In this document: positions 1 through 64,000 of the stretch, piece after piece
Position numbering within the stretch: position 1 is the stretch's first letter
How the letters are laid out: the number at the start of each line of letters is the position of its first letter
Assembly: GCF_001483965.1 (NCBI RefSeq)
Contig: NZ_CP010796.1
Coordinates: 1,240,001-1,304,000, forward strand
DNA from: Carnobacterium sp. CP1
GTDB lineage: Bacteria; Bacillota; Bacilli; Lactobacillales; Carnobacteriaceae
Direction: 5' to 3'
Length of the DNA stretch: 64,000 nucleotides
The notes under the pieces: generated by a model
What the model was told of the DNA's origin: nothing
Database searches by the model: none
What the model saw: the letters and a program-made list of their open reading frames with translations, nothing else
Position numbers and translations under genes: made by a program

Positions 1-671
1 GTATTGGCTTTATCAGCATCCCAATTCGCTACTTGTTGACCAATCTCTTTTACTTCAATATCAGCATCTCTAATAGTAGAAACCGAGAACTGTGTACGAG
101 CAATGGCTTCAGGATTATCAGCGTCTCCCATTAACATCACGTAATTCAAAACACCATCACCGTTTTTATCGAGAGCTTTATCTGAATTCCACAACTCAAC
201 GGCCATTTCGCCTTGAATAACACCAGCCTCTTCAGGCTTCGTTCCGACAAAGCGAGCTTTATCATAGCCGTTTAACACATCACTATCTGGCTCACGGTTG
301 AAGAAGATAACCGGAATATCAGCTGCCGAAGCTTTATCAATAACCGTTTGAGCAGCTCCCGTATCAACGACATTAACCAATAAAACTTTTACGCCTTTTT
401 GAATCAAAACGTCAATTTGATCGTTTTGTGTGGCTTGGTCTCCTTTAGAGTCATTCATCAATAACTCCACATCTTTATTATCTTTTGAAGCCTCTTCTAA
501 TGCTTGTCGAACAGAAGAAATATACGTATCATCATATTTATAAAAAGCTACTCCTATTTTATCTCCATCCCCTGTTGCATTGCCTTCTGCGGATGAATCC
601 CCACAGGCACTCAATGTTCCAATAGTTAATAATGCAGCTGACCCCAACAAAAACTTTTTAAATTTACTCAT
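1..671 (-). CDS. mglB: MglB-like galactose/methylgalactoside ABC transporter binding lipoprotein (partial)
   Basis: Translating the minus strand from the ATG at 671 gives an open frame of about 223 codons to the left edge; the C-terminus lies outside the window. It opens with a lysine-rich start, a hydrophobic segment and a lipobox ending in Cys (TLSAC, about residue 22), so it is a membrane-anchored lipoprotein. The body looks like a type I periplasmic sugar-binding fold of the MglB type: an early KYDDTYISSVRQ segment, then IDVLIQKGVKVLLVN and VIFFNREPDSD, which bear on ligand binding and the hinge. The role would be capture of galactose or a galactoside for an ABC importer whose other genes would lie further left. 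A GGAGG Shine-Dalgarno sits just upstream of 671 and a cre site lies 35 bases further upstream. Confidence 0.82.
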   Translation of the reverse strand, partial: MSKFKKFLLGSAALLTIGTLSACGDSSAEGNATGDGDKIGVAFYKYDDTYISSVRQALEEASKDNKDVELLMNDSKGDQATQNDQIDVLIQKGVKVLLVNVVDTGAAQTVIDKASAADIPVIFFNREPDSDVLNGYDKARFVGTKPEEAGVIQGEMAVELWNSDKALDKNGDGVLNYVMLMGDADNPEAIARTQFSVSTIRDADIEVKEIGQQVANWDADKAN

Positions 672-705
672 TTCCAAACCTCCGAATAGATGTATTTGCT
701 TTACA

Positions 706-719
706 TGTAAACGTTACCA
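706..719 (-). promoter_or_regulatory. cre (CcpA-binding) site upstream of mglB
   Basis: TGTAAACGTTACCA matches the 14-base cre consensus TGWAANCGNTNWCA at all but one position. It lies 35 bases upstream of the mglB start, where CcpA would be expected to mediate glucose repression of a sugar importer. A GalR/LacI-family operator would look similar. Confidence 0.6.
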
Positions 720-800
720 TTTTATTAGCTCATCGCCTATGTGATTTCATACTTTTTCTGTTCAAAATGATACGATAACAATATTTATTGATCTTCGCAG

Positions 801-837
801 AAAAAAACAGAACCAATATGTTATACCATTGGTTCTG
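801..837 (-). terminator. Intrinsic terminator of the DUF368 gene
   Basis: A perfect 10-bp stem (808-817 with 828-837, arms CAGAACCAAT/ATTGGTTCTG) is followed on the minus strand by seven T (807-801). It lies 26 bases past the stop of the DUF368 gene. Confidence 0.85.
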
Positions 838-862
838 CTGTATTAAATGAATGTTTTTTTGT

Positions 863-1759
863 TTAACGAGCTTCTTTTTTGCCTAATTGGTAAATTCCAT
901 AAAAACAACCAACCAATAGCACTATACCCACCAAAGCAAACGGTAATGCATCGGAACTCTGTAAATCATTCAGTGCATGTGTGTTGTACAAGATAGCAAA
1001 TGGCGAAGCCAATACCAAACCTAAAATTCCGCTATACGTTAACGAGCTATAATTTTCAAATAAAAACTCTATCGCTTTACTGATCAAAAAGATCCCAATC
1101 AAAACACCGATTCCGAAAATAAACAGAACAATGAAATTTGGCAGAATCAAATCCATATTACCTGTCCGTAAAGCCGTTAAGAAACTTGTGATTGTATTGA
1201 TGATCGAATAGTAATAACCTAAGACCATCAAAACTAACGAGCCGCTCATCCCTGGTACCACCATCGTCGCCGATGCAATGATTCCTATAACAAATAATTT
1301 GAGCAAACTTAAAGGATCTAATTGAATCGCTGTAAAAGAAGCTTCCGACCCTTGCAGTAGTGGCAGGACTGTAACTACCGCAAACATAAGAACAAAAGCC
1401 AGACCGTGGGTAAGCGAGAAGGTTTGACCGTGCTTTTTTAGACCTTCTTGAAGCGATTGCCATAAAATCGGAACGCCGCCTAAAATCAATCCTACAAAAG
1501 CCAAAGCGGTCGGCAACGTATAGGCACTCAATAAAAATTCAATTGTATAGGTAAACGCAACAATTCCAATGCCTGCTCCTGCTAAAATCGGAAGCAAGGT
1601 TTTCAAACTATCTTTCCAATTTTTAAATAAATGACTGATTGAGGAAATTAAACGATCATAAATGCCCAATGAAACGGCCATCGTTCCTCCACTTACACCC
1701 GGAATAATATTAGCTACTCCGATAACCATGCCTTTTAACAAATCTACTAAATACTTCAT
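863..1759 (-). CDS. popT: DUF368 membrane protein, undecaprenyl-phosphate translocase (PopT family)
   Basis: A polytopic membrane protein of about 298 residues. It carries the DUF368 signature twice, as an N-terminal NIIPGVSGGTMA segment (residues 16-27) and an internal MVVPGMSGSLVL segment (around 165), consistent with the two-repeat transporter fold. Members of this family were recently shown to recycle the C55-P lipid carrier across the cytoplasmic membrane for cell-wall synthesis; that function is inferred here by family. The ATG at 1759 was preferred over the one at 1765: AGAGG abuts the 1765 ATG directly but is about 6 bases from the 1759 ATG. The gene stands alone and has its own terminator. 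Confidence 0.85.
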   Translation of the reverse strand: MKYLVDLLKGMVIGVANIIPGVSGGTMAVSLGIYDRLISSISHLFKNWKDSLKTLLPILAGAGIGIVAFTYTIEFLLSAYTLPTALAFVGLILGGVPILWQSLQEGLKKHGQTFSLTHGLAFVLMFAVVTVLPLLQGSEASFTAIQLDPLSLLKLFVIGIIASATMVVPGMSGSLVLMVLGYYYSIINTITSFLTALRTGNMDLILPNFIVLFIFGIGVLIGIFLISKAIEFLFENYSSLTYSGILGLVLASPFAILYNTHALNDLQSSDALPFALVGIVLLVGCFYGIYQLGKKEAR

Positions 1760-1870
1760 TCTCATCCTCTTTCTCTTTAAACTCTATGCTAATTACCATC
1801 ATAACAGAAGTGACCTGTAAGTGGAATGTCATACGCTGCAACTATTTCTTATCTTTTAGGCTAAAAATGG

Positions 1871-1876
1871 TATACT
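1871..1876 (+). promoter_or_regulatory. Candidate -10 element for the OpuCC-like gene
   Basis: TATACT lies 85 bases upstream of the ATG at 1962 and is the best -10 hexamer in the divergent intergenic region. No good -35 hexamer lies at 16-18 bases, so this is a weak call. Confidence 0.35.
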
Positions 1877-1961
1877 TAAAAGGTTGGAAAGAATAGAACT
1901 TGTCTAAGAAGCTGTAAAGTCATAATGTTTTGTTAAGAATTTTTTTGGAGGAATTTAAAAT

Positions 1962-2870
1962 ATGAAATTAAAAATCGTTGGTTTGTTTGCCTTAATGTTG
2001 TTTGTGTTGAGTGGCTGTTCCTTACCAGGTCTTGGTTCAGGTAAAGACAGTATCAAAGTAGCCGGTGGTGTTACATCAGAATCTCAAATCCTAGCAAGTA
2101 TTGTAGGCGGTATGATCGAGCATGATTTAGACCTGCCCGTTGAAATCGTCAGCAATTTGGGTTCTGCTAATATCAATCACAATGCTTTATTACGCGGTGA
2201 TGTCGATATTGCTGCTCCGCGGTATACTGGAACGGATGTGACCGGGCTGCTTCAACTTCCTGCTGAAAAGGATCCTGAAAAAGCTATGGCATTAGTTCAA
2301 AAAGAATTCTATGAACGTTACCATCATGTGTACTTTCCATCTTATGGATTTGCTAACAACTTCGTTTTTATGGTCACTAAAGAAACCGCTGAAAAGTATG
2401 ATTTAACGACTATAAGTGATTTAGAAGCTGTCGCAGGCGACTTAGAAGCAGCTGTCGACGCCACATGGCTGAAACGAGAAGCAGATGGTTACCCTGCATT
2501 CATTAAAGAGTACGGCTTTGACTTTAAACGCGTTTATCCAATGCAAATAGGATTGGTTTATGATGCTCTAGCTGCTGGCGAGATGGACGTTGTTTTAGGA
2601 TATTCCACAGATGGGCGAATCGGCAGTTACGATTTGCAGATTCTTGAAGATGATCACCAGTTCTTCCCCTCTTATGATGCCAGCCTAGTTGCTACCGAAG
2701 AAATTTTAAATAAATATCCCAGACTAAAAGCTACGTTATCGAAATTAACTGGAAAGATCACAACAGAAACCATGCAGAATTTGAATTATCAAGCAGACAA
2801 CAACTTAACGGAACCTTCCATTGTTGCAGAAAACTTTTTAATAGAAAATAATTATTTCGAAGAAAATTAG
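1962..2870 (+). CDS. OpuCC/ProX-like osmoprotectant-binding lipoprotein (orphan)
   Basis: 302 residues with a signal peptide and the lipobox LSGC (Cys about residue 19) followed by SLPGLG, a start very like OpuCC lipoproteins. The mature part has OpuAC-domain landmarks: SNLGSANINHNALLRGDVDI, RYTGTD, then VLGYSTDGRIGSYDLQILEDD and a C-terminal LTGKITTETMQNLNYQ. Family members capture quaternary ammonium osmolytes (betaine, choline, carnitine) for an ABC permease. No OpuCA/B/D genes are adjacent; the only related importer here is the fused one at 23.7-26.2 kb. The start follows a GGAGG Shine-Dalgarno. The exact ligand cannot be read from the sequence. Confidence 0.8.
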   Translation: MKLKIVGLFALMLFVLSGCSLPGLGSGKDSIKVAGGVTSESQILASIVGGMIEHDLDLPVEIVSNLGSANINHNALLRGDVDIAAPRYTGTDVTGLLQLPAEKDPEKAMALVQKEFYERYHHVYFPSYGFANNFVFMVTKETAEKYDLTTISDLEAVAGDLEAAVDATWLKREADGYPAFIKEYGFDFKRVYPMQIGLVYDALAAGEMDVVLGYSTDGRIGSYDLQILEDDHQFFPSYDASLVATEEILNKYPRLKATLSKLTGKITTETMQNLNYQADNNLTEPSIVAENFLIENNYFEEN

Positions 2871-2901
2871 TTAGAAAGCAAACTGAATAGCTTCGTTTTA
2901 A

Positions 2902-3078
2902 AGGGAGTGAGACAAAAAGCGTTTAGACCCGAATCAATGGAACGAATAAGCGCAGTATGGTCACAGACCATCGAGCATTATTCGTGAAGTGGACGTCGGG
3001 TCTGCTTTTTGGAACACGTTCTAGAATAAATATTCGGATATGCAAAAGAGGTTGGGACTTTTGTCCCAACCTCTTGCA
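2902..3078. repeat. Structured intergenic element with two hairpins
   Basis: The first fold spans 2914-3010. Outer arms 2914-2920/3004-3010 (AAAAAGC/GCTTTTT) and 2925-2931/2997-3003 (AGACCCG/CGGGTCT) enclose ACGAATAA/TTATTCGT (2942-2949/2978-2985) and ATGGTC/GACCAT (2957-2962/2966-2971). The second is a perfect 13-bp stem at 3046-3058/3063-3075 around a TTTT loop (AAGAGGTTGGGAC/GTCCCAACCTCTT). The layout resembles dispersed intergenic repeats of Lactobacillales. The second hairpin may also end transcription of the upstream gene, although its T-run is poor. Confidence 0.6.
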
Positions 3079-3149
3079 TTTACGATTCTTAATAGAGTAG
3101 GATGTAAGAGATGAATCACTAATTACAATTAAAGCGGGTGACACAAACG

Positions 3150-3809
3150 ATGGATTCTTTTATTGAATTGTTCAAACAGAAAGTAAGCAATAACAAAAAA
3201 ATGACTTTAAAACAACAGCAAATTTTAAACGTCAGTATCGATCTTTTTTCACAAAAAGGTTTTGCCAATACATCTACGAGTGAAATCGCCAAACAAGCTA
3301 ATGTGGCTGAAGGTACGATTTTCAAGCATTTTGGAAATAAAGAAAACTTGTTGTACGCAACGGTTATTCCTTTAATGATGACCGACGTTTTACCTGAAAT
3401 GATCAAAAAAGCAGAAGCTGAACAACCTAATTTAAAAGAACTCAGTTTCGAAGATTTTATACATTACATCGTTTACGACCGACTGCAAGTAGTTGATCAA
3501 CACTATAAAATGACAAAAATTTTCTTTACTGAGCTCATTTATCATGACGACATGCGAAAAAAAATGCTGGCGTTGGTACCGAATAATACCTTGACCTCGC
3601 TTTTCAACATATTGGATCATTACAAAAAAAATGGGCAAATCGAAGATTGGCCGAATCCTGTTATCTTCCGTTTTATTATGTCTTCTATTATGGGTTATAT
3701 TTCTGAAAAAGACATCTCTCCTCAAACAAAATCGGAAGATCAGTTCTTTAAAGAACTCATTTACCTTGAACGGTTTATTATCAAAGGGTTACAAAAAAAC
3801 GAAAACTAA
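3150..3809 (+). CDS. TetR/AcrR-family transcriptional regulator
   Basis: About 219 residues. The N-terminal TetR helix-turn-helix is clear: ILNVSIDLFSQKGFANTST, then EIAKQANVAEGTIFKHFGNK and ENLL. The rest is an all-helical ligand-binding and dimerisation domain. The ATG at 3150 was chosen because GGGTGA lies 8 bases upstream; an in-frame GTG at 3138 lacks a spaced ribosome site. It sits directly before a fused ABC exporter, and a near-perfect palindrome lies between them. It is probably the local repressor of that exporter, responding to a toxic compound; the inducer is unknown. Confidence 0.88.
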   Translation: MDSFIELFKQKVSNNKKMTLKQQQILNVSIDLFSQKGFANTSTSEIAKQANVAEGTIFKHFGNKENLLYATVIPLMMTDVLPEMIKKAEAEQPNLKELSFEDFIHYIVYDRLQVVDQHYKMTKIFFTELIYHDDMRKKMLALVPNNTLTSLFNILDHYKKNGQIEDWPNPVIFRFIMSSIMGYISEKDISPQTKSEDQFFKELIYLERFIIKGLQKNEN

Positions 3810-3903
3810 TGTGTCATTAAGAATAACTTTTTTTAGAATGAATTCGGTTGCTTGCCTTTTTCATTTGACTTCTTTTTATATGAGGTGTACGATTGGTTTA
3901 GCG

Positions 3904-3927
3904 AAAAGTGAGTGTTCACTCACTTTT
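3904..3927 (+). promoter_or_regulatory. Palindromic operator, probably for the TetR regulator
   Basis: Two perfect 11-base arms, AAAAGTGAGTG (3904-3914) and CACTCACTTTT (3917-3927), flank a TT centre. The size and symmetry suit a TetR-family dimer. It lies between the regulator and the ABC exporter. T-rich sequence follows, so the RNA could also act as a terminator hairpin for the regulator gene. Confidence 0.6.
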
Positions 3928-3998
3928 TTTATTTTGTTGCTATTTTTATAGAAATAGTTGCTTAAAAGCAAGTTACAAAGGTAAAGGGGAATATACGT

Positions 3999-5978
3999 AT
4001 GTCAGTAATGGAACTTAAACAAATCAACAAATTTTATAAAATAGGCGGCGGAGGAACCTTTCACGCTTTAAAAGACATCAACTTATCTTTTGAAAAAGGC
4101 GAATTGGTTTCCATCATTGGTGAATCAGGAAGTGGGAAATCTACTTTAATGAATTTGCTCGGTGGTTTAGATACTACTTTTGATGGCGAAATTCTAGTGG
4201 ATGGGAAAAACATTGGCCACTATTCTGAAAGTGAATTGTCCGAATACCATAAAGAAAAAGTCGGTTTCGTTTTTCAAAGCTTTAATTTAATTTCGCATTT
4301 ATCCGTTTTGGATAACGTTGCTTTAGCCATGACGCTTTCTAATGTTCCCAAAGCTGAACGTGAAAAAAGAGCCAAAGAAACATTGGCTTTAGTTGGTTTG
4401 CAAGAACAATTAAATAAAAAACCCGATGCCATTTCTGGCGGACAAAAACAACGGGTGGCCATTGCGCGTGCTTTAGTAAATGATCCTGATATTATTATTG
4501 CCGATGAGCCAACCGGTTCATTAGATTCTGAAACTGCAGCGCAAGTCTTGGAAATCATTAAAGATATTGCTGAAACCGGCAAATTAGTCATTATGGTTAC
4601 TCACTCAGAAAAAGTAGCTGCTCATTCAAGCCGTGTGGTAACGATTGACGATGGTAAAGTTATCAACGATCAGCCTGGTATCGAATTGCATGTTAAAGAA
4701 AATGTTTTTAAAACCGAAAAAACCAATCGCAATAAAAACTTAAGTATATTTGGAGCCGCTAAATTGGCTTTGCTAAATATGAAAGAAAAATTATCGCGTA
4801 ATCTCCTAATTGCTTTAGGCAGTAGTATCGGCATTATGAGTGTCATCTTAATGTTATCTTTGGGTAGTGGCGTAAACAGCTACTTGACAAGTACAATGAA
4901 CAGTCAAGTCAACCCGTTAGTCAGCGAAGTGCATATGCCGCCAGAAGAGTCAGCTGGAGCAGACACGCCTGCTAATGAGATGATGGAAGCCAATCCTATT
5001 ATGAGTATGACCAAACAAACGCCTTTCGAACAAAAAAACATTGACGAATTGGCCGGTATCAAAAACGTTTCGGATGTGGAAGAAGGGTATACAAGTTTTT
5101 CAATTGGAACCAATAATGCAACATTTAATGATATTAAAGCGCCCTTCATGTATTTAACTACAGTATCTTCCATGATCACCAGCTCTGATATTCTCGAAGG
5201 ATCCTTGCCTGCTGAGGGAGAAGTCATGATTACTAATAACTTAGCTCAAACGTTTGATGATGAAGTAATAGGAAAAACTATCACTGTTGAAACCATCGTA
5301 AACGAACAAGCTCTTACATTAGATTTGATCGTTAGCGGCATCTATGGCAGTGATACAGCTGCTGGTCCTGCTGCAGCAATGGATAGTATTTATTTAGATT
5401 ACACTAGCCTAGCTAACTATTTAGAAGATGAAGGTGAGTCACTTGAGCCTAATGTCGTTTACTTGATCTCCAACGACAAAGACGCAACTCAAGGAATAAA
5501 GGACGATGTAAGCGAAATGGGTTACGAAGGTTCTTCTACCGAAGCTCTCGCTTCTACATTTAGTGAAATGTTAGATATCTTTACGTACATCTTATCAGGT
5601 GTTGCCGGAATTTCTCTGGTTGTTTCTGCGATTATGATTTTAACTGTTTTGTATATCAGTGTCGTCGAAAGAACGAAAGAAATTGGAGTTATCAAAGCTA
5701 TCGGCGGCCGTAAAAAAGATATTCGTCGTATCTTCGTTTCTGAATCATTTTTGATTGGCTTATTCAGTGGAGCAATTGGTGTTGGTATCGCTGCTCTATT
5801 GGCTTTAGTAGCCAACATTGCCACCAATAACTTATTCGATGTCAGTATTGTTACATTGACACCTACGTTTGCTATTGCTGGAATTGTTTTAAGTATCGTG
5901 ATCAGTATGATTGCCGGTGTCATGCCAGCTACTAAGGCTGCGAAATTAGATCCAGTTGAATCGTTAAGACGAGACTAA
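3999..5978 (+). CDS. MacB-like ABC exporter, ATPase-permease fusion
   Basis: 659 residues. Residues 1-225 form an ABC ATPase: Walker A GESGSGKST (about 45), signature ISGGQKQR, Walker B DIIIADEPTGSLDS and switch His in MVTHS. After a linker, a first membrane segment (about 265-285) is followed by an extracellular MacB-type core (about 290-510). Three C-terminal FtsX-type helices follow, with the typical ERTKEIGVIKAIGGRKKDI loop and a final AAKLDPVESLR. Such half-transporters dimerise and usually expel peptides or antimicrobials or sense cell-envelope stress. A TetR gene and operator upstream suggest induction by the exported compound. Confidence 0.85.
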   Translation: MSVMELKQINKFYKIGGGGTFHALKDINLSFEKGELVSIIGESGSGKSTLMNLLGGLDTTFDGEILVDGKNIGHYSESELSEYHKEKVGFVFQSFNLISHLSVLDNVALAMTLSNVPKAEREKRAKETLALVGLQEQLNKKPDAISGGQKQRVAIARALVNDPDIIIADEPTGSLDSETAAQVLEIIKDIAETGKLVIMVTHSEKVAAHSSRVVTIDDGKVINDQPGIELHVKENVFKTEKTNRNKNLSIFGAAKLALLNMKEKLSRNLLIALGSSIGIMSVILMLSLGSGVNSYLTSTMNSQVNPLVSEVHMPPEESAGADTPANEMMEANPIMSMTKQTPFEQKNIDELAGIKNVSDVEEGYTSFSIGTNNATFNDIKAPFMYLTTVSSMITSSDILEGSLPAEGEVMITNNLAQTFDDEVIGKTITVETIVNEQALTLDLIVSGIYGSDTAAGPAAAMDSIYLDYTSLANYLEDEGESLEPNVVYLISNDKDATQGIKDDVSEMGYEGSSTEALASTFSEMLDIFTYILSGVAGISLVVSAIMILTVLYISVVERTKEIGVIKAIGGRKKDIRRIFVSESFLIGLFSGAIGVGIAALLALVANIATNNLFDVSIVTLTPTFAIAGIVLSIVISMIAGVMPATKAAKLDPVESLRRD

Positions 5979-6023
5979 CTAAACGAAGTAAATTAAAAAA
6001 ACAATTAACTATAATTTTCTATA

Positions 6024-6080
6024 AAAAAACCATTCTTGATGGAGCTCAGTATTCTCTGAACCCTATCGGAATGGTTTTTT
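6024..6080. terminator. Bidirectional terminator between the ABC exporter and ydhK
   Basis: A 12-bp closing stem AAAAAACCATTC (6024-6035) with GAATGGTTTTTT (6069-6080) surrounds a 33-base loop. It offers T-runs to both converging genes. Confidence 0.7.
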
Positions 6081-6104
6081 CTTTTCGTTTAATTTATTGA
6101 AACC

Positions 6105-6713
6105 TTATTTTTCCGAAAGTTCGCTTTCTGTCACCCATTTATGATTCTTGACTTCTTTTCCGCCGTTTTTCGGCATATAATCGATCATATAAACTGTCGT
6201 TTGTTCTGCGTCTTCAATAGTTGCTGTTGCGCCTTTCATGCCCTCCATATGATTCGCTTCCAACTCTACTTCAGTGCCAGGTTCCAACATTTCTTGACCT
6301 GCATCCGCAATTTCTTCTTGGACGACCCATTTATGGTTTTCTACTCTTTCGCCTCCATTGGTCGGAGTATAAGTGACTTCATAGGCTATTGTGTCAAATG
6401 CACCTACAATCGTTGCTTCAGCGTCTTTCATACCGGCCATATGCGTTGTTTCAATAATCGCTTTATCGCCTACTTTATATTTAGGGTTTTCTGCTTCTTT
6501 TAGTCCATCTGGAATTTCTCCTGAATCTTCATGTTCCATGCTCTCCATACTTTCCATATCAGCATCACTCATTTCACTAGAAACTGAAGGTATGATGGAA
6601 TCGATACTTGATTCGCTGCTAGAATTTTCATTATTGTCTCCGGATGAACAAGCAGATAAAACGGTTAGAGTAGTCAAAGTGACCAACCCCATTAAAATTT
6701 TTCTTTTTTTCAT
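6105..6713 (-). CDS. ydhK: YdhK-family lipoprotein with two DUF1541 repeats
   Basis: 202 residues. The signal peptide has lipobox LSAC (Cys about 22). An acidic, Ser/Glu/Met-rich linker (about 25-75) contains MESMESMEHEDSGE. Two tandem DUF1541 units follow, each with a TxHMAGMKDAEATI or ANHMEGMKGATATI core and a closing NGGERVENHKWV or NGGKEVKNHKWV. The recurring His and Met residues suggest metal contact, but the family has no settled function. A GGAAG ribosome site precedes the ATG at 6713. It is convergent with the ABC exporter and upstream of no obvious operon partner. Confidence 0.82.
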   Translation of the reverse strand: MKKRKILMGLVTLTTLTVLSACSSGDNNENSSSESSIDSIIPSVSSEMSDADMESMESMEHEDSGEIPDGLKEAENPKYKVGDKAIIETTHMAGMKDAEATIVGAFDTIAYEVTYTPTNGGERVENHKWVVQEEIADAGQEMLEPGTEVELEANHMEGMKGATATIEDAEQTTVYMIDYMPKNGGKEVKNHKWVTESELSEK

Positions 6714-6824
6714 TACACTCTTCCTTTCTATTCACGTCCTATTCAACAGAATTAAACGCTTACAGTTGCTGTTTTAAACTATGCTCAGTTTATCTATGTT
6801 CCGGTTTTCTGTCAAAAGATTGGC

Positions 6825-7508
6825 TTACTCGCCTACAGAAAAATCAGCTTTTTCTACGATCACATGAGGAATAGCTTGTATTTCTTCCAACAAAACCGTT
6901 CCGTCTCGCGTACTGTTAGATCGCACTTCAAAAGTCGCAGAATATACTTTTTCATCTCCAGTCATTTTATCCGACACTTCATATTTTTGAAGATATTTGT
7001 GCTTTTTTCGAAGCAGCTGGATGACTTCTTGCAACGCCTCTTTTTCGGTTGTCGAAACGACAAAAGCAGTAGTTTTTGTGCCAATTTGTTTGAAAATGAT
7101 TGTGGTCAATTCAAAACCGATAAGCGTTAAAATAGTCGCACTGATTCCTACAAAGTACAAACCTCCGCCTACTGTCAAACCAATTCCAGCTGTTGTCCAT
7201 ATTCCGGCTGCGCTTGTCAGTCCTTTGATCGTGTGTTTTTGAATAATGATCATCCCAGCTCCAATAAAACCGATTCCGCTTACTACTTGAGCTGCAACCC
7301 TAGCCGGATCCAGCTCATACCCAGCTAAATCAATCACATCATTAAAGCCATGTTGAGAAATAATCATTATTAATGCGCTTCCTAATGAAACTAAAAAATG
7401 TGTTCTTATACCGGCTTCTTTTGCGCGCAACTCACGATTGATTCCAATAGCTCCCCCGAGAACACTGGCTAATATTAATCTCAGGAAAAAAATTTTATTC
7501 ATCTGCAT
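6825..7508 (-). CDS. MgtC/SapB-family membrane protein (copy 1)
   Basis: 227 residues. The N-terminal MgtC domain has four to five membrane helices with the family motifs GGAIGINRELRAKEAGIRTH, SGIGFIGAGMII and GLTSAAGIW. A soluble C-terminal ACT-like domain runs from about 140 to 227. MgtC proteins support growth in low Mg2+ or acid and modulate membrane energetics; the role in lactic acid bacteria is not settled. GAGG lies 5 bases before the ATG at 7508; a second ATG two codons in is a less likely start. A paralogue lies at 51.6 kb. I saw no M-box Mg2+ riboswitch upstream. Confidence 0.87.
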   Translation of the reverse strand: MQMNKIFFLRLILASVLGGAIGINRELRAKEAGIRTHFLVSLGSALIMIISQHGFNDVIDLAGYELDPARVAAQVVSGIGFIGAGMIIIQKHTIKGLTSAAGIWTTAGIGLTVGGGLYFVGISATILTLIGFELTTIIFKQIGTKTTAFVVSTTEKEALQEVIQLLRKKHKYLQKYEVSDKMTGDEKVYSATFEVRSNSTRDGTVLLEEIQAIPHVIVEKADFSVGE

Positions 7509-7701
7509 CGCTTCCTCACATCTTTTATCTCTTTAACGTTAAATCCCTTTATCATCGTTTTTTGCTATTATATATCCCATTGTAAAGGATACTGATAAAT
7601 TTAGGTTGTTTTTTGCTTTGCCCATTAATAGAAAATAAACTAATAGGATGCGGATGATTGGCTTCCCATCAGCCTAGGGGTAAGCAATAAAGATTTTTGA
7701 A

Positions 7702-9456
7702 TTACTCCTCTTTTCCCTTCTCTTCTCGAACGATTTTTGGCAACCAAATATTGATTGTTGTACCTTCGTCCATTTCGCTTTTAACTTCTACTCCATATTC
7801 TTTTCCAAAATAAATTTGAATTCTTTGGTGAACATTGCGTATGCCAATGCCGACTTTTCCGCTATTTTTCCCAGCTTCGATTTCATTAAGTGTCTCTGGT
7901 AAGATTCCAATACCATCATCTATGATTTGTATCAGAATCTTGGTTTGTTTATCGAACACTTTGATAGCAATGTGTCCTTCGTCAACCATTCGTTCAATGC
8001 CATGATACAACGCGTTTTCAAGAAACGGTTGTAGAATGATTTTCACTGTTAGACAATCCAGTATGGTGTCGTCCACTTCGAATGAATACTGAAATTGGTT
8101 CTTATATCTAATTTGTTGAATGGTTAGATAGCTCTCGGCATGTGCTAACTCATGACGAAGAGAGATAAAATCATTACCCTTGCTTAATGAAATGCGCAAT
8201 AACTTTCCGAGTGCCGCAACCATTTCAGAAGCTCCTTTATTGTTTCCACGTTCTGACATCCATAATATAGATTCTAATGTATTGTACAAAAAATGTGGGT
8301 TGATTTGGGCTTGCAAAACATTCATTTCACTTTTCCTTAATTCTTCTTGTTCCTCTTTTACTTGAAGCATCAACGTTTTGACATGATCAATTAAATGATT
8401 ATAAGATCCTGACAGCTGCTGGACTTCAGTGAAGCGGGTTTCATCTGTGTAAACATCAAATTGGTTCTCATCTGAGTTCCGCATCACTTTGACCATATTG
8501 GTAATCGGCTGTGCAATGTACTTAGAAACTCCTATGCTGATCAACACGATTAAACTAACAATCACAAAAAAGACCCATAACATATATCCTTGAACTTCTT
8601 GCATGGCTTCTTTGATTGATTCTTGCAAATAGGAAACCCCAATGATTTTCCAACCGGTTGAAGATACTGACGCAATGGCAACCGTATCTTTTTTATTCGC
8701 TGTTATGTATACGCCATCCGGCTTATCTATGATAAAATCAAGATTTTCTTCTTTAGCGTTTATTTGTCTGGTTTGTTGCTGTGGGTGATAAACTAGTGTA
8801 TTTTGGCTGTCTACAATAAAAGAATAGCCTCTCTTTCCAATGGATACTTTATCAAAATAGCTCCCTAACGAATTAAAATTAAAATCAATTAGGAGCAGAT
8901 ACTCTTCTTTATCTACTATGACCGGTGCTGTAACCGATAAAACCCAATGGTCGTTTTTTTCAAATAGGTTCTGTACGTGAGGAGATGAAAAAGAAAATTG
9001 GTTTGGTGTCAAGTCTTCTTGGAACCAGTCTTGTTCATAAACGTTTGCTCCCTTTTTAGGTGTATATTGCGACGGTGCATAATCTACTAATTGACCTGTA
9101 GCATTTATCAGTCCAATCGATACGACATTGCGATTTAAACGGTAGCTTATCCCTAATAACTCTGCTATTTCGTTTTTTTGTAACGTTGAACTCTTCAATT
9201 CATCCAAGATGCCATAAGCCATTCCGGTCATGTTGTCTATTTCGTTAGCTAATGTGATACTGGATTGCACTACACTTTGTTGAGTAGTGGTTTTAGTGGT
9301 ATTGATCAACGTTTCTTTAAAAGTGACCGATAAAAAACCGGCAAATAATAGAATCGTAAAAATAGAGATGACGCCTAATGATAAAGCTAAAATAATACGC
9401 AAGCTTTTAAATCTCTCAATTACTGTTTTGAGTATCTGTTTAATGGTTCGAATCAT
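7702..9456 (-). CDS. YesM-type sensor histidine kinase
   Basis: 584 residues. A first membrane helix (about 20-42) and a second (about 292-313) bracket an extracellular Cache-like sensor with VLSVTAPVIVDKEEYLLLIDFN. A HAMP segment follows, then the His_kinase (LytS/YesM class) motif QINPHFLYNTLESI, where His is the phosphorylation site. A HATPase domain comes last, with PFLENALYHGI and GIGIRNVHQRI. Its start lies 18 bases after the stop of the partner regulator, so the two form an operon. YesM kinases usually sense extracellular carbohydrate status. No sugar transporter is directly adjacent; the nearest is mglB at the left edge. Confidence 0.87.
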   Translation of the reverse strand: MIRTIKQILKTVIERFKSLRIILALSLGVISIFTILLFAGFLSVTFKETLINTTKTTTQQSVVQSSITLANEIDNMTGMAYGILDELKSSTLQKNEIAELLGISYRLNRNVVSIGLINATGQLVDYAPSQYTPKKGANVYEQDWFQEDLTPNQFSFSSPHVQNLFEKNDHWVLSVTAPVIVDKEEYLLLIDFNFNSLGSYFDKVSIGKRGYSFIVDSQNTLVYHPQQQTRQINAKEENLDFIIDKPDGVYITANKKDTVAIASVSSTGWKIIGVSYLQESIKEAMQEVQGYMLWVFFVIVSLIVLISIGVSKYIAQPITNMVKVMRNSDENQFDVYTDETRFTEVQQLSGSYNHLIDHVKTLMLQVKEEQEELRKSEMNVLQAQINPHFLYNTLESILWMSERGNNKGASEMVAALGKLLRISLSKGNDFISLRHELAHAESYLTIQQIRYKNQFQYSFEVDDTILDCLTVKIILQPFLENALYHGIERMVDEGHIAIKVFDKQTKILIQIIDDGIGILPETLNEIEAGKNSGKVGIGIRNVHQRIQIYFGKEYGVEVKSEMDEGTTINIWLPKIVREEKGKEE

Positions 9457-9474
9457 TTCATCTCATTTCTCCCA

Positions 9475-11118
9475 TTAGCTTTTCGTTTCGACCAGAAGCT
9501 TATTTTTCTTGAATGTTTCTCGGATTTTGTTAGGCGATTCGCCAAAATACTTTTTAAAGCAGTAAGAAAAGTAATGCTGGTCGGTATATCCTGAATCTAT
9601 TGCTATTTCAAATATTTTATGGTCAGTCGTCAATAAATGCTCTTTAGCTTTTTCCATGCGTATTTTGACCAATGCATCTGTAAAAGAAAGCCCATTTTCT
9701 TTTTTAAAAAGTGAACTGAAATAACTAGGACTGATCAACATCTGCTTACTGACTTGTTTTAAAGAAAGCGAAGGATCTGAGTAATGTTCAGCTAAATAAT
9801 CATAGCTTTGCTTAGCTAAAGAATCCGTTTTCTTTTTACGCTGCTCTTGGATGATTGCAATGGTCGACAAGCAAAAGTTTTTAAACCATTCTTTAATGAC
9901 TTGATTGTCTTGATAGTGATGAATCTCAGAAATAACTTCCACCTGTTGAAGCATATCTGAATCGTATTTTGAAATCGTTGTTTTATAGGCTTTTAAGACT
10001 GATACATATAATTCCATCAAAAAAATTTTAAGGTGTTCTTGACTATTCATTCCGGAATAAAATCGTTGGAATAGATGATCTATAAAAGTCTCTAATTCAT
10101 CTTTAGATCCTATTTTAATCAGTGAAACCAATTTCGCTTCGTTAACTTCATCAAAAACTATTTCATTTTGCTGAACGGTTTCAATGTCAGAAATATAAAT
10201 TCCTTTGTCTCCTCCAAGCGCTGTCTGGTAATTTAAAGCTGAAACAGAAGATTGAAAAGCACGTTTTGTATCTGAAATCCGTACATATTCTTCACTAACT
10301 CCAATACCGATAGAAAATCCAAATATTTTTTGTACGCTTTCGTTAATTTCTTTCACAAGAATATCCGTATACATTTCGATATTTTCTTTTGTATCAGATA
10401 AAATAACAACACTGTTTGACGTGAAAGTAAAGACTTCGCTTTGCACATACTTATCCACTATTTTCCTGACAGTATTGGTTAATGAAAACTTCGTAAGTTC
10501 TAAGTTTTGGTTTCCGATAGTACTTTTTGAAAAAGAAGATTTATCAATAGTGATATTTAGCAAGACTTGCCTTTCTCCAGTAAGATTTAACTGATAAGTT
10601 TGAAGCAGCTTTTTGAATTCACTTTCTGATACGTCGCTGTAATTATCAGTAATCAAGGAAATCAAAAACGACATTTTACTAACATCAAATTTTTTCAAAA
10701 AATCTTTTTCAATAGTCACTAAATCATTTGCTGACCGTTTTTCTTCATCTAATTTCCTACGTACTTTTCTAAGCATATTCTCTAAATCACTAATGGAAAC
10801 CGGCTTTAATAAATACTCAAGGATCGTTAATTTTATGCCGCTGACTGCATACTCAAAATCCTCATATCCACTTAAAAATACAATTTTAACAGAAGGGTTT
10901 TCGTCCCTTACTCGTTTAGACAACTCAATACCATCCATAATCGGCATTTTAATATCCGTGATCAATATATCGGGAACGTTGCTTTCCATCACTTCTAATG
11001 CTTCTTCTCCATTACTGGCTTCTCCAATAATCTGGAATCCCATTTTTTCCCATTGAACGAGTTCAATAATGGATTGACGAATATCCTGTTCATCATCTAC
11101 TAGCATAATTGAATACAA
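9475..11118 (-). CDS. YesN-type response regulator with AraC DNA-binding domain
   Basis: 547 residues. The receiver domain (1-120) has the acidic pocket VDDEQD and the phospho-acceptor Asp in ILITDIKMPIMDG. The middle (about 140-420) is a poorly conserved linker typical of YesN proteins. Two AraC-type helix-turn-helices end the protein (about 440-540: LKQVSKQMLISPSYFSSLFK, then IAIDSGYTDQHYFSYCFKK and FGESPNKIR). A TTG start at 11118 is preferred over the ATG at 11106 because GGGGG lies about 8 bases upstream and the product then begins MYSIMLVDDE, as in the family. It is the first gene of the pair with the kinase downstream, and a cre site lies 40 bases upstream. Confidence 0.87.
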   Translation of the reverse strand: MYSIMLVDDEQDIRQSIIELVQWEKMGFQIIGEASNGEEALEVMESNVPDILITDIKMPIMDGIELSKRVRDENPSVKIVFLSGYEDFEYAVSGIKLTILEYLLKPVSISDLENMLRKVRRKLDEEKRSANDLVTIEKDFLKKFDVSKMSFLISLITDNYSDVSESEFKKLLQTYQLNLTGERQVLLNITIDKSSFSKSTIGNQNLELTKFSLTNTVRKIVDKYVQSEVFTFTSNSVVILSDTKENIEMYTDILVKEINESVQKIFGFSIGIGVSEEYVRISDTKRAFQSSVSALNYQTALGGDKGIYISDIETVQQNEIVFDEVNEAKLVSLIKIGSKDELETFIDHLFQRFYSGMNSQEHLKIFLMELYVSVLKAYKTTISKYDSDMLQQVEVISEIHHYQDNQVIKEWFKNFCLSTIAIIQEQRKKKTDSLAKQSYDYLAEHYSDPSLSLKQVSKQMLISPSYFSSLFKKENGLSFTDALVKIRMEKAKEHLLTTDHKIFEIAIDSGYTDQHYFSYCFKKYFGESPNKIRETFKKNKLLVETKS

Positions 11119-11157
11119 CCCTGCTTCCCCCTTTTTAGAGCTTATAAACCCATTCTA

Positions 11158-11171
11158 CGTAAACGGTTTCA
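11158..11171 (-). promoter_or_regulatory. cre (CcpA-binding) site upstream of the two-component system
   Basis: CGTAAACGGTTTCA differs from TGWAANCGNTNWCA only at its first base and lies 40 bases upstream of the regulator start. It suggests catabolite control of the kinase-regulator operon. Confidence 0.6.
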
Positions 11172-11300
11172 TTTATTCAATACCAATCAAGTTATTCTTC
11201 TGATTTTTTCATAGTTGCTGCCTTTATTCAGCTGTTTTTTAGCCTTTAATTTCTTTTAAGCTTCTAGTAATGAGTCTTTCTAAATAACAACTTTTTTAAA

Positions 11301-11456
11301 ATGAATATTTTAATGAATATTATATTTTGTGTTTTTTTAGTTCAACCAAACAAAAAAAACCTAACAATGCATAAATAAAAGCATTATTAAGATATTTAAC
11401 TCATCAATACAATCGTTCGAATTGTATTTAACCATGCATAAATAATGTTTATTAAG
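11301..11456 (+). promoter_or_regulatory. Repeated AT-rich operator-like motifs upstream of the amino-acid transporter
   Basis: A motif starting ATGCATAAATAA recurs at 11369-11380 and 11434-11445, each copy followed by an ATTATTAAG-like tail. ATGAATATT occurs at 11301-11309 and 11313-11321. Between them is a near-palindrome, AATACAATCG (11406-11415) with CGAATTGTATT (11418-11428). The TGMAT-AT-rich halves resemble ARG boxes, so ArgR-type control is possible but unproven. The rest of the 408-base gap shows no gene. Confidence 0.4.
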
Positions 11457-11465
11457 AATAAAGAT

Positions 11466-11494
11466 TGTATATTATCACACTTTCATTTATAGTA
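11466..11494 (+). promoter_or_regulatory. Promoter of the amino-acid transporter operon
   Basis: TTGTAT (11466-11471), a 17-base spacer and TATAGT (11489-11494) lie 32 bases before the ATG. The repeated motifs described upstream end about 10 bases before this -35. Confidence 0.65.
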
Positions 11495-11526
11495 TGAAAC
11501 AAGATAAAAAAAGGAGCGAAAGATAA

Positions 11527-12990
11527 ATGAAAAATAAAAAAAACACCTTAGTTGCTATCCTGTTTTCTGTTATGACACTACTATTAACTTTAGTACCTCT
11601 CACATCCGTTTCTGCAGCGGATACTGATCCAGTCTATGAAAAAATTCAAGAACGAGGTTCGTTGATTGTTGGTTTATCTGCCGATTATGCTCCTTATGAA
11701 TTTCATGCTACCGTAGATGGGCAAGATAAAATCGTTGGCTTCGATATTTCAATTGCCCAAAAGATCGCTGATGATTTAGGCGTAGAATTAAAAATTGAAG
11801 AATTAGGATTCGATGGTTTGTTAGGGGCTATGGAAACTGGCAAAATCGATATTATTATTTCAGGAATGTCGCCAACACCTGAACGATTAAAAGAAGTTAA
11901 CTTCTCTGACGCCTATATGGATGTACAGCAAAGAGTTGTCGTTCGGAAAACCGATAAAGATCGCTTTACAAGTGTCGATGATTTCAACGGTGTTAAAGTA
12001 GGTGCACAAAAACAATCCACACAAGAAGAATTAGCTCATAGCGAACTAATCGGTTCAACTGTTGTCTCACTTCAAAAAGTACCTGACGTTATCGTTAACC
12101 TGCAACAAAAGAAAGTTGATGCGATTATTTTAGAAGGACCTGTTGCGGAAGCTTATATTTCTCAAAATAATGATATTATGTTTGCCGATGTCCAATTTGA
12201 GGATGCGGATAAACAAACAGCTGTCGCCATTTCTAAAGAAGCACCTTATTTATTAGAAAAAATCAATTCAACCATCAAAGTCATTCGTGACGAAAATCTT
12301 TTACCAGGTTATATTGAAGAAGCTGCGACTCATATGGGAGACGATCGTCCATTCTTCCAGAAATACGGTTCGTATTACCTTAAAGGAACTGGTTATACAG
12401 TAGTCTTAGCCTTCATCGGGGTACTTTTCGGTTCCATAATCGGCAGTGCGCTGGCTTTAATGAAATTATCGAAGAAGCTTCCCTTAAAAGCTATTTCCGT
12501 TGCTTATATTGAATACGTTCGTGGCACACCACTTTTAGTTCAAATCTTCTTAGTTTACTTTGGTTCGCCATTTCTAGGTCTAGATCTTTCAGCATTCACT
12601 GCTGGTTGTATCGCGATTGCTTTAAATAGCGGTGCCTATGTGGCCGAAATTATCCGTTCTGGAATCAATGCTGTGGACAAAGGCCAACTAGAAGCTGCTC
12701 GTTCTCTAGGCATGAACCATACACAAGCCATGCGCTATATTATTTTTCCACAAGCCATTAAAAATATTTTACCTGCGTTAGGAAATGAATTTGTCTCTGT
12801 TATCAAAGAATCTTCTGTTGTTTCTGTCATTGGAGTATCTGAATTAATGTTCCAAGCAGGTGTGGTAACCGGTGCTAGTTTCAAGCCCTTCTTACCTATT
12901 TTGATTGCTTCGGTCATTTATTTCATTTTGACTTTTACTTTATCTCGTCTATTAGGTTTTGCTGAAAGGGGCATGAATACTAGTGATTAA
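11527..12990 (+). CDS. Amino-acid ABC transporter, binding protein-permease fusion (GlnP type)
   Basis: 487 residues. A Sec signal peptide ends near residue 31 (SVSAADTD). One periplasmic-type amino-acid-binding domain runs from about 37 to 265: [45 protein letters not shown] His/Glu/Gln/Arg-type permease follows (about 290-480) with the [22 protein letters not shown] coupling loop. Unlike lactococcal GlnP it has one binding domain, not two. It works with the ATPase that overlaps its 3' end. The substrate is probably a polar amino acid (Gln, Glu, Arg or His); which one cannot be read off. Confidence 0.88.
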
Positions 12991-13705
12991 TATTAAAAAC
13001 TTAAAGAAAAATTTTGGTAAAAATGAAGTATTAAAAGGCATTGATTTAGAAGTCAAAACTGGTGAAGTCGTTGTTATCATTGGCCCTTCTGGCAGCGGGA
13101 AAAGTACTTTCCTCCGTTGTTTAAATTTATTAGAGCAGCCAACTGAGGGCAGCGTTGAATTTGAAGGTAAAAATCTGTTAGAAAAGAATGCCGACATCAA
13201 TGAATTGCGTCAAAAAATGGGAATGGTTTTCCAAAGCTTCAACTTATTTCCACATAAAACGGTTGTAGAAAATTTAACCATCAGTCCACTTAAAGTTAAA
13301 GGGCAAAATCCTGAAGAAGCCAAAAAAAATGCTTTAGAATTATTGAATAAAGTTGGCCTAAGCGATAAAAGCGACAGCTTTCCTGTCCAATTATCTGGTG
13401 GTCAGCAGCAACGGGTAGCGATTGCTCGTGCGCTTGCGATGGGACCTGACGTCATGTTGTTTGATGAACCGACTTCAGCGTTGGATCCAGAAATGGTTGG
13501 CGAAGTATTAGCTGTAATGAAGAACTTAGCTGAAGGCGGTATGACTATGGTCGTTGTTACGCATGAAATGGGCTTTGCCCGTGAAGTAGCTGACCGAGTG
13601 ATTTTTATGGATGACGGAATGATTGTTGAGCAAGGAAAACCAAAAGATGTTTTTTCTAATCCGCAGCATGCCCGAACACAGGATTTTCTAAGCAAAGTAC
13701 TATAA
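12983..13705 (+). CDS. Amino-acid ABC transporter ATP-binding protein (GlnQ type)
   Basis: 240 residues, a complete ABC ATPase of the polar amino-acid class: Walker [14 protein letters not shown]-loop [10 protein letters not shown], signature LSGGQQQR, Walker [15 protein letters not shown] and switch His in VVTHEMGF. It starts with GTG at 12983 and overlaps the permease gene by 8 bases, which implies translational coupling. It energises import by the fused binding protein-permease. Confidence 0.92.
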
Positions 13706-13736
13706 AGCAGAAGCAAATCGAAAAGGAGTTTTAAAA

Positions 13737-14885
13737 GTGGATAAAACATATACAGCCTTAGCTCACCAGTTTCCTGATGAAAACATTCTGATGGAAATTG
13801 CGACACTCGCAAGTGAAACAGAAAACCTCATTGATCTATCGATCGGTGATCCAGATTTAATCACCGATGAAGCTATCATTGATGCTGCCTTCGAAGCAGC
13901 AAAACAAGGACATACGAAGTATACGGCTTCTGGCGGCAGCCAAGACTTTTTACAAGCAGTGATTGATTTTTATGAAAAACATTACCAATTAACGTTCAAA
14001 CCGAATCAAGTTCGGGCTACAGTCGGCGCACTTCATGGTATGTATTTGACGTTGAAAACTATTTTAAATCCTGGTGATGAAGTCATTATTCACGAGCCCT
14101 ACTTCTCTCCTTACAAGGATCAAGTAATTTTTTCTGGTGGGATTCCAGTCTTCATGCCAACTTATGAAAAAGATGGTTTTCAAATTGATATCGAACTTTT
14201 AAAATCTGCTATTACAGATAAAACCAAAGCTATCATCATCAATTCGCCAAATAATCCAACGGGCGCCGTTTTTAGTCCGGAACTCTTCAAACAAATTGCT
14301 GACTTGGCTATCGAACACAATTTTTATATTTTATCTGATGAAGTGTATGAAGCTTTTACTTTTTATGATGATTTTGTCCCTATGGCAACATTCGCGCCTG
14401 AACATACAATTACCTTCAGCAGTTTTTCAAAAGCATTTGCGATGACAGGTTGGCGAATTGGGTATATGATTGCCCCAGACTATTTAAATGAAGCCGCCAA
14501 ACTTATCAACGAAAGCATTACTTACTCGGCACCAACTCTCTCTCAACGTGCTGGAATTTATGCTTTAGACCATGCAGATGAATTGGTGCCTAAAGTGACC
14601 TCTGTTTTCCAAGAACGTCTTGAATATATTGCTGAGCGTGTCGCTGAAATTTCGTTTTTGTCATTGCATCCAGTTAAAGGCAGTATGTATGCTTTTATTA
14701 ATATCTCAAAAACCAATTTGGATTCTGTTGCTTTTACAGAAAAATTATTAAAAGAAACTCAAGTCCTCGTAATTCCAGGCAAAGCTTTTGGCGAATCTGG
14801 CGCTCAATATATTCGACTTGCAGCAACACAAAATCTTGTATTATTGAAAGAAGCTTTTGATCGAATCGAAAAATTAAACTTTTAA
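13737..14885 (+). CDS. Class I/II PLP-dependent aminotransferase
   Basis: 382 residues of fold-type I aminotransferase. It has INSPNNPTGAVFS, SDEVYEAF and the PLP-lysine motif SFSKAFAMTGWRIGY, where Lys forms the Schiff base. It starts with GTG at 13737 behind AAGGAG and follows the transporter ATPase by 31 bases, so it is likely the third gene of the operon. It would transaminate an amino acid delivered by the transporter; PatA-type or aspartate-like activity is possible, but substrate choice within this family is not predictable by eye. Confidence 0.87.
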   Translation: MDKTYTALAHQFPDENILMEIATLASETENLIDLSIGDPDLITDEAIIDAAFEAAKQGHTKYTASGGSQDFLQAVIDFYEKHYQLTFKPNQVRATVGALHGMYLTLKTILNPGDEVIIHEPYFSPYKDQVIFSGGIPVFMPTYEKDGFQIDIELLKSAITDKTKAIIINSPNNPTGAVFSPELFKQIADLAIEHNFYILSDEVYEAFTFYDDFVPMATFAPEHTITFSSFSKAFAMTGWRIGYMIAPDYLNEAAKLINESITYSAPTLSQRAGIYALDHADELVPKVTSVFQERLEYIAERVAEISFLSLHPVKGSMYAFINISKTNLDSVAFTEKLLKETQVLVIPGKAFGESGAQYIRLAATQNLVLLKEAFDRIEKLNF

Positions 14886-14891
14886 TAAAAT

Positions 14892-14935
14892 AAGAGTGCT
14901 CGTTCAAATTCTGAACGAGCACTCTTCCTTTTTAG
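14892..14935 (+). terminator. Terminator of the amino-acid transporter operon
   Basis: A perfect 15-bp stem (14892-14906 with 14912-14926) around a 5-base loop is followed by CCTTTTTAG. It lies six bases after the aminotransferase stop. Confidence 0.88.
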
Positions 14936-14989
14936 AAAATCAAAAACAAGTTGCTAAAAAGGGTCCTGCATTTCTCTCTTCACAAAGAA

Positions 14990-15034
14990 ACAGGTACTTT
15001 TCTCCCTTTTAATAAAAGAGAAAAAAGTACCTGT
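14990..15034 (-). terminator. Hairpin downstream of tRNA-Leu, probable terminator
   Basis: ACAGGTACTTTTCTC (14990-15004) pairs with GAGAAAAAAGTACCTGT (15018-15034), with two extra A in the second arm. It is placed to end the minus-strand tRNA transcript; the T-run after it is short (TTTCTTTG). Confidence 0.5.
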
Positions 15035-15069
15035 AAGGGTAAAACCCTATTAACTTGCTATTCTCAATA

Positions 15070-15154
15070 TGCGGTCGGGGGGACTCGAACCCCCACCAAG
15101 AATTTCTCGACCAGCCCCTCAAGCTGGCGCGTCTACCAATTCCGCCACGACCGC
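15070..15154 (-). tRNA. tRNA-Leu (anticodon GAG)
   Basis: The minus strand folds as a class II tRNA of 85 bases. Acceptor arms GCGGTCG/CGACCGC are followed by discriminator A at 15070. The anticodon stem CCAGC/GCTGG carries loop TTGAGGG (anticodon GAG, reading CUC/CUU). A long variable arm and a T arm GGGGGTTCGAGTCCCCC complete it. CCA is not encoded. The gene stands alone with its own promoter. Confidence 0.96.
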
Positions 15155-15165
15155 TTAACATCCTT

Positions 15166-15194
15166 ATTGTATCAACAGTTACAGCTTATTACAA
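15166..15194 (-). promoter_or_regulatory. Promoter of tRNA-Leu
   Basis: On the minus strand TTGTAA (15194-15189), a 17-base spacer and TACAAT (15171-15166) end 11 bases before the tRNA 5' end. Confidence 0.7.
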
Positions 15195-15276
15195 TCGTTA
15201 TTATGATTTTTAAGCACTTTTCTCTTACTAATCAAGTATACAAATCCGTATCTACTCTGTCAATCGATGAATTCAA

Positions 15277-15310
15277 CAAAAACGGCGGTGTATCTCACTT
15301 AACACCGCCG
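15277..15310 (-). terminator. Terminator of the beta-helix protein gene
   Basis: A GC-rich 9-bp stem CGGCGGTGT (15283-15291) with ACACCGCCG (15302-15310) is followed on the minus strand by GTTTTTG. It lies 63 bases after the stop at 15373. Confidence 0.8.
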
Positions 15311-15372
15311 ATTGTTCAGAAGGATGTTCTCCAGTTAAGCAACACAACTATAGACACCTCTTTATTCTGATA

Positions 15373-16788
15373 TTAGCCTATCCTTACTCTTCCAGTTTCT
15401 CGACTGATCCGTAGAGGTTTTTTAGCTGTTTCGTAATTTTCCAATTGAACATTTTTCAAATAAACTTCTCCAGCACGGTATTGAACTGACAAGGCAATTT
15501 TTTCCGGAGCTGTTTCTGCTGTTGTTTTCGCTAAGAAGTGATTGATCGCTACTTTTTGATAGGCTGATATCACTAAAGCCCTTGGCGTTGAAGCCAGGTA
15601 GAGATCTGTTTTCTTTGGAAAATAAGCAGCCAAATATGTTCCACGAATGCCAAAAGCTGATTGAGTCTGTGCATCAGCCTTTTGATGATGGCCAATATGT
15701 CTGAAATTATAAGAGCGATTATCATGGTAAGAATAATGCCCAAACAATTGTGTATCTGAGGCTGCTGAGCTGGTTTCATGAGCTTTAATTTCGACACCGC
15801 CGAAACAATACGCTGTGAGATTATTCGTTAAGGTGACATGTTGAGAACCATCATCAACTTCTATTCCATTTGAATTAGAAAATCCTGCTTTATGTGCCCG
15901 TCCGCTTGGATGGTGCAAAAAACAGTTTGAAATTAGAATATCATCGCTATGATGAGTGGTAATGCCGTCATCACCGAATCCCTTAACTTCTACTTGGTCT
16001 ACCCAAATATACCGGCTGCCCAGCCGTGCTCGTTGACCATCGCCAGAATAATCGTAAATAGCTGAAGTCACATCAACGCCATGAAGCCCTGGATCCGTAA
16101 TGGTGATGTTGCGAATAACGGCATACTTCACATGAGCTAGCGTGATTCCACTAGAAGCAGTTCCGCCTGAAGCTGTCCGTTCTTTTTCAGATAGTCGGTT
16201 CACATTCCAATCCAATTCCATTCCTTCGATGCGAATATGATGATTGCCTTTTAAATACTGCTGGTTGGTAATCAACCGTTCTCTTTTGGGCGCTGTTTCT
16301 ACTAAAATCAACTTGGTTTTAGCCGTTCCGCTTCCGATCAACTCGGTATAAGAAGGCAATTTGAGTCCTCTTGTGCGGTAAACACCAGGCGGAACCAAGA
16401 CCCGGCGTTTTCCACTGGAGATAGCCTTTTTAAAAGCTTGGGTACAATCAAATTTCCCATCTCCAATCGCACCGAAATCCAGCAGCGAGACTGTTTGGAC
16501 TCGTTCACTCAACTGACGTAGTGCATGATCCAACTGTTTTTTCCAATAGGGATAAATTTGTCCGTTACTGTCTACTGAAACTGGAGGATCGACGGTAAAA
16601 TCTCTTTTCGCTTTCGACAATAGGGATCTGCTAAAAAACCTATCGCTGGATTTTTTTGGGGGGCTAATCCCTTTTAAGAGAGAAAACAGTGATTCCGTCT
16701 CACCGATCGCTTGTTGTTTTGCTGAATTGTTTTGGTAATCTGGAAAAGTTTCCGCTATCAATTCTTGAATAACAGCTGCTTGATTCAT
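15373..16788 (-). CDS. Pectate-lyase-superfamily right-handed beta-helix protein
   Basis: 471 residues. From about residue 98 it has the Pectate_lyase_3/GH28-related opening LLDFGAIGDGKFDCTQAFKKA, with VLVPPGVYRTRGLKLPSYTELIGSG. Beta-helix coils follow, rich in DDGITTHHSDDILISNC and GIEVDDGSQHVTLTNN. The first 95 residues form an unrelated, mostly charged region. There is no signal peptide or membrane anchor. Proteins of this superfamily cleave or bind polysaccharides, and phage tailspikes use the fold. The substrate and the lack of an export signal are unexplained. It is transcribed alone, with a good ribosome site (GAGAGG) and its own terminator. Confidence 0.7.
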   Translation of the reverse strand: MNQAAVIQELIAETFPDYQNNSAKQQAIGETESLFSLLKGISPPKKSSDRFFSRSLLSKAKRDFTVDPPVSVDSNGQIYPYWKKQLDHALRQLSERVQTVSLLDFGAIGDGKFDCTQAFKKAISSGKRRVLVPPGVYRTRGLKLPSYTELIGSGTAKTKLILVETAPKRERLITNQQYLKGNHHIRIEGMELDWNVNRLSEKERTASGGTASSGITLAHVKYAVIRNITITDPGLHGVDVTSAIYDYSGDGQRARLGSRYIWVDQVEVKGFGDDGITTHHSDDILISNCFLHHPSGRAHKAGFSNSNGIEVDDGSQHVTLTNNLTAYCFGGVEIKAHETSSAASDTQLFGHYSYHDNRSYNFRHIGHHQKADAQTQSAFGIRGTYLAAYFPKKTDLYLASTPRALVISAYQKVAINHFLAKTTAETAPEKIALSVQYRAGEVYLKNVQLENYETAKKPLRISRETGRVRIG

Positions 16789-16892
16789 GGATTCGCCTCT
16801 CTTCTATAAATAATAGGTTAATAATATATTATTGAGTATTAGATAGTTGATTTACGCTACTTTTTCTATTTCCTTTTCCTCTTTAAATCCAT

Positions 16893-17369
16893 TTAGCTTT
16901 CGAGCTTTACTTTCTGAGTTTCGTTTAGTAAAACCAATTTTCCTTGGCATTTTCCGCAAACATAGCGTTTCGTGTCAAAACGTCGTTGCCTATAAATAGC
17001 ATTCTGACACTTTAGACAGTGGTAAACCCAAAAAGATTTTGGCTTTTTTACTGGCGCCAGTGATTGAACGTAACGTGTTCCTCCTACTTGTTTCAGTAAT
17101 TGCTTAAAATCGGCATCTTTGTGTTGGTATCCTTTTCCAGTCAAATGAAGATGATAATGGCACAACTCATGTTTGATCACACCGATGAATTCGGGCAGAC
17201 CAAATGTTGTTAATATTTTTAAATTAAAATCTAAATTATGGGTCAACAAATGATAACGTCCGCCGGTTGTCCGCAACCGTGCATTAAACGTTGCTTGATG
17301 ATTGAAAGCTCGTCCAAAATAGGTCAGAGACAGTTCTTCTACTAATGATTGTAATTCTTTTTGATCCAA
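16893..17369 (-). CDS. sprT: SprT-like zinc metalloprotease-fold protein
   Basis: About 158 residues. The SprT-like domain carries the zinc motif HELCH (in GVIKHELCHYHLH) and YFGRAF near the N-terminus. A C-terminal zinc ribbon has two CxxC pairs (YHCLKCQ and YVCGKCQ). Related eukaryotic Spartan proteins repair DNA-protein crosslinks; the bacterial role is unknown. The TTG at 17369 was chosen: GGGAG lies 8 bases upstream, and the product then starts at the family's LDQKELQSLVEELS. A longer in-frame ATG at 17477 would overlap mprF by 82 bases. It lies 26 bases after mprF on the same strand and may share its transcript. Confidence 0.85.
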   Translation of the reverse strand: MDQKELQSLVEELSLTYFGRAFNHQATFNARLRTTGGRYHLLTHNLDFNLKILTTFGLPEFIGVIKHELCHYHLHLTGKGYQHKDADFKQLLKQVGGTRYVQSLAPVKKPKSFWVYHCLKCQNAIYRQRRFDTKRYVCGKCQGKLVLLNETQKVKLES

Positions 17370-17395
17370 CCGATTCTCTCCCTGCTGTTCTCTCT

Positions 17396-19900
17396 TTAGT
17401 TTGATATTTTGATCAACGCTAGTAATACACTGATCAGTTTGTATTCTTCTCGATAAGCAATGTACACATTGCTCCATTCTGGATGAAACTTTTCTTTATA
17501 AGAACGCAATCCATGAAAACGATAAATATTATTGCCAAAATCATACGCATATTTGACTAATTTTTCTTTTTTATGAGAATAAGCTTCATTTCCTACATTT
17601 GAAAGGGGCGCCATACCTAAATTAAAAGAATGATACCCGCTTTTCTTAGACCATTCAAACAATGATATAAATAACACATCCATTGTTCCACTAGGTGCTT
17701 TATTTCTAAACCGCATCAAATCAATTGAAATAGACTGTGAATTGGCAATCGGCAAGATACTGGCAAACGCCTGAATGCCTTTTTCGTTGCTCAAAATAGC
17801 CACCGGTTCTCTTGATAAATACTCTAGATCAAAAAAACCTAGCGAAAATTGATGTTCCTTTCTGCCTTTTAGCCATTCATCAGAAATGGTTTTTAACGTT
17901 TGTTGAAAGGATTCAGTGTACGGTGGATAGACTACTTCAAACTGAAAGTTTTTTGTTGTGTAAAGATTCCTGATATGGCGTAAATCACTGTTTTTTTTCC
18001 CTTTAAATGAAAAATCCGATAAATCAACTTTAGCATTTTCTCCTATTTTTAAAAAGCTAAATCCTTGGTTGCTGTACAATTCCAAGTTTTTTCCTTCTAC
18101 TTCGTAAAAATTAACAGACATATTATACTTTTGCGCGGTTCTAAGCAGTTCATCAACAGCATCCTCAAAGTGTTCTGGATTGCCGATTGGGTCTCCTAAG
18201 ACCAACAGATATTTGCCCGTTGGCCGATAAAGGAACAAAACGTCGTTCAAGCTATTGTAGAAAACATTTTTATCCTTTAAATAAAATAAATGGGTGTATT
18301 CATTCGCTGGGTATTTTTTGATAAACACTTCGAATTTAGTGACATCTTCTTCGCTTACCGGTGTAAATACGATTCTTTTCGATTGGCTATATTGTAACAG
18401 CAGAGCAATTGAAACCGCAACGATCTCATAAACCAGAAACTTCCAACTATTTTCTTTCAAATAAACAAAACTGTAGGCACCCGTATCATGTAAGAAAGAA
18501 ATACCATGTGTGGCATTGTATATTCCTGCATAGATCAACGGCAATCCTGTAACCAATCCAATCGTTGCAGCGATACTGCTTTTCGTGTGTTCCATACTTT
18601 GATTTGTAAAATAGTCTCGAGCGAAGAATAAAAATCCGGCGAAAAAAACCATCAGTAAAGTTTCTTCATAATCTAGACCTTTGATCAGACAGGTTACTGC
18701 TCCGATAAGCAATAAACCAATCGAAATATGATGTATCGTCTTCACTCTTTCGCGCAAACCTTTGGATAACACGATCAACAAAATACCGATTATTAACGTT
18801 GTGATCCTCGAAAAATTTTGTGCGTCTTTAGGAACGATTTCTTCCAAAAGGTGCACGCGTGAAACCAAATCAGGTGTATCAACCGATAAAATCAGGACTA
18901 CCCCACCAAACAACACACTGAACGACAACGCTTTTACTTCGATTTGCATCATAACATTGCGCGAGATCAAAGAGGTCTTTTCACGTAAAAAATCAATTAG
19001 CATAATAAAAAGGGCAACGAGCCAAGGAACAACGTAATAGACGATCCGGTAAATCAGGATACTCAATATGACGCCATTTGTATCGTAATTTAGTTGGCTG
19101 AATAAATAAATACAAGCCACATCAAACGTCCCGATTCCTCCCGGCAAGAAACTAGCAATGCCGGCAATCGTTGAAATAGCGTAAATCAAAATGCCTATGG
19201 GGTAAGTTAATGAAGATTCATATAGTTTTACTAGGTAGGTAAAAAACAGGGCAGCGGCTAACCAATCGATAGTAGAGACCAATAGAATGAACGATTTCAC
19301 CTTCAAGGTTAAATAAACAAACGGCGAATGTTCATCGATAAAACGCCCTAATTTCAACTTCCCAGAAAACAGATAAAAGGGAACATATAAACAAATGAGC
19401 AGTAACAACGAACCGTATTTATGTCCCTGTAATTTTCCCAGATTTCCAATTGTTAATAGTACTAACATAAATACCCCAACAATAGGAGAAACGAGTGCAG
19501 ATAATCCAATCTTTAAAGCTATTGCATCGGACACTTGTTTTTTTTTATATAAACTAAATCTTAGGGAAGTTCCGGTCAATCCGCCAAAACCGATAAAATT
19601 ATTAAATGCTTGAGCAGTCCAGCCGATTTTAAAGGTTTCTTTTAATGGCAATGCCAGCTTAAAATACTTTGACAAAATGATATCGTAAACAGCAGTGAAC
19701 GAAAAAGCAGCCAAACCTAATAAGAGAATTATAGCTTGTTCAGTAAGCGAAAGGCTTCGCAGCAAACTCCTTAACGAAAGAATATCGATGCTTTTAAATT
19801 CAAGCCGGGTCAGTACAATAATTGCAATCAATATAAGGATCGAAAGCAGCTTTTTCAACAGACCTTGTTTCTCTTTAATAAACTGGATCGCTCTTGTCAT
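17396..19900 (-). CDS. mprF: MprF, lysylphosphatidylglycerol synthetase/flippase
   Basis: 834 residues. The N-terminal half (about 15-500) is a multi-helix flippase domain with FNNFIGFGGLTGTSLRF and FLPGGIGTFDVACIY. The C-terminal half (about 515-830) is the cytosolic synthetase of the MprF type, with FVIKKYP-like and LVLGDPIGNPEHF segments and a closing FNLGMAPLSNVG and FHGLRSYKEKF. It transfers an amino acid (usually lysine) from aminoacyl-tRNA to phosphatidylglycerol and moves the cationic lipid to the outer leaflet, lowering sensitivity to cationic antimicrobial peptides. Length matches the family. GGGAGG precedes the ATG. Confidence 0.93.
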   Translation of the reverse strand: MTRAIQFIKEKQGLLKKLLSILILIAIIVLTRLEFKSIDILSLRSLLRSLSLTEQAIILLLGLAAFSFTAVYDIILSKYFKLALPLKETFKIGWTAQAFNNFIGFGGLTGTSLRFSLYKKKQVSDAIALKIGLSALVSPIVGVFMLVLLTIGNLGKLQGHKYGSLLLLICLYVPFYLFSGKLKLGRFIDEHSPFVYLTLKVKSFILLVSTIDWLAAALFFTYLVKLYESSLTYPIGILIYAISTIAGIASFLPGGIGTFDVACIYLFSQLNYDTNGVILSILIYRIVYYVVPWLVALFIMLIDFLREKTSLISRNVMMQIEVKALSFSVLFGGVVLILSVDTPDLVSRVHLLEEIVPKDAQNFSRITTLIIGILLIVLSKGLRERVKTIHHISIGLLLIGAVTCLIKGLDYEETLLMVFFAGFLFFARDYFTNQSMEHTKSSIAATIGLVTGLPLIYAGIYNATHGISFLHDTGAYSFVYLKENSWKFLVYEIVAVSIALLLQYSQSKRIVFTPVSEEDVTKFEVFIKKYPANEYTHLFYLKDKNVFYNSLNDVLFLYRPTGKYLLVLGDPIGNPEHFEDAVDELLRTAQKYNMSVNFYEVEGKNLELYSNQGFSFLKIGENAKVDLSDFSFKGKKNSDLRHIRNLYTTKNFQFEVVYPPYTESFQQTLKTISDEWLKGRKEHQFSLGFFDLEYLSREPVAILSNEKGIQAFASILPIANSQSISIDLMRFRNKAPSGTMDVLFISLFEWSKKSGYHSFNLGMAPLSNVGNEAYSHKKEKLVKYAYDFGNNIYRFHGLRSYKEKFHPEWSNVYIAYREEYKLISVLLALIKISN

Positions 19901-20083
19901 GGTCTATACCTCCCACTAAAATCAATCTCTAACTTAAAAGAATTCTTTCGTTAAGTGTTAAAAATAACTAGATATAGTGTATAGCTACATTATACAATTT
20001 TTCTAAAAATTAAATAGTTTCGGCTCTTCTAAACGGCTTTATACTCTATATAATCTTGCAAGCGTCCACTGCAACCAAAATAA

Positions 20084-20121
20084 GGCAAGAAAAGCAGTCA
20101 TTATCAACCGCTTTTCTTGCC
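20084..20121 (-). terminator. Terminator downstream of tex
   Basis: A perfect 12-bp stem GGCAAGAAAAGC (20084-20095) with GCTTTTCTTGCC (20110-20121) lies 38 bases after the tex stop; the minus strand continues TTATTTTGG. Confidence 0.7.
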
Positions 20122-20158
20122 CTATTCTTTTTCCCTATCTACTTGTTAGCTTGCTCGT

Positions 20159-22339
20159 TTAGTCTTTCTTTTTAGGCGGCAACATGGTCAAGGCAATTCG
20201 CCCTTTTTTCACATCGATATCCTCTACCCAAACGGTCACAACATCGCCAACAGCGACCACATTTGTCGGATGCTGCACATAGCCTTTGCTTAATTTCGAA
20301 ATGTGGACTAGGCCATCTTGTTTAACACCGATATCAACAAAAGCGCCAAAATCGACAACGTTCCGAACCGTACCTTCCATTTCCATACCTTCTTGCAAGT
20401 CTTCCATTCCCAATACGTCGGTACGCAATAGCGGTGCGGGCATTTCATCACGCAAATCACGGCCTGGTATAGATAAAGCTGCCAGCATATCTTTTAAGGT
20501 TTCTTTACCCAAACCAATTTTTTCAGCTAACTCATTAATATCAAGTTTTTCCAACGCTTTTTTCGCTTCCATACTGCCGACATCTTTCAACGTCAACCCC
20601 GCTGTTTCAAGAATTTCTTTTGCTTCTTTATAGGTTTCAGGATGGATTCCGGTATTGTCTAAGATGTTTTTTCCATCTACAATACGCATAAACCCAATCG
20701 ATTGCTCGTAAGCTTTCGGTCCTAAACGCGGAACTTTTTTTAATTGCGCTCGACTTTCAAAACGTCCATTTTCTTCGCGATAGGTTACAACATTATTAGC
20801 AGTTGTTTTATTTAGACCCGCAACGTGCTGCAGCAATTGCGCACTTGCAGTGTTAACATTAACTCCAACTTGGTTAACAGCTGTTTCCACAACAAAATCC
20901 AATCGTCCTTCTAACTGTTTTTGCGATACGTCGTGTTGGTATTGCCCAACGCCGACAGATTTAGGATCGATTTTAACCAATTCAGCCAATGGATCTTGTA
21001 AACGCCGGGCAATGCTGACCGCACTTCGTTGCTCCACTTGTAAGTCAGGGAACTCTTGACGTGCAACATCGCTAGCAGAATAAACAGATGCCCCTGCTTC
21101 ATTAACGATTACGTAATAAACTTTTCGTTCGATTTCTTTCAAGTTCTCAGCTACAAAAGTCTCTGATTCACGACTCGCTGTTCCGTTTCCAATGGCAATC
21201 ATCTCAATACCGAATTGTTCAACCATCTCTTTGAATTTTTTAGCCGCTTGTGCGCGAGCTTCATTCCCAGCTGGTTTATGCGGATAAATAACATCAATAG
21301 CACTTACTTTACCTGTTGGATCAATAACTGCCAGTTTACAACCGGTCCGATAAGCAGGGTCCAGACCAAGCACCATTTTGCCTTTTAATGGCGGTTGCAG
21401 CAATAAATTGCGCAGATTCTCACCAAAGATATTAATGGCCTGTTCGCCTGCTTGTTCTGTCAACTCTGAACGAATCTCACGTTCAATTGATGGACCAATA
21501 AACCGTTTGTAGCTATCCTCATAAGCAGCAGTCACATAAGGTGTTGCTGGAGAAGCTTCATCTTTAATAAGTTCCTTATGAAGATAACTGAAAACACGTG
21601 CTTCATCGATAAGCAAAGCCACTTTCAAGACGTCTTCTTTTTCGCCTCGGTTCATCGCCAATATCCGGTGAGAAACCATTTTATGAACCGGTTCGCTGTA
21701 ATCATAATACATTTCAAAGACGCCTTTTTCATCTTTTTCTTGTTTTTTCACGGTCGTAGTCATGATTCCGTTTTTGGCAGTAAATTCTCGAAGCCAAATT
21801 CGATAACGCGGCTCGTCGCTGATCGTTTCAGCAATAATTTCGTGAGCTCCCGCAAGGACTTCTTCTGCGGATTTGACTTCTTCCTCAACAACATAATTGG
21901 CTGCTTCTGCTAAAATATCTGCATGTGGAAAAGTCAGCAGCCATTCTGCAAAAGGTTCCAAGCCGTTTTCTTTTGCAATTGTTGCTTTCGTACGGCGCTT
22001 TTGTTTGTATGGACGGTATAAGTCTTCTACCAGCTGCATTTTACCCGCTTTTTCAATGCTTTGTTTTAACTCTGGAGTTAGCTTCCCTTGTTCTTCAATC
22101 GTTCGAATAACATCGCTTTTTCGTTTTTCTAATGTTTGTAAGTATGTGTGGCGTTCTTCAATCTCTCGAATTTGAACTTCATCTAATGTACCCGTCATTT
22201 CTTTTCGATACCGTGCAATAAAAGGCACAGTATTGCCTTCAGCCAGTAAGTCTAAAACGGTTGTCAATTGTTTAGTTGAATACGTTTTTAGTTCTTTTTT
22301 TAATAGATCTAAGATCATTTTATCATTTGTTTCAGTCAT
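20159..22339 (-). CDS. tex: Tex-family RNA-binding transcription accessory protein
   Basis: 726 residues in the expected order: Tex N-terminal helical domain (PFIARYRKEMTGTLDE), a YqgF-like nuclease fold (VLGLDPAYRTGCKLAV), helix-hairpin-helix units (around 500-560, VGVNVNTASAQLLQHVAGLN) and a C-terminal S1 domain (about 645-720, GTVRNVVDFGAFVDIGVKQDGLVHISKLS). Tex binds nucleic acid and affects transcription; its exact cellular role is not settled. It is transcribed alone. Confidence 0.94.
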   Translation of the reverse strand: MTETNDKMILDLLKKELKTYSTKQLTTVLDLLAEGNTVPFIARYRKEMTGTLDEVQIREIEERHTYLQTLEKRKSDVIRTIEEQGKLTPELKQSIEKAGKMQLVEDLYRPYKQKRRTKATIAKENGLEPFAEWLLTFPHADILAEAANYVVEEEVKSAEEVLAGAHEIIAETISDEPRYRIWLREFTAKNGIMTTTVKKQEKDEKGVFEMYYDYSEPVHKMVSHRILAMNRGEKEDVLKVALLIDEARVFSYLHKELIKDEASPATPYVTAAYEDSYKRFIGPSIEREIRSELTEQAGEQAINIFGENLRNLLLQPPLKGKMVLGLDPAYRTGCKLAVIDPTGKVSAIDVIYPHKPAGNEARAQAAKKFKEMVEQFGIEMIAIGNGTASRESETFVAENLKEIERKVYYVIVNEAGASVYSASDVARQEFPDLQVEQRSAVSIARRLQDPLAELVKIDPKSVGVGQYQHDVSQKQLEGRLDFVVETAVNQVGVNVNTASAQLLQHVAGLNKTTANNVVTYREENGRFESRAQLKKVPRLGPKAYEQSIGFMRIVDGKNILDNTGIHPETYKEAKEILETAGLTLKDVGSMEAKKALEKLDINELAEKIGLGKETLKDMLAALSIPGRDLRDEMPAPLLRTDVLGMEDLQEGMEMEGTVRNVVDFGAFVDIGVKQDGLVHISKLSKGYVQHPTNVVAVGDVVTVWVEDIDVKKGRIALTMLPPKKKD

Positions 22340-22694
22340 TCGTTTCTTCCTCTCTCGTTCCGCATTACTCGTTCTATTTTAGCATAAGTAGGCGCATTTA
22401 ACCAAACCTTGCCAAATTCAAGACAGTGAAATTTTCGAATTTGAAAATTTTCCGATTGGACAACAAACTACTTCATAATGCCAATTTATTTTTGAGCACG
22501 ATGATGAGATAAACACCTTCTAACGACGAATTGGTATCTGTTTCTCGGATCATTTATTAGCTAGATAAGCTCTAGCTAACGATTCTCTTCCGCTTTCTTG
22601 TCCAATAATGAGCTAGAGTCCCGTTTTCACGCTTCTAGGACAAAAAAATGTTTCAAAGGAATCACCGTCCTTTTTCCTACACATTTAAAACAAT
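22340..22694. other. Intergenic stretch without a recognisable gene
   Basis: This gap upstream of tex shows no supported gene. An 8-bp inverted repeat, CTCTAGCT (22570-22577) and AGCTAGAG (22611-22618), is the only structure noticed and may be chance. Confidence 0.5.
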
Positions 22695-22726
22695 AAAAAG
22701 CGACGATAAGGACATCGTCGCTTTTT
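22695..22726 (-). terminator. Terminator of the metallophosphoesterase gene
   Basis: A 13-bp stem AAAAAGCGACGAT (22695-22707) with ATCGTCGCTTTTT (22714-22726) begins one base after the stop codon. Confidence 0.85.
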
Positions 22727-22727
22727 A

Positions 22728-23573
22728 TTAATCGGCTGTTGCCTTTTCTGGCAGCTGAAACGTAAACATCGAATTCAATAGTTCAGATTCGACACTTTTT
22801 GTTGGCCAGTGTTTTTTCCCGCCTAAACAAGCACAAATAAACTGCACACGGTCTGCAAAAAAAGTTTTCCGGAAATGGACATGCCCCATAACACTGTAGA
22901 CGATATTAGGATGCTCTTCGTATAGTTTGCCATAAGAAGAGCTGCCTAAAAAAGCATTAAAGTAATCATAAATTCTATGAGGCAATGTGACAACAAATTT
23001 AGGATGGGTTACGACATGGGTCATCAAGATGATTTTTCTGTCGCCTACTTTTTCGATGTCTTCTTCAATTTTATCGAGCATCCACTGCGCTACTTCCAGA
23101 TCTGTTTGTCCCCAGTCACAATAGCGTTTATCTTGCCATGTTCCTACACGCAATTTCATTTTTTCAAAATCCAATTCATTGTATTGCTCATGATCAGCAA
23201 AACCATAATCATACCAGCCTGAATTTCCAACCACTGCCCACTCATCATTAATAATATAAGGGCGTTCTAAAACACTTTCTGGCTGATTTTTTAAAAAGTC
23301 ATAAATCTTTTTCGTATCGGTTTCTCCATTGTTTCTTGACCAATAATCGTGGTTTCCTGGAACAAATAAAATTTGGATCCCGCTTAACTGTTTCAGTTCG
23401 TCCAAAAAAGCTTGGGATTCCCGATAATCGCTGCTGATATCTCCAGCAATCAAAAAAAGTTCAATATTTTGTTTTTTTATTTGTTTGTTTAACAAACTTG
23501 CAAACGTTTCGCCTTCTGGCAAGTGTTTGCCGTTAGTATCAATATGCAAATCCGATAATACGCCAATTTTCAT
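22728..23573 (-). CDS. Calcineurin-like metallophosphoesterase
   Basis: 281 residues with the full set of dimetal-phosphoesterase motifs: DLHID (D-x-H, residue 8), LIAGDIS (GD), FVPGNHDYW (GNHD), MTHVVTHP and SVMGHVHFR (GHxH). The substrate is unknown. It is a single-gene unit with its own terminator. Confidence 0.88.
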   Translation of the reverse strand: MKIGVLSDLHIDTNGKHLPEGETFASLLNKQIKKQNIELFLIAGDISSDYRESQAFLDELKQLSGIQILFVPGNHDYWSRNNGETDTKKIYDFLKNQPESVLERPYIINDEWAVVGNSGWYDYGFADHEQYNELDFEKMKLRVGTWQDKRYCDWGQTDLEVAQWMLDKIEEDIEKVGDRKIILMTHVVTHPKFVVTLPHRIYDYFNAFLGSSSYGKLYEEHPNIVYSVMGHVHFRKTFFADRVQFICACLGGKKHWPTKSVESELLNSMFTFQLPEKATAD

Positions 23574-23637
23574 TGAATCGCTCCGTTTCTTTCATTAATT
23601 TCTTAGTTTACCATACATTTTTTTCTCAAGTTAATCA

Positions 23638-23672
23638 ACAAGACGTCCTAACGATATGCTAGGACGTCTTGT
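23638..23672 (-). terminator. Terminator of the EgtU-like transporter operon
   Basis: A perfect 13-bp stem ACAAGACGTCCTA (23638-23650) with TAGGACGTCTTGT (23660-23672) lies four bases after the stop at 23677. The minus-strand T-run is short. Confidence 0.72.
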
Positions 23673-23676
23673 TCCT

Positions 23677-25194
23677 TTAATTTTCTATTAATTCATGTTC
23701 GAGCAGATAATCATGTGCAACTTTTTGGGGCGGCACACTGTTTTTATTCACTTCATAATTCATTTGACGCATTTCATCGTCTGTGATTTTACCGCCCAAC
23801 TGATTTAGAATTTCTGCCAGCTCTGGGTGTTCCTCTAACGTCTCGGTTAACAGCAGCGGCGCTCCTTGATAAGGAGGAAATAAGCCTTTATCGTCTTCCA
23901 AAACGGTCAAATCGTATTCTGCTAATTCACTATCCGTCGAATAAGCATCTACTAAATTGATGTCGCCTGTTTCAATGGCTGCATAGCGCAACTTAGGTTC
24001 CATCGTCTGCAGATCATTAAACGTTAAACCATATAAGTCTTGAATCCCCAAGTACCCATCTTGTCGGTCAGCAAATTCCAGTGTGAACCCGGCTTTTACT
24101 TCATCGGCGACCGGAAGCAGATCAGAAATCGTCTTCAATTGGAAGTCTTCTGCTAAGTCTTTAGTAACTGCTAGTGCATAAGTATTATTAAAATCCATCG
24201 GTTCCAACAAGGTCATTTCGTATTGTTCGGTTAAACCTGTTTTGGCTTGTTCGAATACTTCTTTTTCATCCGTTGAAACGGCTTCTTCGTTTAAAAAAGT
24301 CGCCAGAATCGTTCCGGTGTATTCCGTATAAATATCAATATTTCCGGCTTCTAATGCGTTAAAGACAAATGTCGTTTTTCCCATATTGGGTTCTAAACTA
24401 ACTGTCAAATCGGTTTGTTCTTCAATTAATTGTTTGTACATATTCATGATGATCTCGGGTTCTGCCCCCAGCTTGCCAGCAATAACGATTTCTTTATCTT
24501 TGCCAGTGACCAAAGGAATAATCAATAATCCTAAAATGATAACAGTCACAGCACCAAGGATCTTAATGGTTTTTTCAAAAGAAACTTTCTCAAAATAACT
24601 CAGCAAGTAATCAAATCCTACAGCCAAAATGGCTGCCGGGATAGCTCCCATTAAGATCAAATAATTATTTCCGCGGTCGATCCCTAATAAAATCAAGCTT
24701 CCGAGACCACCAGCACCAATCAGAGCAGCAATCGTTCCAGTTCCGATAATCAAAACCATTGCGTTACGGATCCCTGCCATAATAATGGGCATTGCAATCG
24801 GTATTTGCACTTTCATCAATTTCCGCCATCGGTCCATACCCATCGCATCAGCTGCTTCATTTAGAGAAGGGTCAATTTCCATTAACCCTGTATAAGTGTT
24901 TCTTAAAATAGGCAGCAAAGCATAAATAACTAAAGCAATAATAGCTGGGACAGAACCGATTCCCACTAATGGGATCATTAATCCAAGCAGAGCCAAAGAA
25001 GGTATCGTCTGAAAAATAGCTGTTACTTGAATAATCGGACTGGCGATTTTTTTATGATTGGTCAAATAAATAGCCAGAGGCACTGCAATAACGACAGCAA
25101 TCAAAAGTGAAATAAAGGATAATTGCATATGTTCGATCAATGCGGTCCACAGTGCTTCTTTTCGGTTCTGGAAGGTAGCAATAAATTCCGTCAT
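23677..25194 (-). CDS. OpuC/EgtU-type ABC transporter, permease-binding protein fusion
   Basis: 505 residues. The N-terminal permease (about 15-215) has the coupling loop EAADAMGMDRWRKLMKVQIP. After one more helix (about 220-240) comes an OpuAC-type binding domain (about 245-505). Its wording (VIAGKLGAEPEII, LEPNMGKTTFVFNAL, TLEFADRQDGYLGIQ, DAYSTDSELAEYDL, PPYQGAPL) resembles, from memory, the pneumococcal EgtU ergothioneine importer more than classic betaine or choline binders. It overlaps the ATPase gene by 4 bases. An osmolyte substrate remains possible. Confidence 0.85.
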   Translation of the reverse strand: MTEFIATFQNRKEALWTALIEHMQLSFISLLIAVVIAVPLAIYLTNHKKIASPIIQVTAIFQTIPSLALLGLMIPLVGIGSVPAIIALVIYALLPILRNTYTGLMEIDPSLNEAADAMGMDRWRKLMKVQIPIAMPIIMAGIRNAMVLIIGTGTIAALIGAGGLGSLILLGIDRGNNYLILMGAIPAAILAVGFDYLLSYFEKVSFEKTIKILGAVTVIILGLLIIPLVTGKDKEIVIAGKLGAEPEIIMNMYKQLIEEQTDLTVSLEPNMGKTTFVFNALEAGNIDIYTEYTGTILATFLNEEAVSTDEKEVFEQAKTGLTEQYEMTLLEPMDFNNTYALAVTKDLAEDFQLKTISDLLPVADEVKAGFTLEFADRQDGYLGIQDLYGLTFNDLQTMEPKLRYAAIETGDINLVDAYSTDSELAEYDLTVLEDDKGLFPPYQGAPLLLTETLEEHPELAEILNQLGGKITDDEMRQMNYEVNKNSVPPQKVAHDYLLEHELIEN

Positions 25195-26171
25195 TCAGCT
25201 TCACCTCTAATCGCGATCGTTTCAGCTAAATAACTGAGCAGATGTGCTTGGGTTACTTTACCGATTACTTGGTCGTTTTTATCTTTGATAAAAACCTCAG
25301 ATTCTTTTGCTAATGCAAGGACCAATTGATCGATCGTATCGTTGTTTCTTAAAAAAGATCCTTGTACAGTACCGGCATTTGGTTTAATAGCTGACAAATA
25401 ACCAATTTTAATTAGTTGTTCAATCGTTTGTGTCTCAACAGCTTCAATATTTCCGGATCTCAAAAAGTCTCGAACAAAGTCGTTTTTAGGATGGTTTCGA
25501 ATCTCATCAGGTGTGCCGACTTGTACGATCTGTCCTTCATTCATCAAACAAATGCGATCGCCCAATGTTAATGCTTCTTGCATGTCATGCGTTACAAACA
25601 CTACTGTTTTTTTCCATTTCTTTTGCAAATCGGCGACATCTTTTTGAAGATTATGCCGACTGATGGGATCCAATGCACTAAAAGGCTCATCCATTAAAAT
25701 AATATCAGGATCGGCTGCTAATGCCCGGACTACGCCAATGCGTTGTTGTTCCCCACCGGATAACTCGGATATCTTACGCTGTCGGTAATCGTCTTCGTCT
25801 AACCCAATGCTTTCAAGCAGTTCCGTCACACGATCATGCATTTGTTCTTTGCTCCACTTTTTCATCTCTGGTACGACCGTTATATTTTCTTCGACCGTCA
25901 TATTTGGAAATAAGGCAATTTGCTGTAAAACGTATCCCATATTCCAACGCAATTCTTGGATATTGTAATTGCTGATGGGTTTGTTGTCCACATAAATATA
26001 CCCAGTCGTTAACGTGATCAACCGGTTGATCATTTTTAACGTCGTGGTCTTGCCGCAGCCGCTGGGACCAATCAGCACAAAAAACTCGCCGTCTCTTATT
26101 TCTAAATTCAGGTTTGATACGACCGGTTGACCCGGTGTATAGGCTTTCGATACATCTTTAAACTCAATCAT
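25191..26171 (-). CDS. OpuCA/EgtV-type ABC transporter ATP-binding protein
   Basis: About 326 residues. It has an ABC ATPase with Walker A GPSGCGKTTTLK, signature LSGGEQQR, Walker B IILMDEPFSALDP and switch FVTHDMQEAL, followed by a C-terminal CBS-like segment (about 250-320, ending KVTQAHLLSYL). CBS domains in OpuCA-type ATPases regulate transport. The ATG at 26171 was chosen over 26177 because AGGAG is 7 bases from it but only one base from the upstream ATG. It is the first gene of a two-gene operon with the fused permease. Confidence 0.88.
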   Translation of the reverse strand: MIEFKDVSKAYTPGQPVVSNLNLEIRDGEFFVLIGPSGCGKTTTLKMINRLITLTTGYIYVDNKPISNYNIQELRWNMGYVLQQIALFPNMTVEENITVVPEMKKWSKEQMHDRVTELLESIGLDEDDYRQRKISELSGGEQQRIGVVRALAADPDIILMDEPFSALDPISRHNLQKDVADLQKKWKKTVVFVTHDMQEALTLGDRICLMNEGQIVQVGTPDEIRNHPKNDFVRDFLRSGNIEAVETQTIEQLIKIGYLSAIKPNAGTVQGSFLRNNDTIDQLVLALAKESEVFIKDKNDQVIGKVTQAHLLSYLAETIAIRGEAE

Positions 26172-26207
26172 ATTCATTCTCCTAATGCCGCGTATTTTTC
26201 TGAATGA

Positions 26208-26942
26208 CTAACTCATTCCGTCCCAAACATATCCTTTGTTCGGCAGTTTATAGTCTTTAAGCAATTCAGTTGAAGTAAAAACAACCCCATGCAAAGCACC
26301 GCCATAAACGGCGCCGCCGTCAATTCCAATTTTGCCGTCTTGCATCCACAAATCAGTCGTTTGGTTGTCTCCATAAAGAGCTGGTGTAACAGTGTGCCCA
26401 AAAACAATTATTTTTCCTGTCTTATTTTTCAGCCGATGAAACGGTTCACGAATCCACACAAAATCTTTTGCAGAAGTATCTTTCCAATCTTTTTTAGTTA
26501 AATCAACGCCTGCATGAACAAAAAGGTAATCGCCCCATTCATAATACAATGGCAAGCTTTCTAAAAATGATTTTAATTCCGGATAGCGGCTGTTGATCAT
26601 CATGACCATTTCCGTTGGAGAATATTCTTCATCCAATCCTGGATGCAGCAAAGTTTCTAGTGTATGCATTCCTCCATTTAAACGGTAAAGAGCATAATTT
26701 TCTTCGGGTTCTTTCAAGAAATTTAACAACATTTCTTCGTGATTGCCTCTTAAACAGATAGCACCTTTTTGCTCGATCAGTTCTTTAGCCAATAAGAAAC
26801 AAGCTTTTGGGTTTTCTCCACGATCACCTAAATCTCCAATGAAAAGCAATTGCTGAGAAGATTCATTCCAATGGGTCAACATCTCTTTAAAAAGGGTGAT
26901 TTGACCATGGATGTCTCCGATCACAAACAACTCCGATTTCAT
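26208..26942 (-). CDS. ApaH/PrpE-like metallophosphatase
   Basis: About 244 residues. The motifs are those of the PPP/ApaH-type phosphatases: VIGDIHGQ (GDxHG, residue 8), FIGDLGDRGENP (GDxxDRG), CLRGNHEEML (GNHE) and VFGHTVTP. Such enzymes act on phospho-Ser/Thr proteins or on diadenosine polyphosphates; which one cannot be decided. The ATG at 26942 was chosen: the AGGAGG that would encode residues 2-3 of the longer frame is its Shine-Dalgarno. It stands just upstream of the EgtU-like operon and may be co-transcribed. Confidence 0.83.
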   Translation of the reverse strand: MKSELFVIGDIHGQITLFKEMLTHWNESSQQLLFIGDLGDRGENPKACFLLAKELIEQKGAICLRGNHEEMLLNFLKEPEENYALYRLNGGMHTLETLLHPGLDEEYSPTEMVMMINSRYPELKSFLESLPLYYEWGDYLFVHAGVDLTKKDWKDTSAKDFVWIREPFHRLKNKTGKIIVFGHTVTPALYGDNQTTDLWMQDGKIGIDGGAVYGGALHGVVFTSTELLKDYKLPNKGYVWDGMS

Positions 26943-27088
26943 AAGAATCCTCCTCATTATCTCTCTTTTTTTGTCTGATAACCTTTTGATTCATTTGCTC
27001 TTACTATACACTTTATTTTGAAAATATTTGAGTCATTTGCTCACTCTATTTTTATTTTGAAAGCTTTTGCTTCTATAAAGCTCTCCAC

Positions 27089-27138
27089 TAGACGTTGAAA
27101 AACAAAACCGCTATACTAAACAGGTGACAATCTGTCAC
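27089..27138 (+). promoter_or_regulatory. Promoter and operator of the MacA/MacB-like operon
   Basis: TAGACG (27089-27094), a 17-base spacer and TATACT (27112-27117) are followed by the inverted repeat GTGACA-ATC-TGTCAC (27124-27138) at about the expected start site, a typical repressor position. Confidence 0.5.
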
Positions 27139-27196
27139 AATCTTACGCGAGAGGTTATTTTCTCGTTAGATGAATTCAGAAAGGATGCGTTAACTT

Positions 27197-28057
27197 ATGA
27201 ACACAAAGAAAATAATCGGCCTGCTTGCTGCTGTAGTTGTTGTCGTTTTTATTGGATACACCGTCTATAGCTCTTCTAATAAGGAAGAAACACTTTCCGT
27301 CAGAACCGATGAAGCAACAGAAGAAACAATTGTCGAAACTCTTACGACTACCGGAATATTGGAAGCAGATAAAACACAAGACGTTTACGGCCAAGGAGTC
27401 GTTTCTGAACTTGATGTCGCTGTAGGCGATCAAGTTGAAGAAGATGACCGTTTGGTTCTGTATCAAGACGGTACTGCTCAAACAGCTCACTTTGATGGAA
27501 CCGTGACAGCCGTCACCATCACACCGGACGAAGTTGATTTAAGCTCACAAACCGGAGAAGCCGCCATTACAGTAGCTGACTTGTCCCATTTGAAAGTGGG
27601 CATTCAGTTGACTAAATCAGATGCTCCTATTGTTAAAGAAGGTCAATCGGTTACCTTGACAAATGGATCAAAAACATTTGACGGAACAGTGGCTCATATT
27701 GATCCGATTGCTACAACAACAACGGCTCAAACTGGGAATACAACAGCCTTAGCTGCTACGGTTGAATTTGATACTCCGCCCGAAGGTCTATATGCAGGGT
27801 TTGATATTGATGTAGCCATTACGACCAATACCGCTGAACAGGCAATTTCTTTGCCGATTGAAGCTTTGCTTTACAATGAAGAAAATCAACCCTTTGTTTA
27901 TACGGTTGAAAACGGCAAAGCTCATGCACAAACAATTGAAACCGGCATTCAATCGGATTCAGCAGTTGAGGTAAAAGAAGGTTTGTCAGCAGGCCAAACG
28001 GTCATTTTATCACCAGATGAAAAAGTGAAAAATGGCGTTGCAGTAACGGCGAAATAG
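27197..28057 (+). CDS. MacA/YknX-like membrane-fusion (adaptor) protein
   Basis: 286 residues. An N-terminal membrane helix (about 5-26) anchors it outside the cell. The HlyD/MacA pattern follows: a split lipoyl-like domain (GVVSELDVAVGDQVEEDDRLVLYQ then GTVTAV), a beta-barrel segment (TVEFDTPPEGLYAGFDIDVAI) and a membrane-proximal domain (VYTVENGKAHAQTIETGIQ). The usual coiled-coil hairpin is almost absent, so it is short for a MacA protein. It is the first gene of a three-gene exporter operon. Confidence 0.83.
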   Translation: MNTKKIIGLLAAVVVVVFIGYTVYSSSNKEETLSVRTDEATEETIVETLTTTGILEADKTQDVYGQGVVSELDVAVGDQVEEDDRLVLYQDGTAQTAHFDGTVTAVTITPDEVDLSSQTGEAAITVADLSHLKVGIQLTKSDAPIVKEGQSVTLTNGSKTFDGTVAHIDPIATTTTAQTGNTTALAATVEFDTPPEGLYAGFDIDVAITTNTAEQAISLPIEALLYNEENQPFVYTVENGKAHAQTIETGIQSDSAVEVKEGLSAGQTVILSPDEKVKNGVAVTAK

Positions 28058-28072
28058 AAAGGCGGCAAAAAG

Positions 28073-28762
28073 ATGATTGAATTAAACCATATCGTCAAAA
28101 CGTATCAAACAGGTGACGAAACACTTATCGCATTAAATGATATCTCTTTAAAAATCGAAAAAGGCGAATTCACAGCTATCATGGGACCCAGCGGTTCGGG
28201 TAAATCCACAATGATGAATATTCTTGGGCTGCTGGATCGTTTCGATTCCGGGACATACCAGTTGAATGGAAAAGATGTCAGTGATTTACGAGACAATGAA
28301 AGTGCTCGTGTCCGCAACAAAGAAATCGGTTTTGTTTTTCAGTCTTTCAATCTAATGCCCCGCATGACGATTTTAGAAAACGTTGAATTGCCGATGGTTT
28401 ATGCTGGTGTCCCAGCAAAAGAACGGAAAAAACGCGCTTTGAAAGCTTTAGAACGCGTGGGACTAGGCGACCGCGTCAAACACAAACCGAATGAAATTTC
28501 AGGAGGACAGAAACAGCGCGTGGCCATTGCCCGAGCTATTGTTAATAACCCTTCTGTTTTAATGGCCGATGAGCCAACAGGCAACTTGGATTCTAAAACG
28601 ACCATCGACATTTTGCGTATTTTCCAAGAACTTAACGCGGAAGGCACAACGATCGTCATGGTAACTCATGAACCAGAAGTCGCTATCTATACGAAACGCA
28701 TCGTTTCATTTTTTGATGGTTCGCTTCAAGATGACCGTCTTCAAAAACCAGAAATCTTGTAG
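28073..28762 (+). CDS. MacB/LolD-type ABC exporter ATP-binding protein
   Basis: 229 residues: Walker [14 protein letters not shown]-loop FVFQSFNLMPR, signature ISGGQKQR, Walker B VLMADEPTGNLDS and switch MVTHEPEV. It lies 15 bases after the adaptor gene and 15 before the permease gene. Confidence 0.92.
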   Translation: MIELNHIVKTYQTGDETLIALNDISLKIEKGEFTAIMGPSGSGKSTMMNILGLLDRFDSGTYQLNGKDVSDLRDNESARVRNKEIGFVFQSFNLMPRMTILENVELPMVYAGVPAKERKKRALKALERVGLGDRVKHKPNEISGGQKQRVAIARAIVNNPSVLMADEPTGNLDSKTTIDILRIFQELNAEGTTIVMVTHEPEVAIYTKRIVSFFDGSLQDDRLQKPEIL

Positions 28763-28777
28763 AAAGGAGCTAAGACT

Positions 28778-30004
28778 TTGAATATTAAAGAAAATTTTAA
28801 GATGGCGATCGACAGTATTTTTGCGAATAAAATGCGGTCATTTCTTACGATGTTGGGAATCATTATCGGGATCGCTGCAGTAATTGCCATTTTAGCAGTC
28901 GGCAACGGTGCGACATCTGAAATCACCGGAACGTTTGATGATTTAGGCGCTTCTACCATCTCAGTCACTTTGAGCGAAGAAGCAACCAGCCAAGACGCAT
29001 TTACAGATGAGGACATTAAAGCGTTAAAAGCCGCTATCCCTGCGATAACCCATATTTCTCCAGATAAAACGATTGGCGCTTCAGTCGAATCCGAATTTGA
29101 TAAACGAACAGCTCTCGCTTTAAGCGGAACTCCTGATATGCAATACACTAACCAAACGATGGATAGTTCTCTCGTTTATGGCCGCTACTTTAATCAAACA
29201 GATTATCAAGATGCTAAAAATGTAGCGGTCGTCAGTGAAGACACGGCTAAAGCATTGTTTAATGACCGCACAAACGTGGTCGGCGAGTCATTGCAACTCA
29301 GCGGAGATGCCGGCAACAGCATCCGCTTGCAGATTGTTGGAGTTGTCAAAGGAACTTTTGAACAGCTGCAAGGTTCATTTGATTTAAGCCAAATACCGGT
29401 ATACCTGGCTTTACCTTTAACTACGATGGAAAAATTAAATTCCAGCGTCGTCACTATGGACAGTTTAACCGTTCAAGTAGCCGATAAAGAAGCTATCGAA
29501 TCAGCTTCCAATCAAATGGTTCGTTTATTGGAAACCAGACATGATGCTCTAGGCAAAGATTACTATACCGCAACCAATTTCTTACAAGCTTTAGATCAAG
29601 TCAATTCCGTTTTAAGTTTATTCGTTAACTTTATTGCCGCAGTCGCAGCGATTGCTCTTCTAGTTGGAGGAATCGGTGTCATGAATATTATGTTGGTCTC
29701 CGTCACTGAAAGAACACGTGAAATCGGGACCCGTAAAGCACTGGGCGCAACGACTGGAACCATTTTAATGCAATTTTTAATGGAAGCCGTCATTTTAAGT
29801 TTGATCGGAGGAATCATTGGTTTGATTCTAGGCATTCTGTTGGCCAACGGGATTGCTGGTGCTTTGAACATTGTACCTAGCGTCACCCTTAGTGCCATTG
29901 TCTTAGTACTCGTCTTTTCAACTGCAGTCGGAGTCTTCTTCGGCATTTATCCAGCTCGAAAAGCCGCAAAACTTGATCCTATTGAAGCTCTTCGATACGA
30001 ATAA
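28778..30004 (+). CDS. MacB-like ABC exporter permease
   Basis: 408 residues. The first helix (about 20-45, FLTMLGIIIGIAAVIAILAV) is followed by a MacB periplasmic-type core (about 50-270) and three FtsX-type helices (about 280-400). The ERTREIGTRKALGA loop and the C-terminal AAKLDPIEALRYE are typical. It starts with TTG at 28778 behind AAAGGAG. With the adaptor and ATPase it forms a tripartite-like exporter; Gram-positive relatives expel peptides or antibiotics. The substrate is unknown. Confidence 0.9.
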   Translation: MNIKENFKMAIDSIFANKMRSFLTMLGIIIGIAAVIAILAVGNGATSEITGTFDDLGASTISVTLSEEATSQDAFTDEDIKALKAAIPAITHISPDKTIGASVESEFDKRTALALSGTPDMQYTNQTMDSSLVYGRYFNQTDYQDAKNVAVVSEDTAKALFNDRTNVVGESLQLSGDAGNSIRLQIVGVVKGTFEQLQGSFDLSQIPVYLALPLTTMEKLNSSVVTMDSLTVQVADKEAIESASNQMVRLLETRHDALGKDYYTATNFLQALDQVNSVLSLFVNFIAAVAAIALLVGGIGVMNIMLVSVTERTREIGTRKALGATTGTILMQFLMEAVILSLIGGIIGLILGILLANGIAGALNIVPSVTLSAIVLVLVFSTAVGVFFGIYPARKAAKLDPIEALRYE

Positions 30005-30007
30005 AAA

Positions 30008-30055
30008 ACAACAGCAGATATAACAGTGAAAAAATCACTTTATATCTGCTATTGT
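30008..30055. terminator. Bidirectional terminator between the MacB-like operon and the P1B ATPase
   Basis: A 16-bp stem with one mismatch (30008-30023 with 30040-30055) encloses a further AGTGA/TCACT pairing. The minus strand then has TTTTTTAT, so it serves the P-type ATPase gene best. Confidence 0.75.
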
Positions 30056-30098
30056 TTATTACTTCTGTTAAAACATAATCGTTTCTGCCTAGTAAAAT

Positions 30099-32009
30099 CT
30101 AAGCTTTCATCACGGCCCCTTGGATTTCTTCTTCTGCTTGTTTAGTTTGTTTGCGATTGAATCGGATCAAGCGCATGGCATTCAGGATAACAATCAATAC
30201 ACTCGCTTCGTGAATAAACATTCCCGAGGCTAAGTGCACATCGCCCATCAGTACTCCTGTTAACAGAAAGAAAACAACTCCCACTGCGATAAAGATATTT
30301 TGCTGCATATTGCGGGTCGTAGCTTTTGCTAAAGAATAAGCATGAGAAAATTGCATCAATTTATCTGCCATCAAAACAACATCAGCCGTTTCCATCGAAA
30401 TATCTGTCCCCCCTTCACCCATCGCTAAACCAATATCGGCGGTGGCAATAGCTGGAGCATCATTGATTCCATCGCCTGCCATAGCAACGACATGGCCGCT
30501 TTCTTTCAACCTTTTTACATATTCAACTTTGTTTTCTGGAAGAAGTTCTGCATAAAATTCGTCGATCCCTAATTCAGCAGCTACAGCTTCAGCCGTGTGT
30601 TCGTTGTCTCCCGTCAGCATCACAATTTTTTTGACGCCGTTTCCTCTCATTTGTGCCAATGCCGTTTTTGCATCTTCTCGGATTTGGTCAGCGATAGAAA
30701 TCACTCCAGCGATTTCACCATCTATTGCACTAAAGATAGCCGAGTTTCCAGCCTTTTCACGGCCAACAGCATAGTTTTCGATTTGTCCTGGCAAGTTGAT
30801 TCGTTCAGCCAGCATCAATTTGCGATTTCCGGCAACCAATCGTTGGTGATTCACGACAGCTTTTATGCCATTGCCTTTGATCGCTTCTCCTTCTTGCAAC
30901 TCAATAGACGTTAGATCCATTCCTTGTGCTTTTGCTTCTTTGACAATCGTTTGACCTAGGTGGTGTTCCGAGATCGTTTCAGCTTTGGCTGCTAAGCCTA
31001 AAAGTGTTTGCAAATTGTAGTTGTTAAAAGTTCGAATATCGGTTACCTCTGGCTTGCCTTTCGTCAACGTTCCGGTTTTATCAAAAACGAGTGTATCGAC
31101 TTTAGCAAATTTATCCATGATCTCTCCACCTTTGATCAACACGCCGTTTTTTGCGCCATTTCCGATTCCCGCTACATTAGAAACAGGAGCTCCGAGAACA
31201 AGTGCGCCAGGACAAGCAATCACTAAAAAGGTGATCGCCAAATACAAGTCGCGTGTGACAGCATAGATCAAGATAGATAAAACCACTACAGCGGGAGTAT
31301 ACACATTTGCAAATCGGTCCAAGAACTTTTCGGCTTTAGATTTCGTCTCTTGGGCTTCTTCTACTAATTCAATGATTTTAGCAAACGTCGTGTCGTCTCC
31401 CACTCTTTCAGCAATGATTTCAATATACCCATTATCCAAAATGGTTCCGCTAAAGACTTTATCGTTGATCGTTTTAAAAGCCGGCACCGATTCGCCTGTG
31501 ATAGCGGCCTCGTTAATAGAGGCTTTTCCAGAGATGATTACACCATCAACCGGAACTTTTCCGCCGGGACGAATAATGACTCGGTTGCCTTTCTCGACCT
31601 CTTCCACCGGAATCGTCTCCGTTTTCCCTTCTGCTTTTAGAATCGTTGCTTCTTGAGGTGCCATGTCTACTAACTCTCTCAAAGAAGAACGAGTTTTTTC
31701 CAGCGTTCTCATTTCCAGATAATCTCCTAGTAAGAACAAAAATGTAACAATCGATGATTCTGTGTATTCACCAATATACACAGCCCCGAGAACGGCAATA
31801 CTAACGAGAAGATCGATACTGAAAGCTTTCATCCTCAAAGATTGGATAGCTTTAATAAAGATAGGGGTGCTGGCAATAATAGTCGCACTGATCAAAGCGA
31901 TATCTTGCAGGTTTTCGCTCCCTATAAAACCAGAAGCAAAACCGATCGCAATCAAAATTCCTGATAAAACAGTAATAAGATTTTTATGTTTAGTTATATA
32001 AGCAACCAC
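30099..32009 (-). CDS. P1B heavy-metal translocating P-type ATPase with CPG motif
   Basis: 636 residues. It lacks an N-terminal HMA metal-binding domain. It shows the actuator TGES, the phosphorylation motif DKTGTLTKG, the nucleotide-domain HxxxQ-like EHHLGQTI and the hinge GDGINDAPA. The membrane motif is ACPGALVLGAPVSN, giving CPG where most P1B pumps have CPC, SPC, TPC or CPH. I checked the codons (TGT CCT GGC). Which metal it moves cannot be inferred. It is a single gene, convergent with the MacB-like operon. Confidence 0.87.
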   Translation of the reverse strand: MVAYITKHKNLITVLSGILIAIGFASGFIGSENLQDIALISATIIASTPIFIKAIQSLRMKAFSIDLLVSIAVLGAVYIGEYTESSIVTFLFLLGDYLEMRTLEKTRSSLRELVDMAPQEATILKAEGKTETIPVEEVEKGNRVIIRPGGKVPVDGVIISGKASINEAAITGESVPAFKTINDKVFSGTILDNGYIEIIAERVGDDTTFAKIIELVEEAQETKSKAEKFLDRFANVYTPAVVVLSILIYAVTRDLYLAITFLVIACPGALVLGAPVSNVAGIGNGAKNGVLIKGGEIMDKFAKVDTLVFDKTGTLTKGKPEVTDIRTFNNYNLQTLLGLAAKAETISEHHLGQTIVKEAKAQGMDLTSIELQEGEAIKGNGIKAVVNHQRLVAGNRKLMLAERINLPGQIENYAVGREKAGNSAIFSAIDGEIAGVISIADQIREDAKTALAQMRGNGVKKIVMLTGDNEHTAEAVAAELGIDEFYAELLPENKVEYVKRLKESGHVVAMAGDGINDAPAIATADIGLAMGEGGTDISMETADVVLMADKLMQFSHAYSLAKATTRNMQQNIFIAVGVVFFLLTGVLMGDVHLASGMFIHEASVLIVILNAMRLIRFNRKQTKQAEEEIQGAVMKA

Positions 32010-32194
32010 ATTCGTTTCCTTCTTTTTCTTAATTTCTCATTTCTTTCTTTTACATTCTTATCTTATCGCGGCTTGGGTCATTTGGAATTGACCGCCATCA
32101 AGTTAAGGAAATTTTTCTACTGTCACTTTAAATTCTTCTTACTTGGTTTCGATTAGGTTTTCTTTTATTTGCAATCAACACATACAATCGCAAA

Positions 32195-32242
32195 TAAAAA
32201 AGCTGAAGGTTCTCTTTTAAAAAGGAGAACCCTCAGCTTTTT
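32195..32242 (-). terminator. Terminator of tcyP
   Basis: AAAAAGCTGA(A)GGTTCTC pairs with GAGAACC(C)TCAGCTTTTT around an AT-rich loop, 14 bases after the stop at 32256. Confidence 0.82.
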
Positions 32243-32255
32243 GCTGTTTATTTTA

Positions 32256-33647
32256 TTACATATCCGACTTAACGATTGCTTCATCATCATTGAACACTGC
32301 CGCATCAAAACGATTGATTCGTTTTGATGAGATGATTCCAGCTAAGATGCTATCATTTACATTCAGCATAGTCCGAGCCATATCGATGACTGGTTCAACT
32401 GAAATAACTAAACCAACAATAGCTACTGGCAAGTCTAAAGCGCCTAAAACGATTAAAGCAGCAAATGTAGCACCGCCGCCGACTCCGGCAACCCCAAACG
32501 AACTAATGGTCACAACAGCCACAATCGTCAAGATATAGGTTGGGCTGAAAAGATCAATGCCCATCGTTGGGGCAACGATTGCCGCCAACATGGCAGGGTA
32601 AACTCCTGCACAACCATTTTGTCCGATCGACATGCCAAATGTACCAGAAAAGTTTGCAGAAGCATCGTCAACTCCTAAAGCTTTTGTTTGCGTTTCGATA
32701 TTCAACGGCAACGCACCGGCACTTGAACGTGAAGTAAAGGCAAAGCTTAAGACCGTCCAAGTTTTCTTCAAGTATTGGATTGGACTTACTTTCACGCCTA
32801 GTAAAATCAACATATGGATCAGGAACATCACAATAATGGCCGCATAAGAAGCAATTACAAATTTTCCTAGATTCAATAAAGCATTAAAGTCACTTGTTGC
32901 TAAAGCTTTTGTCATTAACGCAAAAACTCCGTATGGTGTTAATCTTAATACCAGTGTTACGATCCGCATGACGATTGCATATAAGCTTTTAATGATTTTT
33001 TCAAAAAAAGCGCCATTTTCCGGATCTTTTTTATTTACTCCTAGATAAGCAACTCCTACGAAAGCTGAAAAGATCACAACTGCAATGGTACTTGTTGAAC
33101 GAGAATTGGATAAGTCCGCAAAGACATTCGATGGAATGAAGTTCACTACTTGTTCTGGAATAGACAAGTCCGCTACTGCTTCTTGACGCTCGTCCAATGC
33201 TGCGATCTGTGCCGTTTCAGCATCTCCTTGTACAAATTCTGCTCCGTCCAAATTAAAAAGCATCACGCTCGAAATCCCGACTAATGCTGCAATAGCAGTC
33301 GTCGCTAACAATGTAGTTAAAACCGTGATACTGATTTTCCCCAAATCTTTGGTGCCTTCAATTTTCGTGAATGCTCCTACGATTGAAACAAAAATCAGCG
33401 GCATGATCAGCATTTGTAAAAAGCGCACATACCCTGTTCCGACTATATTGATCCACTCAATAGCTCCTGTTGTAACATCTCCTGTTGCTCCAAAAAGCAA
33501 TTGAAGCAAAGCTCCAAATACGATCCCAGAACCCAAAGCGATAAAAACACGTGTTGAAAATTTAACATGTTTCTTTTGCAAACGCCAAAAACTGTAAATG
33601 ACAGCCGCAAATAAAAGTAGTGCAATAATAATATAAAGATTTGTCAT
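32256..33647 (-). CDS. tcyP: TcyP-type L-cystine symporter (DAACS family)
   Basis: 463 residues with about eight membrane helices. The sodium:dicarboxylate symporter landmarks are present: a serine-rich AFTSRSSAGALPLNIET segment, GTFGMSIGQNGCAGVYPAML, and SSFGVAGVGGGATFAALIVL. The N-terminal reading and overall spacing match TcyP L-cystine transporters. Related dicarboxylate or serine carriers are the alternative. Single gene with its own promoter and terminator. Confidence 0.85.
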   Translation of the reverse strand: MTNLYIIIALLLFAAVIYSFWRLQKKHVKFSTRVFIALGSGIVFGALLQLLFGATGDVTTGAIEWINIVGTGYVRFLQMLIMPLIFVSIVGAFTKIEGTKDLGKISITVLTTLLATTAIAALVGISSVMLFNLDGAEFVQGDAETAQIAALDERQEAVADLSIPEQVVNFIPSNVFADLSNSRSTSTIAVVIFSAFVGVAYLGVNKKDPENGAFFEKIIKSLYAIVMRIVTLVLRLTPYGVFALMTKALATSDFNALLNLGKFVIASYAAIIVMFLIHMLILLGVKVSPIQYLKKTWTVLSFAFTSRSSAGALPLNIETQTKALGVDDASANFSGTFGMSIGQNGCAGVYPAMLAAIVAPTMGIDLFSPTYILTIVAVVTISSFGVAGVGGGATFAALIVLGALDLPVAIVGLVISVEPVIDMARTMLNVNDSILAGIISSKRINRFDAAVFNDDEAIVKSDM

Positions 33648-33746
33648 GATGATCCTCCCTTTATTTTGCTCTCCTATGACAGGGAAAGCGAGTGTATCAT
33701 AAGATTAAAGGTCTCAGACCGCTGCTTTTTCCTAACAACGGCCCTA

Positions 33747-33812
33747 AAAATGAGGAAAAGCTAGTCAATTTTAGTGATTCCTCATTTTACTTTATTTTTG
33801 TAAGAAGTTCAA
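33747..33812 (-). promoter_or_regulatory. Promoter of tcyP with overlapping inverted repeat
   Basis: On the minus strand TTGAAC (33812-33807), a 17-base spacer and TAAAAT (33789-33784). The -10 overlaps one arm of an 11-bp inverted repeat, TTCCTCATTTT (33778-33788) with AAAATGAGGAA (33747-33757). This could be an operator pair or a leader hairpin. Confidence 0.55.
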
Positions 33813-33844
33813 TAGAAATGATTGGTCCTTGCAAGCATGAAAAT

Positions 33845-33896
33845 AAAAAGAGTTTTGCTTAGGCCCAGTAAGCCATCAGCAAAACTCTCTTTTTTC
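33845..33896 (-). terminator. Terminator of the P2-type ATPase gene
   Basis: AAAAGAGTTTTGCT (33846-33859) pairs with AGCAAAACTC (33878-33887) and the T-rich flank. The minus strand continues with CTTTTTATTTT. Confidence 0.8.
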
Positions 33897-33911
33897 ATCA
33901 ATTTGTAAGGA

Positions 33912-36587
33912 TCAGCCTTTTTTGTGAACAGCACGCAATCCTATTTTGATAATTTCTACTATTGGAATGATGGAAAATGAAGCGCCCAATACCAGCAACC
34001 ATTGTTGTAAGTCCAAATGGCTAACTTTAAAGGCATCGTTTAGACCTGGTACCAGCACTACAACTGCCAGCAATGCTCCAGAAACAAGAATCGCTAAATT
34101 AAACATTTTATTTTTGAAAAATCCGACTGTGAAAAGAGATTTCTCAACGGATTTAACGTTAAAGGCATGGAACAACTGCAGCAAGCCTAGTGTAATAAAA
34201 GCCATCGTCAAAGCATCGCTATGAATCAGTTCGTTGTTTCCAACGTGTACAGGGTTATGCGTTGCCCACCAGTAAACGAACAACGTGATTCCACCTTCCA
34301 GAATCCCTTGATAAATGATACTGCTCAGTACACCATTTGAAAAGAACGTCGCTTTTTTGCCGCGTGGCGGTTGCTTCATACTGTCTGCTTCTGCCGGCTC
34401 TAATCCCAAAGCAATTGCCGGGAAAGTGTCTGTTACTAAGTTGATCCATAAAATATGGACAGGAGCTAAAATACTCCAGCCAAGAAGTGTCGCAATGAAC
34501 AGTGTCAATACTTCGCCTAAATTCGCAGATAATAGATATTGGATCGATTTTTGGATGTTCGAGAAGACTTTCCGTCCTTCTTCCACGGCTACAACAATTG
34601 TTGAAAAGTTATCATCGGCTAAAACCATGTCACTGGCGCCTTTAGATACTTCTGTTCCCGTTATCCCCATACCAATTCCGATATCTGCTGTTTTCAATGC
34701 AGGTGCATCATTAACACCATCACCAGTCATGGCAACGATTTTCCCTGCTTTTTGCCATGCTTTAACGATCCGTACTTTGTGTTGCGGAGATACTCGAGCA
34801 TAAACTGAATAATCTTTTACTCTAGTAGCAAAATCGGCATCGCTGATTTCATCTAATTCAGCTCCTGTGATAACACCGTCTTTTTGCTGCTCTTCTAAAA
34901 TTCCTAATCTCTTCGCAATAGCTTCGGCCGTATCGCGGTGATCTCCGGTGATCATGATCGGCCGGATTCCAGCTTCGCGTGCCACGCGAACAGCATCTTT
35001 CGCTTCTTCACGTTCTGGATCAATCATTCCCGTCATACCAGCATATACCAACTCTTGTTCCAATCCTGCTGAACTGATGTCCGTCGGCATGTTATCGACT
35101 ACTTTGTAAGCCATCGACAATACGCGCAATGCTTGTGTCGCTAAATCATGATTCATATCCAAAATGGCTTGTTTTGTTTCTTCATCTAATGGCTCAATTG
35201 TGCCATTTCGGTCAATTTGCGTACACCGTTTTAACAATTCATCAGGAGCGCCTTTGGCAGCTATCAAAAATTTTCCGTCTTCTTGTTTGTGAACAGTAGA
35301 CATCAATTTCCGCTCAGAATCAAAAGGAACTTCTGCCACTCGAGGTTCTTTTTTGAGCGCTGCAACAACATCTACTCCTTTATTAAGTGCAAATTGGATC
35401 AAAGCCGTCTCTGTTGGATCTCCGATCAATGTTCCATCTCCAGAGATTTGAGTATCATTTGCGTAAACCATTGACCGTAAGACAGGCGTTTGCATATCTA
35501 TCGGTTCTTCATTATCTTGGATCTGCCCATTGAAATACATCTTTTCAACAGTCATTTTATTCATTGTGAGCGTTCCAGTTTTATCAGAACAAATGATATC
35601 GGTACTGCCCAGCGTTTCAACTGCTGGTAATTTACGTACCAAAGCTTTTCGTTTTGCCATTTTCTGTGTACCTAAAGCTAATATAATGGTTACAATAGCT
35701 GGCAACCCTTCCGGAATAGCGGCAACCGCTAAAGAGATAGACGTCAGCAGCATATCTAACCACTCTCGGCCATTCAACATTCCGACTACAAACATTACAA
35801 CAGCAATGACCAAAATAGCCACTGTTAAATATTTTCCTAAACGATTCAAATTATTTTGCAAGGGCGTCATGGTCTCTTCCGTTGAAGCCAGCATCTCTGC
35901 GATGTGCCCTACTTCTGTGCTCATTCCGGTTCCAACGACGATCCCTTCGCCACGACCATACGTAACATTGCTGTTCATAAAGGCCATATTCGTTCGATCG
36001 CCAATCCCTGCTTTGACGTCTTCAAGGATCGTAAGTTCTTTATCAACTGGAACAGATTCTCCGGTCAGTCCTGCTTCTTCTATCTGCAACGAAGCAATTT
36101 CAATCAACCGCAAATCAGCCGGAACAATATTCCCAGCTTCTAATAAAACAATGTCTCCCGGAACCAATTGATCGCTTTTTAGTGAGACAACTGTTCCGTC
36201 TCGCCTAACTTTTGCTTCAGGAGAAGACATTTCTCTCAAAGCATTGATAGCTTCTTCAGCTTTTGCTTCTTGAACTACCCCTAGAACAGCATTTAAAATA
36301 ACAACAACTAAAATAATGACTGCATCAGATATGTCTCCAAAAACACCTGATACTACTGCTGCAACGAGTAAAACGATAATCATGAAGTCTTTGAATTGAT
36401 CCAAGAATTTCATTAGCAAACTCTTGGTTTTCCCCTCGTCTAATTGATTGGGACCATACTCTGCTATTCTTTTTTCTGCTTCTTGACTGGTCAGGCCTTC
36501 TTCAGAAGTCTGCATCTGTTTTAAGACAGCGGCTTCATCTTGGGTAAAAAACGGTTCTTTTACTTGTTCTTTTTTCTCGTTATCCAT
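33912..36587 (-). CDS. P2-type Ca2+-translocating P-type ATPase
   Basis: 891 residues with about ten membrane helices. It has actuator TGES (EEAGLTGESVPVDKE), phosphorylation motif ICSDKTGTLTMNKM, KGAPDELL in the nucleotide domain, hinge GDGVNDAPALK, and M4 AAIPEGLPAIVTI with the Ca2+-site PEGLP. M6 has NLVTDTFPAIALG (N-x-x-x-D). These fit a SERCA-like calcium pump of the Listeria LMCA1 type rather than a Na+ or H+ pump. It exports Ca2+ from the cytosol. Single gene. Confidence 0.9.
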   Translation of the reverse strand: MDNEKKEQVKEPFFTQDEAAVLKQMQTSEEGLTSQEAEKRIAEYGPNQLDEGKTKSLLMKFLDQFKDFMIIVLLVAAVVSGVFGDISDAVIILVVVILNAVLGVVQEAKAEEAINALREMSSPEAKVRRDGTVVSLKSDQLVPGDIVLLEAGNIVPADLRLIEIASLQIEEAGLTGESVPVDKELTILEDVKAGIGDRTNMAFMNSNVTYGRGEGIVVGTGMSTEVGHIAEMLASTEETMTPLQNNLNRLGKYLTVAILVIAVVMFVVGMLNGREWLDMLLTSISLAVAAIPEGLPAIVTIILALGTQKMAKRKALVRKLPAVETLGSTDIICSDKTGTLTMNKMTVEKMYFNGQIQDNEEPIDMQTPVLRSMVYANDTQISGDGTLIGDPTETALIQFALNKGVDVVAALKKEPRVAEVPFDSERKLMSTVHKQEDGKFLIAAKGAPDELLKRCTQIDRNGTIEPLDEETKQAILDMNHDLATQALRVLSMAYKVVDNMPTDISSAGLEQELVYAGMTGMIDPEREEAKDAVRVAREAGIRPIMITGDHRDTAEAIAKRLGILEEQQKDGVITGAELDEISDADFATRVKDYSVYARVSPQHKVRIVKAWQKAGKIVAMTGDGVNDAPALKTADIGIGMGITGTEVSKGASDMVLADDNFSTIVVAVEEGRKVFSNIQKSIQYLLSANLGEVLTLFIATLLGWSILAPVHILWINLVTDTFPAIALGLEPAEADSMKQPPRGKKATFFSNGVLSSIIYQGILEGGITLFVYWWATHNPVHVGNNELIHSDALTMAFITLGLLQLFHAFNVKSVEKSLFTVGFFKNKMFNLAILVSGALLAVVVLVPGLNDAFKVSHLDLQQWLLVLGASFSIIPIVEIIKIGLRAVHKKG

Positions 36588-36814
36588 GACTGCTTCCTTC
36601 CCTTCCTAGTAAATAAGTACAAAACATAAATTAAAAAGCTTTCTTTCCGCCGTAAATAAAATAAGCCGAATAGAACTTATTTTTATCTGTAGGCGTTCAC
36701 AAGACTTATTAAGTTGATTATATCTTTCTCGTTTCAGCAAAGCAAAGGATTCGATAGTCTGAAAAATCGATTTGTTAAAATAAGCTCATTTCATTAAATA
36801 GATTCAATCATCTT

Positions 36815-37156
36815 TTAGTACAGTTGATCTTCGTTCTTTTCTTCAAATCTTACGGGGCAATAGCGGTAAATGGTTAAATCGACTTTCCCTTGAGCATTTG
36901 TTTCAACTCCTTCGGCCATTAATTTTTCCCTTTGAGTGAACCGTCCTTCTTCATCTGTTAAACCAATCTCGCCTTTAGCGTTAATAACTCGATGCCAAGG
37001 CAAATGATGATTTTTGCTCATGGAATGCAGAATACGCACAACTTGCCGTGCGCCTCGCGGATTTCCAGCTAAAGCAGCAACTTGACCGTAAGTCATGACT
37101 TTGCCAGCAGGAATTTGTTTTAGCACGTTGATGGTCTTCTCAGTAAATGGTGTCAT
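36815..37156 (-). CDS. Alkyltransferase-like (ATL/MGMT-family) DNA-binding protein
   Basis: 113 residues, the C-terminal domain of O6-alkylguanine-DNA alkyltransferases alone. The helix-turn-helix and GNPRGARQVVRILHS arginine-finger region are intact. The active-site PCHR is PWHR here, so the alkyl-accepting Cys is replaced by Trp. Such ATL proteins bind alkylated bases without repairing them and recruit nucleotide-excision repair. AAGGAA precedes the ATG. Confidence 0.87.
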   Translation of the reverse strand: MTPFTEKTINVLKQIPAGKVMTYGQVAALAGNPRGARQVVRILHSMSKNHHLPWHRVINAKGEIGLTDEEGRFTQREKLMAEGVETNAQGKVDLTIYRYCPVRFEEKNEDQLY

Positions 37157-37192
37157 AGTATTCCTTCTTTCTTGTACTTATTCTAATGAACA

Positions 37193-37230
37193 AAAAAATT
37201 CTCTATACCATCTAGTATAGAGAATTTTTT
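37193..37230 (-). terminator. Terminator of the purine permease gene
   Basis: A perfect 16-bp stem, 37193-37208 with 37215-37230, has A-run and T-run ends, so it could work both ways. It lies 14 bases after the permease stop and upstream of the alkyltransferase-like gene. Confidence 0.85.
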
Positions 37231-37244
37231 ATCTTTTTCAGCTT

Positions 37245-38708
37245 TTAAATAAACGCAAGTACAATAAAGTTTAAAATGAAAAGCCCTGTCGAAACCCATA
37301 AAACCGGATGAATCTCATTGGTTTTCTTTTTAGCTACTTTAACGATGACGAAAAAGATAAAACCAGCAGCAATTCCATAAGAAATGCTATACGCTAATCC
37401 CATAAAAATAGACGTGAAAAAGGCTGGGATAGCTTCTTCTAAATCGTCCCATTGAATTTCTAAAAAGGACGACATCATCATTACTCCCACAATAATCAAT
37501 GAAGGTGCTGTAGCTTGAACAGGAACAATAGCAATCAAAGAAGAAAATAAACTGGCCAACAAGAAAAGAATAGCTACCACTACACTGGTCAGCCCTGTTC
37601 TTCCTCCTGCACCGATTCCAGCAGCACTTTCGACAAACGTCGTGGTATTAGACGTTCCAAAAATAGCGCCAACAGACGTAGCAATCGCATCTGCAAATAA
37701 GGCTTTATCCATTTTCGATTTGATTCCAGAACTATTGTCCAAAGCTGCTTCATCTTCGGCAGTGAAGATACCTGTTTTGCGGCCTGTGCCAATAAAGGTC
37801 CCAATAGTATCGAAAATATCAGATAAACTAAAGGCAAAGATCGTCATTAATACTAGCGGCAAACGAGATGCATCTGAAAATAACGAGATCATTCCTTGAG
37901 AACCTAATGCAGCTCCAAATGTTACACGCAACTCTGAGATAGCATGGCCTAATGAATTTTCTGGATTTGAGATGACAGACAAATCAACAATGCCCATCGG
38001 AATTCCAATGATCGTTGTGGCGATAATGCCGATAAGAACCGCTCCTCGTACATTTAATACCACCAATATGACTGTGATAATCAAACCAATCAAAGCAAGT
38101 AAAGCACCGCTGCTTGTAAAATCAACTAATCCCGGAATAATCCCACCATCTGTTAGTACACTATTTATTCCACTGTCATAATTCGCAGCACTTGGATCAA
38201 ACGGCGCATTATTGATAGCTTGAATATTGGCTGTTTCAGAAGTGAATTGCAAAAAACCTGCATTCTTGATCCCGATATAAGCAACAAAAACGCCGATCCC
38301 GCCTCCAATAGCGTGTTGAATGAGTTCTGGAATCGATTTAATAATCATTTTACGGATTTTGGTTACGGTAATGAAAATATTAAAAATCCCGCATAGGAAA
38401 ACCATCGCCAAAGCTTCTTGCCAAGTAAAACCTAAAGCGAAAACAACTGTATAAGTAAAGAAGGCATTTAGTCCCATACCCGGTGCTTGTGCATAGGGCA
38501 CATTAGCGAATAAGCCCATCACCAACGTCCCGATAGCTGAAGCAATAAGTGTGGCCAAAAAGACTGCTTGCGAAGGCATGCCGGTCAAAGATAAAATTGC
38601 TGGATTGACAAAAATGATGTAAGACATGGCAAAAAAGGTCGTTATCCCTGCCATGACCTCTGTTGAAACGGTTGTCCCATGTTCTTTTAATTTGAAAAAA
38701 TTTTCCAT
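37245..38708 (-). CDS. pbuG: Guanine/hypoxanthine permease (AzgA/PbuG-like)
   Basis: About 487 residues with 12-13 membrane helices. It opens with the AzgA-class signature STEVMAGITTFFAMSYI and has NAFFTYTVVF and ATSVGAIFGTSNTTTFVESAAG. The ATG at 38708 was chosen over an in-frame GTG at 38723 because GGGGA is 8 bases upstream of it. A guanine-class riboswitch upstream supports hypoxanthine and/or guanine as substrate and predicts shut-off when guanine is plentiful. Confidence 0.9.
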   Translation of the reverse strand: MENFFKLKEHGTTVSTEVMAGITTFFAMSYIIFVNPAILSLTGMPSQAVFLATLIASAIGTLVMGLFANVPYAQAPGMGLNAFFTYTVVFALGFTWQEALAMVFLCGIFNIFITVTKIRKMIIKSIPELIQHAIGGGIGVFVAYIGIKNAGFLQFTSETANIQAINNAPFDPSAANYDSGINSVLTDGGIIPGLVDFTSSGALLALIGLIITVILVVLNVRGAVLIGIIATTIIGIPMGIVDLSVISNPENSLGHAISELRVTFGAALGSQGMISLFSDASRLPLVLMTIFAFSLSDIFDTIGTFIGTGRKTGIFTAEDEAALDNSSGIKSKMDKALFADAIATSVGAIFGTSNTTTFVESAAGIGAGGRTGLTSVVVAILFLLASLFSSLIAIVPVQATAPSLIIVGVMMMSSFLEIQWDDLEEAIPAFFTSIFMGLAYSISYGIAAGFIFFVIVKVAKKKTNEIHPVLWVSTGLFILNFIVLAFI

Positions 38709-38854
38709 CTTTTTATTCCCCACCCTGATAGTATTTGCAAAGAAATACAGGAACTTTTCCTTCTTTTATCTATATATACTAAGTTTCATGGGGCTTTATT
38801 TATTCTACTAGTATGAGTTGTTTTAAATAAATGCAATTACATTGTTTTTCAAGC

Positions 38855-38893
38855 AAAAAAAACGGATGATGCAACTCGTTGTCATCATTCGCC
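38855..38893 (-). terminator. Riboswitch-controlled terminator upstream of pbuG
   Basis: On the minus strand a hairpin (38893-38863; ATGATG/CATCAT arms plus CAA/TTG) is followed by eight T (38862-38855). It lies between the purine aptamer and pbuG, as expected for transcription attenuation. Confidence 0.8.
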
Positions 38894-38924
38894 TATTTAT
38901 GGACAAGTCAAAAAACTCATCTCA

Positions 38925-38990
38925 CTAATAGTCGAACGTTTTACGGTGTCCGGTAGAAACTTAAAGCCCATATCGCTTAGATTATATTAG
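38925..38990 (-). promoter_or_regulatory. Guanine-class purine riboswitch aptamer
   Basis: The minus strand has P1 arms CTAATA/TATTAG. Conserved joining segments are ATAATC, GATATGG, GTTTCTACC and GACTAT. The specificity base in GACTAT is C, which marks the guanine/hypoxanthine class; adenine members have U there. The loop-loop bases TATGGGCTTTAAGTT and CCGGACACCGTAAA fit P2 and P3. Confidence 0.92.
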
Positions 38991-39012
38991 ATTGTATTTA
39001 TTTGTCTTCATC

Positions 39013-39041
39013 AGTATAAATGAGACTTTTTACAAACACAA
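39013..39041 (-). promoter_or_regulatory. Promoter of the pbuG transcript
   Basis: TTGTGT (39041-39036), a 17-base spacer and TATACT (39018-39013) lie about 23 bases upstream of the aptamer. Confidence 0.65.
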
Positions 39042-39172
39042 GTTAAATATAGATATTAGCATAAAAACATGAATAATTGTTCGTGTTTACCAGATTCATT
39101 CTTGAATTCGATCGCTTTCCTCTGATTATTTGGTAAACTAATAATAATACTTAAATTGAAAGCAGGTGAAAA

Positions 39173-39619
39173 ATGTTTATTATCCCTAGCGGCAAACCCA
39201 AAATATGGGATAAAGTACCGGATGCGGGTGCCGTTTCAGCAAAAACGGCTTATACAGGAACTTTCCACAAACTTTGCACAGATTACGCCACAACGTTTGG
39301 TCCTAATTATCTGATTCTTTCACCTTATTACGGTTTTTTAAGACCCGATGATCTTGTTTCACACTCTTACGATGTTCGATTTACCGTAAAAGGCGTCGGT
39401 CCAGATACGATACCAGTGAGCAAGCTGAAGGAACAGTGGATTGAACTGGCTATAGAAGAAGACGATCAAATCACTCTATTGGGCGGCAAGAAGTTCATTC
39501 ATTTAATGGATGAAATTACTGACCGTAACGTTATTTTTCCTTTGATCGGTCTTGGCGGAATCGGCCTGATGCAAAAAGCTTTGAAAGAAGCTGTTCACCA
39601 GCAGAAGCCTCTCAACTGA
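39173..39619 (+). CDS. DUF6884-like protein of unknown function
   Basis: 148 residues, soluble. It begins FIIPSGKPKIWDKVPDAG and has AYTGTFHKLCTDYA, LILSPYYGFLRPDD and a C-terminal LIGLGGIGLMQKAL. These features resemble proteins grouped as DUF6884, a recollection that needs a profile search. No enzymatic motif is certain. AAGCAGGTG provides the ribosome site before the ATG. Neighbours are a riboswitch-controlled permease on one side and the DnaA-box-like cluster on the other; neither suggests a role. Confidence 0.7.
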   Translation: MFIIPSGKPKIWDKVPDAGAVSAKTAYTGTFHKLCTDYATTFGPNYLILSPYYGFLRPDDLVSHSYDVRFTVKGVGPDTIPVSKLKEQWIELAIEEDDQITLLGGKKFIHLMDEITDRNVIFPLIGLGGIGLMQKALKEAVHQQKPLN

Positions 39620-39757
39620 TTCTATATAGAGTCTCGTCGCGGTCTTTTTTCCCTGTTTTTCGATTAAATCTATTTCAAAACTGTTTTTTACAATAATAGT
39701 TATTTTTATACAAAACTAAGCATAACATGCATTTTTTTCATCGTAAGTTGAGATAAG

Positions 39758-39892
39758 TTATCCACTAACATTTGTGGATAACTGTTTTTTTAAGCTTTTT
39801 AGTTTTTTAACATTAGCGAAAATACACTATTTTTATTTTAGTGACCGTTTAACCACAGGTTATGCACATAGTTATCAACAGTTTGTGTACAA
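39758..39892. promoter_or_regulatory. Cluster of DnaA-box-like 9-mers
   Basis: Against TTATCCACA: TTATCCACT (39758-39766, one mismatch), TGTGGATAA (39773-39781, exact on the minus strand), TTATGCACA (39860-39868, one mismatch), TTATCAACA (39872-39880, one mismatch), and TGTGTACAA (39884-39892, two mismatches on the minus strand). An AT-rich stretch lies between. No dnaA, dnaN or replication gene is nearby. The 407-base gap (39620-40026) otherwise holds only the promoter area of the next gene. Confidence 0.6.
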
Positions 39893-40026
39893 CTATTGGT
39901 TTTCTATTTTTATACACAATGAATCGACTCATCTGCCCTGTTTTTTGCACTATTCGTTTTATTTTTTCTTTCTTCTCAATACCTGTATACTAAACGTACA
40001 GAAAGAAAACAGGAGGTGGAATAGAG

Positions 40027-40257
40027 ATGGAATGGAATCAAATCCCAGGATACGATCAATTAGACGAAGATCAAATTGAACGGCTCAGTCTAGTATATGC
40101 ACGCCATATGGATACGTTAGATGATCCCGCTGCATATGCTAAAGAAAACATTCTCGAAATCAAACGCAATCAAGAGCAACATTCACTGGCTCTTTATTTT
40201 AAAAATGGCGATGTAATCAACTATACCCCTGAAGGAGAATGGTTTAAATCTGTTTGA
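40027..40257 (+). CDS. Small conserved-looking protein of unknown function
   Basis: 76 residues with no signal or membrane segment. The first two thirds are acidic and helical (IPGYDQLDEDQIERLSLVY, then NILEIKRNQEQHSLALYF), and the end is FKNGDVINYTPEGEWF. A strong AGGAGG lies 8 bases before the ATG, and TATACT at 39987-39992 may be its -10. I do not recognise the family. Good translation signals and codon use support a real gene. Confidence 0.7.
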   Translation: MEWNQIPGYDQLDEDQIERLSLVYARHMDTLDDPAAYAKENILEIKRNQEQHSLALYFKNGDVINYTPEGEWFKSV

Positions 40258-40402
40258 TCCACTTTGTTTGAATACCTTATAATGCAAACAGAAGCTGTTG
40301 CGGAAAAAAGAATCAGACAGGCACTTAATGCTCTTTTTTAAACAATGAGAGACAAGCGCTCTGATTTATATAAGAAGCTGATCCCAAAAGCTATAAATAG
40401 TA

Positions 40403-40451
40403 AAAAAACGTAGAAAGCTACCAAATGATTTTGGGGCTTTCTACGTTTTTT
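40403..40451. terminator. Terminator between the small protein gene and gor
   Basis: A 16-bp stem AAAAAACGTAGAAAGC (40403-40418) with GCTTTCTACGTTTTTT (40436-40451) is extended by an inner CCAAA/TTTTGG pairing. It can serve both converging genes. Confidence 0.8.
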
Positions 40452-40470
40452 CTAAATAATTGACTCTTTT

Positions 40471-40621
40471 GAGAGCATCTCTTTTTAATTAAGTTACGTT
40501 CTCCGCATCTTGGTTAATTGAGCTGCGTGCCAAAATAGATAATCTTTCAGGAAATGGAACATTTCCATCAAAATTCCTAATTTTGAATCGATGCTCTCTT
40601 GCTGCACTCCGCATCTTGTTA
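40471..40621. repeat. Inverted and direct repeats downstream of gor
   Basis: GAGAGCATC (40471-40479) is inverted as GATGCTCTC (40590-40598). CTCCGCATCTTG occurs at 40501-40512 and again at 40608-40619, the second copy touching the gor stop codon. A GGAAATG/CATTTCC hairpin (40550-40566) lies inside. The remainder of the 361-base gap has only the terminator. Confidence 0.45.
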
Positions 40622-41968
40622 TCTCATGGTTACGAATTCTTCTGCTCCTGTTGGGTGAATAGCTACGGTGTCATCAAAGTCAGCTTTAGTCGCCCCCATT
40701 TTAATCGCTACTGCAAAGCCTTGCAGCATTTCGTCCATGCCGGATCCCATTCCATGCAAGCCGACAACTTTTTCTTCCGGTCCGCAACAAACCAGCTTCA
40801 TATAAGTCTTTTGCCGATTTTCAGTAATAGAACTGTGCATGGCTGTAAAACGCGTTTCATATGTTTTAATTTGCGCTTTGCCGTATACATCGACCGCTTG
40901 TTCTTCCGTCATTCCAACTGTTCCAATTGGCGGATGGGTGAAGACAACTGTTGGAACATTATTGTAATCTAAGTGTTCCATTGGTTTATTGTTAAATAAA
41001 CGCTCCGATAAGCGCCGTCCAGCTGCAATTGCAACAGGTGTCAATTCAATATGCCCGGTGACATCGCCGACAGCGTATATGCCTTTGACAGAAGTGTTTT
41101 GGAATTCATCTACTTTGATATAGCCTCCATCATTCACTGCTACATCCGTTGCTGCCAAATTCAAACTGTCTGTGTTTGGTTCCCGGCCGATTGCCCAAAT
41201 AACAGCATCGGTTTCGTGCGCTGTTCCATCTTTCAAGTAAAGCGTCAAGCTGCCGTCTTCGTTTTTTTCAACTTTTTCAGGGACCGCATACGTATGCAAT
41301 GTTGCACCTTCGCGTTCCATTGTTTCAACTAGTCCTTCCACAATGATAGAATCAAAGTTTCGTAAAGGAGCATGTTGGCGGACGAATAAGTGTGTGTCGG
41401 AACCTAGTCCATGCAAAACACCTGCTAATTCTACCGCGATATAACCGGCTCCAACGACGGCTGTCCGTTTCGGCAACTCCGTCATTTCAAAGAAGCCATC
41501 TGAATCCAATCCATATTCAGCACCCGGGATATCTGGAAAGACCGGTTTTCCGCCGGTAGCAATCAAAATATGATCGGCTGTATATTGTTCACCATTAACT
41601 TCAACAGTTTTATTGTCTACAAACTTAGCATATCCATGGATGAGATCCACTTCATTACTAGCTAAGCCGTTTTGATAGCTGCCATGCAGCCGTTCAATAA
41701 ATGTTTCTCTATTTTCAACTAATTTGGCGAAATTCAAATTTTTTGAAGGAATGTCAATGCCGTAACCTGACGCGTATAAGTTCATTTCATCCATCATTTG
41801 CGCTCCGTGCCACATGATTTTTTTAGGAACACACCCTACATTCACACATGTGCCTCCGATAGCATTTCCTTCTATCAAAGCTCCTTTAGCTCCATGCATT
41901 CCCGCACGGTTAATAGAAGCGATTCCGCCGCTCCCGCCGCCGATAGCTATATAATCATACTGTTTCAC
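40619..41968 (-). CDS. gor: Glutathione-disulfide reductase
   Basis: 449 residues of the pyridine-nucleotide disulfide oxidoreductase family. It has FAD-binding [13 protein letters not shown], the redox-active CVNVGC in [18 protein letters not shown]-binding [15 protein letters not shown], a second FAD motif IYAVGDVTG and a C-terminal dimer interface ending [14 protein letters not shown] with the catalytic His-Glu pair. It reduces GSSG with NADPH. A GTG start at 41968 is chosen: GGAG lies 8 bases upstream, and the length then equals the family norm. A TTG eight codons earlier lacks a ribosome site. Trypanothione- or mercury-reductase variants are less likely. Confidence 0.92.
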
Positions 41969-42126
41969 TATTCCATCTCCTACTTTCTCCAAATTACTTA
42001 TTTAAGTATAGTTAATATTCTCCTAAAAAGAAAGCGGAAGGTGCTCGCTTTACTTGAATTTAATGGCCGTTTCATAAAAAAAGAAAAAATCTCTGACTCT
42101 TCTGGGGTTTTCACCGGAAGTTCAAG

Positions 42127-42732
42127 TTACTCTGAATACCTGCGGACCGGAACTTTCCAGTCATAGAGATAAGATAACACTCGCAATACCGTAAAAACGA
42201 TAAACAACAAATACAAATGCCATGTTTCCGTCGCCCATCCCATTCCGATAATCAAACCGATCAGACACACCCATAAGCCGTAAACCACTTCTCCTAATAC
42301 AATCGGCTGCCTTTGCGAAAGCAAGTCTCGCATAACTCCACCACCAGTAGCTGTTAATAACGCAGAGACGACCACAGCACTTACCGGCAAATCTAATTTT
42401 ACAGCAACCGTTGCACCATGGATTGAAAAAGCTATTAAACCAACAGCATCTAAAAAATTGCCCCATAGTTCTCTGCTTGCTAGAAAAGGTTTAGGAAACA
42501 GTAAAATCAAGGTGATGGCAATAACAGCACTATAAAAAAGCGACCCTTGTTTCCACAATTCATAATCTGGGGCATCAATCAATGTATTCCGGATAGCTCC
42601 GCCGCCAAAAGCCGTTAAGATCCCAAATAAATAAACGCCAAATAAATCATATTTTTTCTCCATAGCAATCAATCCGCCTTGCAGTGCGAATGAAATGGTA
42701 CCAATAATTAAAAAAACTTCCCACGTTCCCAT
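42127..42732 (-). CDS. TRIC-family (UPF0126) cation channel protein
   Basis: 201 residues made of two repeats of three helices plus a seventh. Each repeat carries the family loop: GILTAFGGGAIRNTLI and LTATGGGVMRDLL. Prokaryotic TRIC proteins form trimeric K+/cation channels; some relatives were earlier suggested as glycine carriers. The ATG at 42732 is preferred because GGAG lies 9 bases upstream; the earlier ATG at 42747 has none. It stands alone, divergent from the chromate-transporter pair. Confidence 0.87.
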   Translation of the reverse strand: MGTWEVFLIIGTISFALQGGLIAMEKKYDLFGVYLFGILTAFGGGAIRNTLIDAPDYELWKQGSLFYSAVIAITLILLFPKPFLASRELWGNFLDAVGLIAFSIHGATVAVKLDLPVSAVVVSALLTATGGGVMRDLLSQRQPIVLGEVVYGLWVCLIGLIIGMGWATETWHLYLLFIVFTVLRVLSYLYDWKVPVRRYSE

Positions 42733-42986
42733 GTTTCCACTCTCCATTCTAATTATCAGTCGTATAATTACCCTAAGTTCTCAATTTAGTTGATTTATCT
42801 CATCCTCTATCTCTTCATTATTAAGCAGCCGCTTTTTTTTTGCAAATCAGATACCTTATTTGTAACCAAAAGACCCTTGCCAAAAGGGATTTTATTCTAA
42901 AAACAGCAAATCTCTCTTAGTCGGCAGATTTTTAAGGTATACTGGAAACAAGAAAATAAGTAAACATCAACTGGAGGAGGATTTTC

Positions 42987-43562
42987 TTGAAAAAAGACAA
43001 GCAATTTTATTGGACTTTATTTTTATCCACATTTACGTTAAGTGCGTTTACTTTCGGTGGAGGTTACGTCATTGTTCCTTTAATGCAAAAACGATTTGTT
43101 AAAGAATTAAAGTGGATAGACGAAGAAGAAATGCTGGATTTAGTGGCTATCGGACAATCCGCACCGGGGCCGATCGCTGTGAATACCTCCATCATTATCG
43201 GGTATCGTATGGCCGGAATTCCTGGAGCTCTTTTAGCAACATTTGGAACGGTTCTGCCCCCTTTGATCATCATTACCATTATTTCTTACTTTTACATTGC
43301 TTTCCGCGATAACCCCCTTATCAATGCTCTTTTATTTGGAATGCAAGCTGGAGTAGCTGCCGTTATCGTGGATGTGGTCATCAATATGAGTTCTGCTATT
43401 ATTAAAGCCAAATATGTTTTGCCCATTGTTGTTATGATTTTAGCTTTTATCGCTACAGCTATCTTCGATGTTAACATTATCCTTATCTTATTCATTTGCG
43501 GCTTGATTGGTGCTTATACGACTTACCGCGTCAACCTTCTAGCTAAAAAGGAGGAGAAGTAA
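42987..43562 (+). CDS. CHR-family chromate transporter half (subunit 1)
   Basis: 191 residues, one CHR domain of about six helices: FTFGGGYVIVPLMQKRFV, AIGQSAPGPIAVNTSIIIGYR and GIPGALLATFGTVLPP. Paired short CHR proteins are thought to form one functional transporter by complementing each other's topology. Members export chromate, but in organisms not exposed to chromate the natural anion is unknown. TTG start at 42987 behind GGAGGAGG. Confidence 0.88.
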   Translation: MKKDKQFYWTLFLSTFTLSAFTFGGGYVIVPLMQKRFVKELKWIDEEEMLDLVAIGQSAPGPIAVNTSIIIGYRMAGIPGALLATFGTVLPPLIIITIISYFYIAFRDNPLINALLFGMQAGVAAVIVDVVINMSSAIIKAKYVLPIVVMILAFIATAIFDVNIILILFICGLIGAYTTYRVNLLAKKEEK

Positions 43563-43563
43563 A

Positions 43564-44136
43564 TTGATTTATTTGCAATTATTTTGGAGTTTCTTTCAAG
43601 TTGGACTGTTTAGTTTTGGTGGCGGATATGCTGCGCTTCCTCTTATTCAAGAGCAAGTGATCGAAGTCCACCCGTGGCTCTCTTCAACTGAATTTATTGA
43701 TATTTTGACTATTTCACAAATGACGCCTGGTCCGATCGCGATCAATGCCTCAACTTTTGTCGGAACAAAAATAGCGGGACTTCCCGGAGCTTTAATTGCC
43801 ACAATCGGTTGTGTGACGCCTTCTGCTATCCTCGTCTTGACTTTAGCTACTCTGTATTACAAATACAAAGGACTGAGTATGGTACAAGGCGTTATTAAAG
43901 GATTACGGCCAGCTGTCGTTGCTTTGATTGCTTCCGCAGGTCTGTCTATCTTATTGACTGCTTTGTTCAATAAAGAAACATTTCCGGTTCAGTTTGCTGA
44001 TTTAAATTGGGTTGCATTGGTTTTATTTTTATTAAGTTTGTTTATTTTAAGAAAATTCAAATTGAACCCTATTTACATTATGCTATTCGCCGGATTTTTA
44101 GGAGTGCTTTTACACCTCTTCACTCCGCTTGTTTAA
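43564..44136 (+). CDS. CHR-family chromate transporter half (subunit 2)
   Basis: 190 residues, the partner CHR domain: FSFGGGYAALPLIQEQVI, TISQMTPGPIAINASTFVG and GLPGALIATIGCVTPS. It starts with TTG one base after the stop of subunit 1, behind AAGGAGGAG, so the two are translationally linked and probably form a heterodimer. Confidence 0.88.
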   Translation: MIYLQLFWSFFQVGLFSFGGGYAALPLIQEQVIEVHPWLSSTEFIDILTISQMTPGPIAINASTFVGTKIAGLPGALIATIGCVTPSAILVLTLATLYYKYKGLSMVQGVIKGLRPAVVALIASAGLSILLTALFNKETFPVQFADLNWVALVLFLLSLFILRKFKLNPIYIMLFAGFLGVLLHLFTPLV

Positions 44137-44160
44137 TAACTATAACCTTTTTATACTATA

Positions 44161-44203
44161 CGCCCTTAAAATTAGACCAAATCTAATTTTAAGGGCGTTT
44201 TTT
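44161..44203 (+). terminator. Terminator of the chromate-transporter pair
   Basis: A perfect 16-bp stem, 44161-44176 with 44182-44197, is followed by TTTTTT. Confidence 0.92.
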
Positions 44204-44338
44204 ATTTATACCAAAAATTAAAATGAGAACGGAACTTATCATTTTCCTTATAATTAGGATAAAACCAGTTAAAACAACATCATAACCGCATATAACCGAA
44301 CTATTTAATCACAAATAAAAACTTCATTCGTTTTCATG

Positions 44339-44367
44339 TTGAATTCTGAGTACTTTTTCATTATACT
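44339..44367 (+). promoter_or_regulatory. Promoter of the Pot-like transporter operon
   Basis: TTGAAT (44339-44344), a 17-base spacer and TATACT (44362-44367). Transcription would begin near 44374, leaving a leader of about 130 bases. Confidence 0.7.
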
Positions 44368-44405
44368 TCCATTGTACATCATTATTTGCCATGAAAAATT
44401 TATGT

Positions 44406-44471
44406 GTTGGACTGTATGGGAAGCACTGATTGAATTCAGTCATCCATATTTTTAATTGTCCAGCTTTTTTT
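44406..44471 (+). terminator. Leader hairpin with terminator upstream of the Pot-like operon
   Basis: GTTGGAC (44406-44412) pairs with GTCCAGC (44458-44464, one G-U pair) and is followed by seven T. Inside, TATGG/CCATA and ACTGA/TCAGT stack with internal loops. A terminator within the 5' leader implies attenuation by an unidentified ligand, protein or peptide. I match it to no known riboswitch class. Confidence 0.65.
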
Positions 44472-44502
44472 ATGCCATTCATTCAAAAGGAGGTAGTTGG
44501 TT

Positions 44503-45336
44503 ATGCATAAAAAAATCCCGTATATCATTTTAGCACCGGGATTTATTCTCTTGTTCGTCTTTTTAATTCTTCCATTGATTTCTATCATTTGGCCGACTTT
44601 TTATGACGGCGGTTTATCGTTCAGTTCTTATTTATCTTTTTTTAAAGACCCCTATAACGTAGGAATCTTTGTTCGAACCGTACGAGTTTCACTTATTGTG
44701 ACCTTGATTTGTATTTTGTTTGGGGTTCCAGCAGCTTATTATATCGCTCGCAGTCCTAAAAAGTGGCGCAGCTTGTTGATGTCGATGACTCTTTTCCCTT
44801 TATTAACCAATTCTGTTGTGCGAAGTTTTGCTTGGATCAATATTCTAGGTAAAAATGGGGTTTTAAATATGATACTCTTAAAATTTAACCTTATCAATGA
44901 ACCACTCACTTTCTTGTATACAGAATTTTCTATTATTATCGGCTCTATTTATTTATTTTTGCCTCTAATGATCATCACTTTAGTCGGCATCATTGAGAAT
45001 ATTGATACTGAAATAACAGAAGCCGCGGAAACATTAGGAGCCAGTCCGCTGACAGCTTTCACGAAAGTCATTTTACCCTTAGCTATTCCAGGAATTATTG
45101 TTGGCAGTATTTTAGTCTTTACTGGGACTTTGACCGCTTATACAACTCCTCAATTATTAGGCGGAAACAAAAAAATGATGTTGTCTACGTTCCTTTACCA
45201 AAATGCTATGACCCTTGGAAATTGGAAAGATGCAAGCGTCATAGCGTTAATTATGATCATCACCACTCTCTTAGTTATGAAAGTTTTCAATGGTATTGCT
45301 GCATTGTTAGATAAACGAGGTGAAACACATGCGTAA
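44503..45336 (+). CDS. Pot-like ABC transporter permease 1 (PotB type)
   Basis: About 277 residues with six helices. It has FPLLTNSVVRSFAWINILGKNG and the coupling loop EAAETLGASPLTAFTKVILPLAIPG. The ATG at 44503 sits 9 bases after AGGAGG; the in-frame TTG at 44497 is too close. First gene of a four-gene importer whose order is permease, permease, ATPase, binding protein rather than the classical potABCD order. Confidence 0.88.
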   Translation: MHKKIPYIILAPGFILLFVFLILPLISIIWPTFYDGGLSFSSYLSFFKDPYNVGIFVRTVRVSLIVTLICILFGVPAAYYIARSPKKWRSLLMSMTLFPLLTNSVVRSFAWINILGKNGVLNMILLKFNLINEPLTFLYTEFSIIIGSIYLFLPLMIITLVGIIENIDTEITEAAETLGASPLTAFTKVILPLAIPGIIVGSILVFTGTLTAYTTPQLLGGNKKMMLSTFLYQNAMTLGNWKDASVIALIMIITTLLVMKVFNGIAALLDKRGETHA

Positions 45337-46108
45337 AAAAACAGGTTTGACTGCTTTAGTGGCTTTTATTTTTGCTTTTCTTTTTATTCCATTAATCATT
45401 ATTGTTGTTACTTCATTTGGAGAAAACCCCTCTATCCAATTCCCTATTGAAGGGTTTACTTTCAAATGGTATACGGCTATTTTTGCCAATGGAACATTTA
45501 CGGCTAGTTTCTTTTTAAGTCTACAACTATCTCTAATGGCTACTGGACTCGCTTTGATCGTGGGTATTCCTGCAGCTTACGCCTTGGCTCGTTACTCTGT
45601 TCGAGGGCGTAAATGGATCAAAAGTTTCTTTCTTTCGCCAACCATTGTTCCAGGAGTCGTTGTTGGCTACTCTCTTTTTCAATTCATTGTCATTCGCTGG
45701 CAACTGCCCGTTTTTCAAGGGTTATTGTTAGGACATTTCCTGATCAGTTTGCCTTATATTATCCGTGTAGTGGGAGGCAGTTTGGAACAGCTAGATTTTT
45801 CTATCGAAGAAGTAGCATGGACATTAGGCTGTACTAAAATCACTGCATTTATCAAAATCGTGTTGCCGAATATTACTTCAGGTATTTTCGCTTCCTTCAT
45901 GTTAGCTTTCATTAACTCTTTTAACAACATTCCAGTTTCTCAGTTTTTGTCAGGTCCAGGAATCTCTACATTACCGACGTCTTTAATGAATTATATTGAA
46001 TACAACTACGATCCAACTGTTTCGGCTTTATCTGTTCTTTTAATGATCGGCACGATTTTGTTGATGTATTTGATTGAAAAGACATTAGGTCTTGCGAGCG
46101 TTACCTAA
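45329..46108 (+). CDS. Pot-like ABC transporter permease 2 (PotC type)
   Basis: About 259 residues with six helices and the coupling loop EEVAWTLGCTKITAFIKIVLPNI. It overlaps permease 1 by 8 bases. The ATG at 45329 has GAGGTG 6 bases upstream; a GTG three codons earlier is part of that ribosome site. It pairs with permease 1 to form the channel. Confidence 0.88.
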   Translation: MRKKTGLTALVAFIFAFLFIPLIIIVVTSFGENPSIQFPIEGFTFKWYTAIFANGTFTASFFLSLQLSLMATGLALIVGIPAAYALARYSVRGRKWIKSFFLSPTIVPGVVVGYSLFQFIVIRWQLPVFQGLLLGHFLISLPYIIRVVGGSLEQLDFSIEEVAWTLGCTKITAFIKIVLPNITSGIFASFMLAFINSFNNIPVSQFLSGPGISTLPTSLMNYIEYNYDPTVSALSVLLMIGTILLMYLIEKTLGLASVT

Positions 46109-46166
46109 ACCCTATAAAATTCGTCAAAAAGTTTATTTGTATTTAATAAGGAGGAATCATAAAACG

Positions 46167-47207
46167 ATGTCATTCGTTGAATTAAAAGATATTCGGGTTA
46201 GTTACGATGGAAAAGACAATATTTTAAAAGATTTAAACCTTTCTTTGGAAAAAGGAGAACTGGTTTCTCTTTTGGGGCCTTCAGGATGTGGTAAAACAAC
46301 AACTCTTCGGGTTATCGCCGGATTAATCGAGCCTAATGATGGCAGTTTCATTGTTGATCAGGCTGAATTGACTAAAGTTCCTGTTCATAAAAGGAATTTT
46401 GGCATGGTTTTTCAAAGTTATGCTCTTTTTCCACACCTTACGATTAAAGAAAATGTTGGTTTCGGTTTAAAACTGCGGAAAGAAAAAAAAGCCGTTATTG
46501 AACAAAAAGTAATGGACATGTTAGAAGTAACCGGCTTAGCAGAGCTTTCCGACCGTTACCCCAAACAATTATCGGGCGGCCAAAGACAACGTGTTGCCTT
46601 GGCTCGTGCTCTCGTTATCGAACCAAAACTATTGTTGCTGGATGAGCCCTTAAGCAATTTAGATGCTAAATTACGAATCAACATGCGCATCGAGATCAAA
46701 CGCATTCAGCGACAATTAGGGATCACAACGGTTTTCGTTACTCATGATCAAGAAGAATGTTTTTCGATTTCTGATAAAGTGGCTGTCATGAATAAAGGCG
46801 TCATCGAGCAATACGATACACCAGAAGTTATTTACAACCATCCAAAATCTGAATTTGTCGCACGCTTTATTGGGTTTGAAAATTTCTTTGATTTACATAA
46901 ATACGATGGTCAAACTTATACAACCAATGACGGCAGTCTTTTTCACAGCTCTCGCCAATGGGAAAAAAACAAACAAACCGGCACGATTCGACCTGAAGAC
47001 ATTGGCATTTTGCCTACGCAAAACCATCCGCCGGAAAATACGGTCCTCGGCACAGTTTTAGTTCGAACCTTTTTAGGAAAAAGCTACCAATATGAAGTTG
47101 AAACAGCATTCGGAAAGTTATTAGTGAATGGCACACATACCATTCCTTATCAAGCAGGAGACACTCTGCTGCTTCACATACCTGAAGACAAATTGATACT
47201 GGTCTAA
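46167..47207 (+). CDS. Pot-like ABC transporter ATP-binding protein (PotA type)
   Basis: 346 residues. ATPase domain: Walker A GPSGCGKTTTLRV, Q-loop VFQSYALFPHL, signature LSGGQRQR, Walker B LLLLDEPLSNLDAK and switch VTHDQEEC. A C-terminal TOBE domain (about 270-346) includes IRPEDIGILP. The ATG at 46167 follows AAGGAGG at 8 bases. The open frame extends 25 codons further upstream into the permease gene, but that extension is non-homologous. Confidence 0.9.
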   Translation: MSFVELKDIRVSYDGKDNILKDLNLSLEKGELVSLLGPSGCGKTTTLRVIAGLIEPNDGSFIVDQAELTKVPVHKRNFGMVFQSYALFPHLTIKENVGFGLKLRKEKKAVIEQKVMDMLEVTGLAELSDRYPKQLSGGQRQRVALARALVIEPKLLLLDEPLSNLDAKLRINMRIEIKRIQRQLGITTVFVTHDQEECFSISDKVAVMNKGVIEQYDTPEVIYNHPKSEFVARFIGFENFFDLHKYDGQTYTTNDGSLFHSSRQWEKNKQTGTIRPEDIGILPTQNHPPENTVLGTVLVRTFLGKSYQYEVETAFGKLLVNGTHTIPYQAGDTLLLHIPEDKLILV

Positions 47208-47237
47208 CTAAAAAAAACAAAAGGAGTTCAATTGATC

Positions 47238-48290
47238 ATGAAGAAAAAATGGAGTTTAGTAGGGTTAACGTTTTTGAGTGTAGGTTTGCTGGCTGCTTGC
47301 AGCAACAACGAGAGCGCAGATAACAAATCAAAAGAATTGGTAGTCTCAACATTTGCTTTAAGCGAAGATATTATTGAAGCCGATATTATAAAACCTTTTG
47401 AAGAAGCACACGACGTAAAAATCGTTATGGAAACTGGAACCAGCTCAGAGCGGTATACAAAATTTGAAAACAATCCGAATTCAACAGTAGATGTAATCGA
47501 ATTGTCGCAATCCAATGCTGCTAAAGGCTATGAAAAAGGGCTGTTTGCTGAAATCGATGCTGAAAAAGTTCCAAATATGGACGAATTAAGTGAAAAGGCA
47601 AAAGAACTATCGGCAGATGGTTCTGGTCCGGCAACGACCGTCAATAGTATCGGCATCATTTACAATGAAGAAGCAGCTGGTATGAAAATCGAGAATTGGT
47701 CAGATTTATGGGACCCTTCACTAGCAGGAAAAATATCTATTCCAGATATCACGACTACTTATGGACCCGCCATGATGTATGTAGCAAATGATTACAAAAA
47801 AGCAGACATTGAAACAGATAAAGGCAAAGGAGCTTTTAAAGGCTTAACTGAATTAGCACCGAATGTTTTAAAAACGTATAGCAAGTCTTCCGATTTAGCG
47901 AATTTATTCCAATCTGGTGAAATTGTAGCGGCAGTAGTCGGAGACTTTGCTTACCCGCTGATTTCTCAAGCGAATCCAACTGTTCAATATGTTTTTCCAG
48001 AATCCGGTACGTACGCTAACTACAATACGATCAACGTGAATACTAACTCGAAAAACAAAGAATTGGCTTATGAGTTTATCAACTGGAGAATTAGCCAAGA
48101 GTTGCAAGAAAAAACAGCTGAGTCGCTAAACGAAGCTCCTACGAATACTTCTGTTGTCTTAGATGAAGAAACAGCTCAACACAAAACATATGGTGAAGTT
48201 GCTGAGCGCACAACATCCCTCAATTTTGATTTCGTTAATGCTAATCTAGCAGACTGGATCAGTGAATGGAACCACACACTAAATCAATAA
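47238..48290 (+). CDS. PotD-like substrate-binding lipoprotein, ligand uncertain
   Basis: 350 residues with lipobox LAAC (Cys about 20). By eye it aligns with E. coli PotD over the C-terminal lobe (WSDLWDPSLAGKISIPD, then the NSKNKELAYEFINW stretch). Yet positions that bind polyamines in PotD differ: the Trp of the IWNGS segment is Val, the Trp and Asp of FWMDS are both Asn, and the Glu of the DDARE segment is Thr. A ligand other than spermidine or putrescine is likely. The ATG at 47238 gives a standard lipoprotein start; TTG at 47232 is the alternative. Confidence 0.83.
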   Translation: MKKKWSLVGLTFLSVGLLAACSNNESADNKSKELVVSTFALSEDIIEADIIKPFEEAHDVKIVMETGTSSERYTKFENNPNSTVDVIELSQSNAAKGYEKGLFAEIDAEKVPNMDELSEKAKELSADGSGPATTVNSIGIIYNEEAAGMKIENWSDLWDPSLAGKISIPDITTTYGPAMMYVANDYKKADIETDKGKGAFKGLTELAPNVLKTYSKSSDLANLFQSGEIVAAVVGDFAYPLISQANPTVQYVFPESGTYANYNTINVNTNSKNKELAYEFINWRISQELQEKTAESLNEAPTNTSVVLDEETAQHKTYGEVAERTTSLNFDFVNANLADWISEWNHTLNQ

Positions 48291-48295
48291 GGATT

Positions 48296-48329
48296 AAAAA
48301 GATAATCTTTTGCAGGGTTATCTTTTTTT
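48296..48329 (+). terminator. Weak terminator between the Pot-like operon and ade
   Basis: AAAAAGATAA (48296-48305) pairs with TTATCTTTTT (48318-48327) and is followed by TTTC. The AT-rich stem suggests partial termination, so ade may be read both from the operon and from its own promoter. Confidence 0.55.
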
Positions 48330-48389
48330 CTCCTTTAAAACTATTGTAAACTAAAGCAAAAAAACGCTTAGAATGGAGACTTGTTATCC

Positions 48390-50096
48390 ATGACGATTGA
48401 TTTACTGATAACTAATGCCAATGTATTCAATACCTTTTTAAAAACATTTGAACTTAAAAATGTTGCTATTCAAGATGGTAAGTTTTTTTATTTGAGTCCA
48501 GTTTCTGAAATGGATTTTGATTTTCTCGAACAACTAGATGCTAAAGGAAAAACAATGATTCCTGGCCTAATCGATATTCATTTGCATATTGAAAGTTCAA
48601 TGATTCCTCCTTCAATTTTTTCGAAAGTTGGCTTGACACATGGCGTAACGACTATTGTTGCTGATTCGCATGAAATCGCTAATGTGTTCGGAATCAAAGG
48701 GATCCAAGCTTTCCTTGCTGAAGAAACAGAAATGGATATCTTTTATGCCATTCCTTCTTCTGTTCCTTCAACTACTTCCAAACTAGAAACAACCGGCGGC
48801 ACTATTGGTATTGAAGAAGTTCGCGAACTGCTTGCTGACCCGCGAGTGATCGCTCTGGGGGAAGCCATGAATTTTAAAGGCATCACCAGCGAACCCGACT
48901 CTCTGATTCGACAAATATTGCGTGAAACCCAGACTTTAAAACCTTTCCTTCCTCTTGAAGGTCATATTCCTAGAGTATCAGGAATCGATTTGGCTAAGTT
49001 TATGTTTACAGGCATCACAGCCGACCACACTCACCAAACCCCTGAATCGATTTATGAAAAAATCAGCTCGGGGATGTTTATTGAATTGCAAAAGAAGTCG
49101 CTCACTAAAGAAAATCTAGCGTTGATTGCCAAGTACAACTTTTATGAGTACCTAGCTATTATTACAGATGACATTATGGCTGATGATTTACTGGAAGGTC
49201 ACTTAAACGCAAATGTTAAGCTGGCTATTGAATGTGGCATGCCCGTCGAACAAGCAATTTATACGAGTACCTATACGCCAGCTAGAAGAATGGGATTCCA
49301 AGATCGCGGAGCTATTGCCTCTGGCTTTATCGCCGACTTTATTTTGTTGGACGATGTTAAGTCTCTGGATATTTCGGCGGTCTACAAAGCAGGAAAATTA
49401 GTCCATACTAAAGGAGAACAAATAGGCTATCCTGAAATAAAACCGCAATTTCCTGAAAACTTTTATCATTCACTACATTGTAAAAAAACAACGCTGGAAG
49501 ACTTCAAAATACCAGTAAATTCAACTTCCGATGCTGTATTATGCAATGTGATCCGCATTCAGGAAACCAGTACGTTTACAGAACATGTTCAACGCGAAAT
49601 TCCTGTTAAAGACGGATACTTGGATTGGGAAACAAGCGGACTGGCTTTATTAATGGTCATGGAGCGCTATGGGAAAAATGGGAATATCGCTTACGCTCTA
49701 GTAGAGAATACGATTAGCAAAAAAGGAGCCATTGCTACCACTTGGGCTCATGACCATCATAATTTGATGGTTATGGGGACGGCCGCTGAAGATATGATGC
49801 TTGCTCAACACCAGTTATTAGAAATGGAAGGCGGTTATGTGGTCATCCAAGACAAACAAGTGAGTGGATCCTGCCCGTTGCCTATCGGCGGTATCTTAAG
49901 CGATAAGCCTATTCAAGAATTAGGCCGCCAATTAAAAGAAGTACGGCAAGGGATGGTTGCTTTAGGATACAAAAATGCTAATGAAATTATGTCCTTTTCT
50001 ACCCTTTCCTTACCCGTTTCACCAAATATTAAAATTACAGACGTGGGTATGATGGATGTACGAACCCAAGAATTGATACCATTAATGGAGGGTTAA
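48390..50096 (+). CDS. ade: Adenine deaminase
   Basis: 568 residues of the Ade amidohydrolase family. Metal ligands lie in IDIHLHIESSMIPPS and VADSHEIANVFG. The Ade-specific C-terminal domain has TTWAHDHHNLMVMGT and GGYVVIQDKQVSGSCPLPIGGILS. It converts adenine to hypoxanthine and ammonia. The ATG at 48390 is chosen over TTG at 48381, which lies only 2 bases from GGAG. It is followed after 3 bases by the MTA/SAH-type deaminase, so the two form a purine-deaminating pair. Confidence 0.93.
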   Translation: MTIDLLITNANVFNTFLKTFELKNVAIQDGKFFYLSPVSEMDFDFLEQLDAKGKTMIPGLIDIHLHIESSMIPPSIFSKVGLTHGVTTIVADSHEIANVFGIKGIQAFLAEETEMDIFYAIPSSVPSTTSKLETTGGTIGIEEVRELLADPRVIALGEAMNFKGITSEPDSLIRQILRETQTLKPFLPLEGHIPRVSGIDLAKFMFTGITADHTHQTPESIYEKISSGMFIELQKKSLTKENLALIAKYNFYEYLAIITDDIMADDLLEGHLNANVKLAIECGMPVEQAIYTSTYTPARRMGFQDRGAIASGFIADFILLDDVKSLDISAVYKAGKLVHTKGEQIGYPEIKPQFPENFYHSLHCKKTTLEDFKIPVNSTSDAVLCNVIRIQETSTFTEHVQREIPVKDGYLDWETSGLALLMVMERYGKNGNIAYALVENTISKKGAIATTWAHDHHNLMVMGTAAEDMMLAQHQLLEMEGGYVVIQDKQVSGSCPLPIGGILSDKPIQELGRQLKEVRQGMVALGYKNANEIMSFSTLSLPVSPNIKITDVGMMDVRTQELIPLMEG

Positions 50097-50099
50097 ATA

Positions 50100-51428
50100 A
50101 TGAAGACACTTATTAAAGACGTTTATGTCTTAACCATGAACAACAAAAAAGACGTGTACAAAAACGGCTACGTTCTCTTAGAAGACGATCAGATTCTAGC
50201 AGTAGGTTCAATGCAAGATTTAACTAAAGAAGCAGCTTACGATAAAATCATTGAAGGTGGACACGCCATCGCTATGCCAGGAATGATCAATAGCCATACT
50301 CATATTGGGATGATCCCTTTTCGTTCATTAGGCGACGATTCCCCTGACCGTTTGCGCCGCTTTCTCTTTCCTTTAGAAAAAGCCTGCATGACCAAAGAGT
50401 TAGCCTACCATAGTGCTAAATACGCTATTGCGGAAATGCAGTTAGCCGGTGTCACTACTTTTATGGATATGTATTATTTTGAAAACGAACTGGCTGTAGC
50501 GACAGATGAAATGGGCTCCCGAGCACTATTAGGCGAAACCGTTATTGACTTCGAAACATGCGATACAACTGAAGTTTATGGCGGGCTAAAAGTTGCGGAA
50601 GAATTTATTCCTAAATGGTTGAACCATAAATTGATCACACCAGCCATTGCACCTCATGCCCCTAATACAAATAGCCCAGAAGCTTTATTAGAAGCTTGCC
50701 GTCTCTCTGAAAAATACAATGTTCCTATCACAATGCACTTGAGTGAAATGGATTATGAAATGCAGTATTTTAACGAACACTATAAAACGACTCCTGTAGA
50801 ATTTCTTGAAAGCATCGGTTTCTTAAAAGAAAATAGCCGTTTGATTGCTGCTCATTGTATTCATCTAACGGATCTGGATATCGAATTGTTGGAAAAATTT
50901 GATGTTGCAGTAGCCCATTGCATTGGAGCTAATACAAAGTCAGCTAAAGGAGTTGCTCGCATCCACGACATGTTGGCTCATAACATTCGTGTTGGACTTG
51001 GCACAGATGGGCCCAGCAGCGGCAACACATTAGATTTGTTTACCCAAATGAAATTGTTTGCAAATTTCCATAAAACGACCTTAAAAGATCGAGGGGCATT
51101 TCCGGCAGCAGAGATCGTCGATTTAGCAACCATGGGCGGTGCACGGGCTTTAAAATTGGATGATACAGTTGGTTCATTGGAACCTGGCAAAAAAGCCGAT
51201 TTGGTTTTAGTTGAAACTGATTCGGTCAATATGTTCCCGTTGTTTGATCCGTATGCTGTTCTAGTGTATTCCGCTAATGCGAGCAATGTGAGAGATGTCT
51301 TTATCAATGGCGAGGCAGTCGTTCGAAATAAACGATTGATCCGCTATAGTTTAGCTGCATTACGAGAAACTCTTTATTCACACATGGGTGATTTTTCAAA
51401 AACGGCCAAAATCTATGCAGCTGAATGA
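50100..51428 (+). CDS. mtaD: 5'-methylthioadenosine/S-adenosylhomocysteine deaminase-like amidohydrolase
   Basis: 442 residues. Metal-binding motifs: NSHTHIGMIPF, PHAPNTNSPE, ITMHLSEMDYE, AAHCIHLT and GLGTDGPSSGNTLDLFTQM. These match the MTA/SAH deaminase and TrzN/AtzB-like group, with adenosine-class 6-amino groups as usual substrates. It starts 3 bases after ade. The exact substrate (MTA, SAH, adenosine or another aminopurine) is not decided by sequence. Confidence 0.85.
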   Translation: MKTLIKDVYVLTMNNKKDVYKNGYVLLEDDQILAVGSMQDLTKEAAYDKIIEGGHAIAMPGMINSHTHIGMIPFRSLGDDSPDRLRRFLFPLEKACMTKELAYHSAKYAIAEMQLAGVTTFMDMYYFENELAVATDEMGSRALLGETVIDFETCDTTEVYGGLKVAEEFIPKWLNHKLITPAIAPHAPNTNSPEALLEACRLSEKYNVPITMHLSEMDYEMQYFNEHYKTTPVEFLESIGFLKENSRLIAAHCIHLTDLDIELLEKFDVAVAHCIGANTKSAKGVARIHDMLAHNIRVGLGTDGPSSGNTLDLFTQMKLFANFHKTTLKDRGAFPAAEIVDLATMGGARALKLDDTVGSLEPGKKADLVLVETDSVNMFPLFDPYAVLVYSANASNVRDVFINGEAVVRNKRLIRYSLAALRETLYSHMGDFSKTAKIYAAE

Positions 51429-51445
51429 TTTCAGAAACTGCTTTT

Positions 51446-51487
51446 ACGCTTTTTCGATTGGTTTCCGACACCTTAAAAAGCGTTTTT
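51446..51487 (+). terminator. Terminator after mtaD
   Basis: ACGCTTTTT (51446-51454) pairs with AAAAAGCGT (51475-51483), followed by TTTTAC. Confidence 0.6.
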
Positions 51488-51595
51488 ACTGGTGCTAATT
51501 TTTTCTTCCACTTATAATGAAAGCATAACCACTCATTCTTTAGTAATGACAACCCAATAAATCCTTTAACGATTTTGAAAGGTCGGTGTACAGCG

Positions 51596-52303
51596 ATGTT
51601 CGAATTAGATCATTTTGAAGTTATCGGCCGATTGCTTGCTTCTATTCTTTTTGGAAGTGCTATTGGTTATGAACGAGAAACCAAGGGCCATCATGCGGGC
51701 CTTCGAACGCATATTTTAGTTTGTGTAGGTTCCACGCTCTTCGCTTTAATTCAAACGCAAGCAACGTATACAACAGTCAAAATGGCTTTAGAAAATCCGG
51801 ATCTGCTTCAAATTTTAAATACCGATCTCACTCGTATGACCGCTCAGATCGTCAGCGGTATTGGCTTCTTAGGAGCCGGAACGATTATCGTTACCAAGAA
51901 AAGTGTGACCGGTTTAACAACGGCCGCTTCCATTTGGGCGATTGCCAGCTTGGGAATCGCTGTTGGAATGGGGTATTATTTTATTGCTTTTACAGGATGC
52001 ATCATCATGTTATTGGTTTTACGATTGATCAGAAAGTTGTTTCGCGTGCAAGACTTCAAAAAAATCGAAATCCGTTATTTCAAACGCCAAGAGACCGAAA
52101 AAAAAATCAAAGACTATTTTGATCAAAACAAAGTCAGCATAATGGATTTAGATTATTCCGTCGATTCCCATAAAGAAGATAAAAACGTCTATTTAATGGT
52201 ATACACGCTCAGTCTGCCCGATGAATTGACTACTACTGCTATCGTGGAAAACTTAACTGATGTGAGTACGATTGTCGGAATACGTACAATAAAAGACAAT
52301 TAA
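51596..52303 (+). CDS. MgtC/SapB-family membrane protein (copy 2)
   Basis: 235 residues. MgtC domain: FGSAIGYERETKGHHAGLRTH, SGIGFLGAGTIIV and GLTTAASIW. The C-terminal soluble domain (about 150-235) diverges strongly from the copy at 6.8 kb, so the two are paralogues rather than a recent duplication. The ATG at 51596 is preferred to a TTG seven codons upstream because the MgtC alignment begins here. Neighbours give no hint of Mg2+ control. Confidence 0.86.
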   Translation: MFELDHFEVIGRLLASILFGSAIGYERETKGHHAGLRTHILVCVGSTLFALIQTQATYTTVKMALENPDLLQILNTDLTRMTAQIVSGIGFLGAGTIIVTKKSVTGLTTAASIWAIASLGIAVGMGYYFIAFTGCIIMLLVLRLIRKLFRVQDFKKIEIRYFKRQETEKKIKDYFDQNKVSIMDLDYSVDSHKEDKNVYLMVYTLSLPDELTTTAIVENLTDVSTIVGIRTIKDN

Positions 52304-52340
52304 AGCAAAAAGCTCTCTAAAAAAGAGAGCTTTTTGCTTT
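52302..52340. terminator. Bidirectional terminator between mgtC copy 2 and the GNAT gene
   Basis: A perfect 17-bp stem, 52302-52318 with 52324-52340, with a five-A loop. It serves both converging genes. Confidence 0.92.
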
Positions 52341-52347
52341 AAACTGA

Positions 52348-53109
52348 TTATTTTTTAGTTTGCGTAAAATCTTTTAAAGACTCTAATTGAAACCCATTGT
52401 ATTGGTAGTTTTGTTTAAGGTACATTTCTCTTGGTGTGTCTTCCGCATCAGCTACTAAAACAACCGTTTTTCCCTCTGCCTGCTGCATCACAAATTGTTG
52501 TATTTTTGTTCCTACGCCTTGTTTTTGATAGTGTGTTTTAACGAAAAAATTGTCTATTTCAATGGTTGCTGCACCCTCTATCAAATCAACGGCTCCTACA
52601 GGTTCGCCTTTCAAATAAGCGATAACTTGTTTCGTCGTTTTAGATTCAAAACGCGTCCGATGCAATTGGCTTTTTTGAGAAGCAAAAGCGGTGCTGATTT
52701 CAATATCTTGCTGGTATTGAAGCTGCAAGTAATCGCCAAAAGTACCGTCATCAACAAATTCAACCGTTACCGCTGAATTCAACTTTCCAGCTTTAAAGTC
52801 TTGCGGTTCTAATAAAAACAATTCAAGGACGCCTTGTTCATAATTCTCTTGCTGTAAATAATGTTCAAGATCTGTTGGGAAAGGCTCGTTTTCAGGCCAA
52901 TAGAACTTAATAAATTCTTGCTTTCGTTCTGCATGAAACTGTTTAAACTGATCTTCAATCGCTTTAAACTCTTGTACTGTCGGCATTTTTTTAAAACGAA
53001 TAAAATTATAATCGTACATAAACCGAGCTTGTCGATTATGGAAATGCTGGTATAAGTCACACTCTTTTACTAATCGGCCGGGATGGTCAATCTGGCTAAA
53101 CGTTATCAT
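52348..53109 (-). CDS. GNAT-family N-acetyltransferase
   Basis: 253 residues. The C-terminal half (about 125-245) is a GNAT fold: VIAYLKGEPVGAVDLI, then EIDNFFVKTHYQKQGVGTKIQ with the acetyl-CoA pyrophosphate loop QKQGVG, then REMYLKQNYQYNGF. The N-terminal half is likely a degenerate second GNAT-like or substrate domain. The acceptor is unknown. Confidence 0.82.
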   Translation of the reverse strand: MITFSQIDHPGRLVKECDLYQHFHNRQARFMYDYNFIRFKKMPTVQEFKAIEDQFKQFHAERKQEFIKFYWPENEPFPTDLEHYLQQENYEQGVLELFLLEPQDFKAGKLNSAVTVEFVDDGTFGDYLQLQYQQDIEISTAFASQKSQLHRTRFESKTTKQVIAYLKGEPVGAVDLIEGAATIEIDNFFVKTHYQKQGVGTKIQQFVMQQAEGKTVVLVADAEDTPREMYLKQNYQYNGFQLESLKDFTQTKK

Positions 53110-53147
53110 CTTTTGATCCTCTGCTTTCTTTCGCTTTTTCTACTTAA

Positions 53148-53600
53148 TTAATTGTCTTCAATCAAAAATTCTGCTGTTAAGGTTTCTCCAGCAATTTCTT
53201 TAAGCACTCGGTACTTTCCAGCTGCAAGTTTCCCTTTAAATAAAGACAAATCAATCGATTCCGTTGTTTCTTCTCCTGATTCTAAAAGAATGGCAATTTC
53301 GATAAAAGCAACGTCTTCTTCAAATGGCACCACGAACCATTGATCGTCCACTTCTTTTTCAAGCGAAAAAGCTTTTCCGTAATAATAGTCTTCCACAGAC
53401 TTATTTTTTAGTAAAACGGTTATCTGATCCGTTCCAACAGGATAAGCCTCCTGCTCGGCAGACATGCTCACACCTGCCCGTTGATTAATTTGTTTATCGT
53501 CCAATGGGGTTTTCTCTAACGGTTTGGAACAACTCATTAAGAATAACGCTAAGAAAAGCAAGCTCATCCCAATTTTTATTCGTTTTGGCCCATGGCTCAT
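53148..53600 (-). CDS. Small lipoprotein with Ig-like domain, function unknown
   Basis: 150 residues. Signal peptide and lipobox LMSC (Cys about 24), then a beta-rich domain with YPVGTDQITVLLKNKS, YGKAFSLEKEVDDQWFVV and LAAGKYRVLKEI, reminiscent of bacterial Ig-like lipoprotein domains. The ATG at 53600 follows AGGAGG at 8 bases; an ATG ten codons upstream precedes that ribosome site and is unlikely. No specific role can be given. Confidence 0.75.
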   Translation of the reverse strand: MSHGPKRIKIGMSLLFLALFLMSCSKPLEKTPLDDKQINQRAGVSMSAEQEAYPVGTDQITVLLKNKSVEDYYYGKAFSLEKEVDDQWFVVPFEEDVAFIEIAILLESGEETTESIDLSLFKGKLAAGKYRVLKEIAGETLTAEFLIEDN

Positions 53601-53699
53601 TTTCTTTTCCTCCTTATGCATCTTTTTCAAGTTCTATCCTTTTTGGCATGGATCAGCCAAATAAATGTATTCCTATTCTACAATTTTGAAATTTTCAGA

Positions 53700-53840
53700 G
53701 GGATAGGGTTTGCTTGTAGCCATGTAGAGGATTCAATGCGAATTACGAAGCGTTTACGCTTCGTTTGAGGCTTGAAATCCTGGAGACCCTAAGAGGATCC
53801 AGGCGAGTCCCATGCCTTTTTACAAGCAAACACGTAAATT
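53700..53840. ncRNA. Candidate structured RNA or miniature element
   Basis: An 11-bp perfect closing stem, GTTTGCTTGTA (53708-53718) with TACAAGCAAAC (53821-53831), and CATG/CATG (53721-53724/53811-53814) enclose three further pairings: AGGATT-CAA with TTGA-AATCCT, the perfect hairpin ACGAAGCG-TTTA-CGCTTCGT (53745-53764), and CCTGGA/TCCAGG (53779-53784/53798-53803). The result is a branched fold of about 125 bases in a gap without a gene. The strand is unknown, and it fits no class I recognise. Confidence 0.5.
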
Positions 53841-53930
53841 CCGGAGGATAGTTCACTCCCTTAATAATTACCAACATGATTTGACAAAGAACCCTGTTTC
53901 ATTAGTATACCGTTAGTTGTTCATTCAGGA

Positions 53931-53968
53931 TAGAAAAAAGAACATTCTTTTGGATAAGAATGTTCTTT
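53931..53968 (-). terminator. Terminator of malR
   Basis: A 13-bp stem AAAGAACATTCTT (53937-53949) with AAGAATGTTCTTT (53956-53968); the minus strand continues CTTTTTTCTA. It lies 18 bases after the malR stop. Confidence 0.85.
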
Positions 53969-53985
53969 GATGGAAATGTTAGAAC

Positions 53986-55011
53986 TTAGTCTATTCTGCT
54001 TTTGCACGAATCTCGTTCAATGATTTTATGCGGCAAGATAACTTTCATCGCTATTGTTTGTCTGCCTTCAATGAATTCAACCAATTTCTCCACTACTTGA
54101 CTGCTCAAGTAGTCGATATGGACATCGATAGAAGTTAAGGCTGGTTGGATCATTTCGGCAAAAATAGAATTATTGAAACTGATGATTGAAATATCATTTG
54201 GAACTGATAATCCGATATCTTTCAATAAATGTGTCAGACTCATGGCTACTATATCATCGCTCGCCACTACTGCTGTTGGGTGTTCGTCAGCCAGAAATAA
54301 CGAAGCCAGCTGCTGCTTATGCTCTGTGTCTTTAAAAGCTTCTGCCACAATATAAGTTGGGTCATTGACTATATTCGCTGCCGAAAGGGCCTGTTGGTAA
54401 CCAGATAGCCGTTCAGCTGTAACCATTTCATCTATATCGCTGCAAATATAAGCAATTTTTTGATGATTTAATCCAATCAAATAATTTGCTGCATCTTTTC
54501 CTGCTAGTTGGTTATCGTTATCAACATATAAGATTTCATTTTCATACTGATACGGTTTTCCAATAATGGCGTAATGCAAATTCTCTTGGTGCAGATAATC
54601 GATCACTTGGTCTTCTTTTTTAGAATACAAGACGATAAAACCGTCTGCCCGACCGCCTTTTGCCATCATTCGGATACTTTCCAGTAATTCTTCTTCCGTT
54701 GTTCCTGAAGCGATCGCCACCATGTATTTCTTCTCATTACAGGTCTTGCTGATGCCGCGGATCATTTCTAAGAAGAAAGGATTTTGAAAGGCCGCTCCGT
54801 CAGATACAGGCAAAACAACTCCAATCGTTCGAGTATTTTTATTTACCAAGCCTCGTGCTGCCAAATTAGGTTGATACCCAAGTTCTTTCATTATTAAGCG
54901 AACTTTTTTTTTCGTTTTTTCGCTAATACTGGGATGATCTTGAATCGTTCGAGAAACAGTTGAAGTCGCCACACCTGCTTTTTTTGCAACATCTTTAATC
55001 GTGATCGCCAT
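53986..55011 (-). CDS. malR: LacI-family repressor of the maltose genes (MalR)
   Basis: 341 residues. LacI helix-turn-helix at the N-terminus (ITIKDVAKKAGVATSTVSRTI) with hinge helix NLAARGLVNK, then a periplasmic-binding-protein-like effector domain (TRTIGVVLPVSD to the C-terminus). It is the last gene of the malP-pgmB-galM-malR strand, the same order as the Enterococcus faecalis mal locus. It should bind the two identical operators between malP and malT and release them when maltose is available. Confidence 0.88.
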   Translation of the reverse strand: MAITIKDVAKKAGVATSTVSRTIQDHPSISEKTKKKVRLIMKELGYQPNLAARGLVNKNTRTIGVVLPVSDGAAFQNPFFLEMIRGISKTCNEKKYMVAIASGTTEEELLESIRMMAKGGRADGFIVLYSKKEDQVIDYLHQENLHYAIIGKPYQYENEILYVDNDNQLAGKDAANYLIGLNHQKIAYICSDIDEMVTAERLSGYQQALSAANIVNDPTYIVAEAFKDTEHKQQLASLFLADEHPTAVVASDDIVAMSLTHLLKDIGLSVPNDISIISFNNSIFAEMIQPALTSIDVHIDYLSSQVVEKLVEFIEGRQTIAMKVILPHKIIERDSCKSRID

Positions 55012-55089
55012 CTGCTCACTCCTTCAACCTCTATTGTCTTTGTTTCTTTCTCTTATCATAAGTTAGAAACTAGTGACTGGCAAGCCTTT

Positions 55090-56091
55090 TCAAGCAGAAA
55101 AATGATAGGTTGTTTGTGAAAAGTACCGTTCCCCGGGTTTCAGAACGATCGATTGAAAATGAGGATGATGAACAGCATCCGGCAGCTCTTGGGTTTCTAA
55201 AGCAATTCCCAGATGACTGCACATTTTTTTGCCCATCACCAGATAGTCTTCATCCATTCCTGTTGTTGAGAAAACAACGACTGCTTCTCGAGTCGTACGA
55301 ATCGCTACTTTCCGGCCGCTTTCCGGTTCGCTAAGCCGTATGTCTCCTGTCGTCAACTTAAAGGGTGTATCATAACCAGCAGGCTGTTTTTTAAATGCTT
55401 CGCGCATAAAAATAGGCTTCCGGAAATCATAAGGTGTTCCATCAACTGGGTACAACCTTCCCGTTGGACATTTGTCAGTACCAACTTCAGCATAAACATC
55501 ACTGGAAATTTGTAGTTTATGGTCTAAAATAGTTCGTTTTACTGTCCCGCTCAAGTTGAAATACGTATGATTCGTTGGGTTAAACAATGTCTTTGTATCC
55601 GTTTCTGCTTGAATGACCATATCCCAAACGGCATTTTCAGTCCATCGATAAGTTACTTTTACCGTTAAATTTCCGGGATACCCGTTGTCTCCTGCTGGAC
55701 TCGTATGAGTAAAATTAATATCGATAAAGTCAGCAGTTTCATTCACTTCAGCATCCCATACAATTTGACTGAAATTGGATTGTCCTCCATGAATATGATG
55801 CGGTCCTTCATTTTGAGTCAATTGATGCGGTCCCCATGTGCCATTTTTGATCCGTCCAGCTACACGCCCGACTAGCGCACCAAAATAAGGTGAGTCCTGA
55901 ATGTACTCTTCGAGTGTGTCAAAACCTAACACGACGTTTTCATAGTTTCCATTTCGATCGGGCACTTCAATACCGGTCACGACCGCTCCGTAATTTAAAC
56001 ACCGAAAAATGGCCCCTTTAGTAGTTGTCAGCTGGTATTCTGTTATTTCTTGATCGCCTATCCAACCGAATCGTCGTTTAGTGAACTCCAA
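55090..56091 (-). CDS. galM: Aldose 1-epimerase (mutarotase)
   Basis: 333 residues, GalM family: GALVGRVAGRIKNG, GPHHIHGG, NPTNHTYFNLSG with the catalytic His, and a C-terminal ETQELPDAVHHPHF with catalytic Glu. It interconverts alpha and beta anomers, so glucose released by maltose phosphorolysis can enter glycolysis. It overlaps pgmB by 14 bases. In E. faecalis the corresponding gene is called malM. Confidence 0.92.
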   Translation of the reverse strand: MEFTKRRFGWIGDQEITEYQLTTTKGAIFRCLNYGAVVTGIEVPDRNGNYENVVLGFDTLEEYIQDSPYFGALVGRVAGRIKNGTWGPHQLTQNEGPHHIHGGQSNFSQIVWDAEVNETADFIDINFTHTSPAGDNGYPGNLTVKVTYRWTENAVWDMVIQAETDTKTLFNPTNHTYFNLSGTVKRTILDHKLQISSDVYAEVGTDKCPTGRLYPVDGTPYDFRKPIFMREAFKKQPAGYDTPFKLTTGDIRLSEPESGRKVAIRTTREAVVVFSTTGMDEDYLVMGKKMCSHLGIALETQELPDAVHHPHFQSIVLKPGERYFSQTTYHFSA

Positions 56092-56749
56092 CAGACTCAG
56101 CCCAGACAGCGGTCAACAAATCCACAGTCAACTCATTCGTCGAGGCAACGACTTTAGCAGCCGCCCCCAACGTTGTTTCATCTCCAACAGCTATTGCTGC
56201 CATACCGGCACTATTGATGGATTGAACTCCTGCCGCTGCATCTTCGATTCCGATGCATTCTTGAACCGACACATTCAATTGCTCAGCCCCTGTTTCAAAT
56301 ATTTCCGGGTGAGGTTTTCCAGCGGATAATTTAGCCGGATCCACGATCGTATCAAATAATTCTTCTAGTCCTAACTTTTCTAAAATAACGGGACCGTTTT
56401 GGCTCGCTGAAGCCAATCCCAACAAAACGCCTTTTTCTTTTAGTTCATATAATAGAGTTTTGATTCCGGGCAAGATATCTTTAGCAGACATTTGCTCGAT
56501 CATTTTTTTGTAGACCTCATTTTTCTTCGTTGCCAATGCCTCTTTTTCTGCAACCGTAAACTGTGCTTCCAAACCGCCTTTAGCTAAGATCAAAGCTAAA
56601 GACTCTGTACGGCTGATGCCTTTCAGTTGTTCATTAAAGGCTTCATCTAATTCAATTCCTAATTCTGCACCTAGCTTCTTCCATGCTTGATAATGGTAAT
56701 CGGCTGTGTCTGTCAAGATACCGTCTAAATCAAATAATACAGCTTTCAT
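56078..56749 (-). CDS. pgmB: Beta-phosphoglucomutase
   Basis: 223 residues, HAD superfamily. The nucleophile motif FDLDGILTDTADYH is at residue 6-19, followed by the cap-domain GISRTESL motif, motif II LGLASASQN, and AGKPHPEIF with IGIEDAAAGVQSI. It converts beta-glucose 1-phosphate, the product of inverting maltose phosphorylase, to glucose 6-phosphate. It starts 20 bases after malP. Confidence 0.94.
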   Translation of the reverse strand: MKAVLFDLDGILTDTADYHYQAWKKLGAELGIELDEAFNEQLKGISRTESLALILAKGGLEAQFTVAEKEALATKKNEVYKKMIEQMSAKDILPGIKTLLYELKEKGVLLGLASASQNGPVILEKLGLEELFDTIVDPAKLSAGKPHPEIFETGAEQLNVSVQECIGIEDAAAGVQSINSAGMAAIAVGDETTLGAAAKVVASTNELTVDLLTAVWAESVGVH

Positions 56750-56769
56750 CTTTTCTCCGCCTTCCTATC

Positions 56770-59055
56770 CTACTGTACTGCTACTTTTGCAGCTTTTGTT
56801 GCACAACTGTATTGGCTGGTCAACAAAATAGTTTCTTCGTAGATTTTCATCTCTAACGGAGCACCGGTCACTAATTCAATCGTTGTAGCAGTTTGGGTCA
56901 CTGTGATTTTCAATAAACGCCCCCGGTAATTGATATGAAATTCATAATGAGTCCAGTTTGTCGGCAATAATGGAGCAAACGCTAATGTTTCATTCGCTGT
57001 GCGCATACCAGCAAAGCCCTCTACGATCGTTAACCAGCTGCCGGTCATTGATGTAATGTGCAGCCCATCTTCCGTATCGTTATTGTAGTTGTCTAGATCC
57101 AATCGAGCTGTGCGGCCATACAATTCAACCGCTTTGTCCATTCGGTGTAAATCGGCTGCCAAAATCGCATGGATACTTGGTGAAAGACTCGATTCATGAA
57201 CGGTCATCGGTTCATAGAAATCAAAATTCCGTTGTTTTTCTTCTTGAGAAAATTCTTCTTTAAAGAAATAAATCCCTTGCAAAACATCGGCTTGTTTGAT
57301 AAAAGGCGACCGTAAGATTTTATCCCACGACCAATTTTGACTCAAAGGCAATTCGCTTGGAGCGAGCTCAGTAACCGGACGCAATTCTTTGTCCATAAAA
57401 GTATCGTGCTGGATAAAGACACCTTTTTCAGCATCATACGGATAATACATTTTTTCAATAATGGCTTTCCATTCTTTTACTTCAGCTTTCGTTACATTTA
57501 AGGCCTCTTTTTTGTTTGGTGCTTTTTTTAAAGCTGTCAATGTGTAGTTCAGTGTCCAAACCGCGATCGTGTTCGTGTACCAATTGTTATTGACATTATT
57601 TTCATACTCATTGGGACCGGTAACTCCATGCATCATATATTGATCTTTTCCTTGGTGATAGTGGACACGGTCTGCCCAGAACCGGCTGATTCCAACCAAA
57701 ACATCCAGCCCTTTATCTACCAAGTAACTTTCATCGCCGGTATAATTTGTATAATTGTAAATAGCATAAGCCATCGCTCCATTGCGGTGAATTTCCTCGA
57801 ATGTGATTTCCCATTCGTTGTGGCATTCAACTCCAGTGAACGTTACCATTGGGTAAAGTGCTCCGTTTAATCCTTGTTGGCGCGCGTTGTGTTCAGCTTG
57901 CGGCAATTGATTGTGGCGATAAGTCAGTAAATTTTTAGTCACTTGTTGATCGGTCAACGCTAAGTACAATGGGACAGCATACGCTTCTGTATCCCAGTAC
58001 GTTGCTCCACCATATTTTTCGCCTGTAAAGCCTTTCGGACCAATGTTTAAACGCTCATCTTCACCATAGTAAGTTGAAAATAATTGGAATAGATTGTAGC
58101 GAATCCCTTGTTGCGCAGCACTATCGCCTCCAATGACCACATCCGCTTTCGCCCAACGCTCTTGCCATAAGTCAGCGTGCTGTTTTCTCAATTCTGCAAA
58201 AGAGATAGAATCCAAACCAGCACTCATCGCCTGGCTGCGTGTTCCTACTTCTTCTTTTGAACTATCCCGTGAAGTCGTCAAAATGATCAGCTTTTCAATA
58301 GACGCTTGTTCGCCTGCTGCTAGTTTTCCAACAAATTCCTCATTGACGCACATGTCCGATACAGTATCGCAGATTTTTTCAACGCCAAAGGTACGATTTA
58401 ACATCGTGGCAGCTACTGTAAACTGCTCGATCCCAAAATCATTTGGTTTTGTTTCAACAATCAACGTGTTTTTCATTGCCGTTACCGGCAGCCAGAATTT
58501 TTCTTCGTAATTTGAATCTTCATTTGTCACGTTTCCGTCTAGACCTGGCACAAAACGTACGTCAACAGCTTCATTCAAACTCGTCACATTCATTCGAATC
58601 GCACACAATTCTTTTTGAGCCAGACTGACAAATCGTTCAACTTCAACTTGTACTTGCTTTCCGTTCTTCTCAACGATGTAACGACGCGATAAAATTCCTG
58701 TCTGCATATCAAGCTCCATTTCAAATTCATGAATGGTGTCGCTATATAGATCTACTGGCTCTCCATCTATAAACAAATCCAATTGGATAAAGTTCATGGA
58801 ATTGATGACTTTGCCAAAGTAATCGGGATAACCGTTCTTCCACCAGCCGACACGCGTTTTATCTGGATACCAAACACCAGCTAAGTAGCTGCCTTGATGA
58901 TGATCTCCTGAATAGCGCTCTTCAAAGTTCCCTCGCATCCCCATATAACCGTTTCCAATACTGGTCAAACTTTCTTGTAACCGTCTTTGTTCTTTATCCA
59001 AAGTTTGTGTTTTGATTTTCCATTCGTCTAATTCAAATAATCGTTTGTTTTCCAT
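56770..59055 (-). CDS. malP: Maltose phosphorylase (GH65)
   Basis: 761 residues, GH65 phosphorylase: an N-terminal beta-sandwich ([17 protein letters not shown]), an (alpha/alpha)6 barrel with [13 protein letters not shown] and the catalytic Glu in [19 protein letters not shown], and a C-terminal jelly-roll. It splits maltose with phosphate to beta-glucose 1-phosphate and glucose. The ATG at 59055 is chosen: the GGAGG encoding residues 2-3 of the longer TTG frame (59070) is its Shine-Dalgarno. Trehalose or kojibiose phosphorylase is excluded mainly by context. Confidence 0.92.
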
Positions 59056-59126
59056 TTTCTTCCTCCTCAAACTGCTTTATTCATATACCTTAAACTGTAC
59101 AGCAGACTTTTTAATGTTCTACCGCA

Positions 59127-59155
59127 ATCATAAACGCAAACGATTGCGTTGTCAA
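59127..59155 (-). promoter_or_regulatory. malP promoter with MalR operator in the spacer
   Basis: On the minus strand TTGACA (59155-59150), exactly 17 bases, TATGAT (59132-59127). The spacer is filled by the palindrome ACGCAA-ACGA-TTGCGT (59134-59149), whose core GCAATCGTTTGC (minus strand, 59147-59136) is identical to the operator at malT. Confidence 0.85.
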
Positions 59156-59240
59156 TTTCATTTCAATTCAAATTCCATCTCTAACTACCCTAGAGTACTA
59201 TAGAGAAAACTTTCAAAAATGGCGAATTAATGAGATAATC

Positions 59241-59254
59241 TGTTACCGGTAACA
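59241..59254. promoter_or_regulatory. Perfect palindrome, cre-like or second MalR site
   Basis: TGTTACCGGTAACA is a perfect 14-bp palindrome with the central CG of LacI/CcpA-family operators, midway between the two promoters. It may bind CcpA for catabolite repression of both directions. Confidence 0.6.
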
Positions 59255-59288
59255 ACTTTAACATTTCATTCGCTTCTCCGGAAATCGC

Positions 59289-59333
59289 TTGCAACTTTAT
59301 TTTTTAGTGCTTATAATTAAAGCAATCGTTTGC
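59289..59333 (+). promoter_or_regulatory. malT promoter with MalR operator at the start site
   Basis: TTGCAA (59289-59294), a 17-base spacer and TATAAT (59312-59317), followed by GCAATCGTTTGC (59322-59333) over the expected transcription start. The same 12-mer lies inverted in the malP promoter. Confidence 0.85.
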
Positions 59334-59365
59334 ATTATTTATTCTATTTGAGGAGATGAACAAAA

Positions 59366-61030
59366 ATGAAAAAAATGTTTTCATTTGATTTTTGGCAAAA
59401 ACTTGGAAAGGCTTTAATGGTCGTTATTGCTGTTATGCCTGCTGCAGGTTTAATGATTAGTATCGGTAAAATGATCGTCATGTTCGGAGGCGATATTCAA
59501 TTATTAGCCGTCATAGGAAATGTGATGGAAAGTTTAGGTTGGGGTGTCATTGGGAATTTGCATATTCTTTTTGCCGCTGCTATTGGAGGCTCTTGGGCTA
59601 AAGAACGGGCCGGCGGAGCTTTTGCAGCATTGTTAGCTTTTATTTTAATCAATGTCACTACCGGTTCTCTTTTTGGTATCTCGGCAGAAATGCTGGTTAC
59701 TGAAGGCGCTACAACCAAAACATTATTTGGTTCAGAAATTTTAGTCGACGGCTACTTCACGTCTGTCCTTGGCGCTCCTGCTTTAAACATGGGCGTTTTT
59801 GTAGGGATCATTTCAGGTTTTGTGGGAGCTATCGTTTTTAACAAATACTACAACTACCGGAAATTGCCGGAAGCTCTTTCCTTTTTTAATGGAAAACGCT
59901 TTGTTCCTTTCGTAGTCATCCTATGGTCTGTGATCGTTTCTATCGGCTTAGCTCTTGTTTGGCCAGTCGTTCAAACAGGGATCAATAATTTTGGTCAATG
60001 GATCGCAACTTCTGCTGATACCGCTCCTGTTTTAGCACCATTCGTTTACGGAACGCTAGAACGCCTCTTGCTGCCTTTTGGTCTGCATCATATGTTGACC
60101 ATTCCGGTGAACTATACAGCTCTTGGCGGAACATATACGATTTTGACGGGTGCAAACGCAGGCTCTCAAGTATTTGGTCAAGACCCATTGTGGTTGGCTT
60201 GGGTAAGCGATTTAGTCAATTTGAAAAATGGCGGCGATATGACTGCTTATAAAGATTTATTAACGTCTATTATCCCAGCCCGTTTCAAAGTTGGACAAAT
60301 GATTGGTGCCAGCGGAACATTAATGGGTGTAGCTTTGGCTATGTACCGCCGAACAGATGCTGATAAACGCAAAAAATACAAATCCATCTTTTTCTCAGCA
60401 GCTATTGCGGTCTTCTTAACCGGTGTTACTGAACCGCTTGAATTCATGTTTATGTTTGCAGCACCTCTCTTATACGTTGTTTACGCAGTGCTTCAAGGAA
60501 TGTCTTTTGCTTTAGCTGACCTTATTCCATTACGTGTTCATTCGTTTGGAAACTTGGAATTCCTAACTCGTGTTCCAATGTCGGTCAATGCTGGCCTAAC
60601 ATGGGATGTCATCAACTTTGTCCTTAGCAGTATCGTTTTCTTTGGACTTGCTTATTTTGTTTCTTATTACTTGATCGGCCGTTTCAAAATTGCCACACCT
60701 GGTCGTTTAGGCAACTATATTGATGAATCTTCGACTGAAGACACCACTGATTCAGCTGCTGTTTCAACAGGAAAAACCGTTCCAGCAGCAAGTGCACAGG
60801 TTCAAGACATCATCACTCTTTTGGGAGGCCCGACAAACATTTCTGATGTCGATGCTTGTATGACTCGTTTACGGGTCACAGTAAAAGACCCGGCAATCGT
60901 CGGCGATGAATCTGCTTGGAAAAAATTAGGCGCTTTAGGGTTGATCAAAAAAAATAACGGTATCCAAGCTGTCTATGGTCCGAAAGCGGACGTTTTGAAA
61001 TCAGATATCCTGGATGCTTTAGGAGAATAA
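59366..61030 (+). CDS. malT: Maltose PTS transporter subunit IICB (MalT)
   Basis: 554 residues. The EIIC domain (about 10-450) has the glucose-superfamily core LLPFGLHHMLTIPVNYTALGG and TGVTEPLEFMFMF. A linker (about 455-475) leads to an EIIB domain with the phospho-cysteine in DVDACMTRLRVTV and IIKKNNGIQAVYGP-like end. There is no EIIA domain, so an EIIA must be supplied from elsewhere. It imports maltose as maltose 6'-phosphate. It is divergent from malP and followed after 4 bases by mapP. Confidence 0.9.
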   Translation: MKKMFSFDFWQKLGKALMVVIAVMPAAGLMISIGKMIVMFGGDIQLLAVIGNVMESLGWGVIGNLHILFAAAIGGSWAKERAGGAFAALLAFILINVTTGSLFGISAEMLVTEGATTKTLFGSEILVDGYFTSVLGAPALNMGVFVGIISGFVGAIVFNKYYNYRKLPEALSFFNGKRFVPFVVILWSVIVSIGLALVWPVVQTGINNFGQWIATSADTAPVLAPFVYGTLERLLLPFGLHHMLTIPVNYTALGGTYTILTGANAGSQVFGQDPLWLAWVSDLVNLKNGGDMTAYKDLLTSIIPARFKVGQMIGASGTLMGVALAMYRRTDADKRKKYKSIFFSAAIAVFLTGVTEPLEFMFMFAAPLLYVVYAVLQGMSFALADLIPLRVHSFGNLEFLTRVPMSVNAGLTWDVINFVLSSIVFFGLAYFVSYYLIGRFKIATPGRLGNYIDESSTEDTTDSAAVSTGKTVPAASAQVQDIITLLGGPTNISDVDACMTRLRVTVKDPAIVGDESAWKKLGALGLIKKNNGIQAVYGPKADVLKSDILDALGE

Positions 61031-61034
61031 ACAG

Positions 61035-61871
61035 TTGAAATTATTGACTTTAAACACTCACAGCTGGTTAGAAGAACAGCCGTATGATAAATTAGATACG
61101 CTTGTCGAAACCATACTAACCAATCAATTTGATGTGATTGCTTTCCAAGAAGTAAACCAATCCATTGCTGAATCCGTTATAGATGTATCGGATCAGTTTG
61201 CTTATCAAGCTGCTGATCCTACTATTCAAATCAAACGAAACAATTTTGCTTTCCTCGTGCAGCAAAAATTGGAACAAGCCGGGTTGCGGTATGCTTGGAC
61301 CTGGCTGCCGGCTCATATTGGTTACGATATTTATGATGAAGGTTTAGCATTTTTGAGCCTTCATCCGATCCAAGAGATCAAAACCTTTTACGCTTCCAAA
61401 AGCAAAGCTTATGAGAATTATAAAACGCGTCCTGTGTTGGGCGTTCAAATTGAAGACAGTTGGTATTTTAACCTCCATTTAGGCTGGTGGACAGATAAAG
61501 ACGATTCATTCAAAGAACAATGGGCAGTGTGTACAGCTGTTTTCCAAACGTTATCCGGACCAATTTATTTAATGGGAGATTTCAATAATCCGGCGCAAGC
61601 GACTAACGAAGGTTATGAATTGGTAACCAAAGAATGGTTTGATACTTTCCATCTAGCTATGAAACGAGATAAAGGCCACACTGTCGAAAAAAATATTGAC
61701 GGATGGGCTGAAAACAATGATAAATTAAGAATCGATTTCATATTTACGAATCATCCGATTGGAGTTGATACCTCAAAAGTCTTTTTTGATGGCAAAAACA
61801 ACCCGGTCATCTCAGATCATTATGGTGTCAGTATCCAATTAACAGCAGCAATCGAACAAACAATCGTCTGA
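61035..61871 (+). CDS. mapP: Maltose 6'-phosphate phosphatase (MapP)
   Basis: 278 residues of the endonuclease/exonuclease/phosphatase fold: LTLNTHSWLEE, FDVIAFQEVNQ with metal-binding Glu, LHLGWWTD, LMGDFNNPAQ and a C-terminal ISDHYGVSI. In E. faecalis a protein of this family next to malT dephosphorylates maltose 6'-phosphate to maltose inside the cell. The same position here, 4 bases after malT and opposite malP, supports that role. It is TTG-initiated behind GGAG. Confidence 0.88.
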   Translation: MKLLTLNTHSWLEEQPYDKLDTLVETILTNQFDVIAFQEVNQSIAESVIDVSDQFAYQAADPTIQIKRNNFAFLVQQKLEQAGLRYAWTWLPAHIGYDIYDEGLAFLSLHPIQEIKTFYASKSKAYENYKTRPVLGVQIEDSWYFNLHLGWWTDKDDSFKEQWAVCTAVFQTLSGPIYLMGDFNNPAQATNEGYELVTKEWFDTFHLAMKRDKGHTVEKNIDGWAENNDKLRIDFIFTNHPIGVDTSKVFFDGKNNPVISDHYGVSIQLTAAIEQTIV

Positions 61872-61882
61872 TTGATTTAAGC

Positions 61883-61934
61883 AAAAAAAGCTCTCGACTC
61901 GCAATCTTTTAGATTGCGGTTCGAGGGCTTTTTT
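61883..61934. terminator. Bidirectional terminator between mapP and yfhO
   Basis: AAAAAAGC(T)CTCGA.TCGCAATCT pairs with AGATTGCG.TTCGAG.GCTTTTTT with small mismatches; both strands end in T-runs. Confidence 0.88.
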
Positions 61935-64000
61935 AATGGTCGTTCCTTTTTTTCCGATGAATGATTTGATTTGCTGCTAATAAAAGAACACCTAAGGAAC
62001 TGGCGGCTATTCCAGCTTTCAATAGAGGCGTCTGATACGTTAGGACTATTTTTGATTTTCCCGCCTCTAAGGGAATCCCTACGAATCCTTCATTGACTCG
62101 CAAGGTTTCGATAGCCTTTCCATTCACTTCAGCTTGCCAGCCGCTCGTATAAGGAATGGTCGTTGTTAAGATACTAGCTTTTTCTTGCTCGATCGTCCCG
62201 CTAACTTTCTGATTGGTAAATGCCGTGATTTCTAAAGCTTGTTTCTGTTTCTGTCTTACTCTTTCTTGATAGTCCTGATTTAAGGGCAGAGCTAGCACAT
62301 TGATGTCAGAAACAGTGTAACTCCCTTCCCGATCAAACTGCAAACTTATCGTATCACTAGCCGCTGCCTCTGATTGATACCCTAAGTGAAACAGCATTTT
62401 GTCTCGCGGCATGTAGGCACTGAAACTTAATAGATCCGATTGGTAAATGCTTTTCCGCTGTTTCCCCATCTTCATCACAGCTGTATAATTGATGGGATCT
62501 CGCTTCCAACCCTGGCTTTTAACCGGTTCAAAATGCAATCCCTCTAAGTAAACATAAATGGCTGACTGTTCCATTTCATTTTTATTTTTTAGTTTAATCG
62601 TCAATTTTCCAGATGTACCATGGACTTTAATGGTTTGGTTTTCGATGGTTAGTTTGTTTTCATCTTCTGAAAAAATATCAATGGTTAATTTTTTCGATTC
62701 GGTTTCTTTATCAAATAAGCTTAACCCTTCCGTTTGTGCTTGTTTCTCATCCAATACGATACCGTAAGATAAGAAAGCTTCTTTTTCAACCGGGTTCATT
62801 TTTTCAAAGGTTGATTCAGGCAAGTAAACATCTTCCGCGTAAGCAAAAGGATACGCTAACGTTGTTTCAGCTACAATAAACGAACGCTCTTTTCCTGATT
62901 TTTTTTCCGTCACTTGATAACCATAAGGCAAGTATTTTTCGTTTTTTTCTTCTGTCACGATTGCTTGTACGTTCAAGAAATGGTTGATGATACTGCGGTC
63001 ATCAACACCATTTCGAATGGGTTGAATCAATTGAAATTGACCGCTTTCCAGTTTCCGAGCGAAATTTGCCACTTCGCCATTTGTAATAGACAAATAAGAG
63101 GATAATCCCATCCTATCCAATAAAACCAGCTGGTTTTTGACTTCTCTATCTTGAGACGTGACTCCTATCCGGTAAATTTCTTCTGCCTTTTGAGGTTGGA
63201 TCAGTTTTTCTGCACCCTCAAAAGTCTCTGTGTACAGTTTATCTACTGTACCGTAATCCAGTAAAGAAGATACTGTATTTTGTCCCCATGGATAGTAATA
63301 ATCCATAGCATTATAGGCTAAATTGCCCATTACTAAAGCAGTTAATAAAAAAGACAAGCCTTTTTTATCAATTGTTCCCAAAGTTCTATTTTGCTGTTTA
63401 ATATGGCCAATATAAAAAACGCCCCACATCAGCCAAGCAAAAAATACCGGAGCCACATAGGCAAAGCGGTAACCAGTAACCCATACCGAAGCTCCCGTAA
63501 TCAAACTAAAGAATATAAGTGAACCCGCCATAGCAGATAAGTCGCGCTTGGACAATTGAAATCGATAATTGTACAACTGTGCTGAGCCCCACGCAAGGAA
63601 AAAAGGCAAAACAAAAGTCCAACGATTGTATGGTCCAGAAAAACCATTCATCACTGATCCAAATGCAGGCAACAGCAACATAACACCAAAAATCAGCAGC
63701 ATGATCTTGATAAAACCATATCTTTTCTTATGCAAAAAAAGACACGGCAGCAACAATATCACGAAAGCTGAAAAGCCCATTGTGGACCATAAATAACTTC
63801 CAGGTATGAAAAGGTTGCGTATTAAAGCAATGTAATACTCTATCGGATACACTAGCAGCCCTTGGGCAAATTTGCTCGAAGCTTCTCTGGAAGACTGTAA
63901 AAAGCCTCCAACAACTGGAAAGAACAAAATACCCGACAACAATACTCCAATGATATAAGAATAGACAGCAGTCCAGATAAAGCCGACTATTTTGGTTATG
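61933..64000 (-). CDS. yfhO: YfhO-family membrane protein (partial)
   Basis: The frame is open from the stop at 61933 to the right edge; the 19 codons beyond a TTG at 63942 are membrane-like and uninterrupted, so the start is outside the window. The visible 689 residues have several helices (including GGFLQSSREASSKFAQG and GFSGPYNRWTFVLPFFLAWG), a large extracellular part (about residues 240-640) and a final helix with a KKRNDH tail. YfhO proteins are GT-C-like; in Gram-positives some glycosylate lipoteichoic acid. That activity here is by family only. Confidence 0.85.
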   Translation of the reverse strand, partial: ITKIVGFIWTAVYSYIIGVLLSGILFFPVVGGFLQSSREASSKFAQGLLVYPIEYYIALIRNLFIPGSYLWSTMGFSAFVILLLPCLFLHKKRYGFIKIMLLIFGVMLLLPAFGSVMNGFSGPYNRWTFVLPFFLAWGSAQLYNYRFQLSKRDLSAMAGSLIFFSLITGASVWVTGYRFAYVAPVFFAWLMWGVFYIGHIKQQNRTLGTIDKKGLSFLLTALVMGNLAYNAMDYYYPWGQNTVSSLLDYGTVDKLYTETFEGAEKLIQPQKAEEIYRIGVTSQDREVKNQLVLLDRMGLSSYLSITNGEVANFARKLESGQFQLIQPIRNGVDDRSIINHFLNVQAIVTEEKNEKYLPYGYQVTEKKSGKERSFIVAETTLAYPFAYAEDVYLPESTFEKMNPVEKEAFLSYGIVLDEKQAQTEGLSLFDKETESKKLTIDIFSEDENKLTIENQTIKVHGTSGKLTIKLKNKNEMEQSAIYVYLEGLHFEPVKSQGWKRDPINYTAVMKMGKQRKSIYQSDLLSFSAYMPRDKMLFHLGYQSEAAASDTISLQFDREGSYTVSDINVLALPLNQDYQERVRQKQKQALEITAFTNQKVSGTIEQEKASILTTTIPYTSGWQAEVNGKAIETLRVNEGFVGIPLEAGKSKIVLTYQTPLLKAGIAASSLGVLLLAANQIIHRKKRNDH

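Follow-up and report, generated by a model that had tools for sequence, protein, structure and literature searches.

The potBCAD-ade-amidohydrolase operon of Carnobacterium sp. CP1 is very probably a purine-salvage operon controlled by PurR at transcription initiation, as judged from the PurBoxes found upstream of its orthologues in the order, and from the purine riboswitch that precedes the same operon in Erysipelotrichaceae and allied bacteria. The PurBox pair was overlooked in an earlier sequence-only reading of the window (the whole 64-kb stretch of DNA that was analysed), and would represent the main switch of the operon. The hairpin in the leader, which was the focus of that reading, is a probable, but not certain, intrinsic terminator. 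In the account favoured here, with modest confidence, a PurR-type promoter is combined with a leader terminator, specific to the lineage, by which readthrough into a purine-salvage operon is reduced or made conditional (Table 1). PurR would set the level of initiation according to the purine supply, sensed as PRPP, by either repression or activation. A fraction of the transcripts would then stop in the T tract, releasing a leader RNA of ~98 nt, and the remaining transcripts would read through into the structural genes. The terminator may be a lineage-specific addition that lowers readthrough, or modulates it under some condition, and in the latter case would provide a second layer of control on the PurR promoter. 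Counting against this account are the lack of conservation of the hairpin, its large asymmetric inner loop, the lack of the exact PurBox pair in 33 of 56 orthologous leaders, and the finding that roughly one shuffled leader in 100 equals the hairpin. A leader terminator is an ordinary kind of element and of modest interest; the main gain concerns the operon rather than the hairpin, the likely substrate of the importer moving from polyamine to purine.

Table 1. Predicted features of the operon, its leader and the adjacent upstream region (positions in the window)
Feature	Position	Strand	Basis
Intrinsic terminator of the upstream chromate-transporter-family genes	44160..44198	+	17-pair stem, 5-nt loop, T-rich tail; -23.3 kcal/mol
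PurBox 1 (predicted), CGAA at 44297-44300	44292..44305	+	pattern search of own genome; exact pair, 26-nt core gap
PurBox 2 (predicted), inverted, TTCG at 44327-44330	44322..44335	-	pattern search; 16-bp spacer from box 1
Sigma-70-type promoter (predicted), TTGAAT-N17-TATACT	44339..44367	+	promoter scan; position relative to PurBoxes common to orthologues
Three-helix hairpin, 59 nt	44406..44464	+	fold -17.9 kcal/mol; shuffles; P1 pair probabilities 0.98-1.00
Seven-T tail of the probable leader terminator	44465..44471	+	sequence
Ribosome binding site of potB, AAAAGGAGG	44485..44493	+	sequence
PotB-like ABC permease gene	44503..45336	+	PF00528; top NCBIfam match PotB, 162.5 bits vs cut-off 348
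PotC-like ABC permease gene	45329..46108	+	Pfam/NCBIfam, below NCBIfam cut-offs
PotA-like ABC ATPase gene	46170..47207	+	best 25 NCBIfam matches all below cut-offs
PotD-like substrate-binding protein gene	47238..48290	+	PF13416; weak PotD match, 58 bits vs cut-off 582
Adenine-deaminase-family gene	48381..50096	+	PF13382; TIGR01178 376 bits, below cut-off 472.5
Amidohydrolase gene (TRZ/ATZ, nucleoside- or base-deaminase-like)	50100..51428	+	PF01979; best NCBIfam matches below cut-offs

The closest known counterparts of the upstream region are the PurR/PurBox systems of Bacillus and Lactococcus. The PurR boxes of B. subtilis, as set out in passages of PMC8789054, are 14 bp long, separated by a spacer of 16 or 17 bp and positioned just upstream of the -35 element, and PurR is a repressor in Bacillus according to the same passages. 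The Lactococcus protein is presented in parts of PMC3547956 as a PRPP-responsive activator, with the PurBox motif AWWWCCGAACWWT. The predicted sites in the window share with both systems the arrangement of two inverted 14-bp boxes (with limits set from the box description in PMC8789054), the central CGAA and TTCG, the 16-bp spacer and the location upstream of the -35 element. All eight core bases match, and the gap between the cores corresponds exactly to that spacer. In addition, a PurR homologue is encoded in the same genome (TIGR01743, 395.6 bits against a family cut-off of 258.7), and all 18 family genomes that were searched likewise encode one each.

Orthologues of the operon were identified in 57 of 395 genomes, and the leaders of 56 were analysed, a broken copy (L016) being left out. 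The exact arrangement CGAA-N26/27-TTCG is present in 23 of these 56 order-genome leaders, the window included, and the other 28 gap lengths from 15 to 44 nt together account for only 16 occurrences of a CGAA/TTCG pair in the same leaders. Several order-genome leaders are, by eye, identical to those of Trichococcus, Vagococcus and Enterococcus loci. Many of the 33 leaders that lack the exact pair have single CGAAC boxes, again by eye. For 45 of the 46 named loci the leader was analysed, and the exact pair was found in three, each with a gap of 27 nt and none with a gap of 26. In 20 of the 23 exact-pair leaders, the first box is located 74-76 nt ahead of the start predicted from the best promoter (-75 in the window; -63, -69 and -89 in the remaining three), the promoter having been sought only 18-46 nt past the second PurBox. 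A loose PurBox pattern is not rare across the genome, with 36 matches versus 41 for a reversed control, and the case for the PurBoxes therefore rests on position and conservation.

Two further pairs were noted elsewhere. A pair of the same kind, with a gap of 27 nt, precedes a GMP reductase gene (TIGR01306, 648 bits, cut-off 466) in the same genome (L127 1511-1545; G000:C1:1979010-1979044). By eye, this pair is downstream of a promoter-like sequence, an arrangement for which repression would be expected. A PurBox-like pair is also situated upstream of a gene for a GntR-family regulator (PF00392; L126 1551-1585, G000:C1:1053050-1053084), and the C-terminal portion of a purB-like reading frame is found ~1.1 kb away.

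The sequence-only reading had described a clear promoter, followed within about 32 nucleotides by a 59-nt hairpin and seven T residues, all before the first ribosome site, and this layout is borne out by the sequence and by promoter and terminator scans. The -35 (TTGAAT, 44339-44344) and -10 (TATACT, 44362-44367) elements are separated by 17 bp and place the predicted start at ~44374, giving a leader of 129 nt to the AUG codon of potB. With 9 of 12 consensus matches the promoter does not exceed chance for the region, where six such matches were observed against a shuffle mean of 9.5; its credibility derives from its position relative to the PurBoxes and not from its consensus score. No other promoter-like match was found by the scan on the + strand between 44368 and 44503, and the operon is therefore probably expressed by readthrough of the leader hairpin. 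The original reading would have been undone if a transcript from upstream ended at the hairpin. This is unlikely, since the upstream genes, which belong to the chromate-transporter family (PF02417), have a terminator of their own, and the hairpin is not needed as the end of their operon. The least probable of all the readings considered is that the hairpin either ends that upstream transcript, against which the predicted promoter between the two terminators also argues, or mediates attenuation through translation of a leader peptide. In favour of a leader peptide, two short ATG frames that cross the hairpin can be discerned by eye, from 44392 (12 codons) and from 44403 (17 codons), but neither is preceded by a recognisable ribosome site. 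The promoter and terminator would mark out a distinct RNA of ~98 nt, and could constitute mainly a small-RNA gene from which readthrough feeds the operon. This reading is very improbable, because in orthologues that have no hairpin the PurBoxes and promoter are nevertheless part of the operon, and because no copies or relatives of such an RNA were found.

Pfam and NCBIfam searches on the operon recovered two BPD permeases, an ABC ATPase, a solute-binding protein, an adenine-deaminase-family protein and a TRZ/ATZ-type amidohydrolase. Among the best 25 NCBIfam matches for each protein, none of the six proteins passed a family cut-off, and thus the polyamine names for the transporter are not secured. 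Both the ade and amidohydrolase genes are found downstream of potB in 33 of the 46 named loci that encode a PotB relative, and some of the 13 loci without both genes end at contig ends. An ABC importer encoded with two deaminase-type hydrolases suggests that the operon probably functions to import and deaminate purines, with a purine as the importer substrate being a prediction made from the regulation. By sequence models a potBCAD-like importer would transport spermidine/putrescine, but here two regulatory systems, independent of each other and found in different Firmicutes, link such an importer to purines: Lactobacillales have PurBoxes, and Erysipelotrichaceae and their allies have guanine-type riboswitches. 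These links predict a purine-type substrate and caution against the polyamine annotation. In the portions of the open-licence literature searched, neither a link of the potBCAD-ade-amidohydrolase operon to PurR or to a riboswitch, nor a leader of the kind seen here, was found.

The second of these regulatory systems is evident from Rfam scans of 21 of the 46 named loci, which identified the purine riboswitch RF00167 in 15, at 43-163 nt before the potB match; the loci were partly picked by eye for a riboswitch-like leader, and the fraction is not to be taken as a survey. Two of the matches (L061 and L067) are barely above the gathering score. In known purine riboswitches a particular C denotes the guanine type, and this C is present in all 15. 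The riboswitch-bearing loci carry the labels Erysipelotrichaceae, Holdemania, Massilimicrobiota, Thomasclavelia, Eubacterium and Firmicutes. RF00167 was absent from six of the 21 scanned loci (L036, L037, L038, L042, L060 and L064), with the leader of L060 resembling, by eye, that of L061, and was absent from all 15 order relatives scanned. The presence of RF00167 on the same operon elsewhere indicates that the operon is under purine control in other Firmicutes families too. In these bacteria the guanine riboswitch attenuators occupy the leader of the orthologous operons, whereas the leader in the window has no RF00167 match, even at a lax threshold. The window does encode an RF00167 riboswitch at 38909-39009 on the - strand (67.4 bits), which precedes a gene of the Xan_ur_permease family (PF00860; 37245-38723).

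Leader attenuators of Firmicutes that use an intrinsic terminator consist of a promoter, a short leader, a GC-richer stem with a T tail, and then the ribosome site. The leader in the window presents the same order of elements, but lacks a recognised sensor, and in place of a clear antiterminator has just a weaker alternative pairing of one arm of the stem. The hairpin is closed by the 7-bp helix P1 (GTTGGAC, 44406-44412, with GTCCAGC, 44458-44464), which encloses two further helices (GTATGGG/TCCATAT and ACTGA/TCAGT) as well as an inner loop that is large and asymmetric. The stable stem (-17.9 kcal/mol) is followed directly by the T7 tract, as in an intrinsic terminator, and a d'Aubenton-type score is positive (4.5). 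The hairpin with its T7 tract also stands well ahead of the majority of shuffled leaders. The pair probabilities of P1 are 0.98-1.00, and the best of the folds that lack this helix lie 6.1-8.2 kcal/mol higher in energy. In a folding model of the growing RNA, an early pairing of the 5' arm of P1, GUUGGA with UUUAAU, forms first and is displaced once the 3' arm appears, with an energy gap of 6.1 kcal/mol; on this modelling the early pairing is the only built-in candidate for an antiterminator, and a weak one. Modelled folding and the T tract together make the hairpin a probable intrinsic terminator, falling short of certainty. Thus, of the leader attenuator proposed originally, the ordered promoter, terminator-like hairpin and ribosome site stand as a plausible leader terminator, and the aptamer part is unsupported.

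A rival reading, which is doubtful but carries more weight than the others, is that the hairpin arose by chance or is weak, and hardly affects expression, and that PurR alone controls the operon. Consistent with this idea, the energy of the hairpin is equalled by 6 of 500 and by 39 of 4000 leader shuffles, in both cases with five or more T required among the eight tail positions. The 67-nt stretch that holds the hairpin has a fold energy of -15.4 kcal/mol (z -2.12, with 8 of 200 shuffles as good) and its antisense strand is equally folded (z -2.14, 7 of 200), and in neither of two computations is the complete leader unusually structured (z -1.05 and -0.09). Moreover, counting both strands and including the leader hairpin, the window holds 24 hairpins of -17.9 kcal/mol or below with T-rich tails, of which at least two lie inside genes (45404-45477 on the + strand and 37551-37622 on the - strand), and so energy and a T tail are not by themselves proof of a terminator. 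In a Markov sequence of local composition and 180,000 bases, two hairpins reach -17.8 kcal/mol with a T-rich tail. The rival is also favoured by the absence of the hairpin from the same-genus orthologue described below, and by the other leaders: in the 130 nt that immediately precede the potB match of 67 loci (56 order-genome and 11 named), no other leader has a transcribed terminator of comparable energy. The nearest is in L114 (-17.2 kcal/mol, with a weak tail), where the predicted leader is only 43 nt long and the hairpin consequently begins before the transcript. What argues against a chance structure is the uninterrupted T7 tract exactly after a 7-pair stem, since with a tail of at least seven T only 5 of 4000 leader shuffles reach -17.9 kcal/mol.

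The favoured account, of a PurR-type promoter and a lineage-specific terminator, has next to be set against the possibility that the hairpin senses a ligand. The sequence-only reading had found no resemblance to purine, preQ1 or guanidine classes, and this holds for all Rfam families, with no family matching the leader at the gathering score, in a scan that recovered the purine riboswitch at 38909-39009 as a positive control, and nothing credible matching at a lax threshold (the best match being to a snoRNA family, E-value 0.34, 17 bits against a cut-off of 95). Its further suggestion, that the inner loops form a small aptamer, gained no support, as neither Rfam nor DNA and covariance searches produced a related hairpin. 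A search of orthologous leaders, which had been proposed as a source of covariation, yielded no related hairpin in 58 sources or 118 order genomes; this outcome fails to support an aptamer without refuting it, covariation being measurable only among homologous hairpins. The own genome has no second copy of the leader, the best other match being 29 nt long (E 0.04). When the leader DNA was compared with the 18 family genomes, only three short matches of 24-35 nt (E 0.005-0.009) were found outside the own genome, and there was no match to plasmids. A covariance model built from the single sequence was run against the window and 57 loci (58 sources; L016 and L149 were left out, as were 44 of the 46 named loci), and the window alone scored clearly; the next matches, in L031/L111 (E 0.078), start inside the potB gene. 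With stricter filters, the same approach on 118 order genomes returned the own genome and matches of 35 and 38 nt (E 0.008 and 0.025), which are no more than chance.

Within the genus, the operon is present in one of the four other members examined (G003). Its leader has the PurBoxes and promoter in common with the window, and no comparable hairpin (-2.0 kcal/mol at best, and none under a stricter rule). On the sequences of the genomes examined, the leader hairpin is thus lineage-specific. The leader of the same-genus orthologue (L012/L130) appears, by eye, to have a second inverted PurBox-like pair in its 5' leader, at the place where the window has the hairpin.

If the hairpin represents a new riboswitch class, the inner helices would form an aptamer, for a purine or for the substrate of the transporter, that stabilises or destabilises P1. 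This arrangement is suggested by a leader terminator before a transporter operon, by helices and loops inside P1, by the modelled competing P1 pairing, and by orthologues elsewhere that carry a purine riboswitch at the same place. It is nonetheless unlikely, given the lack of any Rfam match or of a homologue by DNA or covariance model, the single occurrence in the genome, the presence of only 32 A/T-rich nucleotides between the start and P1, and the purine control already provided by PurR. In a more specific form, which is quite unlikely, the hairpin would be a rare, recently evolved metabolite-sensing terminator, its stem enclosing a compact aptamer, and in one lineage of the family would perform the function that the guanine riboswitch has for the orthologous operon in other bacteria; the same operon would then have acquired purine control at the RNA level independently, in addition to PurR. 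Control of antitermination by a protein or a trans-acting RNA, whereby an RNA-binding regulator decides on readthrough, is compatible with a leader terminator that has no recognised aptamer. Here again no Rfam family was matched and no second copy of the element exists in the genome, making this explanation very unlikely.

Other leader structures were observed in the course of these comparisons. In sister genera, six leaders (L002, L003, L004, L005, L007 and L008) have short hairpin-like stretches with U-rich tails directly before the ribosome site. When folded alone, four of the six stretches, all chosen by eye, have z-scores of -2.85 to -3.77, and the other two of -0.26 and -0.58. A conserved attenuator in these genera (g3 and g4) is not claimed, as in unbiased shuffles of the leaders the best case was equalled in 15 of 500, and the other five in 35 to 197 of 500. 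A repeat of TTGAATTC in the -35 element and in the hairpin loop was also considered and set aside, as 11 copies in the window against 7.5 expected is not remarkable, and a repeat search gave no repeats of 10 or more.

A different fold is predicted for the leaders of L109, L110 and L111, where a UUAGUG/CACUAA helix adjoins the ribosome site, and a U-rich stretch pairs with the ribosome site. Four of the 20 predicted pairs are changed on both sides, among only three sequences, and the fold is a possible translational control element. The leaders of L110 and L111 match, by eye, those of named Trichococcus loci. Lastly, a segment of the small second contig of the genome (L155, ~4628-7263) matches Enterococcus plasmid segments that are annotated with a CadD cadmium resistance transporter, an ArsR/SmtB regulator and an integrase.
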